From positions 294-64,293 of the forward strand of contig NZ_VDGI01000004.1 of the NCBI RefSeq assembly GCF_006861825.1: 64,000 bases of DNA. The letters run 5' to 3'. Made by a program: the position numbers and the translations under genes. How positions within the stretch are numbered: the stretch's first letter is position 1; the number at the start of each line of letters is the position of its first letter. This document shows positions 1 through 64,000 of the stretch, piece by piece. The notes beneath the pieces were generated by a model. The model worked only from the letters and a program-made list of their open reading frames with translations. It did not search any database and was not told the DNA's origin. Source of the stretch: Psychrobacillus vulpis. GTDB taxonomy: Bacteria; Bacillota; Bacilli; Bacillales_A; Planococcaceae.

Positions 1-240
1 AATACATTACTTATTATAACAATATCCGTATTCAAACGAAACTAAACAGCCAATCGCCGGTTCAATACCGTCAATTGGCTGCATAATATGGTGTTTTATT
101 CCTGTCTCAAAAAGGGTAGTCACTGCCGAAGGATATCAGGGTTTTGTCAATAAATGAAAAAATGGTTGATTATTATCACGAAATAGGGTATATTTATTAA
201 CTATTATTAATTAGGTAGTTTCTATTATAAATAAACAACT
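1..240. other. Non-coding left edge of window
   Basis: No convincing gene is visible here. An imperfect inverted repeat lies at 48-80 (AGCCAAT/ATTGGCT with an inner CGGT/ACCG) but has no T-run. The rest is AT-rich upstream sequence of the MFS unit. Confidence 0.4.
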
Positions 241-266
241 AGGCAATCTGAGTGAGATGCCTTTTT
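241..266 (+). terminator. Short hairpin with T-run upstream of MFS leader
   Basis: AGGCA-a-TCT pairs with AGATGCCT and is followed by TTTT. It may terminate an upstream transcript or act as an attenuator for the MFS unit. It lies before the leader peptide, so it does not have the usual leader-then-terminator order. Confidence 0.45.
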
Positions 267-302
267 ATATTGATAAATTTATAATTAAAGAGGGTGAATC
301 AA

Positions 303-362
303 TTGATTAAAGACATAAGGCAGTTGAAAAACGTTTCAGTGTTCCAGGCGCTTCTAAGTTAA
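303..362 (+). CDS. Putative 19-aa leader peptide of the MFS exporter
   Basis: A TTG-started frame reads MIKDIRQLKNVSVFQALLS and stops at 360-362. A strong ribosome-binding site (AGAGGGTGA, 289-297) sits five bases before the start. Its last codons form the left arm of a perfect 9-bp stem (349-357 with 369-377), and the right arm runs into the SD (GAGG, 377-380) of the MFS gene. This is the arrangement of erm/cat-type translational attenuation: a ribosome stalled on the leader would open the hairpin. The mechanism is inferred. I recognise no relative of the peptide itself. Confidence 0.5.
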   Translation: MIKDIRQLKNVSVFQALLS

Positions 363-380
363 AAAAATTTAGAAGCGAGG
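349..380 (+). promoter_or_regulatory. SD-proximal hairpin of the MFS gene
   Basis: CGCTTCTAA (349-357) pairs perfectly with TTAGAAGCG (369-377) across an 11-nt loop. The stem ends on the first base of the GAGG ribosome-binding site of the gene at 390 and overlaps the end of the leader frame at 303-362. Confidence 0.6.
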
Positions 381-389
381 AATCTTAAT

Positions 390-1556
390 ATGGACAATCA
401 AAAAATCTTTAGTAAATCATTTCTTTTTATATTTATCAGCAACTTTTTAGTTTTTATTGGGTTTGAAATGTTACTGCCTATTTTGCCAACTTATTTGTTA
501 AGTCTTAATGCTTCTACCATTCAGGTAGGTTTAGTGACAACGTTATTTACTATAGGCGCTGTACTAATCAGACCATTGGTAGGATACTATTTAATAGATA
601 ATCAACGGAAAAGTCTAGCAATTGTGGCCAGTGCAGTTTTAATGATTACTACAATCATCTATCCTTTGCTCAATATCGTATGGATGTTTCTATTGATACG
701 ATTTTTTCACGGCATTGCCTGGGGTGTATCAACAACAACCAATAGTACAATAGCAGTCGATATAATTCCTAAGACAAAGTTAGGAGAAGGAATGGGTTAT
801 TTCTCTATTTCAACAACTGTGGGGGCAATCATAGCACCGAGTTTAGGTATTTTTCTATATAACTCTTTTTCCTTTGACATTTTAATTTGGTCATCTGTAA
901 TACTTAGTCTATTGGCAGTCATAGCACTACAATTCGTACAATCACCTTCTCCTGTACAGAGAGAGAAACAACCATTTCGATTTTTTAACATGATTTTTGA
1001 GAAAGACGCATGGTTTCCAGCATTACTGGCGGTCATCACAACACTTGGTTTTGGAGCGATTATTACTTTCTTAGTTCTTTTCGGAAAAGAACAGGGATTA
1101 GAACACATTTTTTTATTCTTTCTTATCAATGCAACGGTAGCTACTTTATTACGCCCGTTTACAGGAAAATGGTATGACAAAAAAGGACCTTGGTCTATTA
1201 TCATTGTGTCAGCAATGTTGGGATTCTTATCACTTGTTATACTTTCTTATGCTACAAATGATCTCCATCTCATTATTGCAGCTATATTATTTGGGGTAGG
1301 TTATGGAACAGTTATGCCATGTTTACAAACATGGGCAGTTCAAAGTGTAAGTGAAGAAAAAAGTGGAGCAGCCAACGCAACCTTTTATTCCAGTTTTGAC
1401 GTTGGTATTGGGGTTAGCGCATTTGTACTAGGTATTTTAGCTGAATGGATTAGTTTAGAGATGATCTTTCGAGTTGTTAGTATAAGTTTTATTGTTGTTG
1501 CTGTTTTAGTCTATAAAGATTATTTAAATGAAAAGAAAAGATATAAACAAATATAA
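390..1556 (+). CDS. MFS family efflux transporter
   Basis: This 388-aa integral membrane protein has the length and hydrophobic pattern of a 12-helix major facilitator exporter (YfkF/YwoG-like). The loop after TM2 (RPLVGYYLIDNQRK, about residues 67-80) is a degenerate MFS motif A, and a second copy (RPFTGKWYDKKGP, about 257-269) opens the C-terminal half. The ATG follows GAGG with nine bases between. It is monocistronic, preceded by a putative leader peptide and hairpin and closed by a strong terminator. The leader arrangement suggests induction by a translation inhibitor, so drug export is plausible, but the substrate cannot be read from sequence. Confidence 0.85.
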   Translation: MDNQKIFSKSFLFIFISNFLVFIGFEMLLPILPTYLLSLNASTIQVGLVTTLFTIGAVLIRPLVGYYLIDNQRKSLAIVASAVLMITTIIYPLLNIVWMFLLIRFFHGIAWGVSTTTNSTIAVDIIPKTKLGEGMGYFSISTTVGAIIAPSLGIFLYNSFSFDILIWSSVILSLLAVIALQFVQSPSPVQREKQPFRFFNMIFEKDAWFPALLAVITTLGFGAIITFLVLFGKEQGLEHIFLFFLINATVATLLRPFTGKWYDKKGPWSIIIVSAMLGFLSLVILSYATNDLHLIIAAILFGVGYGTVMPCLQTWAVQSVSEEKSGAANATFYSSFDVGIGVSAFVLGILAEWISLEMIFRVVSISFIVVAVLVYKDYLNEKKRYKQI

Positions 1557-1561
1557 ATCGG

Positions 1562-1599
1562 ACAAATCCACTTCTTTATTAATAGAAGTGGATTTGTTT
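1562..1599 (+). terminator. Terminator after MFS gene
   Basis: A perfect 14-bp stem (1562-1575 with 1584-1597) lies just after the MFS stop codon and ends in GTTT. Confidence 0.8.
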
Positions 1600-1621
1600 G
1601 CAAAATGCTTCTCCATGAAAT

Positions 1622-1664
1622 ATGAAAACTCCCTATCCCAGTAAGGATAATTGGGAGTTTTCAT
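1622..1664. terminator. Long inverted repeat between convergent genes
   Basis: ATGAAAACTCCC (1622-1633) pairs with GGGAGTTTTCAT (1653-1664), with an inner TATCC/GGATA. It lies between the convergent MFS and permease genes and probably works as a terminator, mainly for the minus-strand permease. Confidence 0.6.
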
Positions 1665-1715
1665 ATTTTATAACGACTTTTCTATTTATCCAAATTGGTA
1701 CTAATTGTGGTTGTT

Positions 1716-3080
1716 TTATCTAGGATTCAATTGCTTAACCTTTGTTTTTCGCATCGAATAAATCACAACGAGCAGAACAAACCATACAGGCGTTACAAAT
1801 AAAGCAATACGAGTGTCTTCGGCAAGTGCTAACACGACAAGAACGAAAGCTAAAAATGCAAGGATTAAGTAATTTGAAAATGGATAGAGTGGTAGTTTAA
1901 ATTTGTTTACCTTCGCTAGATACGGTCTTGTTTTACGGTATTTTAAATGGCTAATAACCGTAATTCCCCAAATAAATATAAAACATACTGTAGAAACACT
2001 TGTAATAAGTGTAAATACACCTTCTGGCATTACATAATTCAACACAACCGCAACAAGAATGACAATAGTTGAGAAGAACAATGCATTAGAAGGTACTTTG
2101 TTGGAAGTTAATTTTGTAAATGGAACTGGTGCGTTCTCATCTTTTGCAAGCGTATAAACCATTCTGCTAGTACTAAAAATGGCACTGTTACATGCTGAAG
2201 CTGCGGATGTCAGAACAACGAAGTTGACAATCCCTGCTGCTGCAGCAATTCCAACTGCAACGAATACTTGAACAAATGGGCTTGCTAATGGATTGATTGC
2301 ACTCCAAGGATAAATGCTCATAATGACAACAAGTGCACCGATATAGAATATTAAAATTCGGATTGGAATGTTATTTATAGCTTTCGGAATAACTTTTTCA
2401 GGATTTTCCGTTTCTCCTGCAGTCAGACCGACAAGTTCAATACCGACAAACGCAAAAACAACCATTTGGAATGATAGAATAAAGCCATGCATACCATTAG
2501 GAAACATTCCACCGTGACTCCATAAATTAGAGAAGCTCGATGCCCCAGCATCAGTGGAAAAGCCTTTAATTATCATGAAAATACCGATTACAATTAATGC
2601 TAATATTGCGATAACTTTGATTAAGGCAAACCAGAATTCCATTTCACCAAAGAGTTTAACAGTTGCAAGATTCATAATGAGCAATATGACTAGTGCGATT
2701 AAGCCTGGCATCCACTGTGGTACTTCAGGTAACCAATATTGTGTATAGAGACCAACTGCCGTTAAGTCTGCCATTGCGATTGATATCCAGCAAAACCAGT
2801 ACGTCCAGCCAGTAATAAATGCAGCCATATTTCCTAAATAGTCTTGGACAAAGTCTACGAACGAATGATAATTCAAATTACTTAGCAGAAGTTCACCAAG
2901 TGCGCGCATAATTAAAAAGCAAACGATACCTGTTATCAAATATGCGAATAGAATGGATGGTCCAGCAAGATGAATAGATTTACCTGCTCCAAGAAATAAT
3001 CCAGTTCCTATTGCCCCACCAATTGCTATTAACTGCACATGTCTGTTTTTAAGACCTCTAGATAATTGTTGTTCTTGCAT
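1716..3080 (-). CDS. cycA: CycA-like amino acid permease (APC superfamily)
   Basis: This 454-aa proton-coupled amino acid permease has the D-serine/D-alanine/glycine transporter signature. The N-terminus reads LKNRHVQLIAIGGAIGTGLF (residues 10-29), followed by GPSILFAYLITG, MRALGELLL and GWTYWFCW blocks, and LATVKLFGEMEFW at about 138-150. These match CycA of enterics and YtnA of Bacillus closely. About 12 membrane helices and the family's normal length are present. The ATG is preceded by AGAGAGGAAG. It is monocistronic. Assignment to the CycA group is secure; exact substrates (D-Ala, D-Ser, Gly or others) are not. Confidence 0.88.
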   Translation of the reverse strand: MQEQQLSRGLKNRHVQLIAIGGAIGTGLFLGAGKSIHLAGPSILFAYLITGIVCFLIMRALGELLLSNLNYHSFVDFVQDYLGNMAAFITGWTYWFCWISIAMADLTAVGLYTQYWLPEVPQWMPGLIALVILLIMNLATVKLFGEMEFWFALIKVIAILALIVIGIFMIIKGFSTDAGASSFSNLWSHGGMFPNGMHGFILSFQMVVFAFVGIELVGLTAGETENPEKVIPKAINNIPIRILIFYIGALVVIMSIYPWSAINPLASPFVQVFVAVGIAAAAGIVNFVVLTSAASACNSAIFSTSRMVYTLAKDENAPVPFTKLTSNKVPSNALFFSTIVILVAVVLNYVMPEGVFTLITSVSTVCFIFIWGITVISHLKYRKTRPYLAKVNKFKLPLYPFSNYLILAFLAFVLVVLALAEDTRIALFVTPVWFVLLVVIYSMRKTKVKQLNPR

Positions 3081-3301
3081 ACAATCTTCCTCTCTGCTCT
3101 TCTAAGATGCTCAATGAATAAATTATGAGATGACAATTGCGAATTAAGATGAATAACTAGTATCCAAATAAAAGTCTAGCATATAATTCACAAATTCGAC
3201 AATGGTCAAAATCTTACAATTTAGAAAATGGTAAATACTCAATATGGTATAACATTTCTTTCTTTCCTGCATTTAAATATATATAACCGGATTGTCTAAA
3301 A

Positions 3302-3347
3302 ACAAAAAAGTAGAGTGCGGGAACTTCAATCATTCCCACACTCTACT
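3302..3347 (-). terminator. Terminator of pentapeptide-repeat gene
   Basis: A 15-bp stem with one mismatch (3309-3323 with 3333-3347) is followed on the minus strand by a T-rich run. The same hairpin type follows the related repeat at 62.7-63.2 kb. Confidence 0.75.
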
Positions 3348-3363
3348 CTATTTTTTCATTATT

Positions 3364-3431
3364 AGAAAATCGTTCAAAAAGTTGATACTCCTAACCCACC
3401 CAGGGAAAAGGAGCCGTTTAAACGATTTTCT
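3364..3431 (-). repeat. Short copy of the AGAAAATCGTT repeat
   Basis: Perfect 11-bp ends AGAAAATCGTT (3364-3374) and AACGATTTTCT (3421-3431) enclose 46 bp. On the minus strand the start (AGAAAATCGTT..AACGGCTCC.TTTTCC) and the sequence after the far end (ATGAAAAA.TAGAGTG, then a hairpin and GTTTTTAGACA) resemble those of the larger repeat at 62674-63206. The GC-rich core is mostly missing here. Confidence 0.65.
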
Positions 3432-3460
3432 TACTTATTCGACGGTCTCATTTAAGTTGT

Positions 3461-4332
3461 TTAGTTAGTTGACCAATGTGCAGGGTGAGAAAGTAAGTGC
3501 GGCAATTTTGTCCTTATGTCCCCTCTTGCCGAGTTAACCTGAATTTGTGTAAGAAAGATACTCCCGGTGAAATCTGCTCCTCTAATATCAGCATCTCGTA
3601 AATCAGCACCTATAAAGTCAGCATCTCTCAAGTCGGCATTTTGGAGATTAGTAGCAATAAGATATGCACCTCTTAAGTTTACCCCTCTTAGATTAGCTCC
3701 TCTTAAATTTACACCGATAAGATCTGCTCCTCGGCGGTCAAGTTTCAACTTTTTACTGGAATTCGTATTCTTATGTAGTGCTTCCTTCCGTACTAGTTCA
3801 CTTGTTTGTACTAACAATGAATTAATAGAAGCTCGGTGAGAATGAATGTCTAGTCGCAGGATTTCATCAGGACTAAGTTCAGTCAGATGAGCAGTTTCGT
3901 CTAATGCCAATTTAAGCTCTCGGTGAATAGGAATACACGCTTTTAACTCAAGTGCTTCAGCCAAATACGATTGCATCTCATGAAGTTGCTGCATAATTGG
4001 GAACACATCGAACATTTTTTTGCTGTTTCTGGGTTATCTCGCCAATCGACGCCATTAAAAGTATATTGAGAAACCTTTTGACCTGCTCCAAAGCAATCAA
4101 AAACAGTACAACCTTTGAAACCATTCTGACTGAGGTTTTTATGAATGCCACATCGAAAGTCTGATTGAAGATTCTTACATGGCTTTCCGCTATCTTTATT
4201 GATTGTAAAATCAGAGGAAGCTACAAAGGTTAATGCTACACAACATAAGCCAAAACAATTTTCACAATCAGCGCGCAATATACTTTGACGTAAATTGCTT
4301 TTTGGATTAGGGTAGTCGATATTCTCTAACAA
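3461..4332 (-). pseudogene. Pentapeptide-repeat protein gene, frameshifted at an A7 tract
   Basis: Two overlapping minus-strand frames form one gene. The N-terminal part (stop at 3943) has the cysteine-rich block CENCFGLCC and ends in-frame at ..NPETAKK. The C-terminal part (3461-4015) begins MFDVFPIMQQLHE and carries about ten A(N/D)Lxx pentapeptide repeats (for example GANLRGVNLRGAYLIATNL). As I recall them, family members read through ..ETAKKMFDVF.. as one protein of about 280 aa. Here GCA is followed by A7 then TG, one A short of the open frame. It may be a true mutation, A-tract slippage or a sequencing error. The site is also a perfect A-AAA-AAA -1 slippery heptamer. Start: TTG at 4332 after AAAGAGGGGG; the TTG at 4353 has no SD. 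Confidence 0.75.
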
Positions 4333-4484
4333 TACGTGCACCCCCTCTTTCAAAATCAGTATTTTATATTAATAACATGATTTTTTCCATATTTTTTTGA
4401 AAAAATTTTACTTCCAATATCCCTTATAAAACCAATAAATAAGGCAATACTTTGTATATGATATTGAAGTGGAGGAAACACAAT

Positions 4485-6155
4485 TTGAATACATCAGATC
4501 ATACACTATCCATTTTCGCTCTTGGCGGTGTAAATGAAATCGGCAAGAATATGTACGTTATACAATCCTCAGATGATATTGTTGTAATCGACTGCGGAGC
4601 AAAGTTTCCTGATGAGAGTCTTTTAGGAATTGATTTAATTATTCAAGATATTTCTTTCTTAAAAGAAAACAAGGACAAAATTCGAGCATTGATTGTTACC
4701 CATGGGCACGAGGACCATATTGGAGGTATTCCCTATCTCTTAAAACAATTGAATATGCCAGTCTATGCCACCAATCTAACACTTGGTCTAATCGAATTAA
4801 AATTGAAAGAACACGGCCTACTTAGACAAACAAAGCTGTTATTAATTGATGAGGAGTCTATAGTACGGCTAGGTACAATTAGGACAACTTTTTTTAGAAC
4901 GAGTCATAGTATTCCTGATTGTTTAGGAATAGCATTTCATACACCACAAGGTACGATTGTACACACTGGCGATTTTAAATTTGATTTTACGCCTGTTGAC
5001 AATCAATCTCCAGACATTCATAAAATGGCGGAACTTGGTCAACAAGGTGTACTACTACTTTTATCAGAAAGTACGAACGCAGAAAGACCTGGTTCTACCC
5101 CATCCGAACGACTTGTAGGAGATCATATTGTGGATGCATTTCGTGATGCGCCTAGGAAAGTATTTATTTCAACATTTGCTTCTAACGTTCATCGTGTACA
5201 GCAAGTTGTGAATGCAGCTATAAAGACAAATAGAAAACTTGCTTTAGTTGGTCGTAGTATGGTTAATGTAGTATCTGTAGCGATAGAGCGTGGTTACTTA
5301 GAAGTACCAGAAGGCATGTTAATAGAATCTAGAGAAGTAAGTGCGATGGATCCAGAAAAAGTAGCAATTCTATGTACTGGAAGTCAGGGAGAGCCGATGG
5401 CCGCATTATCACGTCTATCGAGTTCAAATTTTCGTGATATTGAAGTTCTCCCCGAAGATACAGTTATCCTAGCTGCAAGTCCAATTCCTGGGAACGAGCG
5501 GAGTGTTTCACGCATAATCGATAATTTATTTCTGTTAGGTGCTAGGGTGATATACGGATCTGGTACTGTTACGGGAATGCATGTTTCTGGACATGCTTGC
5601 CAGGAAGAGTTAAAACTTATGCTTACTCTAATGAAACCTAAATACTTTATCCCTATTCACGGAGAATATAGAATGCTCCATCAACATCGAATATTAGCCG
5701 AATCAGTCGGGGTAAAATCAAATAACATTTTCATTGTAAATAATGGTGATGTTGTAGATATTGTCGATGGAAAAGCTGTTCAAACACGCAGTGTCGATTC
5801 AGGGAATATTTTTGTAGACGGCTTCGGTATAGGTGATGTTGGAAATATAATATTACGAGATCGGAAACTCCTTTCAGAGGATGGTATGCTTGTCATTGTG
5901 ACGACAATTAGTAAATCGCAAGGTAAGATTATTTCTGGACCAGATACTATTTCACGTGGATTTATTTATGGTCCGGAATCAGAAGAACTAATAAAAGAAG
6001 TAAATGAGTCAGTTCGAGCAACCATTAACAAAACGAGGGATTTCAATAGAAACCAGCGAGAGTTAAAACAAAATATTAAAAAATCTATTGAAAAACTATT
6101 ATACAGTCGAACAAAAAGAAGACCGATGATACTACCAATCATTATCGACATTTAA
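4485..6155 (+). CDS. Ribonuclease J family protein (RnjA paralogue)
   Basis: This is a metallo-beta-lactamase/beta-CASP exo- and endoribonuclease for 5'-end-dependent RNA decay in the cytoplasm. With the TTG at 4485 (GTGGAGG eight bases upstream) it is 556 aa, the length of B. subtilis RNase J1. The start extended to 4452 lacks an SD. The zinc motif HGHEDH lies near residues 73-78, followed by HTGDFKFDFTP, the beta-CASP block CTGSQGEPMAALSRL and IPIHGEYRM. It ends RRPMILPIIIDI, as J1 does. It sits alone with a small Fe-S protein rather than among usual rnjA/rnjB neighbours, so it may be an additional paralogue. SGHACQEE replaces the usual SGHGGQEE. Confidence 0.9.
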   Translation: MNTSDHTLSIFALGGVNEIGKNMYVIQSSDDIVVIDCGAKFPDESLLGIDLIIQDISFLKENKDKIRALIVTHGHEDHIGGIPYLLKQLNMPVYATNLTLGLIELKLKEHGLLRQTKLLLIDEESIVRLGTIRTTFFRTSHSIPDCLGIAFHTPQGTIVHTGDFKFDFTPVDNQSPDIHKMAELGQQGVLLLLSESTNAERPGSTPSERLVGDHIVDAFRDAPRKVFISTFASNVHRVQQVVNAAIKTNRKLALVGRSMVNVVSVAIERGYLEVPEGMLIESREVSAMDPEKVAILCTGSQGEPMAALSRLSSSNFRDIEVLPEDTVILAASPIPGNERSVSRIIDNLFLLGARVIYGSGTVTGMHVSGHACQEELKLMLTLMKPKYFIPIHGEYRMLHQHRILAESVGVKSNNIFIVNNGDVVDIVDGKAVQTRSVDSGNIFVDGFGIGDVGNIILRDRKLLSEDGMLVIVTTISKSQGKIISGPDTISRGFIYGPESEELIKEVNESVRATINKTRDFNRNQRELKQNIKKSIEKLLYSRTKRRPMILPIIIDI

Positions 6156-6173
6156 AAGCACTGGAGATTAAAT

Positions 6174-6425
6174 ATGCATGAGGAAAATGAAAAGGATCTT
6201 ATCAAAGCTGGATACAAAAAATATAAAAGCGAAGAGATAGATGTTTTTTTTCACGCAGGAAAATGTACGCATGCAGCTAACTGTATTAAATATTTACCTT
6301 CAACGTTTAACATGAATCGAAAACCATGGGTCGAACCAAGCGCATCACTGCATGAAGATGTAAAAAGAGTCATTGCAACATGTCCAAGTAATGCGTTACA
6401 TTTTATAGAACATAAAAGCTTTTAA
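6174..6425 (+). CDS. YjdI-like (4Fe-4S) mono-cluster protein
   Basis: This 83-aa protein of the Fer4_19/YjdI family has KCTHAANCIKYLP (residues 29-41) and CPSNAL near the C-terminus; these cysteines fit a single Fe-S cluster. It starts 18 bases after the RNase J stop, so the two are probably co-transcribed, and a terminator follows. Family members often occur with N-acetyltransferases and their biochemical role is not established. Whether the cluster has anything to do with RNase J is unknown. Confidence 0.8.
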   Translation: MHEENEKDLIKAGYKKYKSEEIDVFFHAGKCTHAANCIKYLPSTFNMNRKPWVEPSASLHEDVKRVIATCPSNALHFIEHKSF

Positions 6426-6443
6426 TCAAAATACTCAATCACG

Positions 6444-6492
6444 AAATGCCGTTTAATCTGAAGTGTTCCTTCTTCTCTAACGGCATTTTTAT
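6444..6492 (+). terminator. Terminator after RNase J / Fe-S unit
   Basis: AAATGCCGTT (6444-6453) pairs with AACGGCATTT (6479-6488) and is followed by T residues. Confidence 0.7.
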
Positions 6493-6530
6493 ATTTAGTA
6501 CACTCTTCCGACTATCGGAGCAGCATATTT

Positions 6531-6567
6531 AAAAAGCTGATCGGTAAATACACCAATCAGCTTTTTC
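6531..6567. terminator. Bidirectional terminator, serves the DMT gene
   Basis: AAAAAGCTGAT (6531-6541) pairs with ATCAGCTTTTT (6556-6566), with T-runs on both strands. It sits just downstream of the minus-strand exporter stop codon. Confidence 0.8.
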
Positions 6568-6574
6568 TTATTGC

Positions 6575-7444
6575 TTACTCTTCTCGAATGACTAATAATA
6601 CACCCATAAAAATTAGTATTGTACCAATCCAAAAAGACAAGCCAATTTGTTCTCCTAGTAATAACCATCCTAAAAATGTACCGACTATAGGTTGGAAAAA
6701 GAAAAATAATCCTCCACTTGAAGCATTCAGCATTTGCAGTCCACGGTTCCACAGTAAAAAACCGCATGCTGTGGAAATAACTCCTAAGTATACAAGACCA
6801 CCCCAAATGGATGGATTCATCATGGAAACAAAATCTAATTCAGGAAGACGACTAAATGTAAATGGCGTAAGTACCAAAATTGCCACCAGAATAGCATAGC
6901 TTGTTATAACAATTTGTGAATAATGCCCAGGTACTCTTTTAATAATAACTGACATAAGTGCCCAAGTTAGTGCTGCGGTAAGCAGTGATATGCCACCAAG
7001 TTGTGATGAATCTATATGGGCGCTTCCAACAATAACACATACACCAGTTGTTGCAAAAATAATAGAAATAGCTTTTTTAATTGTAATTCTTTCTTTTAAA
7101 ATGATACGCGCAAATATTACCATAAATGCAGGAGTTGTTGAAGTAATAATGGCCCCCATTTGGGCTGTAGATAGCATAGTACCTACTTCTTGGGTTACGA
7201 TTGAAATTGTATTTCCAACTAGCCCTATTACAAAGATTAATAACCAGTCTTGTTTCTCGATCCGCCAAGATTGTTTTGTTACAATACCAATAATTAGTAA
7301 TGTAAAAAATGCAATTACATAACGAATCCATACTAATTCTAACGGCGGAACAACGTCAACTACAACTTTTACAACAACATACATCCCTCCCCAAATACTA
7401 GCAGCAATTGATAAATATAATGAACCTAATAAAGTGTTTTTCAT
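6575..7444 (-). CDS. DMT superfamily (EamA) transporter
   Basis: This 289-aa protein has two EamA repeats of about five helices each. The first starts LYLSIAASIWGGMYVVVK (about residues 9-26) and the second LLTAALTWALMSVIIKR (about 153-169); GWLLLGEQI lies near residue 260. Length and topology are standard for drug/metabolite exporters. The ATG follows ACGGAGGG with six bases between. The 120 bp in front contain a leader peptide frame and two mutually exclusive hairpins, so translation is probably conditional. The substrate is unknown. Confidence 0.85.
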   Translation of the reverse strand: MKNTLLGSLYLSIAASIWGGMYVVVKVVVDVVPPLELVWIRYVIAFFTLLIIGIVTKQSWRIEKQDWLLIFVIGLVGNTISIVTQEVGTMLSTAQMGAIITSTTPAFMVIFARIILKERITIKKAISIIFATTGVCVIVGSAHIDSSQLGGISLLTAALTWALMSVIIKRVPGHYSQIVITSYAILVAILVLTPFTFSRLPELDFVSMMNPSIWGGLVYLGVISTACGFLLWNRGLQMLNASSGGLFFFFQPIVGTFLGWLLLGEQIGLSFWIGTILIFMGVLLVIREE

Positions 7445-7450
7445 TTAGTA

Positions 7451-7515
7451 CCCTCCGTTTTCTCTAGACAGTTCCTGTCCCTAACGGAGATGTAGTTTAC
7501 TCTACCGTTAAGGGA
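7451..7515 (-). promoter_or_regulatory. Alternative hairpins in the DMT leader
   Basis: On the minus strand, CCCTTAACGGTAG (7514-7502) can pair with CTAC..CCGTTAGGG (7494-7479). Alternatively the same CCGTT (7487-7483) can pair with AACGG (7459-7455) around a GACAG/CTGTC stem. The second hairpin includes the first bases of the SD (ACGGAGGG, 7458-7451). The two folds exclude each other. Confidence 0.5.
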
Positions 7516-7561
7516 GAATCACTACAGGTACATCATTTTCAAATAGAGGTGACCACATCAT
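7508..7561 (-). CDS. Putative 17-aa leader peptide of the DMT exporter
   Basis: The frame MMWSPLFENDVPVVILP has a good SD (AAAAGGGAG, 7579-7571) nine bases upstream and a TAA stop. Its stop codon lies inside the left arm of the first regulatory hairpin, so ribosome position on this frame would decide which structure forms before the exporter SD. No homologue is recognised. The coding call rests on the SD, the position and the overlap with the hairpin. Confidence 0.5.
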   Translation of the reverse strand: MMWSPLFENDVPVVILP

Positions 7562-7747
7562 CAGTTTCAACTCCCTTTTAAAACTTTTATTCTATCATAC
7601 AATATTCTAGTTCAGCATACAAAATGATTCATGTGAGACAGCACAAAATTCTTACTACGTGTTTTTTGTTATCATTCAGATCCCTCATAAATTCTCTGAA
7701 AATTATTGTTTTTTTTATTCACTCGTGTAAAATAAAACCATAAATTG

Positions 7748-7775
7748 TATAATACAAGTCCAAATAAAGGGAGAA
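7748..7775 (+). promoter_or_regulatory. -10 box and SD of tandem GNAT gene
   Basis: A perfect TATAAT lies at 7748-7753 and an AAAGGGAGAA ribosome-binding site follows before the ATG at 7780. No good -35 box is seen. Confidence 0.5.
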
Positions 7776-7779
7776 ATTC

Positions 7780-8601
7780 ATGCTAACATCAAAACAATTG
7801 CAAGATATTGAAAAGCTTCAAAAGGAATGTGAAGCACACGATCATATTCAATTAAAATTAAACTGGGAAATGCTTCGGAATAGAGATTCAGATCAACTTG
7901 ACTTCTTTCATTATGTTAATGATGAACTAGTAGCTTTTTTAGGTTTATACGCTTTTGGTTCTACGGTAGAAGTATGCGGTATGGTGAAACCAAGTGAGCG
8001 ACGAAAACAGTATTTTTCTCAATTATTTCAACAAGGGATGGCTCTAGCAAAACAAAATGGTTTCAAAAGAATCTTGTTAAATGCACCAGCAAGTTCTGAT
8101 GAAGCTAAAGCGTTTTTAGCTAAACAAGGAGCTCAGTACGAATTTTCCGAACATCAAATGACGTGGAAAGAAAAGTCTCTCGAAGAGGTCCAAGTGATTA
8201 CTCTAAGAAATGCAAAATCAGCAGATTTAGAAATGCGTGTCCGTTTGTCTGTAGAAGCATTTGGTCTTCCTAAAGAAGATGCATTATCAATGGAAAGTAG
8301 AATAGACGGAGACTCTGACAATAATATGATGATGATCGATGTAAATGAAGAGACGGTTGGGAAGATCCGAGTGAAGCGAGAAAATGGCGAAGCATGGATT
8401 TATGGTTTCTCCATCTTGCCGATTCATCAAGGAAAAGGAATTGGACGTAAAGTTTTGCAAAAAGTAGTTAAACAACAGTCTGAGTCGGGTTACTCGGTAC
8501 ATCTTGAAGTAGAAACCAAAAATGCACATGCCCTCCGACTTTATGAATCAATCGGATTCCAAGTAGTACATGCTCAAGATTATTATAATTGGCAAGAATA
8601 A
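7780..8601 (+). CDS. Tandem-domain GNAT acetyltransferase
   Basis: This 273-aa protein contains two GNAT folds. The N-terminal fold (about 1-125) includes MVKPSERRKQYFSQLF, a weak motif A. The C-terminal fold (about 140-273) has the full acetyl-CoA loop HQGKGIGRKVL (about 214-224) and the ALRLYESIGF motif typical of GNATs. It is probably a cytoplasmic N-acetyltransferase of a small molecule or peptide. The acceptor is unknown. It is monocistronic, with its own TATAAT promoter. Confidence 0.85.
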   Translation: MLTSKQLQDIEKLQKECEAHDHIQLKLNWEMLRNRDSDQLDFFHYVNDELVAFLGLYAFGSTVEVCGMVKPSERRKQYFSQLFQQGMALAKQNGFKRILLNAPASSDEAKAFLAKQGAQYEFSEHQMTWKEKSLEEVQVITLRNAKSADLEMRVRLSVEAFGLPKEDALSMESRIDGDSDNNMMMIDVNEETVGKIRVKRENGEAWIYGFSILPIHQGKGIGRKVLQKVVKQQSESGYSVHLEVETKNAHALRLYESIGFQVVHAQDYYNWQE

Positions 8602-8615
8602 GTAGACTTACATGT

Positions 8616-8651
8616 AAAAATCCCGATTTACCTTTATAGATAAGTCGGGAT
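8616..8651 (-). terminator. Terminator of APH-like kinase gene
   Basis: ATCCCGATTTA (8620-8630) pairs with TAAGTCGGGAT (8641-8651). On the minus strand a TTTTT run follows, so it serves the gene ending at 8666. Confidence 0.7.
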
Positions 8652-8665
8652 GGATTATTAGTGAA

Positions 8666-9577
8666 CTATAAATACTTGCGTATTTCTTGAGTTAGAAAAT
8701 GGACACGTTTAACATAGTAATCTCTTTTTTCGGAATCATTTATGAAAAAGGTGAACAATATAGATAACATTAAAGCAGTATCAAGTCTATATATTGATTG
8801 TATAACTGCATCAGTATTTTTGATAATGTCTACTTCTTTATATCCTTTTAAAAATTCACCCTCATTCAACTCTTCAGATTCAGAAATTCTCATTAACTCC
8901 ATTATTGGATTTCCAATAATGGCATTATCCCAATCTATAATCGCTTTAATTTTTCCATTTTCCCCTATTAAATTTGGCTGCCTTACATCAAGGTGTAGCA
9001 AACTATTTTTTGTTTGTGAAGTATCCAAAATTGTTTCAAATTCTTCTTGACTAGGTACAACAATATTAATATTCATTAGTTTACTTAGTGATTTAACTCG
9101 TTCTGCTATTCTGTGAGAAACAATGTTACTCAAAGTCCGTTCATTTTGATCGACAATGGATAGACCATCCAACGGAACTGTATGTATTTTAGATGTAAGC
9201 TCTCCAATGTCGTAGGAAGAAATCTCTTGATTATCCCCCGATACAAAATCAGATACTAGAAAGTTTATTTCATTACTTAAATACAACTTATGTATTTTTG
9301 GTACTGGTATTTGATATTTGTGACAATGCTCTGAAATAGTTGCTTCTTTTTTTAAGGAGATAATTCCACTTGAATCTTTATCCATCATATTTTCTTCTGA
9401 TCTCCAAGGTGTCCTCACTGCAAGTTTCCCTAAATTTTTCTCGTTTATTAGAAAGACAGCGTTTACTACTCCGTTGTCTATAAAGCTTATCTCTTCAATT
9501 TGCCAGTCAAGTCTTTTATTTAGAACATTAAGTATACTCATACTTAACTTTTCTATTGTATTATTTGTTAAAATCAT
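8666..9577 (-). CDS. Aminoglycoside phosphotransferase-fold kinase
   Basis: This 303-aa kinase of the APH/choline kinase fold has a catalytic loop LLHLDVRQPNLI, in which D and N supply the base and a metal ligand, and the metal-binding IDWDNAIIGNP follows. Both are the standard Brenner and DFG-equivalent motifs. The N-terminal lobe is recognisable only by position. Start at ATG 9577 after AAAAAGGA. The substrate may be an aminoglycoside, a sugar or an unrelated alcohol; nothing in the neighbourhood decides this. It is one of three APH-like kinases in the window. Confidence 0.8.
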   Translation of the reverse strand: MILTNNTIEKLSMSILNVLNKRLDWQIEEISFIDNGVVNAVFLINEKNLGKLAVRTPWRSEENMMDKDSSGIISLKKEATISEHCHKYQIPVPKIHKLYLSNEINFLVSDFVSGDNQEISSYDIGELTSKIHTVPLDGLSIVDQNERTLSNIVSHRIAERVKSLSKLMNINIVVPSQEEFETILDTSQTKNSLLHLDVRQPNLIGENGKIKAIIDWDNAIIGNPIMELMRISESEELNEGEFLKGYKEVDIIKNTDAVIQSIYRLDTALMLSILFTFFINDSEKRDYYVKRVHFLTQEIRKYL

Positions 9578-9622
9578 ATCCGTAGTTCCTTTTTTATATT
9601 ATGTCTTCTGTATTCTTATTCC

Positions 9623-10396
9623 TTAAATGATCCCAAACTTTTTTAGTGCAAAGTCAATTCCGTCTTCACTTGATTTTTTAGTTACGAAATCTGCAGCTCT
9701 TTTTAATCTTTCATTTCCATTCCCCATCGCTATACCAAGTCCCACTAATTCCAACATGTCTATATCATTTTCACCATCCCCAAACGCAATTGCTTCTGAT
9801 TTATCCAAGTCAAAATGCTGTAAAACTTTAATAATAGCTAAAGATTTAGATACTTCTTCCTGTAATACATTCAATACAAAAGGATGCCATCTTTGAAATA
9901 TTAGATGAGGAAATTTTTGAATATATTTCTCAACAATTTCGTCAGACGCATATAAACACATTAAATATACTTCTTGCGTATAAATCAGTTGATCTACTGT
10001 AGGATAGTCCTCTAATGACAAAGTTTCCTTCAATGATTTTAATATCTCATCATTCTTTACACCGTTCATGCTAAAATTCTCCGTGAAGAATGACAAACCA
10101 TGATTTTCTGTATACGCAAATTCAAATACTTCTTGGATAATGCTTCTATCCAAAGCTACTTTATGAATAACCTCGTTATTGTGCTTTACATATCCTCCAT
10201 TCGCAGTGATGAAAGTATCTATTCCTAGTTCTCTTATTTCTTTGCACATAGATAAAGGTCTTCCAGTTGCAGCTACTACCCTAATGCCATTGTTTTTTAA
10301 TACTTTTATTGCTTCTTTCGTATTTTTTGAAATACTACCATCTTCGTGATTCGTAATAGTTCCATCAACATCAAAAAACACAATTTTGTAATCCAT
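9623..10396 (-). CDS. Cof-type HAD-IIB phosphatase
   Basis: This 257-aa cytoplasmic hydrolase has motif I FFDVDGTIT (residues 7-15), motif II AATGRP (about 58-63), the catalytic lysine region near SKSLAI, and motif IV GDGENDIDML (about 206-215). The large C2 cap between motifs II and III marks the Cof/YwpJ subfamily, which acts on sugar phosphates, nucleotides or flavin/pyridoxal phosphates. It precedes the kinase at 8666 with about 45 bp between, so a two-gene operon is possible. Its specific substrate is not visible. Confidence 0.88.
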   Translation of the reverse strand: MDYKIVFFDVDGTITNHEDGSISKNTKEAIKVLKNNGIRVVAATGRPLSMCKEIRELGIDTFITANGGYVKHNNEVIHKVALDRSIIQEVFEFAYTENHGLSFFTENFSMNGVKNDEILKSLKETLSLEDYPTVDQLIYTQEVYLMCLYASDEIVEKYIQKFPHLIFQRWHPFVLNVLQEEVSKSLAIIKVLQHFDLDKSEAIAFGDGENDIDMLELVGLGIAMGNGNERLKRAADFVTKKSSEDGIDFALKKFGII

Positions 10397-10586
10397 AAAA
10401 ATCCCCTTTAGTAAAAATCATTTGATAACGATTATAGGAAAGTATGTATATACAACTATACAAATATTACCATATAATAAAACTATAAACTTGAATACAA
10501 ATTCACGCAACATTTCAAAAAAGTATTTTCCGAATCCGCAAATAATCCTCTGTTTAAAAAAATATCTGATATTTTAAAAATTTCAC

Positions 10587-10617
10587 TTGATTCTAACGTA
10601 GCGTTAGCTTTTATAAT
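10587..10617 (+). promoter_or_regulatory. MerR-type promoter with central dyad
   Basis: The -35 box TTGATT (10587-10592) and -10 box TATAAT (10612-10617) are 19 bp apart. The perfect dyad CTAACG-TAG-CGTTAG (10593-10607) fills the spacer. An over-long spacer with an ACGTnnCGT dyad is the hallmark of promoters activated by MerR/TipA-type regulators, so the gene at 10649 very likely autoregulates. Confidence 0.85.
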
Positions 10618-10648
10618 GAATTTAATGTATTGGAAATGAGGGATTATT

Positions 10649-11392
10649 TTGTATTCAATAGGTAGTCTGGCCAAATTAAGTACTACTACAGTAAGAACTC
10701 TTCGTTATTATGATGAAATAGGCTTGTTAAAACCGACTAACATTAGTGATGGTGGACATCGCTATTACGAAGAAAAAGAAGTGACAAAGCTCCTTTATAT
10801 AAAGATGCTAAAGGAAATTGGCTTTCCACTAACCTCTATTCATTACATGTTAGCGTATCAGAATTTAGATCATAAAGAAGCGCTTATGATGCAATTAGCA
10901 TTGTTAGAAAAAGAGAAAAAGGAGATTGAAAAACGCGCTCATTCTATTCGATATATACTCCAGTTAAGTGAATTGGAGGAAATAACTAATTGGAAAGATA
11001 TTTTAAAAGAAACTAGCCTTCACTCTACACCTACCAAACTTGATGTATATGAGGACTTATGGAGACAACACTTTTCGAAAGACGAAATTACTCAGTTAAG
11101 AAAATTGCCTAGAATTGGTGATGATGGTGAACAGATGCAAAAATATATTGCACTAATCAATGATGTTCGCAGAAGTGTTGACTTAGATGTTAAAAGTCCT
11201 AAAGCACAAGAGTTAGCACGTAGATGGGTTACGTTGCTAGAAGAGGCCTTCAATGGAGATTTTCAAATGGCGCAAAAAGTATGGTCAACCCAAAAAGAGT
11301 CAAATGGAACAATTGGTATGTATCAACTAGAAGAAGTAATTGTAAACTTTATCGAAAAAGCAATTGACCATTTTATTAAAGTGAACTATTAA
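10649..11392 (+). CDS. MerR family regulator with TipAS effector domain
   Basis: This 247-aa regulator has an N-terminal winged-helix MerR domain (YSIGSLAKLSTTTVRTLRYY, residues 2-21; GLLKPTNISDGGHRYY) and a dimerisation coiled coil (about 75-115). The C-terminal half (about 125-240) has the pattern of the TipAS antibiotic-binding domain, with DLWRQHFSKDE and ARRWVTLLEEAF. It starts at TTG after AAATGAGGGA. Its own 19-bp-spacer promoter lies directly upstream and the membrane protein at 11403 is co-transcribed. By analogy with TipA/Mta it senses thiopeptide-like or other drugs; the ligand is inferred only. Confidence 0.88.
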   Translation: MYSIGSLAKLSTTTVRTLRYYDEIGLLKPTNISDGGHRYYEEKEVTKLLYIKMLKEIGFPLTSIHYMLAYQNLDHKEALMMQLALLEKEKKEIEKRAHSIRYILQLSELEEITNWKDILKETSLHSTPTKLDVYEDLWRQHFSKDEITQLRKLPRIGDDGEQMQKYIALINDVRRSVDLDVKSPKAQELARRWVTLLEEAFNGDFQMAQKVWSTQKESNGTIGMYQLEEVIVNFIEKAIDHFIKVNY

Positions 11393-11402
11393 GGAGAATT
11401 GT

Positions 11403-12056
11403 ATGAAATCAAAATTTATTATTCTTGAACTCATCTTTTATATGGCGGCTCCCTACCTCATTTGGACATACGGTAGAGAATATTTAGGTGATTATTATGC
11501 TATGCTACTTTCTACCTTACCTGCAATCATATATACTCTGTACCGTTTTTTTATAGATAAACAGTTTAATATAGTTGGACTATTTATTATTTCTTCCATG
11601 GCACTTAGTACAATTGTTGACTTACTTTCTGGTTCTGCTTTACAAATGCTATGGAATTCTGTTTGGTTGGGCTATGCCTTCACTTTTGTTCATATAGTAT
11701 CAATGCTTATAAAGAAACCTTTTGCATTATATTTTGCCGTGGATATTTCTTATTTTCAAGGATATCCAAGAGAAAATAGTAAAAAGCTATTTTATTTAAA
11801 TGGAAATGTAAAGTATTTTCAATTGGTAAATGCAATTATGGTTATTAGGGGACTTGTGATGAACAGTATTCAAGCTTGCCTAATTTTAAATTATGGAGTA
11901 GATGCGTTCATGCATTTAATTTTCATCCGAAAAGCTCTCAGTATAGTTTTTGGAGGACTCATATTTATAGCATTTGGATTTGCCATGAAAAAGTGTAGTG
12001 AATCTATAAACAATCAGAATATTGATTGGCCAGTACCTATACACGCAACCAAATAG
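11403..12056 (+). CDS. VC0807-like integral membrane protein
   Basis: This 217-aa protein has about six hydrophobic segments, for example AAPYLIWTYGREYLGDYYAMLL near the N-terminus and LSIVFGGLIFIAFGFAM near the C-terminus. It resembles the VC0807 family, whose function is unknown. It follows the TipAS-type regulator by 10 bases with an AAGGAGAATTGT SD, so it belongs to the MerR-controlled operon and may be the resistance or transport output of that regulator. That role is inferred from position only. Confidence 0.7.
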   Translation: MKSKFIILELIFYMAAPYLIWTYGREYLGDYYAMLLSTLPAIIYTLYRFFIDKQFNIVGLFIISSMALSTIVDLLSGSALQMLWNSVWLGYAFTFVHIVSMLIKKPFALYFAVDISYFQGYPRENSKKLFYLNGNVKYFQLVNAIMVIRGLVMNSIQACLILNYGVDAFMHLIFIRKALSIVFGGLIFIAFGFAMKKCSESINNQNIDWPVPIHATK

Positions 12057-12064
12057 ACAAAAAA

Positions 12065-12103
12065 TAGGAAGTAAAACGATTTCACTCGTTTTGCTTCCTA
12101 GTT
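12065..12103 (+). terminator. Terminator after MerR operon
   Basis: TAGGAAGTAAAACGA (12065-12079) pairs with TCGTTTTGCTTCCTA (12086-12100), with one G-T pair. Confidence 0.75.
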
Positions 12104-12109
12104 CATTGC

Positions 12110-12367
12110 TTATCTTAAGCCTTTGTCTTTCAGATACTGTGTATTGCGCCTTGCTTTGTAACGCACATCGTTATTTTTCCACCATGCCCAAACCGATGCA
12201 ATAAAAGCAAATCCAAACGTAACTGCAAATTCCAACTCTTCGTTATTAATCGGCAATGGACTATAGCCTTTCATAACTAGAAATTGGTTTAACCATGCAA
12301 CTAATAGTACGACCGTCCGAACAATCATCATTTTCTCAAATGGTGCTGGATGTTGCTTATTCGTCAT
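12110..12367 (-). CDS. SPP1-type phage holin family protein
   Basis: This is an 85-aa protein counted from the ATG at 12367, which has a very strong TTAGGAGG SD; the extension to 12406 is not needed. One to two hydrophobic segments (VRTVVLLVAWLNQFLV, AVTFGFAFIASVWAWWKNN) precede a basic tail (RYKARRNTQYLKDKG). These are the features of the SPP1 holin/XhlB group. No lysin, tail or capsid genes are nearby, so it is an orphan chromosomal copy and may be domesticated. Pore formation is the family role and is not shown here. Confidence 0.8.
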   Translation of the reverse strand: MTNKQHPAPFEKMMIVRTVVLLVAWLNQFLVMKGYSPLPINNEELEFAVTFGFAFIASVWAWWKNNDVRYKARRNTQYLKDKGLR

Positions 12368-12442
12368 ATGAGGTCCTCCTAAGAGTAATTGATTACAATT
12401 AATCATATGATAGGATCTCTTTCAACATTCATATGGCTACTA

Positions 12443-12997
12443 TTATTTTAGTTTGCTGTTTTCCCATTCGCTTCTTAGCATACCGTATACAACGTGATCG
12501 ACGAAATGATCGTACAACCATTCAGATTGTCTTACACAACCTTCTTCCGTGAATCCTAGTCTCTCTGGTACTGCTCTACTTTTCTTATTTTCTACTGCTG
12601 CACGAATCTCGACTCTATTTAATTGCAAGTCTTTCAGAGCATAATCAACTAAAGCTTTGACTGATTTCGTCATCAGCCCTAATCCAACATAATCATTTCC
12701 AAGCCAGTAACCAATGCTTGTCGATTTATTGTTCCAATCAATTTTATGAAAACCAATGACTCCAGCAAGATTTCCTTCGTACCAAATACCTGCTTGAAAT
12801 CCATTATTTTCGCTATATTGTTTCATCGTTGATTGTATAAAATTTTGAGTATCTGAAACAGTTTTCGTGAAATCAATAAATGGTAACCATTCTCTTAGCG
12901 TTTCTTTTGATCCAATCATCAAATCGAACAAACGTTCCGAGTCCCGTAAATCGAGCATTTTTAACATTGTTTTATCATCCATATGATATGTAAACAT
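12443..12997 (-). CDS. RimJ/RimL-type GNAT acetyltransferase
   Basis: This 184-aa protein is similar in pattern to YdaF of B. subtilis, a ribosomal-protein-serine acetyltransferase. Key blocks are LREWLPFIDFTKTVSD, GVIGFHKIDWNNKSTSIGYWL (beta strands 3-4), GLGLMTKSVKALVDYAL in place of the pyrophosphate loop, and LNRVEIRAAVENKKSRAVPERLGF near the C-terminus. It probably acetylates an N-terminal amine of a protein. Start at ATG 12997 after AAAGGGGGAA. It is monocistronic. Confidence 0.85.
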   Translation of the reverse strand: MFTYHMDDKTMLKMLDLRDSERLFDLMIGSKETLREWLPFIDFTKTVSDTQNFIQSTMKQYSENNGFQAGIWYEGNLAGVIGFHKIDWNNKSTSIGYWLGNDYVGLGLMTKSVKALVDYALKDLQLNRVEIRAAVENKKSRAVPERLGFTEEGCVRQSEWLYDHFVDHVVYGMLRSEWENSKLK

Positions 12998-13237
12998 ACA
13001 AATTCCCCCTTTTTATTATTATACTGAAATTTCATTTAATTTCCAGACCATTCCATAAAATAGTCGGATACATGATTTAAATTTCTATATTGGTTTATCC
13101 TATATTTGGACAGAAAAGATTTTATACCATCATAAAATTAATTATCCGGTCTTAATTTTTAGTATTCGGTAATAAATTTTTCTATCTGGTCAGAAACTCT
13201 TAAAATCCTTACAACTAGTTTACATAACATTATTATG

Positions 13238-14194
13238 TTAACCTGAATGATTAAATGGGTTTCTTTCAATTACTTGTTGTATTTCTTTATCTTCTACATG
13301 TGTATATATTTGTGTTGTGGAAACACTTGAGTGCCCTAAGATATGCTGTAAACTTCTAATGTCTGCTCCATTTTTGTACATAATCGTTGCAGATGTATGT
13401 CTTAGTTTATGAGGGGTTAGTTTATCTTTCTTCAAACCAGAAGCTTCATTAATTTGTTTAACAATCTTTGCAACCGTTTGTCGAGTCAATCTCGTGCCCT
13501 TTTGCGATAGGAATAGTGATTCATTCGTACTCGCACCTTTTATATACTGGCGTTCCTTTTGCATGTAAACCTTTAGTGATTGGATACACACATTGTTTAA
13601 GAAAACCGCTCTTTCTTTATCGCCCTTCCCTACTACATACAACACCTTCTCCTGTATCGAAGTCAGATTTAAGCTACATAGCTCTGACACACGAAGTCCT
13701 AAGTTTAAAAAGAACATTATCATGCAATAGTTACGGTAATAATGATTATTTTTCTTAATCCCATCAATAAAGGTTTCTGCTTCTACTTGATTCATATAAA
13801 TTGGCTTTTTCTTCCCGATTTTTGGTGTCTCCAATTCATCAGCAGGATTATACTCTAGTAGTCTTCTCTTCCCTTTTAAATACTTAAAGAACGACTTGAT
13901 TGTTGCTGCTTTTCTTGCACGTGAAGCTGCACTATTATGTCGCTGCACCTCACAATACTCCAAAAATAAATATATGTCTTCTAGCGAAATATCTTTTATA
14001 AAGTCGATATTCATTTCTTTTATACTAATTTCATTCATTTGGGCAAGATCGATGTCTTCCTCTATAGATTTTAGGAATCTTAAAAACAGGATTAGATCAT
14101 ATTCATATTCTTTACGTGTTCGTAATGACTTCCCTTTAATTGTAGTTAAATAAACTAGAAAATCCTTTAATATTTTTGGTATTTCTCTATTCAT
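13238..14194 (-). CDS. Tyrosine recombinase (XerC/XerD-like)
   Basis: This 318-aa site-specific recombinase has a SAM-like N-terminal DNA-binding domain (about 5-110) and a catalytic domain. The expected catalytic set is R168 (GLRVSEL), K193 (GKGDKER), H262 and R265 (PHKLRHT), H288 (ILGHSS) and nucleophile Y297 (TQIYTHV). All are present, so it should be active. The ATG follows AGAGGTG. It stands alone: no excisionase, phage or plasmid genes flank it, and it is not beside codV/clpYQ or other usual xer neighbours. It may be an additional Xer-like enzyme or a relic of a lost element. A strong perfect hairpin lies 34 bp upstream. Confidence 0.88.
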   Translation of the reverse strand: MNREIPKILKDFLVYLTTIKGKSLRTRKEYEYDLILFLRFLKSIEEDIDLAQMNEISIKEMNIDFIKDISLEDIYLFLEYCEVQRHNSAASRARKAATIKSFFKYLKGKRRLLEYNPADELETPKIGKKKPIYMNQVEAETFIDGIKKNNHYYRNYCMIMFFLNLGLRVSELCSLNLTSIQEKVLYVVGKGDKERAVFLNNVCIQSLKVYMQKERQYIKGASTNESLFLSQKGTRLTRQTVAKIVKQINEASGLKKDKLTPHKLRHTSATIMYKNGADIRSLQHILGHSSVSTTQIYTHVEDKEIQQVIERNPFNHSG

Positions 14195-14227
14195 TTTTTA
14201 CACCTCTTATTCTCCTAGTTTATCACA

Positions 14228-14270
14228 AAATAAGGTTCCCAAATATGAATTTGGGAACCTTATTTTTTAT
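14228..14270. terminator. Perfect 17-bp hairpin upstream of recombinase
   Basis: AAATAAGGTTCCCAAAT (14228-14244) pairs perfectly with 14249-14265 around a 4-nt loop, with T-runs on both sides. It would stop read-through into the recombinase gene on the minus strand. Confidence 0.75.
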
Positions 14271-14418
14271 TCACTGTTTTTATGCAAAATATCAATTTTA
14301 TTAACTATTTTATGGATATTTATGGGTTGCTTCAAATTGCTCCTGAGACGCTTTTAACTTTTGTTTTGTGTGTGATTATACGTTAGAAGCTTCTAAAATC
14401 GAAATGGACAAATGAAGT

Positions 14419-14449
14419 AAAAAAGCTAAGAGTCTATTAAACTCTTAGC
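14419..14449 (-). terminator. Minus-strand terminator
   Basis: GCTAAGAGT (14425-14433) pairs with ACTCTTAGC (14441-14449). On the minus strand TTTTTTAC follows. Confidence 0.6.
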
Positions 14450-14540
14450 ATAAAGTGTAGACAAATACTTATCATTTGAAAAAATGAGTAGTCTACAATC
14501 TTTTATTTTTATATTAGACAGAACATGTTTTCCGAAGCTT

Positions 14541-14640
14541 ACTGTTCGCTTTCCGCGGGCGAGCGCCGAGCCGCTTCGTCGCTACGCTCCTTCAGGTCTC
14601 GTCTGTCTCGCTGTCCCGCTGGAGTACTGAATACTCCTAG
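14541..14640. repeat. GC-rich dispersed repeat, copy 1
   Basis: This is a GC-rich block in an AT-rich background, containing TTCGCTTTCCGCGGGCGAGC, GTCTCGTCTGTCTCGCT and a CCCGCTGGAGT end. The same core recurs at 31389-31482, inside elements 50484-50713 and 62897-63136, and, more divergent, in the repeat at 62674-63206. Confidence 0.75.
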
Positions 14641-14756
14641 TATTGATTCCTTCATCTAAATTTAAATGGTAACACATGGAAAGGTACACAAACTGCACAA
14701 ACAGTGCCTTAAGCGGACATAATTTTCAGCACAAACCTTCATCTCAAGGATAAATT

Positions 14757-14804
14757 TAAAAATCAAAAGGTTTCGAAAGTGTTGATCACTCCCGAAACCT
14801 TTTG
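14757..14804 (-). terminator. Terminator of amidohydrolase gene
   Basis: CAAAAGGTTTCG (14764-14775) pairs with CGAAACCTTTTG (14793-14804), with an inner AGTG/CACT. A T-rich tail follows on the minus strand. Confidence 0.8.
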
Positions 14805-14851
14805 TCTTACCTCTGAGCTAAAAGTTTATTAATCTCTTAGCAATTTATAAC

Positions 14852-16462
14852 TTATTTCATAATATAGTTTTTTTTATAAACTGAATTTCCTTTTACGTAT
14901 GTCTCATCTACATTAATTTGATCAATTTCTTCTGGTGAAATTTCTAAAATATCATTGTTGAGTATGATAAAATCTGCTTGATACCCCGATTTTAACTGTC
15001 CGATATGCGGAATACGAGTGATTTGTTGAGCGCAACGAGTATATAATTCAATAGCTGTTTCTACATCAACCTTTTCAGATTCTCCAGTGTTTGTTCCTTT
15101 ATAAGCAACTCTTGTTACCGCTGATTTAATACCAACAAAAGGATTTACAGGGTCTGCCCATGCAGTTGCCGGTGCGTCAGAAGAAAAAGCTACAGGGATT
15201 CCAGCTTCTAGCATCTTGTTAACAGGATAGGTTGTTTTTGTACGTTCTGCACCTAAATTATTTATATAGCTCTCAATTTCAGCATATAGAAATATTGGTT
15301 GTGGTACAAAAGCAATGCTCATTGTTGATGCACGCTCTAAAGCTTGTGTTGTAGGCATAGCTACATGTTCAATTCGAATAGAAGGCCCATCTTGAACCCA
15401 ACCTTCTACACCATAGAATGTATTAACAATTAGATCGATCGCTTGTTCTCCCATAGCATGAACAACTAATTGAACTTTATGTTTTTTTGCATATGCAGCA
15501 GCTTCCAATAATTCTTCTTCAGAAGTAGTAGAAATACCGTAATTATTCTCATCACCCAAAAAAGCTGGATTTACCCAAGCCGTTTTACCTGAAACACTGC
15601 CATCTGCGAATAATTTAACTCCACCTATATGGATAGGGTTTTTACGATTAGTATTTTCATCATTTAATACAGGATTTACTCGTAAATCTTCCCACATATA
15701 ATAGAGCACAACATTTTGTGAAAGACCCTTTTCTCTAGCTAAATTATACATGTCTAGGTAATCCATTGGTTTATGACTAGCCATTAAATCTGTAATTGCT
15801 GTAATTCCATGCGCATATAAAGATTCGGTTAGCTCAGCAAGACGGCTTGCATTTTCATCCATTGAAAGCTGTGGCATCTTATTCAAAACTAGTAAGCGAG
15901 CGCTTTCTCTTAAAATACCAGTTGGTTCTCCGTTTTCATCTCTATCTATTTGCCCTCCTGCTGGATCAGGAGTTTCTTTCGTAATACCTGCAAAAGCAAG
16001 CGCTTTACTATTTACCGAAACAATATGTCCACATGTACGAGTAATTACTATCGGATTTGTAAGAGAAACTTCATCTAAATCGTGACGATTTGGAGTTCTA
16101 CCTTCCTTAAGCTTTCCTTCGTCATAGCCCCATCCTTCTATCCATTCGATTTCACTAACATCAACAGCTTTTTTAGAAAGTTCTTCAATCATATCTTTTA
16201 TGGAATAAACAACTGGAGGAGTACATGCAATTTGTTTGGTTGCATTTGCTAACATTAAAGGATGCATATGAGCATCAATTATACCAGGAAGTACTCGACG
16301 ATTATTTAAATCTATGACTTCCCCATTGAAGTCATGAATTTCATCCGCTTGTCCTATCCACTCCACAATGCCATTATCAATAATCATTGCATCAGCATAT
16401 TTTTGGTCTCTATTAGATGTGAAAATCTTACCGTTCTTAAACATTTTTTTTGTCGTATTCAT
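14852..16462 (-). CDS. YtcJ-like amidohydrolase
   Basis: This 536-aa metal-dependent hydrolase belongs to the Amidohydro_3 group. The metal-binding DAHMHPL (about 63-69) follows a composite N-terminal beta domain; other marks are WVNPAFLGDENNYG, the metal histidine in LVVHAMGEQAIDL, RIEHVAMP and FSSDAPATAW near residue 427. The family hydrolyses N-substituted formamides, imidazolones and similar amide bonds. The ATG is preceded by AAAGGAG. It follows brnQ by 32 bp in the same direction, so the pair is probably one operon for uptake and cleavage of an amino-acid-derived compound. The substrate is unproven. Confidence 0.85.
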   Translation of the reverse strand: MNTTKKMFKNGKIFTSNRDQKYADAMIIDNGIVEWIGQADEIHDFNGEVIDLNNRRVLPGIIDAHMHPLMLANATKQIACTPPVVYSIKDMIEELSKKAVDVSEIEWIEGWGYDEGKLKEGRTPNRHDLDEVSLTNPIVITRTCGHIVSVNSKALAFAGITKETPDPAGGQIDRDENGEPTGILRESARLLVLNKMPQLSMDENASRLAELTESLYAHGITAITDLMASHKPMDYLDMYNLAREKGLSQNVVLYYMWEDLRVNPVLNDENTNRKNPIHIGGVKLFADGSVSGKTAWVNPAFLGDENNYGISTTSEEELLEAAAYAKKHKVQLVVHAMGEQAIDLIVNTFYGVEGWVQDGPSIRIEHVAMPTTQALERASTMSIAFVPQPIFLYAEIESYINNLGAERTKTTYPVNKMLEAGIPVAFSSDAPATAWADPVNPFVGIKSAVTRVAYKGTNTGESEKVDVETAIELYTRCAQQITRIPHIGQLKSGYQADFIILNNDILEISPEEIDQINVDETYVKGNSVYKKNYIMK

Positions 16463-16494
16463 GATGTAAAACTCCTTTGTATTTCAAAATTAAA

Positions 16495-17814
16495 TTATTC
16501 CACTTCTACAGGTTTAATAGAATTAGTAGATTCTTTTTGTAGTTTAAATTTATAAATTATCGTACCTACAATAAATCCGACAATAGCAGGCACTAGCCAA
16601 CTAAACCCGTCAGAACTTAATGGCAACATAACAATTAACTGAGACATCACAGGAACCTTTACACCTAAAGATCCAATTGTTTCAAAGAGACTAACGATAA
16701 ATGTTAACAAAATTGCTCCTTGATAAGATCCTGCATTTGGAACGAAATTACGGAAAGTTCCAAGTAGAACTAATACAATTGCTACTGGATATAACGCTGT
16801 AAAGATTGGCATCGCATAAGTAACAATAGCACCAACTCCAGCAGAACCAATTACAATTCCTACGATACAGACAACAGCTACCCATATACGATAGCTTAAT
16901 TTATTTTTCGTTAAGTCATTTAAGAAATCAGCGATTACAACAATTACTCCTATTGCAGAAGTTAAACATGCTAATCCAATCGCAACCGCTAGTGATATTG
17001 CACCGAAATTTCCAAGTGATATTTCAATTACGTTTGATACCAAGGTAGTGTCTTCGATACCAGTAGGGAATTTCCCACTACCTGAAGCACCAAGAAATAA
17101 TAATCCACCATACACAACTAATAATCCTAAACCAGCAATAAGAGTTCCTGTTATAGCCATCTTTCGAGCTTGTTTTCCTTTATATCCAAAGCCTGCAATT
17201 GCAGCTATAAAAATTGGTGCGCAAAATATTCCAGTTACAACATCTCCAGTTTGATAAGCGCTTATAAAAGCATTAGAAAATGAATTTTTAATGTCTGTTA
17301 CAACTGGTATTCCAATTGGATCAAAAATACCTTTTCCAACGATTATGAGAAGAATAATTACTAACACCGGTGTAAGAACTTTGCCTATTTTATCTATAAC
17401 ATTTGATTTATCCATAGCGAAGTAAAAACAAATGGAAAAAAACACAATTATCGTAACAATAGCTGGTACCTTCGGAAAAAGCTGGTGAACCCCTAACTCA
17501 TGTGTCGTTGCAGACATACGTGGGATAGTTACGAACATCCCGATACCAACCATTAATAATAAGTTAAATACTTTATAAAACCACGGGCTAATCGGCCTTG
17601 TTAAATCCTCAAATTTACCACCTGCATTTAAGATTGCAATGACAGCTAAAAGCGGCAATACAATACCTGTAATACAAAATCCTATCAACGCTAACACCCA
17701 TTCAGAACCTGAAACGTTTCCGATGGAAGGTGGAAATATTAAATTCCCAGCTCCAAAAAATATTGCAAATAATGCAAAGCCTACTATTAAGCTATGTTGA
17801 ACTGATTTTTTCAT
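16495..17814 (-). CDS. brnQ: Branched-chain amino acid carrier BrnQ (LIVCS family)
   Basis: This is a 439-aa sodium-coupled Leu/Ile/Val symporter with about 12 helices. The family opening is present: KKSVQHSLIVGFALFAIFFG followed by AGNLIFPP. The ATG at 17814 has a GAAGGGAACG SD; the longer frame up to 17895 lacks support. Length matches BrnQ. It lies between the sigma-54-type activator (upstream, separated by a terminator) and the amidohydrolase gene, so it could be part of the activator's target operon. No -12/-24 promoter was found in front of it. Confidence 0.9.
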   Translation of the reverse strand: MKKSVQHSLIVGFALFAIFFGAGNLIFPPSIGNVSGSEWVLALIGFCITGIVLPLLAVIAILNAGGKFEDLTRPISPWFYKVFNLLLMVGIGMFVTIPRMSATTHELGVHQLFPKVPAIVTIIVFFSICFYFAMDKSNVIDKIGKVLTPVLVIILLIIVGKGIFDPIGIPVVTDIKNSFSNAFISAYQTGDVVTGIFCAPIFIAAIAGFGYKGKQARKMAITGTLIAGLGLLVVYGGLLFLGASGSGKFPTGIEDTTLVSNVIEISLGNFGAISLAVAIGLACLTSAIGVIVVIADFLNDLTKNKLSYRIWVAVVCIVGIVIGSAGVGAIVTYAMPIFTALYPVAIVLVLLGTFRNFVPNAGSYQGAILLTFIVSLFETIGSLGVKVPVMSQLIVMLPLSSDGFSWLVPAIVGFIVGTIIYKFKLQKESTNSIKPVEVE

Positions 17815-17949
17815 TTCGTTCCCTTCTTCCCCTTGATTTCCCCATTGAAAACCCTTACAAATTATTGGATTTTTATAAAATGTTATAGCTGGCATCCAAT
17901 GTTTTAATTTTCTAATAGTTACTTTTTATCTTAATGACTAAATAGAAAT

Positions 17950-17980
17950 AAAAAAAGGAGGTAAATTTTTCACCCCCTTC
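17950..17980 (-). terminator. Terminator of activator gene
   Basis: On the minus strand GGGGGT..ACCTCC (17977-17972 with 17962-17957) is followed by a T7 run. Confidence 0.65.
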
Positions 17981-17992
17981 GTAAAAATATTT

Positions 17993-19357
17993 TTACCTCA
18001 ACTCATATTTTTCCATTTTGTATTTCAATAACTGTTTTGAAATTCCTAATCTTCTCGCAGTTTCCGCCAGTTTTCCGCCAGTTTTTCCAAGTTCCATAAC
18101 TATTAAGCTTTTTTCAAAATCTTCTACTTTATCCTTTAGATTGATTGTGCTATCTATTTTTCCGATTTTCTCTTGTGCACTAGAGTAATTTCTTATTTTC
18201 GATGGTATATCGTGTAATGTAATTTGATTAGAATCTGCATTATTATAAGCAGTTTCAATTGCATTCTTCAGTTCTCTAACATTCCCTTGCCAATGATATT
18301 GCTCAAAAGCAAACAATACTGTATCATCCAATTTCTCCATTTTCATTTGCATATGACGATTGTAAAAATCTATAAAGTAACGGGAGAGAATGGAAATATC
18401 TTCTTTTCGCTCTGATAATCGAGGTAAATCAATTTGAAAAACACTAAGACGATAATATAAGTCTTCCCTTAATATTTTCTCATGAACCAATTTATCTGGA
18501 CTCTCGTTAGTAGCAGCTATTACTCGAATATTTAAATGAATATCTTGTTTTCCACCTATTCTACGAATGAGTTTTTCTTCAATTACTTTTAATAGTTTAA
18601 CTTGGAGCTTAATGTCTAGAGCATTTACTTCGTCTAAAAAGATTGTACCTCCATTTGCTTGCTCTAATATACCAAGAATATCGGGTGTGGCAGATAGATT
18701 ATCCTTCTCTGTTCCGAATAGAGTATGTTCTACAAAATTAGAAGGAATCTCACCACAATTAATAGAGATAAATGGCTGGGTATAGCGATTACTGAGATTA
18801 TGAATGGATTGAGCAACAATTTCTTTTCCTGTACCTGTTTCACCATTTATTAATATGGTTGAATCTGTATTTGATACTTTATGAATTTTATTTTTTATAT
18901 CCTCCATCACACTACTTTTCGAAACTAAATTTTCTATTGTATAAATGGTATTATTTTTCCGATATATTTTATGACTAGCAAATTGATCAAGTATTTGCAT
19001 GTCTTCTTTTTGATAGTAATGCTTTGAAAATTCTATTGCTCCAATTATGGAAGTACCATTTATTATTGGAAAAGTGGAACTTCTCGAGACATATGTAAAG
19101 CCATTATTGGATGTTAATTCCTGATCTGTATTCCATAATGGTTTACCGGTCGCTAAAACGTTCATTAATGTACTTGCTTCCTTTGGTAAATTTTTATAGA
19201 AGGATGTCACATTTTTCTTTAGAAACTCTTCAGGTTTAAGTCCTATTTGCTTTAAAATATGAAGATCAGCTACATCATAAAAAATTGTATTACCATTCGC
19301 ATCGACTATTAACACATTGTCATAATCAGATAAATGACTAAGTTCTTTGAAACTCAT
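17993..19357 (-). CDS. Sigma-54-type activator with degenerate GAFTGA loop
   Basis: This 454-aa RocR/BkdR-like regulator has an N-terminal PAS-like sensor (about 1-125), an AAA+ domain with Walker A GETGTGKE (172-179) and Walker B IFLDE (239-243), an arginine-finger region REDLYYRLSVF, and a C-terminal Fis-type helix-turn-helix (LAETARRLGISKQLLKYKM). The loop that normally reads GAFTGA and contacts sigma-54 reads DNLSAT here (219-224). Such proteins, like TyrR, usually do not activate sigma-54 promoters. It sits just upstream of brnQ and the amidohydrolase, its likely targets. The ligand may be an amino acid. Confidence 0.85.
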   Translation of the reverse strand: MSFKELSHLSDYDNVLIVDANGNTIFYDVADLHILKQIGLKPEEFLKKNVTSFYKNLPKEASTLMNVLATGKPLWNTDQELTSNNGFTYVSRSSTFPIINGTSIIGAIEFSKHYYQKEDMQILDQFASHKIYRKNNTIYTIENLVSKSSVMEDIKNKIHKVSNTDSTILINGETGTGKEIVAQSIHNLSNRYTQPFISINCGEIPSNFVEHTLFGTEKDNLSATPDILGILEQANGGTIFLDEVNALDIKLQVKLLKVIEEKLIRRIGGKQDIHLNIRVIAATNESPDKLVHEKILREDLYYRLSVFQIDLPRLSERKEDISILSRYFIDFYNRHMQMKMEKLDDTVLFAFEQYHWQGNVRELKNAIETAYNNADSNQITLHDIPSKIRNYSSAQEKIGKIDSTINLKDKVEDFEKSLIVMELGKTGGKLAETARRLGISKQLLKYKMEKYELR

Positions 19358-19390
19358 TTATTTGTCCGTCCTTTCCATTCGGTGAAGGGA

Positions 19391-20308
19391 TCATGCAAAC
19401 TGTTTTTTAGGATCTCTCAATTCTTCAAACCAAAGAGCGCATTGGTATGTTTTTTTCCAATCTGAGTCATTATCTTCAATTCCCCAACAAGCATATAAAA
19501 TAGACATCGTAAATCCAGACTTAAGAAGTCGATCCTTATCTAAATTCATTTCTTCACACAACCCAATGACTCTCTGTTCAATTAGTTGTTTAGGATTTGT
19601 TTTATGAAACAACTGATTCGTTAAAAATGAAATGAAATCAAAATATGGGTCTCCGATGACACCTTTCGGATCAATTGCAATCCATCCGTATTTATCTGAA
19701 AATAAGATATTTTCATGATGTAAATCCCCGTGCAAAAGTTCGCTTCCAATGGAAGTATTACATATTTCATTAAAATAAGTTTGAGCAAGTTGAATGTTAT
19801 ATGTTGAAATTGGCCCTTCATTATTTGTGTAAACTTCTAGATATCTGTCCAATGCCCTCATCCAATGTTTGATAGATGGATGATCTGCATTTTTTTCTAC
19901 TTGTCTCCTTAGTTGAGTCCATACCTTTGCGAAATGTTTTATTGCAAGCATTTCTTCGACTTCTACAAGCATAGTACCAGGCAGTAAATGTTCTAATAAC
20001 ATTGCTCCGCATTCAGGTTCGCTTTTAATTACTTGAACACAACCCTTCCCATTATACGTATGGAGTGTTCGAATTTCATTGTCAAAGTCGTAGTTTGGAA
20101 CACCAAGCTTTAGAATTGCTCGATTATCATTCTCATAATTCACTTTTAATACATAATTATACGATAGGTTATCAACTGGACCTTCCGATTGAAGATCCCA
20201 TTTATCTAAATACTTTTGGACAGTGATATCCAATTCATTTAGCCACTCTCTTCCAATAGTTCCAAAAGCACCTGTCACTTTATTTTCAAACACAATTGGG
20301 TATTTCAT
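19391..20308 (-). CDS. APH(6)/hydroxyurea-type phosphotransferase
   Basis: This 305-aa kinase is of the APH_6_hur type (streptomycin 6-kinase-like). The catalytic loop is ELLHGDLHHENILF and the metal motif AIDPKGVIGDPYFD; the GVIGDP form is characteristic of this subgroup. The N-terminal lobe holds ILKLGVP, with the ATP-binding lysine. The ATG has a GAGAGGTG SD. It ends 33 bp before the activator's ATG in the same direction, so the two may share a transcript. It could inactivate streptomycin-like drugs, but many homologues are uncharacterised and phenotype cannot be predicted. Confidence 0.8.
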   Translation of the reverse strand: MKYPIVFENKVTGAFGTIGREWLNELDITVQKYLDKWDLQSEGPVDNLSYNYVLKVNYENDNRAILKLGVPNYDFDNEIRTLHTYNGKGCVQVIKSEPECGAMLLEHLLPGTMLVEVEEMLAIKHFAKVWTQLRRQVEKNADHPSIKHWMRALDRYLEVYTNNEGPISTYNIQLAQTYFNEICNTSIGSELLHGDLHHENILFSDKYGWIAIDPKGVIGDPYFDFISFLTNQLFHKTNPKQLIEQRVIGLCEEMNLDKDRLLKSGFTMSILYACWGIEDNDSDWKKTYQCALWFEELRDPKKQFA

Positions 20309-20417
20309 CTATTGAACACACCTCTCAACTTTATTTGCTAATCTATTCAATTTCAATATTCTTGTTTTATTATCGTATTTATTTTGAAATTGTTTCTTAA
20401 AAAGAAATAAAATAGTG

Positions 20418-20456
20418 AAAAGCAGATACTCATGATTAATGAAATATCAGCTTTTG
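20418..20456 (-). terminator. Terminator of yitT-like gene
   Basis: AAAAGCAGATA (20418-20428) pairs with TATCAGCTTTT (20445-20455), with one internal mismatch. The following sequence on the minus strand is T-rich. Confidence 0.55.
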
Positions 20457-20463
20457 GGATTGG

Positions 20464-21270
20464 TTAATTTCTCGCAAAATTTCCGTCTACTTCTACGGTT
20501 TCAAAAATATTGATAAATGCTTTTTCATCGTGGTTACGAACAATTTGTTTAATTTGCATCGTTTCATAACGTGTTACGACCATCATTAAAATTTGCTTCT
20601 TTTCTTGCGTGAATCCTCCATACCCTTCGGTAATTGTTACACCTCGATAGATGGAATTCACTAAATCTTTTCGAATTAGGTCACCTTTTGTAGTAACAAT
20701 TTGCATCGTCAATTTCTCGTGATTTGTGTATAAAGTATCCACCATTTTCCCAGACAAATAAATTGAGAGTAATGTATATAAAGCAATTTCCCAATTGAAT
20801 ACAGCACCTGAAATAAGGACAATTACTCCATTCATTCCTGTTAGAAGTAAACCAACACTCATATTACTTGTTCTGGAAATGATAATTGCTATGATATCTA
20901 GACCACCCGATGTTCCAGAGTATTTCAAAATAATTCCGACTCCAAGTCCACCAATAATCCCCCCAAAAATAGTTGAAAGTAAAATGTTATCGGTAATGGA
21001 TTGTGCCGGTATTATATACAAAAAAGCTGAAAGTGAAATAACGCAAATCATGGTACTAATAGTTATCTTTTTCCCAAGCTTAAAGTATCCCAAAACAAGC
21101 AAAGGTAAATTGAGCACTAGGTTTAATAGACCTATATCAAAAGGTGTTATTAGACCTATAAGGATGGCAATTCCACTAATTCCACTACTTAATATTCCAT
21201 GAGGAACTAGAAAGCAATTAAAACCAAATGCAATAATAAGTGAACCTACAATGACGATTAAGTTTTTCAA
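20464..21270 (-). CDS. YitT family membrane protein (DUF161-DUF2179)
   Basis: This 268-aa protein has five to six N-terminal membrane segments (GFNCFLVPHGILSSGISGIA, residues 18-37, is the family signature; GGLGVGIILKYSGTSGGLDI lies near 109-128). A cytosolic C-terminal DUF2179 domain (about 200-265) contains TEGYGGFTQEKKQILMMVVT. Bacilli carry several paralogues and the function is unknown. It starts at TTG after AAAGGAG. Upstream are a consensus promoter and a hairpin-T7 element resembling an attenuator. Confidence 0.88.
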   Translation of the reverse strand: MKNLIVIVGSLIIAFGFNCFLVPHGILSSGISGIAILIGLITPFDIGLLNLVLNLPLLVLGYFKLGKKITISTMICVISLSAFLYIIPAQSITDNILLSTIFGGIIGGLGVGIILKYSGTSGGLDIIAIIISRTSNMSVGLLLTGMNGVIVLISGAVFNWEIALYTLLSIYLSGKMVDTLYTNHEKLTMQIVTTKGDLIRKDLVNSIYRGVTITEGYGGFTQEKKQILMMVVTRYETMQIKQIVRNHDEKAFINIFETVEVDGNFARN

Positions 21271-21293
21271 AATAATTACTCCTTTAACGATTT

Positions 21294-21328
21294 CATAAAA
21301 AAACTCGCCTATCCATTCAGACGAGTTT
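21294..21328 (-). promoter_or_regulatory. Attenuator-like hairpin before the yitT-like gene
   Basis: On the minus strand AAACTCG (21328-21322) pairs with CGAGTTT (21307-21301), followed by further T residues. It stands about 25 bp upstream of the ORF, downstream of its promoter, with no minus-strand gene in between to terminate. Confidence 0.5.
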
Positions 21329-21391
21329 CATCAGCATTTACTACTAGTTTTCCTATATATCTTCACTTTACAGAATAGATAGATTAGAAAC

Positions 21392-21420
21392 AATTTATCA
21401 GAATGGGATATGCAAGTCAA
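21392..21420 (-). promoter_or_regulatory. Promoter of the yitT-like gene
   Basis: The -35 TTGACT (21420-21415) and -10 TAAATT (21397-21392) are 17 bp apart on the minus strand. Confidence 0.6.
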
Positions 21421-21527
21421 TAATTGAAAAATTCTTGACTACTTCCACATAAAATTGTCCACCCCAAAGTTAGTAAAATTCGTTGTATGAAGTTCACGAA
21501 CAAGTACATCATATGTAAAAAGGAGTT

Positions 21528-21914
21528 GTGAAAATTTTGCATAAAAAATTCATTATGATTGTTCTAATGATTTTCATTTCTTTAAATATATCCTGGACTG
21601 CATTTGCAAAAGATAGACCAGAGGATGAGTTTTATTCTTCGTTATCTCAAAATGAAATTAAGTACAAAGAATATAAAAATGCTACCATGAACATTAGGAA
21701 AAAACTGAATGGAAGTGAATTGGAGAAATTAGATAAAGGTTTAGGAAAGTTTGCTTTTCGTTCTTTTGTAGATTATCCTCCGGTAGATGTATATTTTTAC
21801 GCTTCGATCTATGAGGATAATCATATGATTGTAAAAAAATACGCTATTTATGATTTATACGGAAAATTTTTAAATGGAGGATATGTGGAGAATTTAATGG
21901 TTGGGACCAATTAA
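21528..21914 (+). CDS. Small secreted protein of unknown function
   Basis: This is a protein of 125-128 aa with a clear signal peptide: a basic start (KILHKK), a hydrophobic core (FIMIVLMIFISLNI) and a likely signal peptidase site at TAFA-KD. The mature part is charged and holds YASIYEDNHMIVKKYAIYDL near the C-terminus, which looks like a beta-rich extracellular domain. AAAAAGGAG precedes; GTG 21528 is very close to it, so TTG 21537 is the alternative start. It is monocistronic. I do not recognise a family. Confidence 0.7.
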   Translation: MKILHKKFIMIVLMIFISLNISWTAFAKDRPEDEFYSSLSQNEIKYKEYKNATMNIRKKLNGSELEKLDKGLGKFAFRSFVDYPPVDVYFYASIYEDNHMIVKKYAIYDLYGKFLNGGYVENLMVGTN

Positions 21915-21981
21915 TAGGGGTAGATGAACTGGCAGATGAAAATCCAACTGATTGATTCGTTTACTTTAATTTTCACACATA

Positions 21982-22018
21982 AAAAACCGATTGATTTGTA
22001 AATCAATCGGAAAAAATG
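21982..22018 (-). terminator. Terminator of DUF4097 gene
   Basis: The perfect palindrome CCGATTGATTT..AAATCAATCGG (21988-22011) is followed on the minus strand by a T6 run, directly after the stop codon of the gene ending at 22021. Confidence 0.8.
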
Positions 22019-22020
22019 TG

Positions 22021-22821
22021 TTATTGTTTTTTTACAGTTATTTTTCCATTGTCTGTTTCTAATTTTATTAAGTTTTCACCATTTCCAAAGATCGTTTGTT
22101 TATTGGATGTACCGAAAACTTCAATTTTCCCATTATCCACCTGTGCATCAATTGTAGCATTAGTAGGCTCTTTATCGGTTTGGATTTGGATTAAGCCGTT
22201 ATCTGTTTTTAGATTTATCGAACGATCTAAGTTATTAGAAGTTAAGATAATACGTCCATTATCTGTTTTCGCATGGATAGCACCTTCTACTTCTTCCATA
22301 CGTATTTGCCCATTATCCGTTTTAACTTGAACATTGTCAGCAACTATATTATTCATATCGATCAATCCGTTATCTGTTTCTAAGCTTATTTCGTTCGCAT
22401 GGATACTTTCTGTTTTTATTTTACCATTATCAATTTCAGTTTTAAGTGATTGATACTCTTTTTCTGGTACGTATACTATTAATTGAATATTACGAGAAGT
22501 AAATCCAAATTGGATAAAATTCCATCTTTTTTCTTTTAGCTCTACGTAAAGTGTGTCCCCATTTACATCAGCATTAAATATATAGTTAGATTTTTTCTTG
22601 ATTTTACCCGAAAATTCTACTTTTGTTTTACCATCTTTTGCTGGTAAAACTTTAACTGATGCGTTCTCTGATAGCACTTCAATGTTCGAATAATTATTAT
22701 CCTCTACCAGTATTTCATCAGCCTTATCAACAAATGTATCTTTAATGTTTAAAATAATACTAATAGCTGCTCCAGCCAATAACACAAACAAACACCCAAT
22801 TGCAATTTTTTTAATACTCAT
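22021..22821 (-). CDS. DUF4097 beta-helix membrane-anchored protein
   Basis: This is 266 aa from the ATG at 22821, which has GGAGG ten bases upstream; the ATG at 22836 contains that SD and is rejected. One N-terminal membrane anchor (IAIGCLFVLLAGAAISIIL) is followed by an extracellular domain in which the unit (T/V/I)DNGxI recurs about eight times at 15-22 residue spacing. This is the DUF4097 putative adhesin repeat, expected to form a right-handed beta-helix. Relatives (for example YvlB) occur with envelope-stress genes in Bacillus. No partner gene is adjacent, so the role is open. Confidence 0.85.
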   Translation of the reverse strand: MSIKKIAIGCLFVLLAGAAISIILNIKDTFVDKADEILVEDNNYSNIEVLSENASVKVLPAKDGKTKVEFSGKIKKKSNYIFNADVNGDTLYVELKEKRWNFIQFGFTSRNIQLIVYVPEKEYQSLKTEIDNGKIKTESIHANEISLETDNGLIDMNNIVADNVQVKTDNGQIRMEEVEGAIHAKTDNGRIILTSNNLDRSINLKTDNGLIQIQTDKEPTNATIDAQVDNGKIEVFGTSNKQTIFGNGENLIKLETDNGKITVKKQ

Positions 22822-22965
22822 CTTTTCATCCTCCATAAAATGTACTTATTATTTCCACCCGTTACTATTGATTATAAAGTATGTCGAAACAAATCAAATG
22901 GTCTGGAGAAGTGATTTCATCTACGCCTTAGGACGTAGAAAAGATGTTACAACATAATGCTATGT

Positions 22966-23427
22966 TTAAACTAATTCTTTTATCATTGTGTAAAAACTGC
23001 TTCCAGGTGGATAGTCTTTTACTTCACCTACAACTTTATATCCTTTCGTTTCATAAAAAGTACGTGCTTGAAACTCAAAAGTTTTTAACAATGCTTTTGT
23101 TGCACCTTTTTCTTTTGCAATTTCCTCTGTTTTCTCTAGTAAAAAACTGCCTAAACCTTTCCCTCGACATTCATCACTAAACCAAAAATCGTTTATCTCC
23201 AGCCAATCCCAATACACCTCGGAGGTAATTCCACCAATCCATTCTTTTTTTTCATCAGATACTATAATATGTATTGGCTTTATGGAGCTTTTTTTTCTAA
23301 CATCATTGTGATGAACTGAATGTTCATTATTGAATTGTTTAATCATGCTGTTTAAATAAGAGGAAAATTTCTCGTTTTTTTCTAATAAAATTTCAATACT
23401 ATAATCCATGTTTTTCACCATTTTCAT
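22966..23427 (-). CDS. GNAT family N-acetyltransferase
   Basis: This 153-aa single-domain GNAT has ECRGKGLGSFLLEKTEEIAKEK (acetyl-CoA loop R/GxGxG/A, about residues 86-107) and the C-terminal FYETKGYKVVGEV motif. Its start overlaps the stop of the acyltransferase gene by four bases (ATGA), so the two are translationally coupled. PPGSSFYTMIKEL at the end is typical of small-molecule acetylating GNATs. The substrate is unknown. Confidence 0.85.
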   Translation of the reverse strand: MKMVKNMDYSIEILLEKNEKFSSYLNSMIKQFNNEHSVHHNDVRKKSSIKPIHIIVSDEKKEWIGGITSEVYWDWLEINDFWFSDECRGKGLGSFLLEKTEEIAKEKGATKALLKTFEFQARTFYETKGYKVVGEVKDYPPGSSFYTMIKELV

Positions 23428-24002
23428 CCTATTTGGTCCTCTAGTAAATTCGTTTTATTGTTCAAGAGTTCTGTGTAAGTAGACAATTCATCTTTGTTAG
23501 TTGTTTTCACATAAATAGGTTCACCGAAGATAATAGTTGCTTTCTTCATCTTCTTTAACTCTTTTAAGTTTCGTGGACCTACATAATGAGCTGGTACTAT
23601 TGGAGCTTGTGATAGATTTGCAATGGTTACAGCACCTCTCTTTAATGGTACCTCCTCAGCTGTTCTAGTACCACTTGGAAAAATTCCTACCACTTCTCCT
23701 GATTTTAATAACTTCACAGGCTTTTTTATACTGCTTGGAGAAGGATTTTTCCGATCTACAGGAAAAGCGTTTATTTTATGTAATAAGTAGCCGATTAGTT
23801 TGTTTTCAAAAAGTTCTTTCTTTGCCATGAAATGAATTTCTTTTGGCACACACATACCTAAAATGACTATTTCCAACCACCCTCTATGTGTACACGTTAC
23901 AATGTAGCCTTCGTTTTTGGGTAATAAATGTTCGTTTTTCACTTCCACCTTACCGAGTGAACGTACAACCAATTTCGCAATATTTAATGTAAAATTATAC
24001 AT
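23424..24002 (-). CDS. PlsC-like lysophospholipid acyltransferase
   Basis: This is 192 aa from the ATG at 24002 (AAGGGTGG SD). The acyltransferase block I reads CTHRGWLEIV, giving HX4E where HX4D is usual. Block II is HFMAKKELFENKLIGYLL, block III FPSGTRTAEEVPLKRGAV and block IV APIVPAHYVGP. The FPSGTR form is, as I recall, normal in this Bacillus subgroup. The expected role is acylation of a lysophospholipid or 1-acylglycerol-3-phosphate at the membrane. It is coupled to the GNAT gene at 22966. The D-to-E change may lower activity or be tolerated. Confidence 0.8.
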   Translation of the reverse strand: MYNFTLNIAKLVVRSLGKVEVKNEHLLPKNEGYIVTCTHRGWLEIVILGMCVPKEIHFMAKKELFENKLIGYLLHKINAFPVDRKNPSPSSIKKPVKLLKSGEVVGIFPSGTRTAEEVPLKRGAVTIANLSQAPIVPAHYVGPRNLKELKKMKKATIIFGEPIYVKTTNKDELSTYTELLNNKTNLLEDQIG

Positions 24003-24096
24003 AGCAACCACCCTTTTTATATCTAGTTTTAGGACCTAGTGATAATTGTATATAAAGAGTAAGAAAAAATCCATGTTTTAAAAAGATTTGGCAAGT

Positions 24097-24993
24097 CTAT
24101 AGTGTTACTTTAGATGAATACCATTTCGGAATAAGTGACTTGAAATCATCGAACTGAATTAATGTAAAACGAGTATATTTTTGAAATTTTCCAAGTTGTT
24201 TAATACCACCTTCATGTCCCCAAACCTCAGCTGATACGATATGAATAGCTGCATACAACCTATGTAACTCCCAAAAAGAAGAAGGGATAGTTTGTTTATC
24301 ATGGTAACCATCTAGAACGCCTTGAGAATAGGACCTACTTATAGGTACATTAAAATATTCCATTTTATAAAACTCATTGATTGGATCCGCGTAAGTAATT
24401 TTTTGCATATCTATTAAACCAGTAAAAGTATCTTTATGAATTAATATATTCCCAGGATGAAAATCATAATGCTGAACACTGCTTGGCCTATTTTCTAATA
24501 AATGTAGATTATCAAATATAAATGGTAAGACGTTTTGATAGTGGGGATGCTTACTGACTATTTCTTCAAAACGAGGTGTTAGTCTTTCTACTCTATCTCG
24601 CCACGTTTGTTCCCAACTTGGATAATTATGTGGAGCAGGGATACTATGCATATTTTTAAGAGTTTCTCCTACCTGAATCCCAATCGTATACTGATTCTCG
24701 ATACTTTTCGTAGGTAGAGCTACTTCTCCGTTTTCTCCGCTTAAATAATCTAAAATCATATAAGCTTTGCCCTCATACATTCCGACATCATGTACATAAG
24801 GTATGCGAACATCTTTAACATGAATTTGGTTCGTAATTTCGGCTTGCCTTTGTAATTTATTTAGATCACCATGCGGTGAAATTCGTAGCAAATATGTATG
24901 ATCTACGCACCATTTTTCATCATCTGAAAATCCTTCATTTATTAGTTGAAAAGACGTACAATTTTTTAAAAATGGAATACCTAGTTTAAACAT
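24097..24993 (-). CDS. APH-family kinase
   Basis: This 298-aa kinase has the catalytic loop VQHYDFHPGNILI (HxDxxxxN) and the metal motif LIDMQKITYADP; the N-terminal lobe has YLLRISPHG and a VDHTY strand. It resembles the uncharacterised APH/fructosamine-kinase-like enzymes of bacilli. The ATG follows AAGGAGGGAG. It is monocistronic. A drug or small-alcohol substrate is possible; nothing nearby points to one. Confidence 0.78.
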   Translation of the reverse strand: MFKLGIPFLKNCTSFQLINEGFSDDEKWCVDHTYLLRISPHGDLNKLQRQAEITNQIHVKDVRIPYVHDVGMYEGKAYMILDYLSGENGEVALPTKSIENQYTIGIQVGETLKNMHSIPAPHNYPSWEQTWRDRVERLTPRFEEIVSKHPHYQNVLPFIFDNLHLLENRPSSVQHYDFHPGNILIHKDTFTGLIDMQKITYADPINEFYKMEYFNVPISRSYSQGVLDGYHDKQTIPSSFWELHRLYAAIHIVSAEVWGHEGGIKQLGKFQKYTRFTLIQFDDFKSLIPKWYSSKVTL

Positions 24994-25087
24994 GCTTCTC
25001 CCTCCTTGTTCTTTATATCATGTTTTATATTAAATGATACTAAATTTTACATCTTTTCCTAATAAATAGATAGAGATATAAGACAAG

Positions 25088-25130
25088 AAAAAGCTGATCA
25101 GCTATTTAGCTATAGCTGATCAGCCTTTTG
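25088..25130 (-). terminator. Terminator of COX1-like gene
   Basis: A long stem around GCTGATCAGCTAT (about 25089-25105 with 25112-25128) and flanking A/T runs lie just after the stop codon at 25139. Confidence 0.8.
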
Positions 25131-25138
25131 TAATATAT

Positions 25139-25528
25139 TTACTTTAATGCAGCTGATTCCCTAGCTCGCACGTTCATTAATACGTTTATAGCAAATATCA
25201 CTACACTAAACACTACTAATAAGCTGCCAATGACAACAAAAATTGTTGCTGACTCAACACCACGAAGAATCAGAATGGTTAATGCGATCATCATAATAGG
25301 CAGTCCAATATTACCGCTCCAAAAATGTAGCTTCGCAAGCATGTTATTACTTGATTTAGGGAATAAATGATAAATAAATCCAGCAAGTGCAAAGGAAGTC
25401 CAGCCTAAAAGATTAATGTGCACATGAACTCCTTTCAACACATAGTCATGTGCCATAGACATGTACAGACCTAAAATTATACCGATGACAAAATAGACAA
25501 CCGCAATTTGAAGAAATCTGACACCCAT
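25139..25528 (-). CDS. Small cytochrome-oxidase-subunit-I-like membrane protein
   Basis: This 129-aa protein has four hydrophobic segments. The second carries the histidines GVHVHINLLGWTSFALAGFIYH, which resemble haem-ligand helices of cbb3-type/NorB-type oxidase subunit I. It is far shorter than a catalytic subunit (about 450-550 aa), so it is a stand-alone relative; such small proteins are often annotated simply as cytochrome-c oxidase. Haem binding is plausible and unproven. The ATG has an AAAGGGGG SD. No other oxidase genes are near. Confidence 0.6.
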   Translation of the reverse strand: MGVRFLQIAVVYFVIGIILGLYMSMAHDYVLKGVHVHINLLGWTSFALAGFIYHLFPKSSNNMLAKLHFWSGNIGLPIMMIALTILILRGVESATIFVVIGSLLVVFSVVIFAINVLMNVRARESAALK

Positions 25529-25660
25529 TCCTTGTTTCCCCCTTTCCTATAATAGAATAATGAGTCCTTATATATTCTATTGAAATATGAAAAAGAGTAT
25601 TCTTCCATGGAAAAATAATAGAGTTGTCCTAGTATAAAATATTCTTGCAGTATGTAAGTT

Positions 25661-26146
25661 TTATGTCCATATCTCATCCAATTTGTCTGCATAAAAATCT
25701 ATAGCTTTTTGATAACTAAGGATTTCTTTATCGTTAGTCGTATGTGATAAGCACTTCAACAATAGCTCCATCGCAGTGTCATGCTCTTTTAGGTTGTAAA
25801 GTGTCATTGCATAGAACACTTGCAAGGCATTATTTTCAGGAAATAGTTTGATAGCATGAAGGAATACTTTTTTAGATTTTTCGTAATCACCTAGTACTCT
25901 GTAAGTACTCCCCAATCCTAATAATGCACCTTCCATTTCGTTTTCAGGAAGTCCAAGCTCAATCGCTTTTTCATAGTAGGGCACAGCCTTAGATTCTTCA
26001 CCTAAAACGTCAAAGCTCCAAGCACAATGGTATTGAATAAATGCGTCATTCGGATGTTGTGATACTATTTGTAATAGTAACGTATTGGATTCCTTTAATT
26101 TACCCTCTTTTCTCCATATGATCGCTTGTTGTAATTCTTTCCTCAT
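25661..26146 (-). CDS. Tetratricopeptide-repeat protein
   Basis: This 161-aa protein is built of about four TPR units (QHPNDAFIQYHCAWSFDVLG, AVPYYEKAIELGLP, ALLGLGSTYRVLGDYEKSKK, LQVFYAMTLYNLKEHDTAME), so it is probably a protein-binding scaffold. No catalytic domain is seen. The ATG (AAAGGAG SD) lies 47 bases inside the end of the DinB gene, so it is the last gene of the MerR-GNAT-DinB-TPR operon. Its partner is unknown. Confidence 0.82.
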   Translation of the reverse strand: MRKELQQAIIWRKEGKLKESNTLLLQIVSQHPNDAFIQYHCAWSFDVLGEESKAVPYYEKAIELGLPENEMEGALLGLGSTYRVLGDYEKSKKVFLHAIKLFPENNALQVFYAMTLYNLKEHDTAMELLLKCLSHTTNDKEILSYQKAIDFYADKLDEIWT

Positions 26147-26708
26147 ATTGTTTCTCCTTTACAACTTCGTTTAACGTCAGTCCCTTACTGCTCCAGCCTT
26201 GTTGAATACATAAATTAGTAATATGTGCTAGATGGTGTTTTCCATGCCATACGTAGAGACCAATATTTTTTTCAATTGAAATTATACCTGAATCTAGATG
26301 AATGAATGTCTTTTTTAGTTCTTCTGGAGTTAAACTATTTAAAAGTTTTACTAATCGAATATGTAATGATTGAAGAAGGGATAATGAAATACCAATTGGA
26401 AGCTCGTTATCAACAAATTCTGCCCATTGCGCTTCGTCATATGGTTTTATTACTGGACTTTCTTCCGTAAGAGTTAATTTAAATCGAATGTATGCATTCA
26501 TATGACTATCCGCTAGATGATGTACCACTTGTCGTACAGTCCATCCACCTTCTCGATAAGGGGTATCTAATTGCTCCTCAGTTAGATCTTTTACTGCTTC
26601 ATTTAGTAATATCGGGAAATCCTCAAGCTCACTAATCCAACTATGGATAACATCACTTGTCATTTTCCCTTCAAAAATAAATTTACCAATAGGATATTTT
26701 ACATCCAT
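26100..26708 (-). CDS. DinB/YfiT-type putative bacillithiol transferase (BstA-like)
   Basis: This is 202 aa from the ATG at 26708 (GAGGAGGG SD); the frame extended to 26732 is not needed. It has the four-helix DinB fold with metal ligands expected in GGWTVRQVVHHLADSHMNAY (about 62-81) and YVWHGKHHLAHI near residue 160. YfiT/BstA relatives are metal-dependent S-transferases that join bacillithiol to xenobiotics. It fits with FosB, another bacillithiol enzyme in this window. The operon begins with a MerR-type drug-sensing regulator. Confidence 0.85.
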   Translation of the reverse strand: MDVKYPIGKFIFEGKMTSDVIHSWISELEDFPILLNEAVKDLTEEQLDTPYREGGWTVRQVVHHLADSHMNAYIRFKLTLTEESPVIKPYDEAQWAEFVDNELPIGISLSLLQSLHIRLVKLLNSLTPEELKKTFIHLDSGIISIEKNIGLYVWHGKHHLAHITNLCIQQGWSSKGLTLNEVVKEKQYEERITTSDHMEKRG

Positions 26709-26719
26709 ATTTACCCTCC

Positions 26720-27601
26720 TCATTTGTTCCAAACGTAATAGGTAAGCTCATGTACTTCTTTAAAACCTGCAGCTTTATATAGATTTATAGCGCGCTCATT
26801 ATTTTTTGCAACGCTTAAAGTTATTTCTTCAATCTCTTCAAAAGAAAACAGATGCGCTAACGCTGCTCTAACTAGTTTTGTTCCAATGCCTTGCTTACGA
26901 TTACCTGCTATTACAGCAATATATTCTATAGATCCTTCCTTATGCTCAGGATCTCCTTCAACATACACATAACCTGTAAGTTTTCTTTCATTATCTAGCA
27001 TAACTAATAATTGATTGTGATCATTTATCCTATACACTATTTCTGATGCGCTATAGTATGTATTGGGAAAAGATGTATCATGAAGATTAGTAAATGGATT
27101 TTTATATAATAAGCTGTATGTTTCAATTTGAGTTAAGTCAACTGTTTTTAAATCGTTACGAAAAGCTTTCAATACAAAGTAGTTACCCTTATTGACAGCC
27201 CCTTTATTTATTGCAAAATCTTTTGCAAATGAATTTTCTTCATTTACAAAAAACGAAAATTCATTCATCTCAATCCTAGACAATTCAATCACTTTTTCCC
27301 ATAGTTCATCAGCAAGACCTAAATATTCACTTCTATTTTTTATAAATGGTCCCCATACTTCTGCACTCTTACTTTCTTCGTCTATATCAAGCCCTAAAGC
27401 TCCTATTATTTCATCTTTTACGTATGCAATTACAAATGATCTGGCTAAATCTAAATCAGAGAAATCAGAGATTAATGTAGCATAAATCTGTTGTTTTTGT
27501 TCCCCACAATAACCGATATGTGTTTCTCTTTTGCTATTCATTTCTTCTAAAAATAAGGCAAGTTTCTCTATATCTTTTGGTGAGCTTATAACAAAGGACA
27601 T
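26720..27601 (-). CDS. Tandem-domain GNAT acetyltransferase
   Basis: This is 293 aa from the ATG at 27601, whose SD (GAGGGT) lies in the end of the preceding MerR gene. The N-terminal half (about 1-150) is a degenerate GNAT fold. The C-terminal half (about 165-293) has the full acetyl-CoA site AVIAGNRKQGIGTKLVRAAL and AINLYKAAGFKEV. It is separated from the MerR stop by one base and 11 bases from the DinB start, so it is firmly in that operon. It is probably a detoxification acetyltransferase; the acceptor is unknown. Confidence 0.85.
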   Translation of the reverse strand: MSFVISSPKDIEKLALFLEEMNSKRETHIGYCGEQKQQIYATLISDFSDLDLARSFVIAYVKDEIIGALGLDIDEESKSAEVWGPFIKNRSEYLGLADELWEKVIELSRIEMNEFSFFVNEENSFAKDFAINKGAVNKGNYFVLKAFRNDLKTVDLTQIETYSLLYKNPFTNLHDTSFPNTYYSASEIVYRINDHNQLLVMLDNERKLTGYVYVEGDPEHKEGSIEYIAVIAGNRKQGIGTKLVRAALAHLFSFEEIEEITLSVAKNNERAINLYKAAGFKEVHELTYYVWNK

Positions 27602-27602
27602 A

Positions 27603-28430
27603 TTATTTACCCTCAACTTCTATCATTATTTGCGTTACATAATTATCATTGCCACTCACAGAAATTTCATCGAGTACATATTCCTCATACGAATAATTAC
27701 CAAGCTTTATATGATGTGTATCGATAAATTTCATAATTTTTTTATACGTTTTTGAAATATTTTTATCATTCCCTTTATGATACGCGACAACATACAACCC
27801 TTTTGGTTTTGTATAAAAAGAAATGTCTTCGGTATTATTTCTTGTTTTTGTATACAAATAAGAGTAATTATCATACTCCTCATTCAGAAGTTTTTCTCTA
27901 CTTACAATTGCCCCGATTGGATAGCCAATGTCCAATTCATTTTTGTATAGATAATCAATAAATTGAGAAACTGAATTTAAAAATTCACGATCAGAGCAAT
28001 CTAATATTGACCCACTTAAAAACAATTGATCTTCCTCTTGTTCTATTATTTTTATTTCGGAGAAATCTATTGTTAATGCAAATTCTGTTAGTTCAATCTT
28101 TGTGTCGATAATCTTTTGAATTTGATGCAGATTTTCTATCTTTTTTTTAATTTCCAATGACTTTCCCTTTAAAAGTTCGATCAATTCGGAAGGAGTTTTG
28201 TTCTTCAAAAATAATTTGATTTCTTTTAAAGGCATGTCCACTTCCTTCAATAGCTCTATCACATTAAAAACATCAAATTGATGGTAGGAGTAGTATCGAT
28301 AGCCTTTTTCGCTTTTTATTTCTGGTGATAGAAGGCCGATTTCATCGTAATGAAATAAAGTTTGTTTTTTCACATTGCATAATTTTGCAAATTCTCCTGT
28401 CGTAAAATATTTTCGTAAATTCTCGCTCAT
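27603..28430 (-). CDS. BmrR-like MerR family regulator
   Basis: This 275-aa regulator has an N-terminal MerR helix-turn-helix (YFTTGEFAKLCNVKKQTLFH, residues 8-27; EKGYRYYSYHQFDVF), a coiled coil (about 80-120) and a C-terminal ligand-binding domain of the GyrI/BmrR type (about 125-270, FYTKPKGLYVVAYHKG). It heads the GNAT-DinB-TPR operon. It is transcribed divergently from the GNAT-MATE pair, whose promoter has the 19-bp MerR spacer and a dyad, so it probably activates both sides in response to a hydrophobic drug. Confidence 0.88.
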   Translation of the reverse strand: MSENLRKYFTTGEFAKLCNVKKQTLFHYDEIGLLSPEIKSEKGYRYYSYHQFDVFNVIELLKEVDMPLKEIKLFLKNKTPSELIELLKGKSLEIKKKIENLHQIQKIIDTKIELTEFALTIDFSEIKIIEQEEDQLFLSGSILDCSDREFLNSVSQFIDYLYKNELDIGYPIGAIVSREKLLNEEYDNYSYLYTKTRNNTEDISFYTKPKGLYVVAYHKGNDKNISKTYKKIMKFIDTHHIKLGNYSYEEYVLDEISVSGNDNYVTQIMIEVEGK

Positions 28431-28446
28431 TAATAAATTCCCCCCC

Positions 28447-28477
28447 TTGACTATATGGTTACCGGATACTTTAGGAT
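28447..28477 (+). promoter_or_regulatory. MerR-type promoter of GNAT-MATE operon
   Basis: The -35 TTGACT (28447-28452) and -10 TAGGAT (28472-28477) have a 19-bp spacer holding the dyad TATnnGGTtACCnnATA. A divergent minus-strand promoter (TTGAAA, 17 bp, TAAAGT) overlaps it. Confidence 0.75.
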
Positions 28478-28533
28478 GTAACTATACCATTTTCAATCGT
28501 TTATTTGTATTAAAAAGAAAGGATTTGATAGTC

Positions 28534-29007
28534 ATGGACATATCTATTCATGACGTAACACATGAAAACATGGAGCAAATTTTAAATTTATCTGTTGGAA
28601 AGTTACAAACATCTTTTATAGAAACGACTAGTCAATGTTTGGAAGAAGCCAACGCGTGTACATTCTATAAACCAGTTGGGCTATACTCGGATAATACGTT
28701 AGTTGGTTTTGCTATGTATGGCTTTTTCCCTGAAGAAGAGGTAAGTGGTCGATTATGGCTAGATCGGTTTTTAATAGACTCAAAATACCAAGGACAAGGG
28801 TTTGGAACGATCATGTTAAATGCTTTAATACAAAAATTAGTCCATGATTTTTCATGTACTCAAATATTCCTGAGTGTATTTGAAGAAAACCAAGCAGCAC
28901 TACATTTATATGAAAAATTCGACTTTCATTTTAATGGAGAGTTCGATGTCAATAACGAGAAGATTATGGTGAAAAATATATCAACTTTAAACGGACAGCA
29001 AGAATAA
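28534..29007 (+). CDS. GNAT family N-acetyltransferase
   Basis: This is 157 aa from the ATG at 28534 (AGAAAGGA SD); the frame open upstream to 28375 runs through the promoter and is rejected. The acetyl-CoA loop is SKYQGQGFGTIMLNALI (about residues 85-101) and ALHLYEKFDFHFNGEF closes the domain. It resembles spermidine/diamine N-acetyltransferases (SpeG/BltD type), which in B. subtilis are paired with the Blt drug exporter under a MerR regulator. The same layout is seen here with the MATE gene. Polyamine acetylation is an inference. Confidence 0.82.
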   Translation: MDISIHDVTHENMEQILNLSVGKLQTSFIETTSQCLEEANACTFYKPVGLYSDNTLVGFAMYGFFPEEEVSGRLWLDRFLIDSKYQGQGFGTIMLNALIQKLVHDFSCTQIFLSVFEENQAALHLYEKFDFHFNGEFDVNNEKIMVKNISTLNGQQE

Positions 29008-29036
29008 CTCTACTTTTTAGACTTTAGGTGAATAAA

Positions 29037-30401
29037 ATGAATAAAACATCAGTAACTTTACGAAACACACCAACAAAAAAATTATTTATATCCTATTTAA
29101 TCCCTTCTCTACTCGGGATGTTGCTAATGGCCATAAATATATTAGTTGATGGTATTTTCGTCAGTAATGGAATTGGACCGGAAGCACTTGCCGGAATTAA
29201 TATAGCAGTTCCTATTTTCTCTATTTTACTATCTATTTCGCTTTGGATAGGTATGGGGGGAGCAACTTTATATTCTATTTCCCTTGGACAAAATAATGTT
29301 CAAAAGGCACGCTCCATTTTTACACAATCATTTTTCCTAGCACTTATTGTCGTTGGAGTATTAGTGATATTAAGTTTATGGAAACAAAAAGAAGTTGCAT
29401 ATCTATTTGGAGCAAGTGATGAAATTTTCCCATATGTAAAAGATTATCTCCATATTATTTTAGTATTTGGAGTCATTTATGTGATGGAAAATATTTTGAG
29501 TATTTTTATACGAAATGATGGTAATCCAAAGCTTGCGATGCTTGGTCTTGGAATAACTTCATTATTAAATATTGTATTTAACTATATATTTATTTTCATG
29601 TTAGAACTAGGTGTAAAAGGTGCAGCGTATGCAACAGTTTTATCAACGGCAATTGGATTAATTGTGTTACTATCTCACTTCGTTCGAAAATCGAGCGTGT
29701 TACGATTTGTAAAATTACAATTTGATCTAAAAACAGCGAGCGAAATTTTGAAAATTGGTTTACCGAGTTTTATTGTAGAAGGATCTGCAGCTGTAACTAT
29801 CATAGCGTACAATGTCACATTTATGCATTTTGTTGGAGCAGTCGGTGTAACTTCGTATGCCGTTGTAAACTATATGCATGCAGTTTTCATCATGTTATTT
29901 ATCGGTATTGGAGCAGCACTTCAACCAATAGTTAGCTTCCATTATGGTGCAAAGCTGTATGATAGACTGCAACAATCTTTGAAGTTAGGTGTTATAACCG
30001 GAGTCGTATTTGGTGCAAGTATTTTACTTGTTGGATGGCTATTTGGAGAAAATATAATATCATTATTTGGAGTTACGTCAGAAGAAGTTATTACTTATAC
30101 AAAAAAAGGTATCTCCATGTTCTTCATAGGCTATTTATTTTTAGGATTTAATCTAGTTTATGCGGAATACTTCCAAGCGATAAAAAAAATCAAACTTTCT
30201 TCTATTATAATAGTAACAAGAAGTATCATTTTGTTTTTACCTCTTCTGTGGCTATTGCCAACCTATCTTAATAGTGATTATATCTGGCTTGCATTCCCAA
30301 TCGCTGAAGGAGTTACAGCAATTTGCCTAATCGTAGCTAGATATACGTTGAAAGCATTGGCACCGCTTAAAAACACTTCTTCACCAATAATTGAATCATA
30401 A
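29037..30401 (+). CDS. MATE family multidrug efflux protein (MepA-like)
   Basis: This is 454 aa from the ATG at 29037 (TTAGGTG SD). Two MatE repeats of six helices are present: PSLLGMLLMAINILVDGIFV at the start of the first and GLPSFIVEGSAAVTIIAYN at the start of the second. Family length and the G.E.LAGI motif are normal. It exports cationic drugs in exchange for Na+ or H+ at the cytoplasmic membrane. It follows the GNAT by 29 bases under the MerR-type promoter at 28447. Substrates are not predictable. Confidence 0.9.
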   Translation: MNKTSVTLRNTPTKKLFISYLIPSLLGMLLMAINILVDGIFVSNGIGPEALAGINIAVPIFSILLSISLWIGMGGATLYSISLGQNNVQKARSIFTQSFFLALIVVGVLVILSLWKQKEVAYLFGASDEIFPYVKDYLHIILVFGVIYVMENILSIFIRNDGNPKLAMLGLGITSLLNIVFNYIFIFMLELGVKGAAYATVLSTAIGLIVLLSHFVRKSSVLRFVKLQFDLKTASEILKIGLPSFIVEGSAAVTIIAYNVTFMHFVGAVGVTSYAVVNYMHAVFIMLFIGIGAALQPIVSFHYGAKLYDRLQQSLKLGVITGVVFGASILLVGWLFGENIISLFGVTSEEVITYTKKGISMFFIGYLFLGFNLVYAEYFQAIKKIKLSSIIIVTRSIILFLPLLWLLPTYLNSDYIWLAFPIAEGVTAICLIVARYTLKALAPLKNTSSPIIES

Positions 30402-30413
30402 TACTTATAGAAA

Positions 30414-30449
30414 CTGATGATTTCTAAATTAGGAATCATCGGTTTTTTC
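30414..30449 (+). terminator. Terminator of GNAT-MATE operon
   Basis: CTGATGATT (30414-30422) pairs with AATCATCGG (30434-30442), followed by TTTTTT. Confidence 0.8.
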
Positions 30450-30473
30450 TGTTTGATTAAATGATTTCGCATT

Positions 30474-30809
30474 TTAATTAGTATTTAAGTACTTTCGAGT
30501 ATTATTCTTCTCTTGCTCCATTAGAATAAAGAGCTTTTCAATTTGTATCCATGCTTTTATATTAAATCTTTCGGGATATGTTTCCTCTAAGTGTTTATTA
30601 GTTTCTAATAATTCGACTCCTTTTTTAGTTAAACGGGCAATTTTTATAGAGAAGTCATCATTTACTCTCAAAACTCTCTCTAAATATCCTCTATTTTCTA
30701 AAAAGAATATAAAATTTTCAAATTCTCTAGTTTTTAATCCATAATCACTAGCACTAGGTATAAACTCTTTTCTATGAATTTCTCTTAATACACTATAAGC
30801 AACACGCAC
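30474..30809 (-). CDS. YjcQ-like winged-helix protein
   Basis: This 111-aa protein has the YjcQ pattern (VLREIHRKEF..., LTKKGVELLETNK), a small winged-helix fold found in phage-derived and chromosomal loci of bacilli. GTG start at 30809 with GGAAGGGCGG eight bases upstream. It is probably a DNA- or protein-binding factor; no catalytic motif is seen. It is monocistronic, next to no phage genes. Confidence 0.65.
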   Translation of the reverse strand: MRVAYSVLREIHRKEFIPSASDYGLKTREFENFIFFLENRGYLERVLRVNDDFSIKIARLTKKGVELLETNKHLEETYPERFNIKAWIQIEKLFILMEQEKNNTRKYLNTN

Positions 30810-30912
30810 TTTTCAGTCCGCCCTTCCACTTTCATCGTCTATATCCTATCACAAAATTAACACTATTCATTTTTTTGTAGGAGTATTATGGATTTTGAGA
30901 GCCAAGTTTGTT

Positions 30913-31089
30913 TTATTTAACATTTTTTTTATATAAATTAAGACCTGTAATACCTACAACTAAAGTAATTATCATAACTACATAAAGTATTTTTTCATAA
31001 CCACCACCAGTATGTAAATCGATATATAACCAATAAACTTCCATAAACATAATTACAACCCATGTAATATATGCAGTTAATAAACTCAA
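30913..31089 (-). CDS. Small two-helix membrane protein (58 aa)
   Basis: A TTG-started frame has a very strong SD (GGAGGAGAGG) three bases upstream. It begins MSLLTAYITWVVIMFMEVYW, continues with a short polar loop (IDLHTGGGYEK) and a second hydrophobic segment (ILYVVMIITLVVGITGLNLY), and ends in a basic tail (KKNVK). Two membrane spans, sensible codon use and the SD support a real gene. No family is recognised. Confidence 0.65.
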   Translation of the reverse strand: MSLLTAYITWVVIMFMEVYWLYIDLHTGGGYEKILYVVMIITLVVGITGLNLYKKNVK

Positions 31090-31388
31090 ATTCCTCTCCT
31101 CCGCTTGAAAATATTATTTAGGATTAAACTCAAAACTATCATTGGATTATTATACCATATAGAACATTAAATATTGTTAGTATTCAGATAATTAATAATG
31201 CTAATAGAGTCCACCTTATGCTTAGTGCTTCGTAAGACAACAAAAAATTATCTATCCTTTCTGAGGAAATAGCTGCTCTGAATATAGAGTTGTTTTACAT
31301 TTAATACAATTATAGATTCTTTAATAATTTGGCTCTGTTAAACTATATTATATCGTTGATTTTACTCATTTAATTGATTGTAGTGAAA

Positions 31389-31482
31389 GGCGGCGACTCC
31401 TGCGGGAAAAGCGAGTCTAGGTGAGACCCCCCAGGAGCTTGCGACGAGGAGGCTCACAGACCGCCCGCGGAAAGCGTCCGCC
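31389..31482. repeat. GC-rich dispersed repeat, copy 2
   Basis: GGCGGCGACTCCTGCGGGAA at one end and CGCCCGCGGAAAGCGTCCGCC-type sequence at the other enclose GAGACCCC and GAGGAGGCT blocks. It is the same family as 14541-14640 and the cores of the 50.5 kb and 62.9 kb elements. Confidence 0.75.
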
Positions 31483-31515
31483 TATAACGGAAATCAGAAG
31501 TATTATACATTGCCA

Positions 31516-32304
31516 TTAATTAAGTACTTTCTTTTTGCTTGCTTGAATGAGTGCTTGAATTTTACTTAGGTCATTCTGATGAAAGGCATCTACTATGGCA
31601 CTTCCAACGATAACCCCATCTGCTAATGCACCGATATTTACTACTTGTTCCGGAGTAGAAATGCCGAAACCAGCTAGAACTGGAATCGGACTTTTCTCTT
31701 TTAATGAAACAAAATGCTGTTTCAGTTGTTCATCAAAACCGTCGCGAACCCCAGTTATCCCATTAACAGTTACTGCGTAAATAAAGCCTTCACCTGACGC
31801 TATAATTTTAGCGATACGTTCCGCAGGACTTGTGAGCGAAACAAGTGGAACTAAAGCAACATCTGTACTTGCTAGTTCCATCCGAAGAGTATCACTTTCC
31901 TCGATAGGTAAATCTGGAACGATTAATCCACTAATTCCGATTCGCTCACAGTCAACTGCGAATTTCTTCAACCCATAGCTCAAAATAGGGTTATAATATG
32001 TCATTAGTACAAGCGGTACTTTTACTACTTCGTAAAAGGATTCAATTTCCTTCATTATTAAACGAAGTGTTGTTCCATTTGCAAGTGACCGTTCTCCTGC
32101 ACTCTGAATCGTTGGTCCATCTGCAACAGGATCGGAAAAAGGAATACCGACTTCTATTGCTGTTGCACCCAAATCTTGGAGGTATAATAGTTTTGTTTTT
32201 AACGAATTTAGTCCGCCATCTCCAGCCATTATATACGGGATAAACGCCTTTTCTCCATCGAAGTTAATCTTATTAATCGCTTCTAATAATCTCTTTTTAG
32301 CCAT
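31516..32304 (-). CDS. trpA: Tryptophan synthase alpha subunit
   Basis: This 262-aa TIM-barrel enzyme cleaves indole-3-glycerol phosphate to indole and glyceraldehyde 3-phosphate. Seen motifs are FIPYIMAGDGG, the catalytic Glu in AIEVGIPFSDPVADGPTIQ, the catalytic Asp region VPDLPIEES and GFGISTPEQV phosphate binding. Normal length. Its ATG overlaps the trpB stop by one base (TAATG). It is the last gene of trpDCFBA under the Trp T-box. Confidence 0.97.
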   Translation of the reverse strand: MAKKRLLEAINKINFDGEKAFIPYIMAGDGGLNSLKTKLLYLQDLGATAIEVGIPFSDPVADGPTIQSAGERSLANGTTLRLIMKEIESFYEVVKVPLVLMTYYNPILSYGLKKFAVDCERIGISGLIVPDLPIEESDTLRMELASTDVALVPLVSLTSPAERIAKIIASGEGFIYAVTVNGITGVRDGFDEQLKQHFVSLKEKSPIPVLAGFGISTPEQVVNIGALADGVIVGSAIVDAFHQNDLSKIQALIQASKKKVLN

Positions 32305-33503
32305 TACTGCTCCCCTCCTAACGCATCTCTTACTGTCTGCACATCTTTATCGCCACGTCCTGAAAGGCAAATCACTAATATCTGCTCTGGACTCATTTCT
32401 TTTGCAAGGCGAACTGCATAATGAATTGCATGCGCACTCTCTAAGGCGGGAATGATTCCTTCTTTTTTCGACAACAGTTTTACGCCTTCCAAAGCTTCTA
32501 AATCGGTGACAGATGTATATTTTACACGACCAATATCATGTAAATAACTATGTTCTGGACCAATTGCAGGATAATCTAACCCAGCTGAAATGGAATGAGC
32601 CTCTTGTATATAGCCATCGTCATCTTGCAATATATACATAAATGCTCCGTGTAGAACACCTTCCTTCGCACTAGCAACTGCAGCCGCATGAAGTCCAGTT
32701 GTAATTCCACTTCCCCCTGCTTCTACTCCGAATAGTGCTACCGCTTCATCTTCTAAAAATGGATGGAACATTCCGATTGCGTTACTACCACCACCGACGC
32801 ATGCAACAACCGCATCTGGTAGTTTTCCTTCTCTTTCAAGTATTTGCTGACGTGTTTCAACACCAATGACACGTTGAAAATCACGTACTATTTGTGGGAA
32901 AGGATGTGGTCCAAGTGCTGAACCTAAAATATAATGTGTATCTTCTACATTTGAAACCCAATATCTAAGTGCTTCATTCACCGCATCCTTTAGCGTTCCA
33001 GAACCTTGATCAACAGACACGACCTTTGCCCCAAGAAGTTCCATGCGAAATATGTTTAACTCTTGCCGACGAATATCTTCTTTTCCCATAAACACAACAC
33101 ATTCCATGTCAAATAAAGCACAAACAGTTGCAGTAGCGACCCCATGCTGCCCAGCCCCTGTTTCAGCTACTATTTTCTTTTTCCCCATACGCTTTGCTAG
33201 TACTGCTTGTCCAATTGTATTATTAATTTTATGCGCACCTGTATGGTTCAAATCTTCACGTTTTAAATAGATTTTTGCTCCACCAAGTTCCTTTGTAAGT
33301 CGTTCCGCATAGTATAAAGGAGTTTCACGACCTACATAATCTTTCAAATAGTAATCTACTTCTTCTTTAAACGTAGGGTCGTTAATTGCATTATTATATG
33401 CCAATTCTAGTTCATTTAAAGCTTTCATCAACGTTTCTGGAACATACTGACCTCCAAACCGACCATATCTCCCAGCTCTTGACTCATCCCTAAGATTTAC
33501 CAT
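32304..33503 (-). CDS. trpB: Tryptophan synthase beta subunit
   Basis: This 399-aa PLP enzyme condenses indole with serine. The PLP lysine lies in [14 protein letters not shown], and [17 protein letters not shown] and the phosphate loop [11 protein letters not shown] are all present. The start is the ATG at 33503 with a GGAGAGATGAG SD; the frame extends to 33545 without support and would overlap trpF. It is coupled to trpA. Confidence 0.97.
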
Positions 33504-33516
33504 TTGCTCATCTCTC

Positions 33517-34110
33517 CTAATCTTTGACTGTACGAATAAACGCACGAATCAATTGCTCATCTTTTCTACCTAGTCTCTCTACTCCACTTGAAACATCTAC
33601 CATATAAGGTTTTACGCGATTTATAGCTTCTGCTACATTTTCTTGATTTAGCCCGCCTGCTAAAATCACTTTTTCTTGATCCACATTATGTCCTTTCATA
33701 AGCTTCCAATCAAAAGTTATGCCGCTACCGGCTTGTGGTGCATCAAATAAGAAAAAGTCCGTATCATACATTTTTGCACTCTTAACGTCCTCTTCACTTC
33801 GTATAGATAAAGCTTTTATCGAAGGATACCTATTAGATTGAATAAAGTCAGGTTTTTCATTGCCATGGTATTGAATGAAATCTAATGGAACTTCCAGATA
33901 TGCACGCTCTAACTCTTCTTGTGTTGCGTTTACAAAGACTCCGATTTTCATGACAGAAGAAGGAATTTCTTTCGCAAGTTCATGAGCCTTTGCAATAGAT
34001 ACTTGCCTTTTACTCGGCGCGAAAACAAATCCAATAGCATCTGCACCTGCTTCAACCGAGGCAACTACTTGATCATTTTCCATCAATCCACAAATTTTCA
34101 CTTTTGTCAC
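33517..34110 (-). CDS. trpF: Phosphoribosylanthranilate isomerase
   Basis: This 197-aa TIM-barrel enzyme converts phosphoribosylanthranilate to the carboxyphenylamino-deoxyribulose phosphate. [11 protein letters not shown] carries the catalytic Cys, [16 protein letters not shown] follows, and the FLFDA and VDVSSGVE motifs close the site. Its start overlaps trpC by four bases. It ends 13 bases before the trpB start. Confidence 0.96.
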
Positions 34111-34898
34111 TTAGAATTACCTCCTCGCAACACTTGTAAGGACCGAAGTGCATTTCTAACATCGCCACTCCTCATAAGCGATTCTCCGACAAGTACCCCA
34201 TTAACTCCCATTTGAGCAACACGCTCTGCATCATTTTTTTCCCAAATACCACTTTCACTTATAAGTACCCTTTTTTCATGAAATGGAAAGAGGGAAGCAA
34301 TTTCCTCCGTTCGATTTAAATCTACCTTAAAGGTTCGTAAATCACGATTGTTTACACCTATTAGCTTAGCTCCAACTTTTAAAGCACTTGCTAGCTCTTT
34401 GGAGTCATGCACTTCCACTAATACTTCTAGACCTGTAGAAGTAGCATACTCATAAAGTTCTTTTAACTCTTCCTCACTGAGAGCTGCAACAATTAAAAGA
34501 ATGACAGAAGCTCCTGCATTTTTAGCATGATCAATTTGTACTTGATGGATGATGAAATCTTTACACAATATAGGAATAGGAACTGAAGTTGCAACTTTAG
34601 TTAAGTCTTCAAAAGAACCTTTAAAAAATGGAGTGTCTGTCAAAACAGAAATACACGCAGCTCCTGCCTCGTAATAAGCTTTCGCCTGTTCCATTGGGTC
34701 CACATCTTCGGCGATTAATCCTTTAGAAGGTGAGGCCCGTTTTATCTCTGCAATTATTTGTAAGTGATTCGCACGATATAATTGATTGAATAAAGAAGGA
34801 CGTAAAGCTCCTTCTTCTACTATTGGTATTTTTTTCTCAAGTAAAACCTCGATTTGCTTCTTTTTCTCTATTAGAATCTTATCTAAAATGGTTGGCAT
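34107..34898 (-). CDS. trpC: Indole-3-glycerol-phosphate synthase
   Basis: This 263-aa enzyme has the motifs IAEIKRASPSKG (catalytic Lys), ILCKDFIIH, VEVHDSKELASALKVGAKLIG, GVNNRDLRTF and ISESGI, in the order and length of the family. It closes the indole ring by decarboxylation. The ATG overlaps the trpD stop (TGATG), and the gene overlaps trpF by four bases, so translation is coupled along the operon. Confidence 0.97.
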   Translation of the reverse strand: MPTILDKILIEKKKQIEVLLEKKIPIVEEGALRPSLFNQLYRANHLQIIAEIKRASPSKGLIAEDVDPMEQAKAYYEAGAACISVLTDTPFFKGSFEDLTKVATSVPIPILCKDFIIHQVQIDHAKNAGASVILLIVAALSEEELKELYEYATSTGLEVLVEVHDSKELASALKVGAKLIGVNNRDLRTFKVDLNRTEEIASLFPFHEKRVLISESGIWEKNDAERVAQMGVNGVLVGESLMRSGDVRNALRSLQVLRGGNSK

Positions 34899-35926
34899 CA
34901 GACGACCTCCTTTTTACGAGACTCGTTGCTGTATGTGATAACTGCTTCTAATTTCTCTAAAGCTTTTCCAGACAAAATACTATCAGTAGCTAGTTTTACA
35001 CCTTCCGGGATATTACTAACCATTCCATTTGCAAAGAATCCAACACCTGCATTAAAAATGACTGAATCAAAATAAGCACTTCGATTACCTTGAAGAACTG
35101 TTCGCATAATAGTTGCATTTTCCTGTGCATCTCCACCTTGTATAGCTGATATCGGTGCATAGGTTAGACCTACATCTTCGGGAGTTAGAGTAAATGGTAT
35201 CAAGTCGCCTTTATCTACTAATACAAATTCACTTTTTCCAGCGAGTGATGCTTCGTCCATTCCTTCCGCCCCGCACACAACTATCGCTCGTTCTCGTCCT
35301 AGCATTTGTAAAACAGTAGCATATTCTATCGTAAAGTTTGGTCTATTAATACCTGTATACTGACTCTTAAGAGCTACTGGATTTGTTAATGGACCAATCA
35401 GATTGAAAATTGTCGGCTTACCAATTTGTTTTCGGACTAGCCCAATTCGTTTTAATCTAGGATGAACATTTGGTGCATAAAGAAAAGTAAGGCCTTCTCG
35501 TGCTAGTAGATCCATTGATGAACCAATATCGATACTAGAATCTATCCCAAGTGCTTCTAACACATCAGAGCTGCCTGCTGCGCTTGAAATTTTCCTATTA
35601 CCATGTTTAACAATAGTTGCGCCTGCACCAGCTAATACAAATGCCGAAGTCGTACTAATATTGAAGCTGTTTAAGCCATCTCCACCAGTTCCACAGTTAT
35701 CCATATAACTTCCTACTGGTTCATTTAGTTTTAGAGCGAAAGATTTCATAACAGTAGCAAGTGCCGCGATTTCGTTTGTAGTTTCTCCTTTTTTAGATAG
35801 CGCAATAAGAAAATTAGCAATTTGTTGCAATTCTGTCGCTTCATTAAACATTAATCGTGAAGCCTCAACCATCTCTTCATAATGTAAATGCTCATTTTTC
35901 TCTACTTTTTCAATAAATCCTCTCAT
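34898..35926 (-). CDS. trpD: Anthranilate phosphoribosyltransferase
   Basis: This is 342 aa from the ATG at 35926 (AGGAGAGATTGAG SD); the extension to 35974 is rejected. It has the PRPP-binding GTGGDG motif in DNCGTGGDGLNSFNIST, KHGNRKISSAAGSSDVLEAL and FLYAPNVHPRLK. It transfers phosphoribose to anthranilate. It is the first gene of the operon, directly after the T-box terminator. TrpE and TrpG, which make anthranilate, are not encoded here and must lie elsewhere, or anthranilate must be supplied another way. Confidence 0.96.
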   Translation of the reverse strand: MRGFIEKVEKNEHLHYEEMVEASRLMFNEATELQQIANFLIALSKKGETTNEIAALATVMKSFALKLNEPVGSYMDNCGTGGDGLNSFNISTTSAFVLAGAGATIVKHGNRKISSAAGSSDVLEALGIDSSIDIGSSMDLLAREGLTFLYAPNVHPRLKRIGLVRKQIGKPTIFNLIGPLTNPVALKSQYTGINRPNFTIEYATVLQMLGRERAIVVCGAEGMDEASLAGKSEFVLVDKGDLIPFTLTPEDVGLTYAPISAIQGGDAQENATIMRTVLQGNRSAYFDSVIFNAGVGFFANGMVSNIPEGVKLATDSILSGKALEKLEAVITYSNESRKKEVV

Positions 35927-35972
35927 CTCAATCTCTCCTCTGCTTAACTCAACTAGGCCTATTTTTTGGAAC

Positions 35973-36230
35973 AAAAAAAGTCCTCTTCAAAGGAATTCAG
36001 AAAAATCCCTTTGAAGAGGACGGTGTTGACCGCGTTGCCACCTCTTGTTGGAGTGTCGCTGTCGCCACTCCCACTTCATTTCCTGTAACGTAGGAAACAC
36101 GTCTTCCTCTAAAACGTAATATCGTTCTCAAGGAAGCTCTCATAAGTCCATTCACACTAACTACAAATCAGTTTTCACCAACCACTGACTCTCTTTTATT
36201 GCAATCTAGTGCTACTCCTCTTATTCAAAC
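35973..36230 (-). ncRNA. Tryptophan T-box leader of trpDCFBA
   Basis: On the minus strand the conserved T-box AGAGGTGGCAACGCGG (36045-36030) is followed by a 14-bp terminator stem (36021-36008 with 35993-35980) and T7. Stem I sequences AGAGGAGTAG, AGAGAGTCAGTGGTTGGTG and GTGAATGGACTTATGAG match Firmicute T-boxes. The specifier read from GAA-UGG-ACU (36150-36148) is UGG, so uncharged tRNA-Trp should cause read-through. Confidence 0.95.
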
Positions 36231-36330
36231 AATTTCTCAGCTATGCTCATCTAATCTCAACTCATCAGTTCTATGGGCGGCACCGCTCTCGGTACCTTCT
36301 ACCCTTATCCGAACATAAAAGTTATTGTCT

Positions 36331-36359
36331 ATGTTAGTAGTAATACTACCAATTGTCAA
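36331..36359 (-). promoter_or_regulatory. Promoter of the trp operon
   Basis: TTGACA (36359-36354) and TAACAT (36336-36331) lie 17 bp apart on the minus strand. The spacer contains the 13-bp palindrome GTAGTATTACTAC, a possible operator. Confidence 0.6.
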
Positions 36360-36466
36360 ACTATTTTATCGTGCTCAAGCAACTTTTTTATCGGAATTGA
36401 TACCCCCATCGCTCCATCTGGTATATTTTCCAACATTTCGTTCAGTTTCTTATTAATGATTTTTTA

Positions 36467-36652
36467 TTAACGTACATATTCTTCATTGGGACCAGTAAAT
36501 TTCTGTTCAACTACAGCCAGAATCGCTGTTATGTTCTTATCATCCGTTAGATCTACTGTATCCCCTTTATTATTTTCTAACTTTTCTTCCGAACAGCCCA
36601 CAATTACCAAGCAAATACATAGTAAATATCAGATGAACTCGTTCCTCCTCAT
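36467..36652 (-). pseudogene. Possible lipoprotein gene remnant with in-frame stop
   Basis: From ATG 36652 the frame reads MRRNEFI, then TGA at 36631-36629. It then reads YLLCICLVIVGCSEEK, a lipoprotein signal with a Cys lipobox, and about 40 more residues to a double TAA (36469-36464). The frame stays open after that for about 35 codons. TGA may replace TGG. The frame could also be a chance one. No SD is seen before the ATG. Family not recognised. Confidence 0.35.
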
Positions 36653-36819
36653 AAGTTAAAAAGGAATATCTACATGTAACACGTTTGAACATTCTTAAAG
36701 TTTCGTTTATGTGTAGAATTGGTAAATATAATATAATTTTACTTCTTAAATAAGCAAACTGAATGTAATATATAAGTTATTAGTTAAATACATATCCAAT
36801 TTAGAGAGAAGCGAAATAA

Positions 36820-37524
36820 ATGAACAGAACCCTTTTAATAAGTGATATTCACGGTGAACTAGAGAAATTTGAGAAGTTGCTAGAAAAAGTAGTATACAAC
36901 AAAGAGAAAGATCAACTAATCCTATTAGGTGATTATGTAGATCGAGGTCCTAATGCAAAAGGGGTTATCGAGAAAGTAATGAAACTAAAAGAAAATGGTG
37001 CTCGGGTTCTTAAGGGTAACCATGAAGACATGATGATCAGAGCGTTAACGACAGATGTGGAGAAATCATGGAACCACTGGGTTAAAAGGTGTGGAGGAGA
37101 TAAAACCTTATTTAGCTATGGGTTTTCTGAGAACGATATTACAGTAAGTGAAGAAAATTTTCAAAAACCTCAATTACATTCAGAAGAACTTATAAAACAC
37201 TTAAAATTCGTACAAGATTTAGAAATGTATATCGAAACAGATGATTACATTTTTGTACACGCAGGTGTGCACCCGACGACACCTATTACTGAAACAGATC
37301 CACATAAATTATTATGGATTCGAGATGAATTTCATAAAGAATACAACGGTAACAAAACCGTTATATTTGGGCATACAGAAACAAACTCACTTCATCAAAA
37401 TCCAGAAAATAACAATGTGTTTTTCGGAAACAATCGAATTATAGGAATTGATGGTGGAGCAGTGTATGGTGGACAATTAAATTGCCTTGAGTTGCCTAGT
37501 AAGAAAGTATTCTTTGTAATATAA
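36820..37524 (+). CDS. PPP-family metallophosphoesterase
   Basis: This 234-aa protein has all the calcineurin-like motifs: SDIHGE (8-13), GDYVDRGP (38-45), GNHEDM (about 66-71), FVHAGVHP (about 145-152) and FGHTETN near residue 185. The size and DIHG/GDYVDRG/GNHE set match bacterial Ser/Thr protein phosphatases and diadenosine tetraphosphatases (PrpE type). It probably uses two Mn/Fe ions. The ATG follows TAGAGAGAAGCG. It is monocistronic. Whether it acts on proteins or Np4N is undecided. Confidence 0.88.
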   Translation: MNRTLLISDIHGELEKFEKLLEKVVYNKEKDQLILLGDYVDRGPNAKGVIEKVMKLKENGARVLKGNHEDMMIRALTTDVEKSWNHWVKRCGGDKTLFSYGFSENDITVSEENFQKPQLHSEELIKHLKFVQDLEMYIETDDYIFVHAGVHPTTPITETDPHKLLWIRDEFHKEYNGNKTVIFGHTETNSLHQNPENNNVFFGNNRIIGIDGGAVYGGQLNCLELPSKKVFFVI

Positions 37525-37571
37525 AATTTTAAACATTCTTCCGTTTCAACGACTATTAGACAAATACAATA

Positions 37572-37608
37572 GCGAATGGTTTCTCGATAAAATGGAGAAA
37601 CCATTCGC
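37572..37608. terminator. Inverted repeat after phosphoesterase gene
   Basis: GCGAATGGTTTCTC (37572-37585) pairs perfectly with 37595-37608. There is no T-run on the plus strand, but the position after the gene suggests a terminator. Confidence 0.55.
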
Positions 37609-37803
37609 CTAGTTAAACAAAATCTTTTCTAATTCATATTTGAGATGATTTGTTTTACCTTATTAGATGCATTGAATTTTAAATCACGCAAAAGGATTCA
37701 AGTCATAGATAGTTTTGTTTTTGTATCTTCGCAATCACAAGATGAAAAAGGGAGCTGTTCTGCGACCTTTCTTTTTACTTTTCATAATATCCACCTGTGA
37801 ATA

Positions 37804-40800
37804 TTAGTTTGCAGGTGTTATTTGCAAAGAAACTTTATGATTTGCAATTGTCATTTCTGTTCCCTCTTCAATATTATCTTTTATCTGTAATTTACGCATT
37901 AACAAGTTTTGTTGTAACATCTGCTTATACTTTTCAATTACTATTTGCAGTTCTTCGTCTGTTTTTAAAGCAATATCTACACGCATATCGATAGGAAGGT
38001 TTAATTGCTTTCTATAAGATTGGATTGCGCGAATCAATTCACGAGCCATTCCTTCTTGTAGGAGTTCTTCTGTTAGAGAAAGATCTAAAGTAACGGTATA
38101 CTCCCCATTTGTTGCAGAAGCATATCCTTCCCTTGCTACTTTTTCTATTAGTACATCTTCTAGCATTATTTTAACTTTTTCCCCTATAGTTCCCTCTATA
38201 GAGCCCGACTGTATAAGTTGTTTTACTTGCTCCTCATTTAAAGATTGGAGCCATGTATTAATTGCATTCGACTGCTTTCCAAATTTCGATCCCGCTTTTT
38301 TAAAGTCGAGTTTTATCAATGTTGATACAAATTTCTCATCATTGTCTATTTGCTCAAATAGCTTAACATTTAATTCGTCTTTTATAATATCCTCATACAA
38401 TTTCCAATTTACATCTTTATTTGAGCTCATTAATGATAAACTACCTAAAGGTTGTTTAACTTTTAATGAGGTCGTATTTCGTATACTTCTTCCTAACTCT
38501 ACGACTTGAAGAACTGCATCCATTTCTTTTTCAAGTTTTTCATTTATCACGTTTTCGTCATGAATTGGATAAGCTGATAAATGTACACTTTCACCAGTTA
38601 AACTCATAAATACATCTTCTGCAATAAAAGGGGTCAATGGTGCTAATAATTGGCTAATTTTTGTTAACACCTCGTAAAGAGTTTGATATGCAGCAGCTTT
38701 TTCAGGATTCATATTAGTCGACCAGAATCTTTCTCTAGAGCGTCTTACATACCAATTACTTACTTGCTCCAATAACTTGGCAATTTCTCTAGCCGCGTTT
38801 GTAAAGTGATAATCATCTAAGTTAACGTGAACTGTTTTTATCGTGCTATTCAAGCGAGATAATATCCATTCATCCAATTTATTTTTATTTACTTCATACG
38901 AACCTTTTGGGTTGTAGTTATCCAAATTAGCATATAACGTATAAAAACTATGAACATTGTCTAGTGTATCAACTAATTTGGATTTAGCCTCTTGTACAAT
39001 ACGTTCTGAGAAACGTTTCGGATTCCAAGGTGCACTATCTACTAATAATGCCCATCTTAATGAGTCAGCACCGAATTTTTGAATTAGCTCTACAGGATCT
39101 AGTGCATTCCCTTTACTTTTAGACATTTTTTGTCCGTTTTCATCTAAAATATGCCCTAGAGATAATACACGTTTGTATGGAGCTTTACCTGTAAACAATG
39201 TAGACACTGCTAATAAGCTGTAAAACCATCCACGAGTTTGATCAATTCCTTCAATAACAACATCTGCGGGGGATTGCTTTTCGAAAAGCTCTTTATTCTC
39301 GAAAGGATAATGGTATTGTGCGAATGGCATAGATCCACTATCGAACCAAACATCAATTACTTCTGGTGTTCTTATCATTGTTCCTTCACACTGTGAACAT
39401 TTTAGCTTAATAGTATCAACGTATGGCTTATGCAAATCTACGTCCTCTAGTGGAAAAAGGGAATGATTTTTTAAATCCTCCATACTTTTAGGTGCATATT
39501 CGTGATCACACGCTTCACATTGCCAAATATTTAACGGTGTTCCCCAATAACGTTTACGACTAATATTCCAGTCTACCATTTGCTCTAAAAAGTTTCCGAA
39601 TCTCCCATGTTTTATATGTTCCGGATGCCAAGTAACCGTATCATTATTTTGTATAAATTGTTCTTTTAGGGCAGTTGTTTTAATAAACCAACTGTCGTTA
39701 GCGTAATACAATAAAGGTGAATCACAGCGCCAGCAGTGGGGATAACTATGCTCGTATTTTTCTTTACTAAATAATAATTCTCTTTCAGCAAGATTACGAA
39801 CAATATCCACGTCACAGTCTTTGACAAATCTACCTTCAAAGCCTGTGACATCTGCAGTATACTTACCTTTTTCATCTACAACATTAATAAAAGACAAGTT
39901 ATTTTCTTTCACAACACGATAATCTTCTTCTCCGTATGCAGGAGCTAAATGGACAATTCCTGTACCACTTTCAGCAGATACATAATCAGCCATTATCACT
40001 TTATGCCCGTTCTCCACATTAACAAAATTAAATAATGGTTCATAAGGAATGTCTATTAAATCTGACCCAAGATGTACAGAAATTATTTCATAGTTTTCTT
40101 TTAAAACGGATTCTACTAATGCTTCTGCTAAAACGAAAATGTTATTCCCATGTTTCGCTCTAACATATTTCAACATTGGATTAACAGCTAACGCAACATT
40201 TGCTGGTAATGTCCAAGGGGTTGTCGTCCATCCAAGAAAGAATTCATTATCCCTATCTTTTATTTTAAATTTGGCTGTCGCAGATAAATCTTTTACAATT
40301 TTGTACCCTTGTGACACTTCATGAGAACTAAGAGATGTTTGACAACTCGGACAATACGGCGAAACTCGATGGCCTTTCTGAAGCAATCCTTTCTCATGAA
40401 TTGATCCAAGAATATTCCATTCGCTCTCAATATACGAATTACTCAATGTTAAGTATGGATCATCCATATCTACCCAATAACCGAGCTGCTTAGTAAATTC
40501 TCGCCACTGTTTTTCGTAAACAAAAACACTTTCTTTACATTTTTCAATAAATGCTTCCACACCGTATTTTTCGATTTCGTTTTTCCCTGAAATACCTAAT
40601 TGCTTTTCAACACCTAACTCTACAGGAAGCCCATGCGTATCCCAACCAGCTTTTCTAATGACTTGATGACCTGTCATTGTTTTATATCTTGCAACAACGT
40701 CTTTTATTGTTCTTCCTAATGCATGACCAACATGTGGTAACCCATTAGCTGTAGGTGGTCCTTCGTAAAAGACAAATGAAGGATGCTGTTCTCTTATTTC

Positions 40801-40893
40801 AATCGATTTATTAAATGTCTCCTCTTTTGCCCATTGTCTTCTTATCCGTGCTTCCCTTTGCAAAACAGTTTCTTTGTTGTTCGTTGTAACCAA
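37804..40893 (-). CDS. ileS: Isoleucyl-tRNA synthetase, large type-2-like form
   Basis: This 1029-aa class I synthetase charges tRNA-Ile in the cytoplasm. The ATP-binding signature is [20 protein letters not shown] (HVGH at 54-57) and the second is [13 protein letters not shown] (about 588). An editing CP1 domain ([15 protein letters not shown]) and zinc-type cysteines (YCPSCQ, WRCDSP) are present. The length and [12 protein letters not shown] wording match eukaryote-like IleRS2 enzymes, which resist mupirocin, rather than the roughly 920-aa type 1. HVGH is unswapped, so it is not the hyper-resistant variant. An Ile T-box leader precedes it. Whether a type 1 copy exists elsewhere is unknown. 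Confidence 0.95.
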
Positions 40894-40933
40894 TTGATAT
40901 CACTCCTAATTGTTTTATATAAAAACATACAAA

Positions 40934-41175
40934 AAACCCGTCCCTGTAGAAAGGGACGGGTTTAACCGCGATACCACCCTAATTCTATTGAAAACATTTA
41001 TTTTCAATAGCACTTAGCCACGTACTATCATACGCGTTCCTTTTAACGGTAGACACCCGGTCTCACTTACTTTAATTCAGCTCGACTTCTCAGAGAGGAT
41101 TTTCACTTGGGATCTGAACACCGGCTTTCAGCATCTACCGGCTCTCTTTAGAACAGTTTCACAAATTACTTTTTC
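40934..41175 (-). ncRNA. Isoleucine T-box leader of ileS
   Basis: On the minus strand the T-box AGGGTGGTATCGCGG (40980-40966) precedes an 11-bp terminator stem (40963-40953 with 40944-40934) and T6. Stem I contains AAAGAGAGCCGGTAGATGCTG and a specifier region GTGAAAAUCCUCUCUGAG. The codon AUC (41100-41098) marks isoleucine, matching the gene. Confidence 0.95.
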
Positions 41176-41210
41176 TCATCAACGAATTTGTATGGTTTTA
41201 TTGTGGATAA

Positions 41211-41239
41211 ATTTATCATAAAGCTACACTCATTGTCAA
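41211..41239 (-). promoter_or_regulatory. Promoter of ileS
   Basis: TTGACA (41239-41234) and ATAAAT (41216-41211) with a 17-bp spacer on the minus strand, just upstream of the T-box. Confidence 0.55.
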
Positions 41240-41333
41240 TCAAATTGAAGGTGCATTTCCAGTATTATTAAAAACGTGAATACAGCATACCTTATTTAAG
41301 TCATTCCATAATTCTACATACAATTTAGGCAAG

Positions 41334-41887
41334 TTAATTTCTATTTTGATAATAAATTAGCATGTCCGTCCATTCCTCTTTTTCTAAAGAAAATCGTTCT
41401 CTCTTACATTCAAATTTAAAACCAGCTCGCTCTGCTAATTTTTTGGATGGTACATTATCGGTATTAATATGTAATTCAATACGGTGAAAGTTCAATTCAA
41501 AAAAGAATAATTCAGTTGCTGCTTTTACACTTTCCAAACCATATCCATTTTTCCAAAACTGATTATGTATGGAATATCCCATCATTGCCCACTGGTAATC
41601 CATTCTTAAAATTGTAAATAGTTCTACTTTACCTCATTAACACCATCTTCTTTTCGAAATAATCCTAAATTGTACATTTCATCTCTCTCAGAAGCTTGTT
41701 GAAATCCTTCAATCCAATTGGTAAACCATTCTTTTGAGTAATTGGACATATTTGATTGTCCATCATCGTATTTATATTGAGATGGTAGACGATTGTTGAA
41801 TCCCGAATACCAATTAGCATAATCTTCTACTAAAAACGGTCTAATGATAAGATTTTTTGTCTCTTTATATAAAGTTGTTTTTTTCAA
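41334..41887 (-). pseudogene. Broken GNAT (RimJ/RimL-type) acetyltransferase gene
   Basis: Two minus-strand frames form one GNAT. The first (stop at 41624) begins MKKTTLYKETKNLIIRPF and ends LGLFRKEDGVNEVK. The second continues as GKVELFTILRMDYQW and carries GYSIHNQFWKNGYGLE and NVPSKKLAERAGFKFE, the C-terminal GNAT blocks. One base appears to be missing near 41632-41636. Together they would make about 184 aa. The gene ends without an obvious terminator. It could be a decayed gene or a sequencing error. Confidence 0.75.
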
Positions 41888-41972
41888 ATGTAAATCACCC
41901 CACTTAAATAAAGAAAGAACCTCATTTTGAAAGAATAATTGTCAAAACAAGGTCACCATATATTGAACTGCA

Positions 41973-42209
41973 TTACAAAAGAATTTGTTTTCTTTCCGGT
42001 TTAAGTCTTTTAAATTTAATATAATTCCCGAAAGCCGTTACGAAAGATATTAGAGCGACTATTTTTAAAACATGAAAAGGATTCAAACCTAATTGGGAAC
42101 CAAAAATACTTGGAATACTGGCACTAGTTAATAGTAATGCTGTTGTACCTAAAGAAATCGAAAACCAAATCGTTTTTCGGATTTTAGTTAATTCCAAACC
42201 TTTTACCAT
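41973..42209 (-). CDS. Small membrane protein (78 aa)
   Basis: Two hydrophobic segments (IWFSISLGTTALLLTSASIP; VLKIVALISFVTAFGNYI) and basic ends (KGLELTKIRK, KFKRLKPERK) suggest a two-span membrane protein. AAAAGGAG lies directly against the ATG at 42209, so a slightly later start (TTG after VKG) is possible. It follows the terminator of the peptide-regulator unit and is not part of it. No family is recognised. Confidence 0.55.
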   Translation of the reverse strand: MVKGLELTKIRKTIWFSISLGTTALLLTSASIPSIFGSQLGLNPFHVLKIVALISFVTAFGNYIKFKRLKPERKQILL

Positions 42210-42287
42210 CTCCTTTTATAGATCGATATTTCCATCAATACATGTAAAAACTAACTTAAGTACTATTTTCATTGCAAAGTTAAAGAC

Positions 42288-42322
42288 ACTCATCAGCTTC
42301 AAATACCTTGAAGCTGATGAGT
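42288..42322 (-). terminator. Terminator of regulator-peptide operon
   Basis: A perfect 15-bp stem (42288-42302 with 42308-42322) and a 5-nt loop lie 34 bp after the peptide gene stop codon. Confidence 0.85.
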
Positions 42323-42355
42323 ACTATACAAATACTAGATCTCTATAACTTTCTA

Positions 42356-42487
42356 TTAAAAGAAAGATTTGTCTATAGATGTTGGTCTAGGCGCTTCTTC
42401 TTCAGCAAATTTACTCGCTTTCGGTGTAAAACTTAACGTCAATAGGAAAGCTAAAGTTAAACATATTAATAAGTTTTTCTTTTTCAT
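42356..42487 (-). CDS. Exported pro-peptide, putative RRNPP signalling peptide
   Basis: This 43-aa protein starts at the ATG 42487, one base after the regulator's stop, with GGGAGG inside the regulator's last codons. It has a textbook Sec signal: MKKKN, hydrophobic LLICLTLAFLLTLSF, then TPKAS-KFA. The remaining tail EEEAPRPTSIDKSFF is short and acidic to polar, as in Phr, NprX and PapR precursors, whose C-terminal 5-9 residues are the signal. A mature peptide within PTSIDKSFF is likely. This coupling of a tiny exported peptide to an HTH-TPR receptor gene is the standard layout of NprR-NprX. The sequence itself is unlike peptides I know. Confidence 0.8.
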   Translation of the reverse strand: MKKKNLLICLTLAFLLTLSFTPKASKFAEEEAPRPTSIDKSFF

Positions 42488-42488
42488 T

Positions 42489-43796
42489 TCAGAAATCCTC
42501 CCATTTCTTAATAAAATTTTGTTTGAACAAAACTTGATTGGATTTTTGATAATACAAACTAGCTGCTTTAAACTTATTTTGTTCAAAATAGTAATTTGCT
42601 AATAAAATAGAATACTTTTGTACATGGCGATCATCATGAACCATTTCGAAAAAATTTATACTTTTCTTTAGTACCGACTCAAGGTCATTTGTTAATGAAT
42701 GAAGAGCCCTATATATTTCAAAGTGCCAATAATAGGAATCAGTTTCAATATTAATTTTATGCTTTACTTCCTCTATAGCTTCAAGACCTTTTTTACACCA
42801 TCTAAGGACCGCTTCATGATCAGCTTGCTTGGAATACTCCTTAATAATAGAAAGAATAGTTATTAAATATCCTTCCACATTATTGTTATCTTCCTTGCTC
42901 TTTAGACTGAGCTTATAATACTCAATTGCCTTATCATGACTCTCCTGGATTGCATGCAATGAACCAATGTTTTGATAGATCATTCCCTCATAATTAGACA
43001 CTTTATAATCTTTCACAAGTTTTTTGGCTAAATAATAGTTCTTCTCTGCTTCTTCGTATCTCCTCATTTTTTTGTGCGCCATACCCATAACGATATAACT
43101 ATCAATAGCTCTTTCAAATAACAAATTATCTTTATAGTACATTAGTGATTTTGATGCATGATTAATCGTGTTAAAGAGTTCATTACATTTGAAATAAATC
43201 AAGCTCAAAATATTGTGATAATCTGCCACCTCCCATTCCTCAATTGATATATTATTCATTAATTTCCTTGTGCCCTCTAATTGGTTTAATGCTTTATAAT
43301 AATCACCATTTAAATAATAGTACAGACTTAGATTTAAATTACTTATAAATCTTTGCTTGTCGTCGAAATGATGTTCCATTTTTTTTATAACATCATATGT
43401 CGATTGTAAGTTCTCAATCTTTTCATTCAATATTAACATCAGTCGAAACATAAAGAGGTTATAAGTATAAAAATTGCTCAATTGTAACAAATATATCTTT
43501 TGGACAGAGAATCTTCGCAAGGATTCTTTGATTATCTTCTTATCTCTCAGAATAACTCCATTTTTATACAGTTCAAAAATATCTTCTAAAAACTTATTTT
43601 CCTCTTCGTTTGACACTTTTGTTATCTCTAAATTTAGCCTATCCAGTAATAAATTTATGACTTCCTCACTTGGAACAGTTGAATTATTTTCAATTTTGCT
43701 GAGATAGGATGTAGAACAGATACCTTTTGCCAATACAGTCTGTTTAATATTCTGGTTTAATCTCTCCTGTTTGATGATATATCCTATACTACTCAT
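42489..43796 (-). CDS. HTH-TPR regulator of the RRNPP type (NprR-like)
   Basis: This 435-aa protein has an N-terminal XRE helix-turn-helix (IGYIIKQERLNQNIKQTVLA, TSYLSKIENNSTVPSEE; residues about 4-60) and then roughly nine TPR helical pairs, for example LNLSLYYYLNGDYYKALNQL, YIVMGMAHKKMRRYEEAEKN and NIGSLHAIQESHDKAIEYY. Size and architecture fit NprR (about 423 aa) better than PlcR (about 285) or AimR (about 380-400). Members bind an imported peptide that changes DNA binding. The next gene, one base away, encodes the likely cognate peptide. A divergent sigma-factor operon 540 bp away is a candidate target. Confidence 0.87.
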   Translation of the reverse strand: MSSIGYIIKQERLNQNIKQTVLAKGICSTSYLSKIENNSTVPSEEVINLLLDRLNLEITKVSNEEENKFLEDIFELYKNGVILRDKKIIKESLRRFSVQKIYLLQLSNFYTYNLFMFRLMLILNEKIENLQSTYDVIKKMEHHFDDKQRFISNLNLSLYYYLNGDYYKALNQLEGTRKLMNNISIEEWEVADYHNILSLIYFKCNELFNTINHASKSLMYYKDNLLFERAIDSYIVMGMAHKKMRRYEEAEKNYYLAKKLVKDYKVSNYEGMIYQNIGSLHAIQESHDKAIEYYKLSLKSKEDNNNVEGYLITILSIIKEYSKQADHEAVLRWCKKGLEAIEEVKHKINIETDSYYWHFEIYRALHSLTNDLESVLKKSINFFEMVHDDRHVQKYSILLANYYFEQNKFKAASLYYQKSNQVLFKQNFIKKWEDF

Positions 43797-44337
43797 TTTT
43801 CCCCACCTCTATGAATGTAGTACATGTATTAATTCGTTAACAAAGTAAAAATACCTTTATCAATCGTTCGACATATTGTGACAGTTCGTACAGGTCTAAG
43901 AACTGTTAATGATAAATATAATACATTTATATGCAAAACATCCTAAATTTATTATGAATTATTAAAATTTCCTTCTTTCGAGAAATATGAATTAATTAAG
44001 TGAGGATAAAGGTAAAAATATAGAGAAATTTCCCAACCTATTTTTGTACTAAAAAAGGATAAATTTTAGTAAAATTTAGGAAAGATATTTAATTATTTAC
44101 CAATTAATTCATAACTGATTTTGCCTATCGGACAAGTAAACCTCCTATTTAATTTAGAGCAAATATGCCCCTATTCCATTTATTGAACTTAAATAAGATT
44201 TATTTTTAAAGTGGTTGTCAAATGATCAAATAAATCCCCTTTATAGGACAAGATAAATCTTTAATCCAGAAAATAACCCATTATTTTTCACACGCCAAAA
44301 TCAGAACGTAGATTCTTTTCTGTGGAGGAGTGATAAA
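43797..44337. other. Divergent control region of regulator and sigma operon
   Basis: This is a 541-bp AT-rich region with no gene. It holds the inverted repeat at 43881-43906, a plus-strand TATAAT at 43917-43922 and a possible TTGTCA/TTTATA pair near 44216-44246. The SD GTGGAGGAG of the sigma gene lies at about 44322-44330. Confidence 0.55.
43881..43906. promoter_or_regulatory. Inverted repeat ACAGTTC-N12-GAACTGT
   Basis: Perfect 7-bp arms (43881-43887, 43900-43906) lie 85 bp upstream of the HTH-TPR regulator start and overlap the -35 position of a plus-strand TATAAT (43917-43922). The spacing of about two helical turns fits a dimeric XRE regulator site. Confidence 0.5.
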
Positions 44338-44853
44338 ATGAATCCGGAAAAACTAAAAGTAGTTCAAGAGTTCCTAAAATGTCCTGCAAACAGAGCACTT
44401 CTTGAAGAGTATCATGCTACTAATTCAGAAGAAATAAAATTAATAATTGATAATAAATTTAAGAAATTTTATCAAAACTTTAGAATTTTATCCTATCTAA
44501 TAAAGGTAGTGCACTATGAAAGTAAACATTTTGATAGAAAAGTTCGCGATCATAGAAATCGGTACCAACTTACCCTTACGGATAATATAGATATTTCCCC
44601 AATTTACTACGAGAAATCTTTTTCAGATTCACTTGGTCTATCTGAAGATATTTTGGACCATATATCAAACGATAAACTATTTAATTGTTTAAGAAATCTT
44701 ACAGGTAGGCAAAAAGAAATACTTTCACTTGTTTTCGTTAGGCAAATGACTGATAAAGAAATTGGTCAGTATTTAGGTATTACACCTCAAGCAGTCTCAA
44801 AGACAAGAAGAAATGTAATTAAATATATAAGAAAGGAGCTTACTTATGATTGA
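44338..44853 (+). CDS. SigO-like RNA polymerase sigma factor
   Basis: This 171-aa protein has a clear C-terminal sigma region 4 (LRNLTGRQKEILSLVFVRQM, DKEIGQYLGITPQAVSKTRR; about 115-168). The N-terminal part is only weakly region-2-like (KFYQNFRILSYLIKVVHYES). This resembles B. subtilis SigO (YvrI), which needs the small co-factor RsoA to supply region 2. The ATG follows GTGGAGGAG. The next two genes are YvrJ and an RsoA-like protein, in line with the sigO-rsoA-yvrJ locus. The target promoters are unknown. Confidence 0.82.
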   Translation: MNPEKLKVVQEFLKCPANRALLEEYHATNSEEIKLIIDNKFKKFYQNFRILSYLIKVVHYESKHFDRKVRDHRNRYQLTLTDNIDISPIYYEKSFSDSLGLSEDILDHISNDKLFNCLRNLTGRQKEILSLVFVRQMTDKEIGQYLGITPQAVSKTRRNVIKYIRKELTYD

Positions 44854-45019
44854 TGCAGGGAACATCGTACAATTAATTGGCAACTTTGGATTTCCAATTG
44901 TAGTTACCATTTATCTATTGCATCGTTTTGAGAATAAAATAGACTCCATTGTAAACGCCATTCATAGTATGGAAAACTCGGTGAACAACACAGTAGAAAA
45001 AAAGAAAGGAGGAAAATAA
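44846..45019 (+). CDS. yvrJ: YvrJ family small membrane protein
   Basis: This 57-aa protein overlaps the sigma-factor stop by eight bases, with an AGAAAGGAG SD. It has the YvrJ signature, a single membrane helix starting at the N-terminus (NIVQLIGNFGFPIVVTIYLL) followed by an amphipathic segment (RFENKIDSIVNAIHSMENSV). YvrJ proteins accompany SigO/RsoA-type sigma systems in bacilli, and similar small holin-like proteins occur in phages. Its role is unknown; membrane tethering or signal input is conceivable. Confidence 0.8.
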   Translation: MIDAGNIVQLIGNFGFPIVVTIYLLHRFENKIDSIVNAIHSMENSVNNTVEKKKGGK

Positions 45020-45020
45020 A

Positions 45021-45218
45021 GTGGACGAATATGATATCCTGTCAATTTTGAAACAACTAGAACCAAAGCTGAAGAGTGTATTATTTCAAACAAGCGATGA
45101 CTACCGTGAAGACCTCGAACAAGATTTAATAGAGCGTATTATTAAAATCATTAAAAATAATATTAATCACGACTGTCCAGGATTTTTTGACTTTTTAGGT
45201 GAAGAACTGTTTGTTTAG
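45021..45218 (+). CDS. Small RsoA-like co-sigma protein
   Basis: A 65-aa protein with a GTG start one base after the yvrJ stop and an AAAGGAGG SD in yvrJ's last codons. The central stretch KSVLFQTSDDYREDLEQDLI is like the start of sigma region 2 in RsoA and ECF-like factors, where the REDLEQE motif helps bind the RNA polymerase beta' clamp. With the region-4 protein at 44338 it would make a two-subunit sigma factor. The identity is inferred from motif, size and position. Confidence 0.6.
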   Translation: MDEYDILSILKQLEPKLKSVLFQTSDDYREDLEQDLIERIIKIIKNNINHDCPGFFDFLGEELFV

Positions 45219-45285
45219 TTAAACTGGTCTACTTTATGAAGGGGTGAACATTCTATTAATAGAATAACAATTACATTATTGGAAA

Positions 45286-45318
45286 TAACCCCATCTGTAT
45301 GTAGATGGGGTTAATTTG
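45286..45318 (+). terminator. Terminator of sigma operon
   Basis: TAACCCCATCT (45286-45296) pairs with AGATGGGGTTA (45303-45313), followed by a T-rich stretch. Confidence 0.75.
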
Positions 45319-45384
45319 TTTATTATCGTACTTTCGTTTCATTAACGAGATGTACTATCTATTATCAGTTGGGCTGTTGCGCAC

Positions 45385-46026
45385 TCAAGTAGTAAAATGA
45401 GTAACCAAGGCATTTAATGGATTAATAATAATTGTTGAAGTCTCATTCTCTACATTTGTAGATGCTTGTACCATTGATAATTGGGCAACGGAGATCACTT
45501 TCTTTCCGTCCTTAATAGCATTTTTCAAGGACTTGGAAACTTCTTGATTGTATTCTTCTTTTAGTCCTCGCATTAACAATTCAAATGCATTATCAATAAC
45601 AAAAGCTTCCACATCTAATTCTTTTTGATGAGATTTGGCATACTGATGCAGTCGCTCCATTGTACCTGAAACAGTTGCAGCATTTGTAAAAAAAATCACC
45701 TGAGAATCCTTTATATTACAAATTACTTCAAAAAAAGGCTCATCAATTTTTATTATCGGGATGGATTCCGAAAGTTGACTATCGTTTAATAAAGCAATGT
45801 AGTTCGTACAAGTGATAAGAATTGCATCTATATTACTTTTGGCAATCCATTCAATTTGTTCGTTAACCTTATTTTGAGCTTCGAATTTCTGTAGTCTTCC
45901 ATCACTTGTTAAAAGGTTCATTAATCCAGGATCTACAAAATGAATTAATTCAATCTGATCTGATGAAAGGGCACTTTCTATGTAATCAATATTCGAATAA
46001 TGTGCGTGTAAGCATGCTAACTTCAT
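45385..46026 (-). CDS. Asp/Glu racemase-like protein
   Basis: This 213-aa protein has the racemase superfamily fold pattern. ILITCTNYIAL (about 69-79) corresponds to the first catalytic Cys motif (usually TCNT), and GTMERLHQYAK, VISVAQLSM and an INPLNALV ending follow. The second catalytic Cys is not evident, so it may be a non-racemising member. The ATG follows GGAGAGATTAA and is 17 bases after the HD gene, in one operon. The substrate is unknown. Confidence 0.65.
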   Translation of the reverse strand: MKLACLHAHYSNIDYIESALSSDQIELIHFVDPGLMNLLTSDGRLQKFEAQNKVNEQIEWIAKSNIDAILITCTNYIALLNDSQLSESIPIIKIDEPFFEVICNIKDSQVIFFTNAATVSGTMERLHQYAKSHQKELDVEAFVIDNAFELLMRGLKEEYNQEVSKSLKNAIKDGKKVISVAQLSMVQASTNVENETSTIIINPLNALVTHFTT

Positions 46027-46043
46027 TTAATCTCTCCAATTAA

Positions 46044-46685
46044 TTAATATTCTATATTTGTATAGATTGTTTTTTCCACACCTGGAAGGAGCGAATAAAT
46101 ACTCATATCAATTAATGATTCTATCTCTTTTTTTATCTTATAAAAACCCTTCCAGCGGATCGCAGTATATGAATTAGTCCCATGTCTTAAACCAACTGAA
46201 ATAAGACGTTTTTCAAGTGTCGTAAATCCGTTTTCATCAGCTAAAGCATCGCACAATGTGATTACCTTATTGTAAATATCGTATTTAGCGTTCTCCTTTA
46301 ATACTTGTACTAGCTTTTCTTTCATAAATGGTGGGACATATTCCCATTCAGCAGAGTTTTCTATATGGTTATTTTCACAAGGAAAAGAATGTGTCACACA
46401 TATAATAGCATTCCCTTTAAAGCCAAGTTCATCCAAGTAAACATAACCGTCATATGAGTGTATAACAGATTTGGTAAATCCCTTGTACCTACCTATATCA
46501 TGTAAAAGTCCCGCATTATAAGCAATGTCACAATCCAGATTAAACCCTCTAATCTTTAGTTCTAACATGATGTTTTCAGCAGCTTTTGCTACATTCAGTG
46601 AATGTTTATACCAAGGGCCAGGGTTTTGTTGGTAAGCATGCTCCAATAATTCTTTTGCATACGTTCTATCCGTTATATAATTCAT
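46044..46685 (-). CDS. HD domain phosphohydrolase
   Basis: This 213-aa protein carries an HD metal site: HSLNVAKAAENIM, then NAGLLHDIGRYKG (about 56-68) with the HD pair, a third histidine region HSYDGYVYLDELGF, and DALADENG. It is similar in size to metal-dependent nucleotide or sugar phosphohydrolases. Its start overlaps the HAD gene stop by four bases. The operon HAD-HD-racemase-like suggests a small metabolite salvage or damage-repair path, which is inferred. Confidence 0.8.
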   Translation of the reverse strand: MNYITDRTYAKELLEHAYQQNPGPWYKHSLNVAKAAENIMLELKIRGFNLDCDIAYNAGLLHDIGRYKGFTKSVIHSYDGYVYLDELGFKGNAIICVTHSFPCENNHIENSAEWEYVPPFMKEKLVQVLKENAKYDIYNKVITLCDALADENGFTTLEKRLISVGLRHGTNSYTAIRWKGFYKIKKEIESLIDMSIYSLLPGVEKTIYTNIEY

Positions 46686-47338
46686 ATGCCAAAATGAAGT
46701 GTGGTTTCAGTTAGCACTTGTTTAAATTGTTTTATTTCCTTCATTATTAAATTCGGCTTTGTAATAAAATCAAGCGTTTGATAATCTGCTAACCAATGTA
46801 CTCCAATCGTATAAACATCGGCACGAACTCCCGCTAGTATATCTGCCTCACTGTCCCCTACAAATATTGCTTCATCTTTTTGTACATCTAAAAGAGCTAA
46901 TGCCTTTATTATTCCCTCTGGATGGGGTTTCGGATCTATTACATCATCCCCAGTTATTATTACATCAAACAGATCTTCCATATCCAGAGCTTTCAACGAG
47001 ATATCTAAGCTTCTTTTTGCCTTTCCTGTAACAATCCCGAGCTTAATACCTTTTTCTTTTATATATCTTAATAAATCATCAATATCGCTATTTCTTTCAA
47101 CTAATTGTTTATGTTTTTCAAAATACTTTTCATAATACATTTCGATTGCTTGTTCTTTGTTTAGATCTAGAAGATTCTCTCTAATTATCCCTGTCTCCGA
47201 AGGACCAAACATGGCTTTTATATCTTCAGAAGTAAGGTCTTTATTATCGTATTGTTTAAAAACATGTTGAAATGCGTAATAACAAATAGGTAAAGTATTA
47301 GCAAGAGTGCCGTCAAAGTCAAAAATTATAGCTTTCAT
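46682..47338 (-). CDS. HAD hydrolase, phosphoglycolate phosphatase-like
   Basis: This 218-aa phosphatase has motif I IFDFDGTLANT (residues 4-14), motif II VTGKA (about 104-108), the Lys in DVIDPKPHPEG and motif IV FVGDSEADILAG. The C1 helical cap (about 15-90) is typical of PGP/beta-phosphoglucomutase-type HADs. The ATG follows TTTGGAGG. It is the first gene of the HAD-HD-racemase-like operon. The substrate is unassigned. Confidence 0.88.
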   Translation of the reverse strand: MKAIIFDFDGTLANTLPICYYAFQHVFKQYDNKDLTSEDIKAMFGPSETGIIRENLLDLNKEQAIEMYYEKYFEKHKQLVERNSDIDDLLRYIKEKGIKLGIVTGKAKRSLDISLKALDMEDLFDVIITGDDVIDPKPHPEGIIKALALLDVQKDEAIFVGDSEADILAGVRADVYTIGVHWLADYQTLDFITKPNLIMKEIKQFKQVLTETTLHFGI

Positions 47339-47455
47339 AGAGTACCTCCAAATATCGTAATATATATATTCCTAATTTTACTAAAATTTTATATTTTATC
47401 ATACTATGTATTTAACAATAAGCTATTGGCATAATGATTCGAAAATTATTAGATA

Positions 47456-48346
47456 CTATATAAGTACTTTATTTATTGCTTCTATCAAAATGTCAGGTCT
47501 ATCAAGATAAATAGAATGAGTAGATTGTTTTGCAAAAATTAACTCGCTATTTTGGGACAGATTACATTGTTTCCTAATAAGTTCTTGCCAAGTTTTCTCA
47601 AATAATCTTATCTCCCACTCTGGTAACCCTTCTTCAATCCCAATTTCGATATTATAGTCCTTATCACGCCCAATAACCACGAGGGGAATATCATTGATTC
47701 CACCTAATCTCTTTATAATCTGCGCATCCTTCTTCCAGTTTTCCACTTCAGCCTTCATTGTTTTATATAATTCAGGTTTCAGTTGAAATTCGATTAAGTG
47801 TTGTTGAACATCATGTCGTAGCAGTTTTTGCTTTTTCGTAAGTGTAGGATTAATTATTTTTCTTAATTCTTCCTTAGTAAGTAAAGAATAACTCATACAT
47901 TTCCGAATCCATTCCTCATCTGATGATTCTTCATTTATTATTGGTAAATCTAGCATATCTAACATCTCTAAATCCTCTGAAGTAGAATCTACTAAGACTA
48001 GTCCTCTTACTTTTTGAGGATACATTTTCACAAAATGCTGTGCACACAATCCACCATACGAATGGCCTACCATTAATACTGGTTCCTCAATTTCCAGTAA
48101 TTTTAACAATATATTAGTTTCTTCGACTGTTTGAATTGTGTTACGTTCCCTTTCACTGACTTCACTTTCTCCAAGTCCAGGTCTATGAAACATGATAACT
48201 CTATTAGTATCACTAATAGATTCTGTTACCTCGTACCATTCTTCAAAAGAACAACCCATTCCGGTTAGTATAACTATAGGTGTACCTTTTTTTCCTTTAA
48301 GTACAAACTCGAATCGCTTATTATTAATCATAACAAATTGATGCAT
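47456..48346 (-). CDS. Alpha/beta hydrolase
   Basis: This 296-aa serine hydrolase has the nucleophile elbow VGHSYGGL (about 92-99), an oxyanion strand GTPIVILTGMGCSFEEW, an acid near VVIGRDKDYN and a C-terminal catalytic His in AKQSTHSIYLDRPD. It is a typical alpha/beta fold with a helical cap at about 130-210. The ATG has an AAGGATG SD. It is monocistronic. The substrate, an ester or epoxide-like compound, is unknown. Confidence 0.85.
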   Translation of the reverse strand: MHQFVMINNKRFEFVLKGKKGTPIVILTGMGCSFEEWYEVTESISDTNRVIMFHRPGLGESEVSERERNTIQTVEETNILLKLLEIEEPVLMVGHSYGGLCAQHFVKMYPQKVRGLVLVDSTSEDLEMLDMLDLPIINEESSDEEWIRKCMSYSLLTKEELRKIINPTLTKKQKLLRHDVQQHLIEFQLKPELYKTMKAEVENWKKDAQIIKRLGGINDIPLVVIGRDKDYNIEIGIEEGLPEWEIRLFEKTWQELIRKQCNLSQNSELIFAKQSTHSIYLDRPDILIEAINKVLI

Positions 48347-48498
48347 AGTTAACTCATCCTTGCTTCAGTAATATGGGGAAAAAGGGTGTATGTAAAAAAT
48401 GAAATAATAATCCACTACATATATATACGATATCATTCCTATAAAATCCTTCACTAGTGTTGTTTTGAGTCAATCAATATAGTGGGAAAACTTAATCA

Positions 48499-48528
48499 TT
48501 GGTCAAAATGAAGTAATATTAATATAAA
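48499..48528 (+). promoter_or_regulatory. Promoter of the M-box transcript
   Basis: TTGGTC (48499-48504) and TATAAA (48523-48528) lie 18 bp apart, about 50 bp before the conserved M-box core. Confidence 0.5.
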
Positions 48529-48574
48529 CCGTTGACTTCTTCAGGATATTCCATTAGAGTGGTTTTGCAAACTA

Positions 48575-48740
48575 AATATCCTCGTTAGGTGAGGCTCCTG
48601 TGTAGGAGATATGCTACTGCACAAAAATGTCGAAAGACGCCAATGGGTCAACAGAAACTATCGACATAAGGTGGTTTTTAATGTAGCTGGCGTTGTCCTA
48701 TGCCACACAGTGCTAAAGCTCTACGAATGGAGGAACAGAT
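48575..48740 (+). ncRNA. M-box (ykoK) magnesium riboswitch
   Basis: The conserved M-box sequences are present in order: CGTTAGGTGAGGCTCCTG, GATATGCTACTGCAC, AATGTCGAAAGACGCCAATG, GGTCAACAGAAA, ATCGACATAAGGTG, GCTGGCGTTGTCCTATGCCA and GTGCTAAAGCTCTACGAATG. High magnesium should favour the terminator at 48790 and shut off mgtE expression. Confidence 0.95.
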
Positions 48741-48789
48741 TTTCTGTAATATTTTTGGCATGCAGAGTAATGTATATATACCGTATCTA

Positions 48790-48820
48790 ACACCTTCATT
48801 TGTAATGAAGGTGTTTTTCA
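48790..48820 (+). terminator. M-box expression-platform terminator
   Basis: ACACCTTCATT (48790-48800) pairs with AATGAAGGTGT (48804-48814) and runs into TTTT. It is the regulated terminator of the M-box. Confidence 0.85.
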
Positions 48821-48842
48821 TTTTTTTGGGAGGTGAGGAGTA

Positions 48843-48917
48843 ATGGATAACTATTCAGAACCCGACTCGAAGCATAAATTCCAAGTAAGTACAAAGATTA
48901 AGAAAGGGGAATTTTAA
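48843..48917 (+). CDS. Putative 24-aa leader peptide before mgtE
   Basis: An ATG with a very strong GGGAGGTGAGG SD three bases upstream starts the frame MDNYSEPDSKHK..., which ends KIKKGEF then TAA. It lies after the M-box terminator and before an SD-sequestering hairpin of mgtE, so it is only made when the riboswitch lets transcription pass. It is polar and rich in Lys and Ser, and no homologue is recognised. Confidence 0.45.
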   Translation: MDNYSEPDSKHKFQVSTKIKKGEF

Positions 48918-48964
48918 AATATTTTTCTTGCTCTTGTCATTTCATTTGCGAAAAATATTTTTTT

Positions 48965-48981
48965 ACTCCTCGAAAAGGAGT
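48965..48981 (+). promoter_or_regulatory. Hairpin covering the mgtE ribosome-binding site
   Basis: ACTCCT (48965-48970) pairs with AGGAGT (48976-48981) across a 5-nt loop and hides the AAGGAG SD of the ATG at 48989. Confidence 0.55.
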
Positions 48982-48988
48982 GTCGAAA

Positions 48989-50347
48989 ATGATACAAGAC
49001 ATGACAGAAGACCAAATAACTCTTCAAATTATAAAAGCATTAAAAGAAGGAAAAAATAAAGAATTTCAAGAAATGTTAGCTGAACTCCAACCTTATGATA
49101 CTGCAAGAATTTTTGAGTGCCTTCCAGAAAAACATCATACACGATTTTTGATATTCCTTACTCCAGAACAAATCGCTGAGTTAATTCAAGAACTTGAAAA
49201 AGCACATCAATTAATAATTCTTACTAAGTTAGGAATTGAAAAATCAGGTCAAATAATGGATTTAATGGATAACGATGACCTAGCTTAATTGTTACAAAAC
49301 CTATCACCTAATAAAATTGAAGAACTTCTTTCATCTATGAAACAAGAGGAATCTAAAATTGTTCAAAATATTATGAACTATCCTCCTGAGACAGCGGGAA
49401 GAATAATGACAAACCGTTTTGTATGGATTCCACAACACTATACGGTACGTGAAACAGTAGATAAACTTAAAATATTTGCAGAGTTCTCGGAATCGATTAA
49501 CTATCTATACGTAATTGATAATGATAAAAAATTAGTTGGTGTTGTCTCCTATCGAGATTTGATAATCAGTGATGAATACGAAAAAATTCAAGATATAATG
49601 TATAGTCGCGTTATATCAGTTTCTGCATATGCTGATCAAGAAGAAGTAGCTCGTGTTATTGAGCGTTATGATTTTCTATCCATTCCTGTTATAGAAAGTA
49701 ATAGTGAGTTAGTAGGAATTGTAACGGTTGATGATATTATTGATGTTGTCATTAGGGAAGCAAACGAAGACATTGAAAAACTTTCTGCATCTGGTAAAGC
49801 TATTGATTTTGATACTAAGGCACACGTGGCAGCATATCGCCGACTTCCTTGGCTTATTTTACTTTTGTTTATCGGATTAGTATCTGGAACTATTATCAGT
49901 GGTTTTTCTGAAACATTGTCCAATGTGGTTGCACTTGCTTTCTTTATGCCAATGGTTTCAGGTATGACTGGAAATACTGGCACTCAATCTTTAGCTGTTG
50001 TTGTAAGAGGTTTAATTAGTAATGATACAGATAATAATGTCGTTTTTAAGCTTATTCTTCGAGAATTAAAAGTGGGATTAATAATAGGAATTACATGTGG
50101 AATATTAATATCTATTATTGCTTTTGTATGGCAAGGAAAACATGTTCTTGGTTTTGTAGTTGGAAGCTCATTATTTATTACTCTAATTATCGGGACTTTA
50201 GCAGGAACCATCATTCCTCTAATTTTATATAAACTTAAGATCGATCCAGCAGTGGCTTCTGGTCCATTAATTACTACAGTAAATGATATATTATCATTGC
50301 TTATTTACTTTGGTATTGCAACAATGTTTATTTCAAAACTGATGTAG
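48989..50347 (+). pseudogene. mgtE: mgtE magnesium transporter gene with a nonsense codon
   Basis: The frame encodes MgtE of about 452 residues but is cut by TAA at 49286-49288, codon 100 from the ATG at 48989. Before it lies the N-terminal MgtE helical domain (AELQPYDTARIFECLPEK). After it, in the same frame, come the rest of that domain, two CBS domains (FVWIPQHYTVRETVDKL; SVSAYADQEEVARVIERYDF) and five membrane helices with the pore motif GNTGTQSLAVVVRG. The local sequence DDLA-stop-LLQNLSP suggests GAA or CAA changed to TAA. Without suppression no full transporter is made; the TTG after the stop has no SD. The M-box is intact, so the change looks recent, or it is a base-call error. Confidence 0.85.
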
Positions 50348-50398
50348 ATACCAAGACCAACTTCAATTTTACTTGGTACCCAATTAGAATTATTAGTT

Positions 50399-50446
50399 AA
50401 AGAGCGTGTTTTGATTTTACATTTCAAAACACGCTCTTTTCTTTTT
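50399..50446 (+). terminator. Terminator of mgtE
   Basis: A perfect 16-bp stem (50399-50414 with 50424-50439) is followed by a T-rich tail. Confidence 0.85.
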
Positions 50447-50483
50447 TTCGATATTACAATTATGCCCAGTTCCAGCGTGCGTG

Positions 50484-50713
50484 GAGGCCACTGAAAAACT
50501 CTATTTAATATTTTTGTAGGAACTATTTGCTTAATTTATTTAAGAGAATTTAGCGCGACGCATGAGACTCCTGCGGGAAAGCGAGACAGACGAGACCCCG
50601 CACGAAGGAGGAGGCTCGTCGCTCGCCCGCGGAAAGCGAATGCCAAAGCGATAAATTCTCTTAACGACTATTTGATAGAAAATTTATTAGAATAATACTT
50701 TTTCAGTGGCCTC
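50484..50713. mobile_element. Transposase-less element A (230 bp, 9-bp target duplication)
   Basis: Perfect terminal inverted repeats GAGGCCACTGAAAAA/TTTTTCAGTGGCCTC bound the element. The 9-bp direct repeat GCGTGCGTG lies on both sides (50475-50483, 50714-50722). The interior has AAGAGAATTTA arms around a GC-rich core (GACTCCTGCGGGAAAGCGAG...CGCCCGCGGAAAGCG) and no frame. It matches element 62897-63136 in the opposite orientation over nearly its whole length, so both are copies of one MITE-like family mobilised in trans. Confidence 0.85.
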
Positions 50714-50915
50714 GCGTGCGTGCAAACGAGGCCAAATAAATATTTTTTTGATAAATTCCTGACTCTAGGGGCGGATTTTTTTATATCCTGAATTCCTATG
50801 AGATGTTGCTGATACTTATGGAGAAACAACATAGAATCACCCAGACATTTTCCAATTGTCTTACCATTACTTTATATCCATGCCGTTATATCGATGTCTC
50901 CTTCGGCATTGTCAC

Positions 50916-51788
50916 TTATTTTTGAACCACGAAGTTCTCCATATATCGATAAATTGCATGAGCTACCCCATTTTCATTATTTTTTAGAGTTGTCGTTGTA
51001 CAAACAGCTTTTATGACATCTTTCGCATTTCCCATCGCTACGCTGTATCCAACTTTTTGGAACATGGATAAATCATTGTTACTGTCCCCGATTGCCATAG
51101 CCTGATCTAAGGAGCCATTCATCAAGAAAGCTAATTTTTCAAGGGCCATTCCTTTTGAAGCTCTTTTACTAGTAATTTCAATGTTATGATCAGCAGATGA
51201 AACAACCATCAACTCATCAAACTTTTTGAATTGGTTCCATGCTTCCTCTAGTTTCTTTTTATCAAAAGAACATGCTAAAATGTTATAGAATTCTTCTTTC
51301 TGTTTTAAGATATCTTGATAGTTTTCAACTAAAACATATCCAAACTGGTCAAATTGCCTTTCCGCTACTTCAACTAATTCTTTCATATCTGAATTCAAAT
51401 CTTCGCTTTTCAAGTTTTTAATCTCATCAGAGAATTGTTCTCTTCTCTTATTAAGAGTATAAATGGCTTTCTCAGTAAACACTTCGTAATAATAATTACG
51501 TTCATCTAACCATTGGAGAATAGATTGGACACGATCTTTAGTTAACGTAATAGAAGAAATGCACTTTGCGCTTTTTGAATGAATGGTTGCACCATTTGTC
51601 CCGATTACAAATGGGGAAATCCCGGCCTTTTCACAAATTGTTTGAACGTCAAAATAAGCCCGTCCTGTTGAAATAACTACTTCAAAGCCTCTATCTTGGG
51701 CATATTGAATCGCCTTTATATTTTCTTCACTAATTTCATTCTGGTCGTTTAATAATGTTCCGTCTAAATCTATCGCAATGAAACTCAT
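50916..51788 (-). CDS. Cof-type HAD phosphatase
   Basis: This 290-aa HAD-IIB phosphatase has motif I IDLDGTLLND (7-16), motif II STGRAYFD, the Lys in KRASKGMAL and motif IV IGDSNNDLSMF. The C2 cap occupies the middle. It is the last gene of the binding-protein operon (gap 131 bp from the DeoR gene), so it may remove phosphate from the imported or released product. The ATG follows AAAAGGAG. Confidence 0.88.
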   Translation of the reverse strand: MSFIAIDLDGTLLNDQNEISEENIKAIQYAQDRGFEVVISTGRAYFDVQTICEKAGISPFVIGTNGATIHSKSAKCISSITLTKDRVQSILQWLDERNYYYEVFTEKAIYTLNKRREQFSDEIKNLKSEDLNSDMKELVEVAERQFDQFGYVLVENYQDILKQKEEFYNILACSFDKKKLEEAWNQFKKFDELMVVSSADHNIEITSKRASKGMALEKLAFLMNGSLDQAMAIGDSNNDLSMFQKVGYSVAMGNAKDVIKAVCTTTTLKNNENGVAHAIYRYMENFVVQK

Positions 51789-51919
51789 TCTATATAGCTC
51801 CTTTTCACATTCTATCTATTAAATTTTCTTTCTAGCTTTTTACATGCGCTATCAATAAAAGTTAATCAAAAAGAGAGAGAACACCCTCTTTCATCTCGAT
51901 ATGGACCTTTATGGAATGA

Positions 51920-52702
51920 CTATGCTTGAATCCAATTGACTTCCTCTAATTTCGAATGATTTCTCCATTCCTCTGGAAATGGTTGCTCGCAGACAATCAC
52001 ATCGACTTTATCTAGAGGACAAACTTTACAAAATGTGTCAACACCAATTTTAGAGTAATCCGTTAGCAATATAACTTGCTTTGATACCTCGACCATCTTG
52101 CGTGAAACTAATGTTTCATGTAAATGATAATTACTAACCCCACTTTGAATGGAAACACCCCCGGCTGAAATGAACGCTTTATCAATATTAAATTGATTTA
52201 ACATTTGTTCAGTGATACCGCCACTTATAGATTGATGCTTTGGTTCAATTTGTCCTCCTAGTAATAGGATTTGTCCTGTAAACTTATTTTGATTGAGCAT
52301 TTCGGTTAACACAAACGACACAGGAAGAGAATTAGTTAAAATCGTAATATCTTTTTTATTTTCAATACACTGCGCAAATTCAAGCATGGTTGTCCCTACA
52401 TCGATCGCAATCACATCTCCGTTAGAAATGAGTTCTGCTGCTTTTTTTGCAACCTTGACTTTCGCTTCTTGGTTTACCGTTGTACGCTGTGTAAATGGTG
52501 GCTCCTCAAATTCAAAGACTGTTTTAATCGCTCCACCGTACACCCTTTTTAAAAGTCCTTTTTCCTCTAATATCATCAAATCGCGTCGAATCGTTTCCTC
52601 TGAAACATTAAATTGATCAACTAATTCCATAACTTTTACTTTTCCCATTTTATTAAGTTCTTTTAAAATTTCATTCTTTCTTTCTTCTGGTAAAACAGAC
52701 AT
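51920..52702 (-). CDS. DeoR/GlpR family transcriptional regulator
   Basis: This 260-aa repressor has an N-terminal DeoR winged helix (ERKNEILKELNKMGKVKVME, FNVSEETIRRDLMILEEKGL, RVYGGAI; residues 6-58). The C-terminal DeoR sensor domain has IAIDVGTTMLEFAQ and LTDYSKIGVDTF, which bind phosphorylated sugars or polyols in the family. Inside an ABC-phosphodiesterase-HAD operon, it suggests that a phosphorylated intermediate is the inducer. Confidence 0.88.
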   Translation of the reverse strand: MSVLPEERKNEILKELNKMGKVKVMELVDQFNVSEETIRRDLMILEEKGLLKRVYGGAIKTVFEFEEPPFTQRTTVNQEAKVKVAKKAAELISNGDVIAIDVGTTMLEFAQCIENKKDITILTNSLPVSFVLTEMLNQNKFTGQILLLGGQIEPKHQSISGGITEQMLNQFNIDKAFISAGGVSIQSGVSNYHLHETLVSRKMVEVSKQVILLTDYSKIGVDTFCKVCPLDKVDVIVCEQPFPEEWRNHSKLEEVNWIQA

Positions 52703-52729
52703 ATTTCTTCCCCCGTGATCATTAATAAT

Positions 52730-53743
52730 TTATAAAATAATACATTCTTTCTTTGGTACAAGAATATGAACGCGTGCTCCTTGCTCAAACATATTCCCAC
52801 GGTGGTGAAGATAGTCTACAAGGAATACGGACTCCTCTGTTTCTACTTCATATCTTAAAACATTACCTGTCATGGAAACATCTTTAATAATACCTTTAAT
52901 TACCCAGTTCTCTTGTAAATCCAAGCTATCCTCACCAACAGAAACTAATTGTAAAACTTCAGGACGAATGGCGACTTCATTCCCTTTTAATTCTGTGCTG
53001 CGAACAAGTTTACGGAAAGCTTCCATATTACAAACATTGTAATTACCGATAAATTTTGCAACGAATGTATTGACTGGAGAAGTATAAATTTCTGATGGAG
53101 AACCGGATTGTACAACTTGTCCTTTATTCATGACAAAAATTCGATCAGACATCGTCATTGCTTCTTCCTGATCATGAGTAACAAAAATAGTTGTAATATC
53201 TAATTCTTTCTGTATTCTCTTTAATTCTTTTTGCAAATTTTTTCTAATTTTTGCATCCAATGCGCTTAACGGCTCATCCAAAAGCAGTACTTTCGGCTCC
53301 ATGACAAGTGCACGGGCAAGAGCAACCCTCTGCTGTTGCCCGCCAGATAACTGATGAGGATAAGACTCTTCTTTTCCTATTAAATCAACCATTTCAATCA
53401 TCTTTTTAACTCTTGATTTAATATTTTTAATCTTCTTCATTTTAAGGCCGTACGCAATATTGTCAAAAACGTTCATATTTGGGAAAAGCGCATAAGACTG
53501 AAATACCATACCGACTTCACGCTGACGCGGTGATAAATTAGTAATATCTTTTCCATCAATTAAGATTCTTCCTAAATCTACGTCTTCGAGCCCCGCAATC
53601 GAACGTAATAATGTACTTTTTCCGCATCCGCTTTGCCCAAGAAGTGTAGCAAATTCTCCTTTTTTTAATACTAAAGAAATGTCATTTAAAACGACTTGAT
53701 TTTCATACCCCTTAGTCACTTGATCAATAGTTACATAGCTCAT
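52730..53743 (-). CDS. ABC transporter ATPase (MalK/PotA-like)
   Basis: This 337-aa ATPase has Walker A GQSGCGKST (about 35-43), signature LSGGQQQRVALARAL (about 135-149), Walker B VLLLDEPLSALDAK and the switch His in FVTHDQEE. A C-terminal TOBE domain (about 250-337) is present. It energises import together with the two permeases; its ATG overlaps the permease stop (TAATG). Order and sequence fit the iron/polyamine/2-aminoethylphosphonate class of importers. Confidence 0.93.
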   Translation of the reverse strand: MSYVTIDQVTKGYENQVVLNDISLVLKKGEFATLLGQSGCGKSTLLRSIAGLEDVDLGRILIDGKDITNLSPRQREVGMVFQSYALFPNMNVFDNIAYGLKMKKIKNIKSRVKKMIEMVDLIGKEESYPHQLSGGQQQRVALARALVMEPKVLLLDEPLSALDAKIRKNLQKELKRIQKELDITTIFVTHDQEEAMTMSDRIFVMNKGQVVQSGSPSEIYTSPVNTFVAKFIGNYNVCNMEAFRKLVRSTELKGNEVAIRPEVLQLVSVGEDSLDLQENWVIKGIIKDVSMTGNVLRYEVETEESVFLVDYLHHRGNMFEQGARVHILVPKKECIIL

Positions 53744-54615
53744 TATTTTTCACCTTCTAAAGTAGTATTTTTATGACTATATTGTTTTCTAAAAAATGAA
53801 AGAATTCGCTTCTTATTTGACACTACAGGATATTTTTCGTTTCTAAACGTAAGTTTTAGTACAGTCCCCGTTAATAGTAAAATCATTGAATAATAAGTAA
53901 TAACAATTGCACTTGTTAAGTGACCACTGCTGTTTAATTTGTCAGCAAGATAAATTTGAAGAGTTTCAAATCGGCCCCCGACAAGCAAATTGGCAAAAGC
54001 AAACTCACTAAATAAAAGAGCGACTGATAATAAGGTAGACACTAAAATACCAGATATAATATTTGGAAACACCACAGTGCGAAACGCCTGGAATTTTGTA
54101 GCACCGAGTAGTTCAGCAGCATCAACAAGCTGCACAGCATTTAGCGTACGAAGACTGTTACGAATACCTTGATACATAAATGGAAGAATCGTTATAAAAT
54201 AAGCGCCGATTAAAATCCAAGGTGTTCCAGCAATTTGAATCGGTCCATCTGAATATACCTTGATTAATCCAACAGCTCCAACAATGGGAGGAATTCCATA
54301 AGGAAGCATTGCTACCGCTTGAAGTAATCCTTCCCATTTACTGAAATATACCGTGATGATGAAGATAGTCGGAAGCATAATAACAACACTAAGACCTACA
54401 GACATGACAATTAAAAACAGTGTTCGTCGAAAAGCATCATAAAACCGTTCATCTTGAAATAATTCAATATACCATTTCATAGTATAACTCTCAGGTAAAA
54501 TGGTATGATCCCATTTACCGGCAATCGAGAATAAAAATGTCCCTACAAGAGGAATTAATAAATAAATTACTAATAATCCAACAATCACTTTATGAATAGT
54601 TAATGAAGATTTCAT
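53743..54615 (-). CDS. ABC transporter permease
   Basis: This 290-aa inner-membrane permease has about six helices and the cytoplasmic EAA loop QLVDAAELLGATKFQAFRTV followed by FPNIISG. It pairs with the permease at 54612. The start overlaps that gene's stop by four bases. The basic C-terminal tail (RNEKYPVVSNKKRILSFFRK) is cytosolic. Confidence 0.9.
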   Translation of the reverse strand: MKSSLTIHKVIVGLLVIYLLIPLVGTFLFSIAGKWDHTILPESYTMKWYIELFQDERFYDAFRRTLFLIVMSVGLSVVIMLPTIFIITVYFSKWEGLLQAVAMLPYGIPPIVGAVGLIKVYSDGPIQIAGTPWILIGAYFITILPFMYQGIRNSLRTLNAVQLVDAAELLGATKFQAFRTVVFPNIISGILVSTLLSVALLFSEFAFANLLVGGRFETLQIYLADKLNSSGHLTSAIVITYYSMILLLTGTVLKLTFRNEKYPVVSNKKRILSFFRKQYSHKNTTLEGEK

Positions 54616-55466
54616 TTTAAATCCCTCCTAATGCGGCGCATCATTCGTCCATTAAACCACATCGCCCCTATCATAGTCGCTGCTAGAAGAACTCCCAACG
54701 CACTACCTAGCTGCGGCTTTAGTGCAACGTCACTAGCAACTAGAGAGGCAATTTGCAATGACAATAAGTTATAGTTGCTGCCGACTAATGCATAGGCTGT
54801 AGCGTAAGCTCCCATCGCATTAGCAAACAAAATACTGAATGTACCTACAATACTAGGTAAAAGAACTGGAATCCCAATGTGAAGCCAAAATGATGATGTT
54901 GACCCTCCTAACAACGAAGAGGCTTCTTTCCATTGTTTCTTAATTCCTTGATAAGACGGGTAGATGAGCATAACAGCAAGCGGAATTTGAAAATAAACAT
55001 AAACAAGAATGAGGCCTGTCCATGAATATAAATTAAAATCCGCAAACACATCCCAACCAATCTTTGAAAAGAGCAACGTAAACAACCCATTGTTTCCAAG
55101 TAAAATAATATATGAAAATGAAAGGGGTATCCCCTCAAAGTTCGAAGTCATATTGGTAATCATTAGAATGCGATTTTGTATTTTTTGTGAGAACTTTGTA
55201 ATCGAATAGGCTGCAATGACTGCTATAATCACAGAAACTACAGCAGAAAATAAGGAAATGACAAGGCTATTTTGAATGGCCTGTAAGTAAAATTTACTTT
55301 TAAATATGGTGATATATTGATTAATCGTAACTTGAATTCCATTGTCTGCATAAAAACTATTTTTAATCATTGCCACTAATGGTCCTATTTCAAATCCAAT
55401 CACAAACATAATAAATGGCAGTAAAAGAGCTAATAAGTAAATTTTTTGTTTTTTTATTTTTCGCAA
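54612..55466 (-). CDS. ABC transporter permease
   Basis: This is 284 aa from a TTG at 55466 with AAAGGAG nine bases upstream. The frame is open to 55550, but that stretch contains a 13-bp inverted repeat and lacks an SD, so it looks intergenic. Six helices, starting YLLALLLPFIMFVIGFEIGP, and the EAA loop KEASSLLGGSTSSFWLHIGI then PVLLPSIVG are present. It forms the membrane channel with the permease at 53743. Confidence 0.88.
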   Translation of the reverse strand: MRKIKKQKIYLLALLLPFIMFVIGFEIGPLVAMIKNSFYADNGIQVTINQYITIFKSKFYLQAIQNSLVISLFSAVVSVIIAVIAAYSITKFSQKIQNRILMITNMTSNFEGIPLSFSYIILLGNNGLFTLLFSKIGWDVFADFNLYSWTGLILVYVYFQIPLAVMLIYPSYQGIKKQWKEASSLLGGSTSSFWLHIGIPVLLPSIVGTFSILFANAMGAYATAYALVGSNYNLLSLQIASLVASDVALKPQLGSALGVLLAATMIGAMWFNGRMMRRIRRDLK

Positions 55467-55500
55467 GACTTCTCGCTCCTTTATGTTCACCAACAATTTG

Positions 55501-55537
55501 GGAATTGGTTTAACAGTACGTTCATTAAACCAATTCC
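55501..55537 (-). other. Intercistronic hairpin in the ABC operon
   Basis: GGAATTGGTTTAA (55501-55513) pairs perfectly with 55525-55537. It lies between the phosphodiesterase and permease genes and may tune mRNA stability or partial termination. Confidence 0.6.
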
Positions 55538-55584
55538 TGTCAACTGTCATTCTTCATTTTAATGTTGAATAATGTGTATCTTTC

Positions 55585-56418
55585 TTAAAGGGTATTTTTT
55601 CCTTTGAGACCTGGCAATTGATATGAAATCATTTTATTGGACGGCTCAATATTTAAAAGTTCACAAACGAGCGGTGCAAAAGCTAATTGCGGAACCACTT
55701 CACTATAAACGCCAGGCTCAACTTTTGGACTAATAATAAAGAGCGGTACATCACGCTCACCATCAGTTATGCCGCCATGGTTCCCATATTCACTCATGCC
55801 ATGATCAGATGTAATTAAAATGTGGTAACCTTCTTTGATCCAAATTGGCAAAAGTTGTGCCAACAAGCTTCCCATTTTTAAGATTTGTTCACGATATTCT
55901 TTCGATTCCGAACCGAAAATTTCTCCTTTTACATCTACACCGAGCGGATGAATATATATAAAGTGAGGGTCATACTTTCTCCGCAATGCTTCTGCATCCA
56001 TTAATACATGACTGTCAGGATAGTCATCATCCCAATAAAATTTTCCATATTGAATCGGCTTAGTCTCATCCTCTTGCTCACGATCTTCCATAAAATCGAA
56101 TGGCGCGCGATTATAAAGTTCACTTACCCAGTAATAAGATGCTGTTCCATTTCTTAAGCCGTTTTCTTTTGTAAGATGAAAAAGACTTTTCTCAGAAGAT
56201 AAGCGAACGGCTTGATTAGACGTAATTCCGTTCACTGATGCTGGTGTACCCGTTAGTAACACTTCATATAATGGACGGGAAAGACTTGGGAGTTCCGACT
56301 TTACTTTATAAAGTGCTGCCTGATTTGTTTCAACTAGATGTTGAATGTATCCAAGAGCCTCACATGCTTTGTCATATCTCATACCATCAACAACAATTGC
56401 AATTACTTTATTTGACAT
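55585..56418 (-). CDS. Alkaline phosphatase superfamily hydrolase (nucleotide pyrophosphatase-like)
   Basis: This 277-aa protein has the superfamily metal-binding pattern: IAIVVDGMRYD (Asp, residues 7-17), a nucleophile region SLSRPLYEVLLTGTPASVNG, HPLGVDVKG and ITSDHGMSEYGNHGG near residue 212 (Asp-His pair). It resembles type I phosphodiesterases and phosphonoacetate hydrolases. No signal peptide is present, so it acts in the cytosol on an imported phosphodiester, phosphonate or similar substrate. It overlaps the binding-protein gene by 11 bases. Confidence 0.85.
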   Translation of the reverse strand: MSNKVIAIVVDGMRYDKACEALGYIQHLVETNQAALYKVKSELPSLSRPLYEVLLTGTPASVNGITSNQAVRLSSEKSLFHLTKENGLRNGTASYYWVSELYNRAPFDFMEDREQEDETKPIQYGKFYWDDDYPDSHVLMDAEALRRKYDPHFIYIHPLGVDVKGEIFGSESKEYREQILKMGSLLAQLLPIWIKEGYHILITSDHGMSEYGNHGGITDGERDVPLFIISPKVEPGVYSEVVPQLAFAPLVCELLNIEPSNKMISYQLPGLKGKNTL

Positions 56419-57520
56419 GAACTAACACCTCTTCTTGCCAAAGCTGTGGTAAATTTTTTGCCGTTTCTTCCCAAGCTTTGTAGTCTTCAATTGGTTTTGC
56501 ATTTTTGTACTGTTCTTCTGGTACCATTTTTTCAGCCACTTCTTTCGGTAGTTCCACTTCGCGAATTGGACGAGCAAATCCTTTAGCTAAGTTAATTTGT
56601 CCCTCATCGCTCAAGATATATTCTCTAGTTGCCATCGCCGCGTGCGGATGCTTTGCATATTTGTTAATAATTGTTGCGTAGCCGCTTACGACTGAACCTT
56701 CACTTGGAATGCTGACTTCAAATTGATCGCGGTTAATTTGATCAGCGTAACCAAGTGCATTGAAATCCCAAACAAGGGCAACTTCCACTTCCCCTTTTTC
56801 GATGTTAGCGGGCTTAGCATCAGTTAGGCTAAGACGACCTTGTTTAGCAAGCTTAGCAAAATAGTCAATTCCTGGTTGGAGATTTGTTTCATCACCGCCG
56901 TAAGCGATAGCGGCAGCAAGAACTGCCATTTGGTTCTGTGTACCACGCTGAACATCTCCAACTGTTACTTTATAATCTCCTTTTAATATGTCATCCCAAG
57001 ATGTTGGCGGGTTATCTACTAATTCTTTATTAGTAAAGAATGCAATCGTTCCTTGGTAGCCAACAACCCAATCTCCGTTGTCATCTTTTGCCCAGTCAGG
57101 TACCTCATCCCAATAGGAAGTTTTATATGGTATTGTTAATTCTTTCTGTTCCGCTATCGGCCCAAAGGAAATCCCTACATCGCCGATATCAGCTGTTGCA
57201 TTCTCTCCTTCAGATTCCATTTTGGCAATCTCTTCGGCACTGGATAAATCTGTATCATTGTGTTCCAATGTATATTTTTCCATCACTTCATTCCAAGTTT
57301 CTCCCCAGTTAGCCCATGAATCAGGCATACCGACACTATTAATTGTCCCCTCTTCTTTTGCCTTTGTTTCAATTTCTTTCAGGGTTAACGAACTTGGATC
57401 TTTAACCACTGGAGTAGACTCCTCTTTAGTAGCTCCACATGCAGCTAATCCTAGTACACTCACTCCTAACATCACAGCTTGAATAGACTTGTAACAATTC
57501 TTCTTGAATGTGTATTTCAT
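56408..57520 (-). CDS. ABC transporter substrate-binding lipoprotein
   Basis: This is 370 aa from the ATG at 57520 (GGAGG SD); the extension to 57535 is rejected. A lipoprotein signal ends in LGLAACGATKEES. The mature protein is a type 2 periplasmic-binding fold of the iron/2-aminoethylphosphonate group, with TIAFFTNKELVDNPPTSWDD and KYAKHPHAAMATREYILSDE. It is the first gene of the operon and captures the substrate outside the membrane. The enzyme set suggests an organophosphorus ligand; the exact compound is undecided. Confidence 0.9.
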   Translation of the reverse strand: MKYTFKKNCYKSIQAVMLGVSVLGLAACGATKEESTPVVKDPSSLTLKEIETKAKEEGTINSVGMPDSWANWGETWNEVMEKYTLEHNDTDLSSAEEIAKMESEGENATADIGDVGISFGPIAEQKELTIPYKTSYWDEVPDWAKDDNGDWVVGYQGTIAFFTNKELVDNPPTSWDDILKGDYKVTVGDVQRGTQNQMAVLAAAIAYGGDETNLQPGIDYFAKLAKQGRLSLTDAKPANIEKGEVEVALVWDFNALGYADQINRDQFEVSIPSEGSVVSGYATIINKYAKHPHAAMATREYILSDEGQINLAKGFARPIREVELPKEVAEKMVPEEQYKNAKPIEDYKAWEETAKNLPQLWQEEVLVHVK

Positions 57521-58376
57521 AAAAAGTACCTCCATTTAATGTGTGATTTTTAATGTTCATTGCTGTTTGTTACGGTTTAATCATAATCAGTCAATGTTAA
57601 TCCCTCATTAATCCAAAGTTAAGGTTTTGTAAATCAGTTCTTAACATGTCCAATTCAGCAGCTTTTAATTTCAGATAATCAATTTTTGTCTAGATGACTC
57701 GAATAATGAGTGTAATAAAAGTATGTAACAATATTTATCACAAATGTGTTTTATAAAATATTTGATAGAGGAGGGCAAAAACATGAAGTTTGACTGTTTC
57801 CACATTTAATCAAAATTTGGACAGCCAAAAGGAACAACTTGAAGAATATAGGTGTTTTCACATTTTCTTTGAAAAAGTAACCGGTACGAAACGAGGGCGA
57901 CTAGAGTTTAATCGTATTTGGAATTTTTGCGAATAATCGATACGGTTTTTGTGACAGGTCTGACTCGTCTATTCCGTTATACTGAAGACCTAAAATTACA
58001 GATCTCATTTCACAAAAGGGAGAGTATATAAAAAGTTAAAGGAATCCGGGAGAATGTGTTTACAATCTTTTTAGATATTGATCAAATTGAGAGAGAGTTA
58101 AGTTCTGATCGGACAAAAGAAGGGATTCTGTCTACAAGAAAACGAGGAAAATATCCTGGAAAACTGATATGGAAAAGGTTATGTATGCCATTTATTTTAT
58201 GGATCAAGGATTGAGTACAATTGCTGCCGAGAAGGAATTGCATTTCTAGTATGACTTTGTATTTTAAAATGCATAAGAACAATGAAATCGAGTAGCATCC
58301 ATCGGACAAAGGAATTCTTTCGATTATTTCATCGATTCACTTTGCCCCAGGTTGCACGAACTCTGATATTGAGAAG
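57521..58376. other. Region upstream of ABC operon with recombinase relic
   Basis: 57521-57782 is the AT-rich upstream region of the binding-protein gene, with a weak minus-strand TTGACT/TAACAA pair. 57783-58300 is a decayed serine recombinase. No intact gene is seen. Confidence 0.6.
57783..58300 (+). pseudogene. Decayed serine site-specific recombinase (resolvase)
   Basis: The ATG at 57783 follows GAGGAGGGC, and fragments in shifting frames spell a resolvase. They are VSTFNQNLDSQKEQLEEY (after MKF, with the GYAR segment lost), FFEKVTGTKRGRLEFNR, VFVTGLTRLFR (normally VVTDLTRLSR), IEREL then SDRTKEGILSTRKRGKYPG, and the helix-turn-helix piece YAIYFMDQGLSTIAAEKEL. The order and spacing match Tn3/Tn552-type resolvases of about 185-190 aa. 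Several frameshifts and stops show it is dead. It marks a former mobile element. Confidence 0.85.
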
Positions 58377-58931
58377 TTAACTAGGATAATGAATTATTAC
58401 AGTGCATTTTACAAGACTATTGCAGTTATTTTTATAAGTATGAGTACTACTAGCTTGAAAAGTAATAGCATCTTCACAATTCACTACATAAACCTCTTCT
58501 CCAATTGCGATCTCTAATACCCCTTCGTTTACAATTATATATTCCTCCACACCTGGATTATGCGGTTCCGAATGATGCTCACATCCTGGTTCTAGAGTTA
58601 TTGCAAATACCTCAAACTGTTTTTCTGCATTAAATGGAACAAGTGGATATACCCGATACTGTCCATTACTTTCTATTATTGGATTTATCTCTTTCTTCTT
58701 TATAAGAGAAACAGATGGAGTTTCTTCACTAATAAGCGAAGAGAACGAAAGTCGTAAACCATTCGCAATTTTCCATAGAGTTGTAACAGTTGGATTCGAT
58801 TCTCCTCTTTCAATTTGTCCTAACATAGTTTTACTTACTCCAGTTAACTCAGAGGTTTTTTCTAAACTAATATTTCTCTCTCTTCTTACTCTGTTTAGGT
58901 TTTTCCCTATATTTTCATTAATTTTATCCAT
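58377..58931 (-). CDS. XRE-cupin transcriptional regulator
   Basis: This 184-aa protein has an N-terminal XRE helix-turn-helix (LNRVRRERNISLEKTSELTG, SKTMLGQIERGESNPTVTTL; about 12-60) and a C-terminal cupin (about 100-180, EPGCEHHSEPHNPGVEEYII with metal-type histidines). PuuR-like members sense amino acids or polyamines. It is transcribed divergently from the PLP enzyme at 59057 over a 125-bp gap with direct repeats, so it probably controls that gene and itself. Confidence 0.87.
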   Translation of the reverse strand: MDKINENIGKNLNRVRRERNISLEKTSELTGVSKTMLGQIERGESNPTVTTLWKIANGLRLSFSSLISEETPSVSLIKKKEINPIIESNGQYRVYPLVPFNAEKQFEVFAITLEPGCEHHSEPHNPGVEEYIIVNEGVLEIAIGEEVYVVNCEDAITFQASSTHTYKNNCNSLVKCTVIIHYPS

Positions 58932-58957
58932 TTATTATCCTCCAAATATATCCCTAT

Positions 58958-58988
58958 GCTATATTGTACAATCGTGCGCTATAGTGTA
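58958..58988. promoter_or_regulatory. Direct repeats GCTATA(T/G)TGTA in divergent promoter
   Basis: GCTATATTGTA (58958-58968) and GCTATAGTGTA (58978-58988) are 20 bp apart, two helical turns, between the XRE-cupin gene and the PLP enzyme gene. They are a candidate operator. Confidence 0.5.
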
Positions 58989-59056
58989 ACGTAATCTTTA
59001 TAAAGCACAAACGTGCTGTATATTGACTATGATACAGGAAAAGGAGAAATTTTTCT

Positions 59057-60016
59057 ATGACAAACAGTTCCATGTTTTCAGGAGTACATCAAGTAATCGG
59101 TAACACGCCTATGGTTCACCTATCTAGAATTACTGAAGGCTTAGAAGGCAATATTTTTGCGAAGCTGGAATATTTAAATCCTGGTTTTAGTAAAAAGGAT
59201 CGAATTGGATTACAAATAATCGAAGAGGCCGAGAATGCCGGTATACTTATGCCCGGGCAAACAGTTGTGGAATTGACAAGCGGTAATACAGGGACAGGAC
59301 TTGCCATTGTTTGTGTAGTGAAGGGATATAAATTCGTTGCAGTCATGTCTAAAGGGAATTCATTAGAAAGAGCAAGAATGATGAGGGCACTTGGTGCAGA
59401 AGTTGTATTAGTTGACCAATCTCCTGGTTCTCCACTTGGACAAGTTTCCGGTGAAGATCTCGCTAAAGTGGAACAAGTTGCTCAACAAATTACAAAAGAG
59501 AGAAATGCGTTTCGAGCAGATCAATTCAATCATATTGGTAATATTCATGCACACGAATATTTCACTGGAGAAGAAATGTGGAAACAAACGAACGGAGAAA
59601 TTGATGTCTTTCTAGATTTTGCTGGTTCCGGAGGTACCTTTACTGGTTGTGCAAAAGCATTAAAAAAGCATAATTCTGATATTCGTTGCTATTTAGTAGA
59701 ACCAGACTCAGCATCCTACTATTCAAGTAAAATTCCAACAAACCTTAACCACAAAATACAAGGCGGAGGCTATTCGATGGAATTACCACTGCTAGAGAAA
59801 GAGTTAGTAACAGATTATTTACATGTTACAGATGACGAAGCTACTTACGTAGCAAGAGAGTTAGCAAAAAAAGAAGGAATATTTGCAGGGTTTTCTTCTG
59901 GTGCAAATGTTGCTGCAGCTTTGAAGTTATTGCAAGGTACTGAAAAAGGAGCAAATATAGTGTTAACAATTAATGATTCTGGACTCAAATATTTAAGTAC
60001 TGATCTGTTTGAATAA
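59057..60016 (+). CDS. Cysteine-synthase-like PLP-dependent enzyme
   Basis: This 319-aa fold-type II PLP enzyme opens HQVIGNTPMVHLSRI. The PLP lysine lies in NPGFSKKDRIG, where cysteine synthases usually have NPGGSVKDR. The asparagine loop is ELTSGNTGTGLA, the phosphate loop AGSGGTFTG, and the end ..FAGFSSGANVAAAL. It may make cysteine or cystathionine-like products, or act on another beta-substituted amino acid; the altered lysine loop argues for a side branch. Divergent from an XRE-cupin regulator. AGGAAAAGGAG SD. Confidence 0.87.
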   Translation: MTNSSMFSGVHQVIGNTPMVHLSRITEGLEGNIFAKLEYLNPGFSKKDRIGLQIIEEAENAGILMPGQTVVELTSGNTGTGLAIVCVVKGYKFVAVMSKGNSLERARMMRALGAEVVLVDQSPGSPLGQVSGEDLAKVEQVAQQITKERNAFRADQFNHIGNIHAHEYFTGEEMWKQTNGEIDVFLDFAGSGGTFTGCAKALKKHNSDIRCYLVEPDSASYYSSKIPTNLNHKIQGGGYSMELPLLEKELVTDYLHVTDDEATYVARELAKKEGIFAGFSSGANVAAALKLLQGTEKGANIVLTINDSGLKYLSTDLFE

Positions 60017-60026
60017 TTTTTTTAAC

Positions 60027-60055
60027 ACTGGACCTATCCTAATAAAAGGTCCAGT
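60027..60055. terminator. Inverted repeat between PLP enzyme and fosB
   Basis: ACTGGACCT (60027-60035) pairs with AGGTCCAGT (60047-60055). It sits between two convergent genes. No clear T-run follows on either strand. Confidence 0.5.
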
Positions 60056-60059
60056 ATTG

Positions 60060-60482
60060 CTACATAAAAAACTCCATATGTTTCTTTTCCTGTATGTAAT
60101 AGTCCATTCTGGCTTGGAGTGTTCCAGTATGAAATTCGAACTTATGTCCGTCCGGGTCAGTAAAGTAAATAGACTTTTTATCTTTTTCATCTCTTGAACG
60201 ACCAGTCAGTATATTTACATTTAAATACTTTAACTTTTCGTATATGCTGTCGAAATCTTCTTCATCTATAGTAAATGCTATATGTGTGTATGACTGATTT
60301 ATTTCATTACGTGGAATATTATCTTCCAGATTCAGAGCAAGCCATATACCATTTAGATCAAAATAGGCAGTACTTTTTCCTTTCACTAAAAGCTTTGCAT
60401 CAAACACAGTTTGATAAAACTGTATGGAATTGTTTAGATTAGATACAGAAAATAACAAATGATTTAATCCTTTAATCTTCAT
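60060..60482 (-). CDS. fosB: Metallothiol transferase FosB
   Basis: This 140-aa VOC-fold enzyme starts at ATG 60482 (AAGGAGG SD). It matches the FosB pattern through its length: GLNHLLFSVSNLNNSIQFYQ (metal His), AYFDLNGIWLALN, IPRNEINQSYTHIAF (second His), YFTDPDGHKFEFHTGTLQAR (metal Glu in FEFH) and a YY..KKHM end. FosB adds bacillithiol or cysteine to fosfomycin and opens its epoxide in the cytoplasm, giving resistance. It is monocistronic. Confidence 0.93.
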   Translation of the reverse strand: MKIKGLNHLLFSVSNLNNSIQFYQTVFDAKLLVKGKSTAYFDLNGIWLALNLEDNIPRNEINQSYTHIAFTIDEEDFDSIYEKLKYLNVNILTGRSRDEKDKKSIYFTDPDGHKFEFHTGTLQARMDYYIQEKKHMEFFM

Positions 60483-60590
60483 TTCCAAACCTCCTTATAT
60501 ATATATACATTCCTTAAAATTGTGATGTAGAAGAATATCGGAAGTTACTAAACAGCATATATGTCTTCACATATAATTTTCGGAACGAAT

Positions 60591-61169
60591 CTAACGACTA
60601 GAGATTGTAGTTGAGTCACGCCAAATCCTTGTAACTTCAACCAATTCTTTTGCTTCAAAATCTAGTTTATAAATATCAGGCATGGCAAGATTATTCCAAA
60701 ATTGAATATCATATTTTTTATCAAAGTAATTCATGATTAACACCATCAAATTTCCATGCGAACCTATGACAATATTTTTCCCTTCGTATTTTTCTAACAA
60801 ATGTAGAGTTATGGCAACTCCTCTCCGCTGCGCAACAATATTAGATTCCCCGCCCTCCCATGAAAAATGATTATCCTCCCACAACTTAGTAATTGCATGT
60901 TTGAAATCGCTAACAGGTTCCAAAGACAGTGTTCGTTCACGTAAATCATTATATATTTCTATTTTCTTGCCACAATAATTGGAAATACCTTCAACTGTTT
61001 GAATTGCTCTTTTATACGGGCTTGAAACAATAAAGTCAATTTTTTCTTGTTTCAAACATTCTGTCACAAACTTTGCATCTTCCATTCCTTGTACAGAGAG
61101 AGGTCTTTCAAGCTCTTCCGGGGTATATGCAGAATGTGCATGCCTAACAAAATACAAACTACTTTTCAA
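60591..61169 (-). CDS. Histidine phosphatase family protein
   Basis: This is 192 aa from a TTG at 61169 (GGAG seven bases upstream); the ATG at 61184 is possible. The phosphohistidine motif LYFVRHAHS opens the protein, with SSPYKRAIQTVEG, the acid ERTLSLEP and the second His in IGSHGNLM. It belongs to the phosphoglycerate mutase-like branch-1 group. It overlaps the GrpB gene by 11 bases. The substrate is unknown. Confidence 0.85.
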   Translation of the reverse strand: MKSSLYFVRHAHSAYTPEELERPLSVQGMEDAKFVTECLKQEKIDFIVSSPYKRAIQTVEGISNYCGKKIEIYNDLRERTLSLEPVSDFKHAITKLWEDNHFSWEGGESNIVAQRRGVAITLHLLEKYEGKNIVIGSHGNLMVLIMNYFDKKYDIQFWNNLAMPDIYKLDFEAKELVEVTRIWRDSTTISSR

Positions 61170-61710
61170 AAAGATCAGCTCCATTTATTCTCATCTCAAA
61201 AATACTTTTCACAAAAGGTTCCTTTAAATCGGTATACTTATTTATTGTAATTTTTTCTAGTTTTTCATACGCTAATTTTAACCTTTTATATTCTTCTCTT
61301 GCTTCAATATTTGCATTTAAGTAATCTCTAAAAAAAATCAAATTGTTCCATAGATCTTTTTCATAATCGACAACATGGATATAATGTGTTTTTACTTCAT
61401 ATAATTCATCTGTATATCTTGCCAATACAATTTCTCCTGGTCTTACTACTCGAAGTCGAAGAAATCCAACTTCTTTCAAATTTCCAAAAAAAGTAGAGGT
61501 GACTTTTGTAATATCATCTACTCCTATGATTATATCGATAATCGGTTTAGCAACCATATTTGTAATTGCAGTACTTCCAATATGCTCTATTCTATGTGAT
61601 TCAATATCCATATGGCTTAATATATTCTCTTTCACTCTCTGAAACTCATTAGACCACTCAACTGTAAAAGGAACCAATTTTACCTCGTCTCTTGATAGAC
61701 CTAGTTTCAA
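61159..61710 (-). CDS. GrpB family nucleotidyltransferase-like protein
   Basis: This is 183 aa from a TTG at 61710 with an AGAGGGGAG SD; the frame open to 61869 is not used. GrpB marks are LVPFTVEWSNEFQRVKENIL, HIGSTAITNMVAKPIIDIII (the nucleotidyltransferase-like GS..DxD-type motif, about 52-71) and LIFFRDYLNANIEAREEY. The biochemical role of the family is poorly known; some relatives are fused to CoaE. It overlaps its upstream and downstream genes. Confidence 0.85.
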   Translation of the reverse strand: MKLGLSRDEVKLVPFTVEWSNEFQRVKENILSHMDIESHRIEHIGSTAITNMVAKPIIDIIIGVDDITKVTSTFFGNLKEVGFLRLRVVRPGEIVLARYTDELYEVKTHYIHVVDYEKDLWNNLIFFRDYLNANIEAREEYKRLKLAYEKLEKITINKYTDLKEPFVKSIFEMRINGADLFEK

Positions 61711-61913
61711 CTGGATTTCTCCCCTCTTTTTCTGGCCAACCAAAACCACAATAGATAAATGAAAAAGCAAACAATTAGCAATATATTTGGGGTAATTAGA
61801 TACTCTTTTGGCAATAAAGCAATAAATAAAATAGTAAGAATAACACCAGATCCTACAATCCATAGCCACATTTTCACATACTTATTGTTAATACATAGGT
61901 CAAACCTCTCCAA
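61707..61913 (-). CDS. Small two-span membrane protein (up to 68 aa)
   Basis: A short frame has two hydrophobic segments (MWLWIVGSGVILTILFIALL; NILLIVCFFIYLLWFWLA) and a basic end (RKRGEKSS). Its stop overlaps the GrpB start (TTGA), so it is probably translated as the first gene of that operon. The start is uncertain: the TTG at 61913 has its SD inside the frame, and the later ATG at MWLW lacks an SD. No family is recognised. Confidence 0.5.
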   Translation of the reverse strand: MERFDLCINNKYVKMWLWIVGSGVILTILFIALLPKEYLITPNILLIVCFFIYLLWFWLARKRGEKSS

Positions 61914-61943
61914 ATTCTACACCACACTTCACGAAAAGAAATA

Positions 61944-62456
61944 TTATTTTTTCTTTTTAGGAATCGATAGAGTGGCCCACTCGTTTTCTGGAGTCAATTG
62001 TTTAGCAATGAAAACGATTTGACCGACATGGTACGTAAAATGTGTAATACTACGGAAGACTGCTTCCATAACTGTATGAGGCTCATTTCGAATATATATA
62101 GTTTGGAGTAAATGCTGTTCTTCTATTGAATCAATTGCTTGTAAGAACAACTTACACCCAGTTTCCCAAACTCGTAATAGCTCTTCGCGTGATTTAATAG
62201 TATTCTCAAATTCACCATCTCGATCTCTGTCATGCTTTTCACCATCTGTTGTTAAAAAATCAGTCCAGCGTGAAATGAGGTTACCACTCAAATGTTTGAT
62301 GATTATCGCAACACTGTTGGAGTGTTCATTCGGCGTCCAAAATAAGGCGTTATCTTCCATTTGAGCAATCGCTTTATCAGTATCACGGATCATTTCTTCT
62401 ATTCTTTTCCTTGCAACTTGCACAAAATTCTCATGCAGCTTTGCAGATTCTAACAA
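61944..62456 (-). CDS. DinB/DUF1572 family protein
   Basis: This is 170 aa from a TTG at 62456, nine bases after GGAG; the ATG at 62465 touches the SD. It has the DUF1572 four-helix fold with metal-type histidines in SVAIIIKHLSGNLISRW, RSITHFTYHVGQIVFIAKQL and a DRDGEF loop. Relatives belong to the DinB thiol-transferase-like group and their substrates are unknown. It is monocistronic. Confidence 0.82.
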   Translation of the reverse strand: MLESAKLHENFVQVARKRIEEMIRDTDKAIAQMEDNALFWTPNEHSNSVAIIIKHLSGNLISRWTDFLTTDGEKHDRDRDGEFENTIKSREELLRVWETGCKLFLQAIDSIEEQHLLQTIYIRNEPHTVMEAVFRSITHFTYHVGQIVFIAKQLTPENEWATLSIPKKKK

Positions 62457-62702
62457 TCTAATCATCTCCTATTTTTTACTTTTCACAAATATTCCAAAAA
62501 TACCATCTACCTCATATTAAAACACTTCATTTTGAAATTGTATATTATATTGATTAGATTATAGTGTTAGTTACGTATCCGAGCTTAGATTAAGGGATTC
62601 TTGTTTGGGACACCATCATCATGAGTGTCTCTATACTTTGCCAACTGGGGTTGTCCAATAAGCCTAATAAAAAAGAAAATCGTTGGAACGGCTCCCTTTC
62701 CG

Positions 62703-62862
62703 GAGGCCACTGAAAAAGTCACTTTTTTTCAAAAAATAAAAACGAAATCCCATAATTCCTTCACTTTTTAGGGTGTTTATGGGGACGTCATGCCAATTTT
62801 GATACAAATATACTTCTCAAGTGGTGACTTTATTTTCTGAATTTTGGTTTTTCAGTGGCCTC
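62703..62862. mobile_element. Transposase-less element B (160 bp, 8-bp target duplication)
   Basis: Terminal inverted repeats GAGGCCACTGAAAAA/TTTTTCAGTGGCCTC, the same as element A, enclose an unrelated AT-rich interior. CCTTTCCG flanks both sides (62695-62702, 62863-62870). It is inserted in repeat D. Confidence 0.85.
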
Positions 62863-62896
62863 CCTTTCCGCGGGCGTTGCCTCAACTTCCTCGCTT

Positions 62897-63136
62897 TGAG
62901 GGCACTGAAAAAGTGTCATTCATATAAATTATCTATCAAATAGTCCTAAGAGAATTTAGCGCTTTGGCATTCGCCTTCCGCGGGCGAGCGACGAGCCTCC
63001 TCTACGCTTCGCTTCGTGTGGGGTCTCGTCTGTCTCGCTTTCCCACAGGAGTCTCATGCGTCGCGCGAAATTCTTAAAATGATATACAGCAAATAGTTCC
63101 TATAAAAATAATAATTTTGAGTTTTTCAGTGGCCTC
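62897..63136. mobile_element. Transposase-less element C (240 bp, 8-bp target duplication)
   Basis: It starts TGAGGGCACTGAAAAA and ends TTTTTCAGTGGCCTC; one TIR carries a C-to-G change. CCTCGCTT flanks both sides (62889-62896, 63137-63144). The interior, inverted, matches element A (50484-50713) almost throughout, including the GC-rich core. It is inserted in repeat D. Confidence 0.85.
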
Positions 63137-63400
63137 CCTCGCTTCGCTGCGGGGTCTTCGACTAACGCTATTCCCGCAGGAGTGTCGCCTTTTCCAACGA
63201 TTTTCTATAAATGAAAAAGTAGAGTGAGGAAATTGTTGATATTCCTCTCAACTTTTGTAGTTTTTAGACACGCCAATCACCCTCTTTTTATTTAGTCAAT
63301 TATAGGGACTTCTATAGTTCCCTCACGAGCAACAAAGAATGAAAGCGTTTGTCAGCAGTCAGAAAGCACTAAGCAACTCATTTTGCTTAGTGCTTTCAAA

Positions 63401-64000
63401 TTATTCCCATTCAAAAGGTGTTTCCTGATAAACATAGTAGTTCAACCAATTTGAAAATAATAAATGCGTATGAGAGCGCCATGTATTTAAAGGTGGTTTA
63501 GACGGATCATTATTTGGAAAATAGTTTTCAGGTACTTCTATATTAATTCCTTTATTTATATCTCGAGAATATTCTTCTGCAAGTGTTGTTGCATCGTATT
63601 CTAGATGTCCAGTTATCATAATATGCTTTTCATCTTTTGATATGACGAGAAAAACCCCTGCGTCAACTGAAGTGGAAAGTAGATGTAAGCGTGAATCATT
63701 TTGAATTTTTTCGATAGAAACAGATGTATAGCGCGAAACAGGTGCATGAAATTCATCATTAAATCCTCGAACTAAATTGAGTGTATGATCAGACAATTGG
63801 TGGATATACACTCCTGAACATTTTTTAGGCAGTTCGTATTTATCAATTCCATAATGATGGTATAAAGCTGCTTGTGCCCCCCAACAAATATGAAGGACTG
63901 ATGTTACATTTGTTTTTGTCCAGTCCATAATTTCCGCTATTTCATCCCAATAATTCACATCTTCAAATCGTAAATGCTCTATAGGAGCTCCTGTAATTAT
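63401..64000 (-). CDS. metA: Homoserine O-acyltransferase MetA, C-terminal part (runs off window)
   Basis: The visible 199 codons are the C-terminal two thirds of MetA; the start lies beyond 64000. At the edge the frame reads [20 protein letters not shown], then [16 protein letters not shown] with the catalytic Cys, the [13 protein letters not shown] loop, [21 protein letters not shown] with a catalytic His/Glu region, and [20 protein letters not shown]. The enzyme activates homoserine with acetyl- or succinyl-CoA as the first step of methionine synthesis. Which acyl donor it uses is not decided by the visible part. Confidence 0.93.

Follow-up and report, generated by a model that had tools for sequence, protein, structure and literature searches.

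The window analysed here, a stretch of 64,000 nucleotides from the soil bacterium Psychrobacillus vulpis (contig NZ_VDGI01000004.1, positions 294 to 64,293), contains two divergent operons separated by an intergenic region with a conserved block (Table 1). The leftwards-transcribed operon codes for a receptor and a small propeptide, and the rightwards-transcribed operon codes for a sigma factor, a YvrJ protein and an RsoA-like protein. Among the flanking genes, ileS is preceded by a T-box leader (RF00230, 134 bits; 40949-41191, minus strand), and a GNAT-like acetyltransferase gene, named by eye, is split in two frames (41334-41887, minus strand) and is also in pieces in loci L013 and L038. At the gathering threshold, Rfam reports only the T-box leader within 40000-47500, and nothing in the intergenic region.

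Table 1. Features of the receptor-propeptide operon, the intergenic region and the divergent operon (positions in the window).
Feature	Position	Strand	Basis
Terminator-like hairpin of receptor-propeptide operon, 18 pairs	42286..42324	-	Hairpin scan
Exported propeptide (predicted), 43 aa, MKKKNLLICLTLAFLLTLSFTPKASKFAEEEAPRPTSIDKSFF	42356..42487	-	Frame and conservation in 18/18 orthologues
Conserved pheromone core EEEAPRPTS, codons 29-37	42377..42403	-	Column conservation; putative site of mature signal
NprR-like receptor, HTH and nine TPRs, 435 aa	42489..43796	-	Domain matches, predicted fold, orthologues
SigH-type promoter AAAGGTATT-N11-AACGAATTA	43830..43858	-	Position and spacing kept in orthologues
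0A-box-like TGTCGAA	43867..43873	-	Loose pattern match in 16/18 orthologues
Conserved intergenic block, candidate operator	44024..44096	.	Upstream alignment
Dyad TACTAAAA-N9-TTTTAGTA inside candidate operator	44047-44071	.	Repeat search
Sigma-operon promoter GGTTGT-N18-CCCTTTA	44213..44243	+	Common to some sigma cassettes elsewhere
SigO-like sigma factor, 171 aa	44338..44853	+	Region 4 clear, E 4.8e-8
YvrJ, small holin-like membrane protein, 57 aa	44846..45019	+	PF12841, E 3e-16
RsoA-like partner of sigma factor, 65 aa	45021..45218	+	NF041489 and PRK14082, below curated cut-offs
Terminator-like hairpin of sigma operon	45286..45313	+	Hairpin scan

The receptor has the domain organization of NprR, with an N-terminal HTH (HTH_3, E 2.4e-9 by profile search) followed by nine TPRs (TPR_12, E 1.8e-13; helices counted by hand), and the propeptide gene begins one base past its stop codon. 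An earlier interpretation made from the letters of the window (the sequence-only reading) had described this gene pair and a single terminator behind it, and the frames, domain matches and an 18-pair hairpin agree; the region 42200-45400 has three terminator-like hairpin sites, compared with 0.9 in shuffled sequences. Orthologues of the receptor are present in 18 of 19 Psychrobacillus genomes, this one (G000) included, with 61-100% identity, and only G004 gave no receptor match. All counts of 18 given here refer to this set of 19 genomes alone, with which the loci of the named relatives overlap in species.

The same reading had found the size of the receptor to fit NprR best. Size and domain order are those of NprR, but the receptor is only 17% identical to NprR over 348 aa and the contact residues of NprR are mostly absent. 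The TPR array has the RRNPPA fold, with NprR and Rap tied as top matches (the structure alignment used 37 of 46 relatives' loci and the window receptor). The tree, which took 14 of the 18 orthologues and 10 of 12 receptors of a second group (group B, below), does not place the receptor firmly with NprR: unconstrained, NprR joins Rap, both on long branches, and the grouping of NprR with the clade of these receptors is not rejected by an AU test (p 0.088). Residues D107, Y118, E188 and Y223 of NprR are needed for inhibition of Spo0F (PMC4970707, excerpt). In a sequence alignment whose register may err by one residue, these four correspond to Q105, M116, V190 and L225, the NprX-contact residues R126, W167, H201, N306 and D309 to N124, Y166, K203, G309 and I312, and the Y165-R343 stack to G164 and H346, with the tetramer residue F225 kept as F227. 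Since the NprX-contact residues are not conserved in this alignment, the docking mode of NprX is not transferable to this receptor.

In all 18 orthologues the receptor stop codon is followed, at a distance of 0 or 1 base, by a small open reading frame that starts with ATG, GTG or TTG and codes for a propeptide whose Sec signal was judged by eye. Over the 18 sequences the dN/dS of this frame is 0.32, with 0.36 for the signal part and 0.23 for the core. Within this orthologue group the frame is kept beyond chance, and the pair of receptor and propeptide genes is real. The most conspicuous part of the alignment is E-x-E-x-P-R-P-T-S, in which P, R and T are invariant (18/18). The third position of the core departs from P in L018 and L019 alone, where it is V or I, and S is likewise kept in 16 of 18 (G in L012, T in L013). 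Mean column conservation is 0.96 for PRPTS, 0.64 for the signal part and 0.50 for the columns past the following I, where lengths also change; these counts exclude the paralogue L002 and treat gaps as letters. The tail in the window is EEEAPRPTSIDKSFF. The sequence-only reading had placed the active peptide within the C-terminal PTSIDKSFF and proposed a search for the same tail in related genomes; the PRPTS core is kept there and the end past the following I is variable, and as conservation centres on EEEAPRPTS and falls off after that I, PTSIDKSFF is rejected as the signal. The mature peptide most likely holds x-P-R-P-T-S(-I), as suggested by the conservation of the core, by similar cores in relatives and by the precedent of NprX, whose propeptides are named as departing from the usual pattern of a signal made up of the last residues (Bernard et al., PMC10075063, excerpt).

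The receptor-propeptide operon is preceded in all 18 orthologues by a SigH-type promoter, 31-34 nt before the receptor start and with an 11-nt spacer. Against the SigH consensus RnAGGAwww-N11-RnnGAATww there are 0-1 mismatches in 13 orthologues, two in three and three in two, and taken singly the match reaches p < 0.05 against dinucleotide shuffles in only 12 of the 18. A 0A-box-like GTCGA element (a loose pattern) lies 75-79 nt before the receptor start in 16 of 18. The genome codes for SigH, above the curated cut-off, for Spo0A, and for ten proteins matching the oligopeptide-binding family SBP_bac_5, the Opp-type binding proteins. The paralogue L002 is without a SigH-type promoter upstream.

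The constant member of the divergent operon is YvrJ, whose gene all 18 orthologues have upstream of the receptor; the protein also matches PHROG 4898, labelled 'holin' (E 7.1e-9), and Pfam gives YvrJ alone and no holin family. Genes for the sigma factor and the RsoA-like protein, the latter with 26.4 bits against a cut-off of 100 for the RsoA model NF041489 and 44.7 bits, also under the cut-off, for PRK14082, adjoin YvrJ in 11 orthologues and are absent there in seven, which form one clade as sampled (five of the seven are in the tree). Four of these seven genomes (G006, G007, G009 and G013) lack a close relative of the sigma factor altogether (best E 3e-6 or weaker), and the other three (G001, G015 and G017) have only an unlinked one. 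The outer neighbours vary, with ileS, HAD/HD or AspRac genes in some species and transporter genes (named by eye) in others. The receptor-less G004 has no YvrJ anywhere in its genome, and most Psychrobacillus genomes have one or two extra copies elsewhere; in the P. vulpis genome a second copy lies downstream of a DUF2922 gene (L084:3786-4175).

The pattern GGTTGT-N16..19-CCCTTTA occurs once in the P. vulpis genome, before the sigma gene, and 14 times in the 19 genomes, with ten matches upstream of a sigma cassette, eight of these near the sigma gene and the other two some 420 nt ahead of it. The reversed pattern also gave 14 matches, so that only the location of the matches is informative; it is consistent with autoactivation by the sigma factor. 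The one match in this genome and a genus total equal to that of the reversed control give no grounds for proposing a wider sigma regulon. Among seven sigma cassettes unlinked to a receptor, the promoter is exact in L090, L129 and L133, near in L126 and L127, and absent in L134 and L142. Twenty sigma cassettes elsewhere (17 from other genera and three from Psychrobacillus) had no match to either of two receptors at E 1e-3 within about 5 kb on each side, less at contig ends. An amidase gene follows the unlinked cassette in G001, G015 and G017 and a cassette with a partial sigma gene in G012; the G017 amidase has Amidase_3 and LysM domains, and those of G001 and G015 are 92% identical to it. Loci where an unlinked sigma-YvrJ-RsoA cassette is followed by a gene for an N-acetylmuramoyl-L-alanine amidase are L090:3493-5437 (Amidase_3 and LysM), L126:3542-5563 and L127:4441-6381. 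Judged by gene content, the unlinked cassette with its amidase would resemble a holin-endolysin system controlled by a split sigma factor.

Between the two operons, the conserved block contains TACTA in all 18 orthologues and TGGGAAA in 16 (TGTGAAA in L020 and L021); L015, L020 and L021 have no TTTTTAG-like middle and a weak right half. An anchored 28-nt stretch of it scores 0.84, against a mean of 0.45 and a maximum of 0.52 at random positions (2000 draws, shared ancestry ignored), and most of the remaining alignment, made without L010, is visibly less conserved. A 28-base pattern of the block has one exact match in the genome, at this site, and one with three mismatches elsewhere; the control gave none. 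Perfect dyad arms of at least six bases, among the two best repeats per sequence, are found in six of 18 orthologues (L001, L007, L009, L010, L011 and L022), and in L008 both arms are altered together (CTATA ... TATAG).

Related pairs are found in the same genome and beyond. P. vulpis has a 49% identical paralogue (L002) with the propeptide tail FAEDEIPRPTFDKPTKK, two more distant pairs with the tails KPEITSIGVGKSI and DDLPEPLKVDHPFQ, and a fifth, distant receptor (L005) for which the scan listed no such downstream small frame. A metagenome-assembled genome (L042), with a 59% identical receptor, has the similar core DELPRPTEVKPFK, and the cores are LPRITSI and IPKITSI in Paenisporosarcina and LPDILSI in Oceanobacillus halophilus. 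The group-B receptors (n = 12) are 27-32% identical to the window receptor, and ten of them are followed by a frame with KP[EKS]IT[SDF]; in L031 the downstream frame is broken by a stop. The peptide motif tracks the receptor group (PRPTS, KPxIT or LPEPL), and the tails of relatives, as read from their cores and KP[EKS]IT[SDF], bridge towards the NprX heptapeptide SKPDIVG (PMC5641580, excerpt). In Viridibacillus, Rummeliibacillus and Kurthia, no exported frame was found directly 3' of the receptor at 12 loci, a count that includes one with just 105 nt of downstream sequence and leaves out the truncated L073; none was recognised 3' of the receptor in L062 and L069 either.

Several of these loci have features of their own. 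The group-B locus L032 codes for a propeptide with five tandem units of the IQDKPDITSINKF type, a multi-copy pheromone precursor, and propeptides of Metabacillus and Peribacillus (L061, L063 and L064) have three SEPDHPKIV copies each. Paenisporosarcina has two tandem receptor genes (L046:4048-7430), 35% and 46% identical to the window receptor. In O. halophilus, two identical tandem genes for 48-aa peptides, MVTFLRLVAQLGSKAAKW... (L054:8449-8595 and 8667-8813), lie about 1 kb 3' of the receptor-propeptide pair; we take them to resemble leaderless bacteriocins. Propeptide-less receptors of Viridibacillus, Kurthia and Rummeliibacillus (L049, L065 and L076) are near PspA-/LiaFSR-like genes, named by eye.

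Recent arrival of the pair by virus or plasmid is not supported. In viral contigs, 56 stretches fit a search pattern and none was confirmed, and a degenerate DNA search for the core gave 29 stretches, a kind of match expected by chance; the receptors of 16 matching plasmid records are 24-29% identical, and the 15 phage records all fall short of 80% coverage of the receptor.

The best-supported reading is a transition-phase peptide pair whose receptor acts locally on the YvrJ operon, and we consider it likely that this is an RRNPPA pair of NprR architecture, expressed late from a SigH-type promoter, whose loaded receptor activates the divergent operon. The genes, their order and conservation, the predicted fold, the conserved DNA sites and the presence of SigH, Spo0A and Opp-type binding proteins are observed; for export, processing, re-import, binding and the sign of regulation the RRNPPA family serves as the model, and the target is the presumed one. 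The operon would be switched on late in growth. After export through Sec, the 43-aa propeptide would be cleaved by signal peptidase ahead of E-x-E, and extracellular proteases would then shorten it to a peptide containing (E-)x-P-R-P-T-S(-I). This peptide would be re-imported through an oligopeptide permease and bind the TPR groove, and the loaded receptor would then act at the conserved intergenic block to turn on the divergent operon, with YvrJ as the constant product; in 11 of the 18 species the SigO/RsoA-type sigma factor, probably self-activating, would amplify the switch. That the pair is kept beside YvrJ across the genus suggests that cell density controls YvrJ. No YvrJ was found beside the receptor in the peptide-bearing L002, L042 and Paenisporosarcina loci, so that such control would at most be confined to this orthologue group. 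Also counting against the local reading are the 20 sigma cassettes with no receptor nearby, the Viridibacillus, Rummeliibacillus and Kurthia loci where no exported frame was found, the SigH-type match that is significant singly in 12 of 18 sequences, and the perfect dyad listed in six of 18.

A more far-reaching and rather doubtful extension is a density-gated holin switch, in which the receptor would directly control the holin-like YvrJ, with a self-amplifying split sigma factor as an intermediate step in most species, and trigger a programmed permeabilisation or lysis in a fraction of the cells at the transition to stationary phase. This would release enzymes, DNA or nutrients from those cells, and the unlinked cassettes that have amidase genes in some species would be a related holin-endolysin version.

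The pair could also be real and the YvrJ/sigma operon a mere neighbour, with the receptor acting elsewhere, for example as a peptide-released, NprR/Rap-like inhibitor of the sporulation phosphorelay. The tie of NprR and Rap as top fold matches, the link to the transition phase through the SigH-type promoter and 0A-like box, the relatives of the pair that are without YvrJ and the sigma cassettes without a receptor all fit this, but the NprR residues for Spo0F inhibition are replaced by Q, M, V and L (RapH also has Q at the first), and adjacency to YvrJ outlasts both the loss of the sigma genes and the change of outer neighbours; we think it unlikely. It is very unlikely that the small frame codes for some other secreted peptide, co-transcribed with an orphan regulator and not its ligand: the distant receptors of Viridibacillus, Rummeliibacillus and Kurthia that have no exported small frame directly downstream would suit such an arrangement, but the peptide motifs shift together with the receptor group, several relatives have tandem core copies, and the layout matches known RRNPPA systems. 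A plain NprR-NprX system, unchanged in function and specificity from that of the Bacillus cereus group, shares the domain order, size and downstream peptide, and the AU test does not reject the grouping of NprR with this clade, but such a system is hardly credible with a PRPTS core in place of KPDIVG, 17% identity and most NprX- and Spo0F-contact residues gone.

RRNPPA systems are a familiar class, for which a survey of complete genomes proposed 21 candidate subfamilies as new (PMC10075063, excerpt). The main text of that paper names no Psychrobacillus, Kurthia, Viridibacillus, Sporosarcina, Paenisporosarcina or Planococcaceae, and the pair may already be listed as a prediction in its supplementary tables. 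Literature searches returned no paper tying Psychrobacillus to RRNPP or NprR to Planococcaceae, and among the matches listed for quorum sensing and signaling peptides none mentions Psychrobacillus. As far as we have seen, three things are new: the PRPTS code, a clade of NprR-like receptors that lack the contact residues of NprR, and the link to a YvrJ/SigO-type operon. If the best-supported reading is right, PRPTS would be a readable signal code for the whole genus, the clade, mostly of Planococcaceae, would be added to the NprR-like receptors, and a natural inducer would make the role of the widespread, unexplained YvrJ and SigO/RsoA-type sigma factors testable.

Among the closest known systems is NprR-NprX of the Bacillus cereus group (PDB 4GPK and 5DBK), with its receptor of about 430 aa composed of an HTH and nine TPRs, an exported propeptide of 43 codons (PMC5641580, excerpt), a signal that is not simply the last residues (PMC10075063, excerpt) and the common core P-x-hydrophobic-x-[GS]; the window pair differs in its low identity, missing contact residues, PRPTS core and divergent YvrJ/sigma operon. 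A plasmid-borne pair of Priestia koreensis FS-1 has a peptide ending in EEEFPEPTVAQVLI, close to EEEAPRPTS, and its receptor stands next to this clade in the tree (on a long branch, support 91/91), but it is 28.8% identical to that of the window and has no YvrJ beside it in an incomplete annotation. From its strain and plasmid it appears to be one of the two pairs called NprR-NprX by Bernard et al. (2023). Rap-Phr resembles the window pair in TPR fold and in its adjacent exported peptide; Rap, a phosphatase or anti-activator, differs from the window receptor in lacking an HTH. The phr genes are driven by SigH, as the SigH-type promoter suggests here. A precedent from streptococci is ComR-XIP, in which the RRNPP receptor activates the alternative sigma factor SigX; this system differs in its five-TPR receptor, its peptide export and its competence output. 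In SigO-RsoA of B. subtilis, with which the excerpt of PMC8103513 names no RRNPP pair and whose RsoA model is matched here below its cut-off, a sigma factor, a small RsoA-like partner and yvrJ have counterparts in the divergent operon, and yvrJ is SigO-RsoA dependent (PMC8103513, excerpt).
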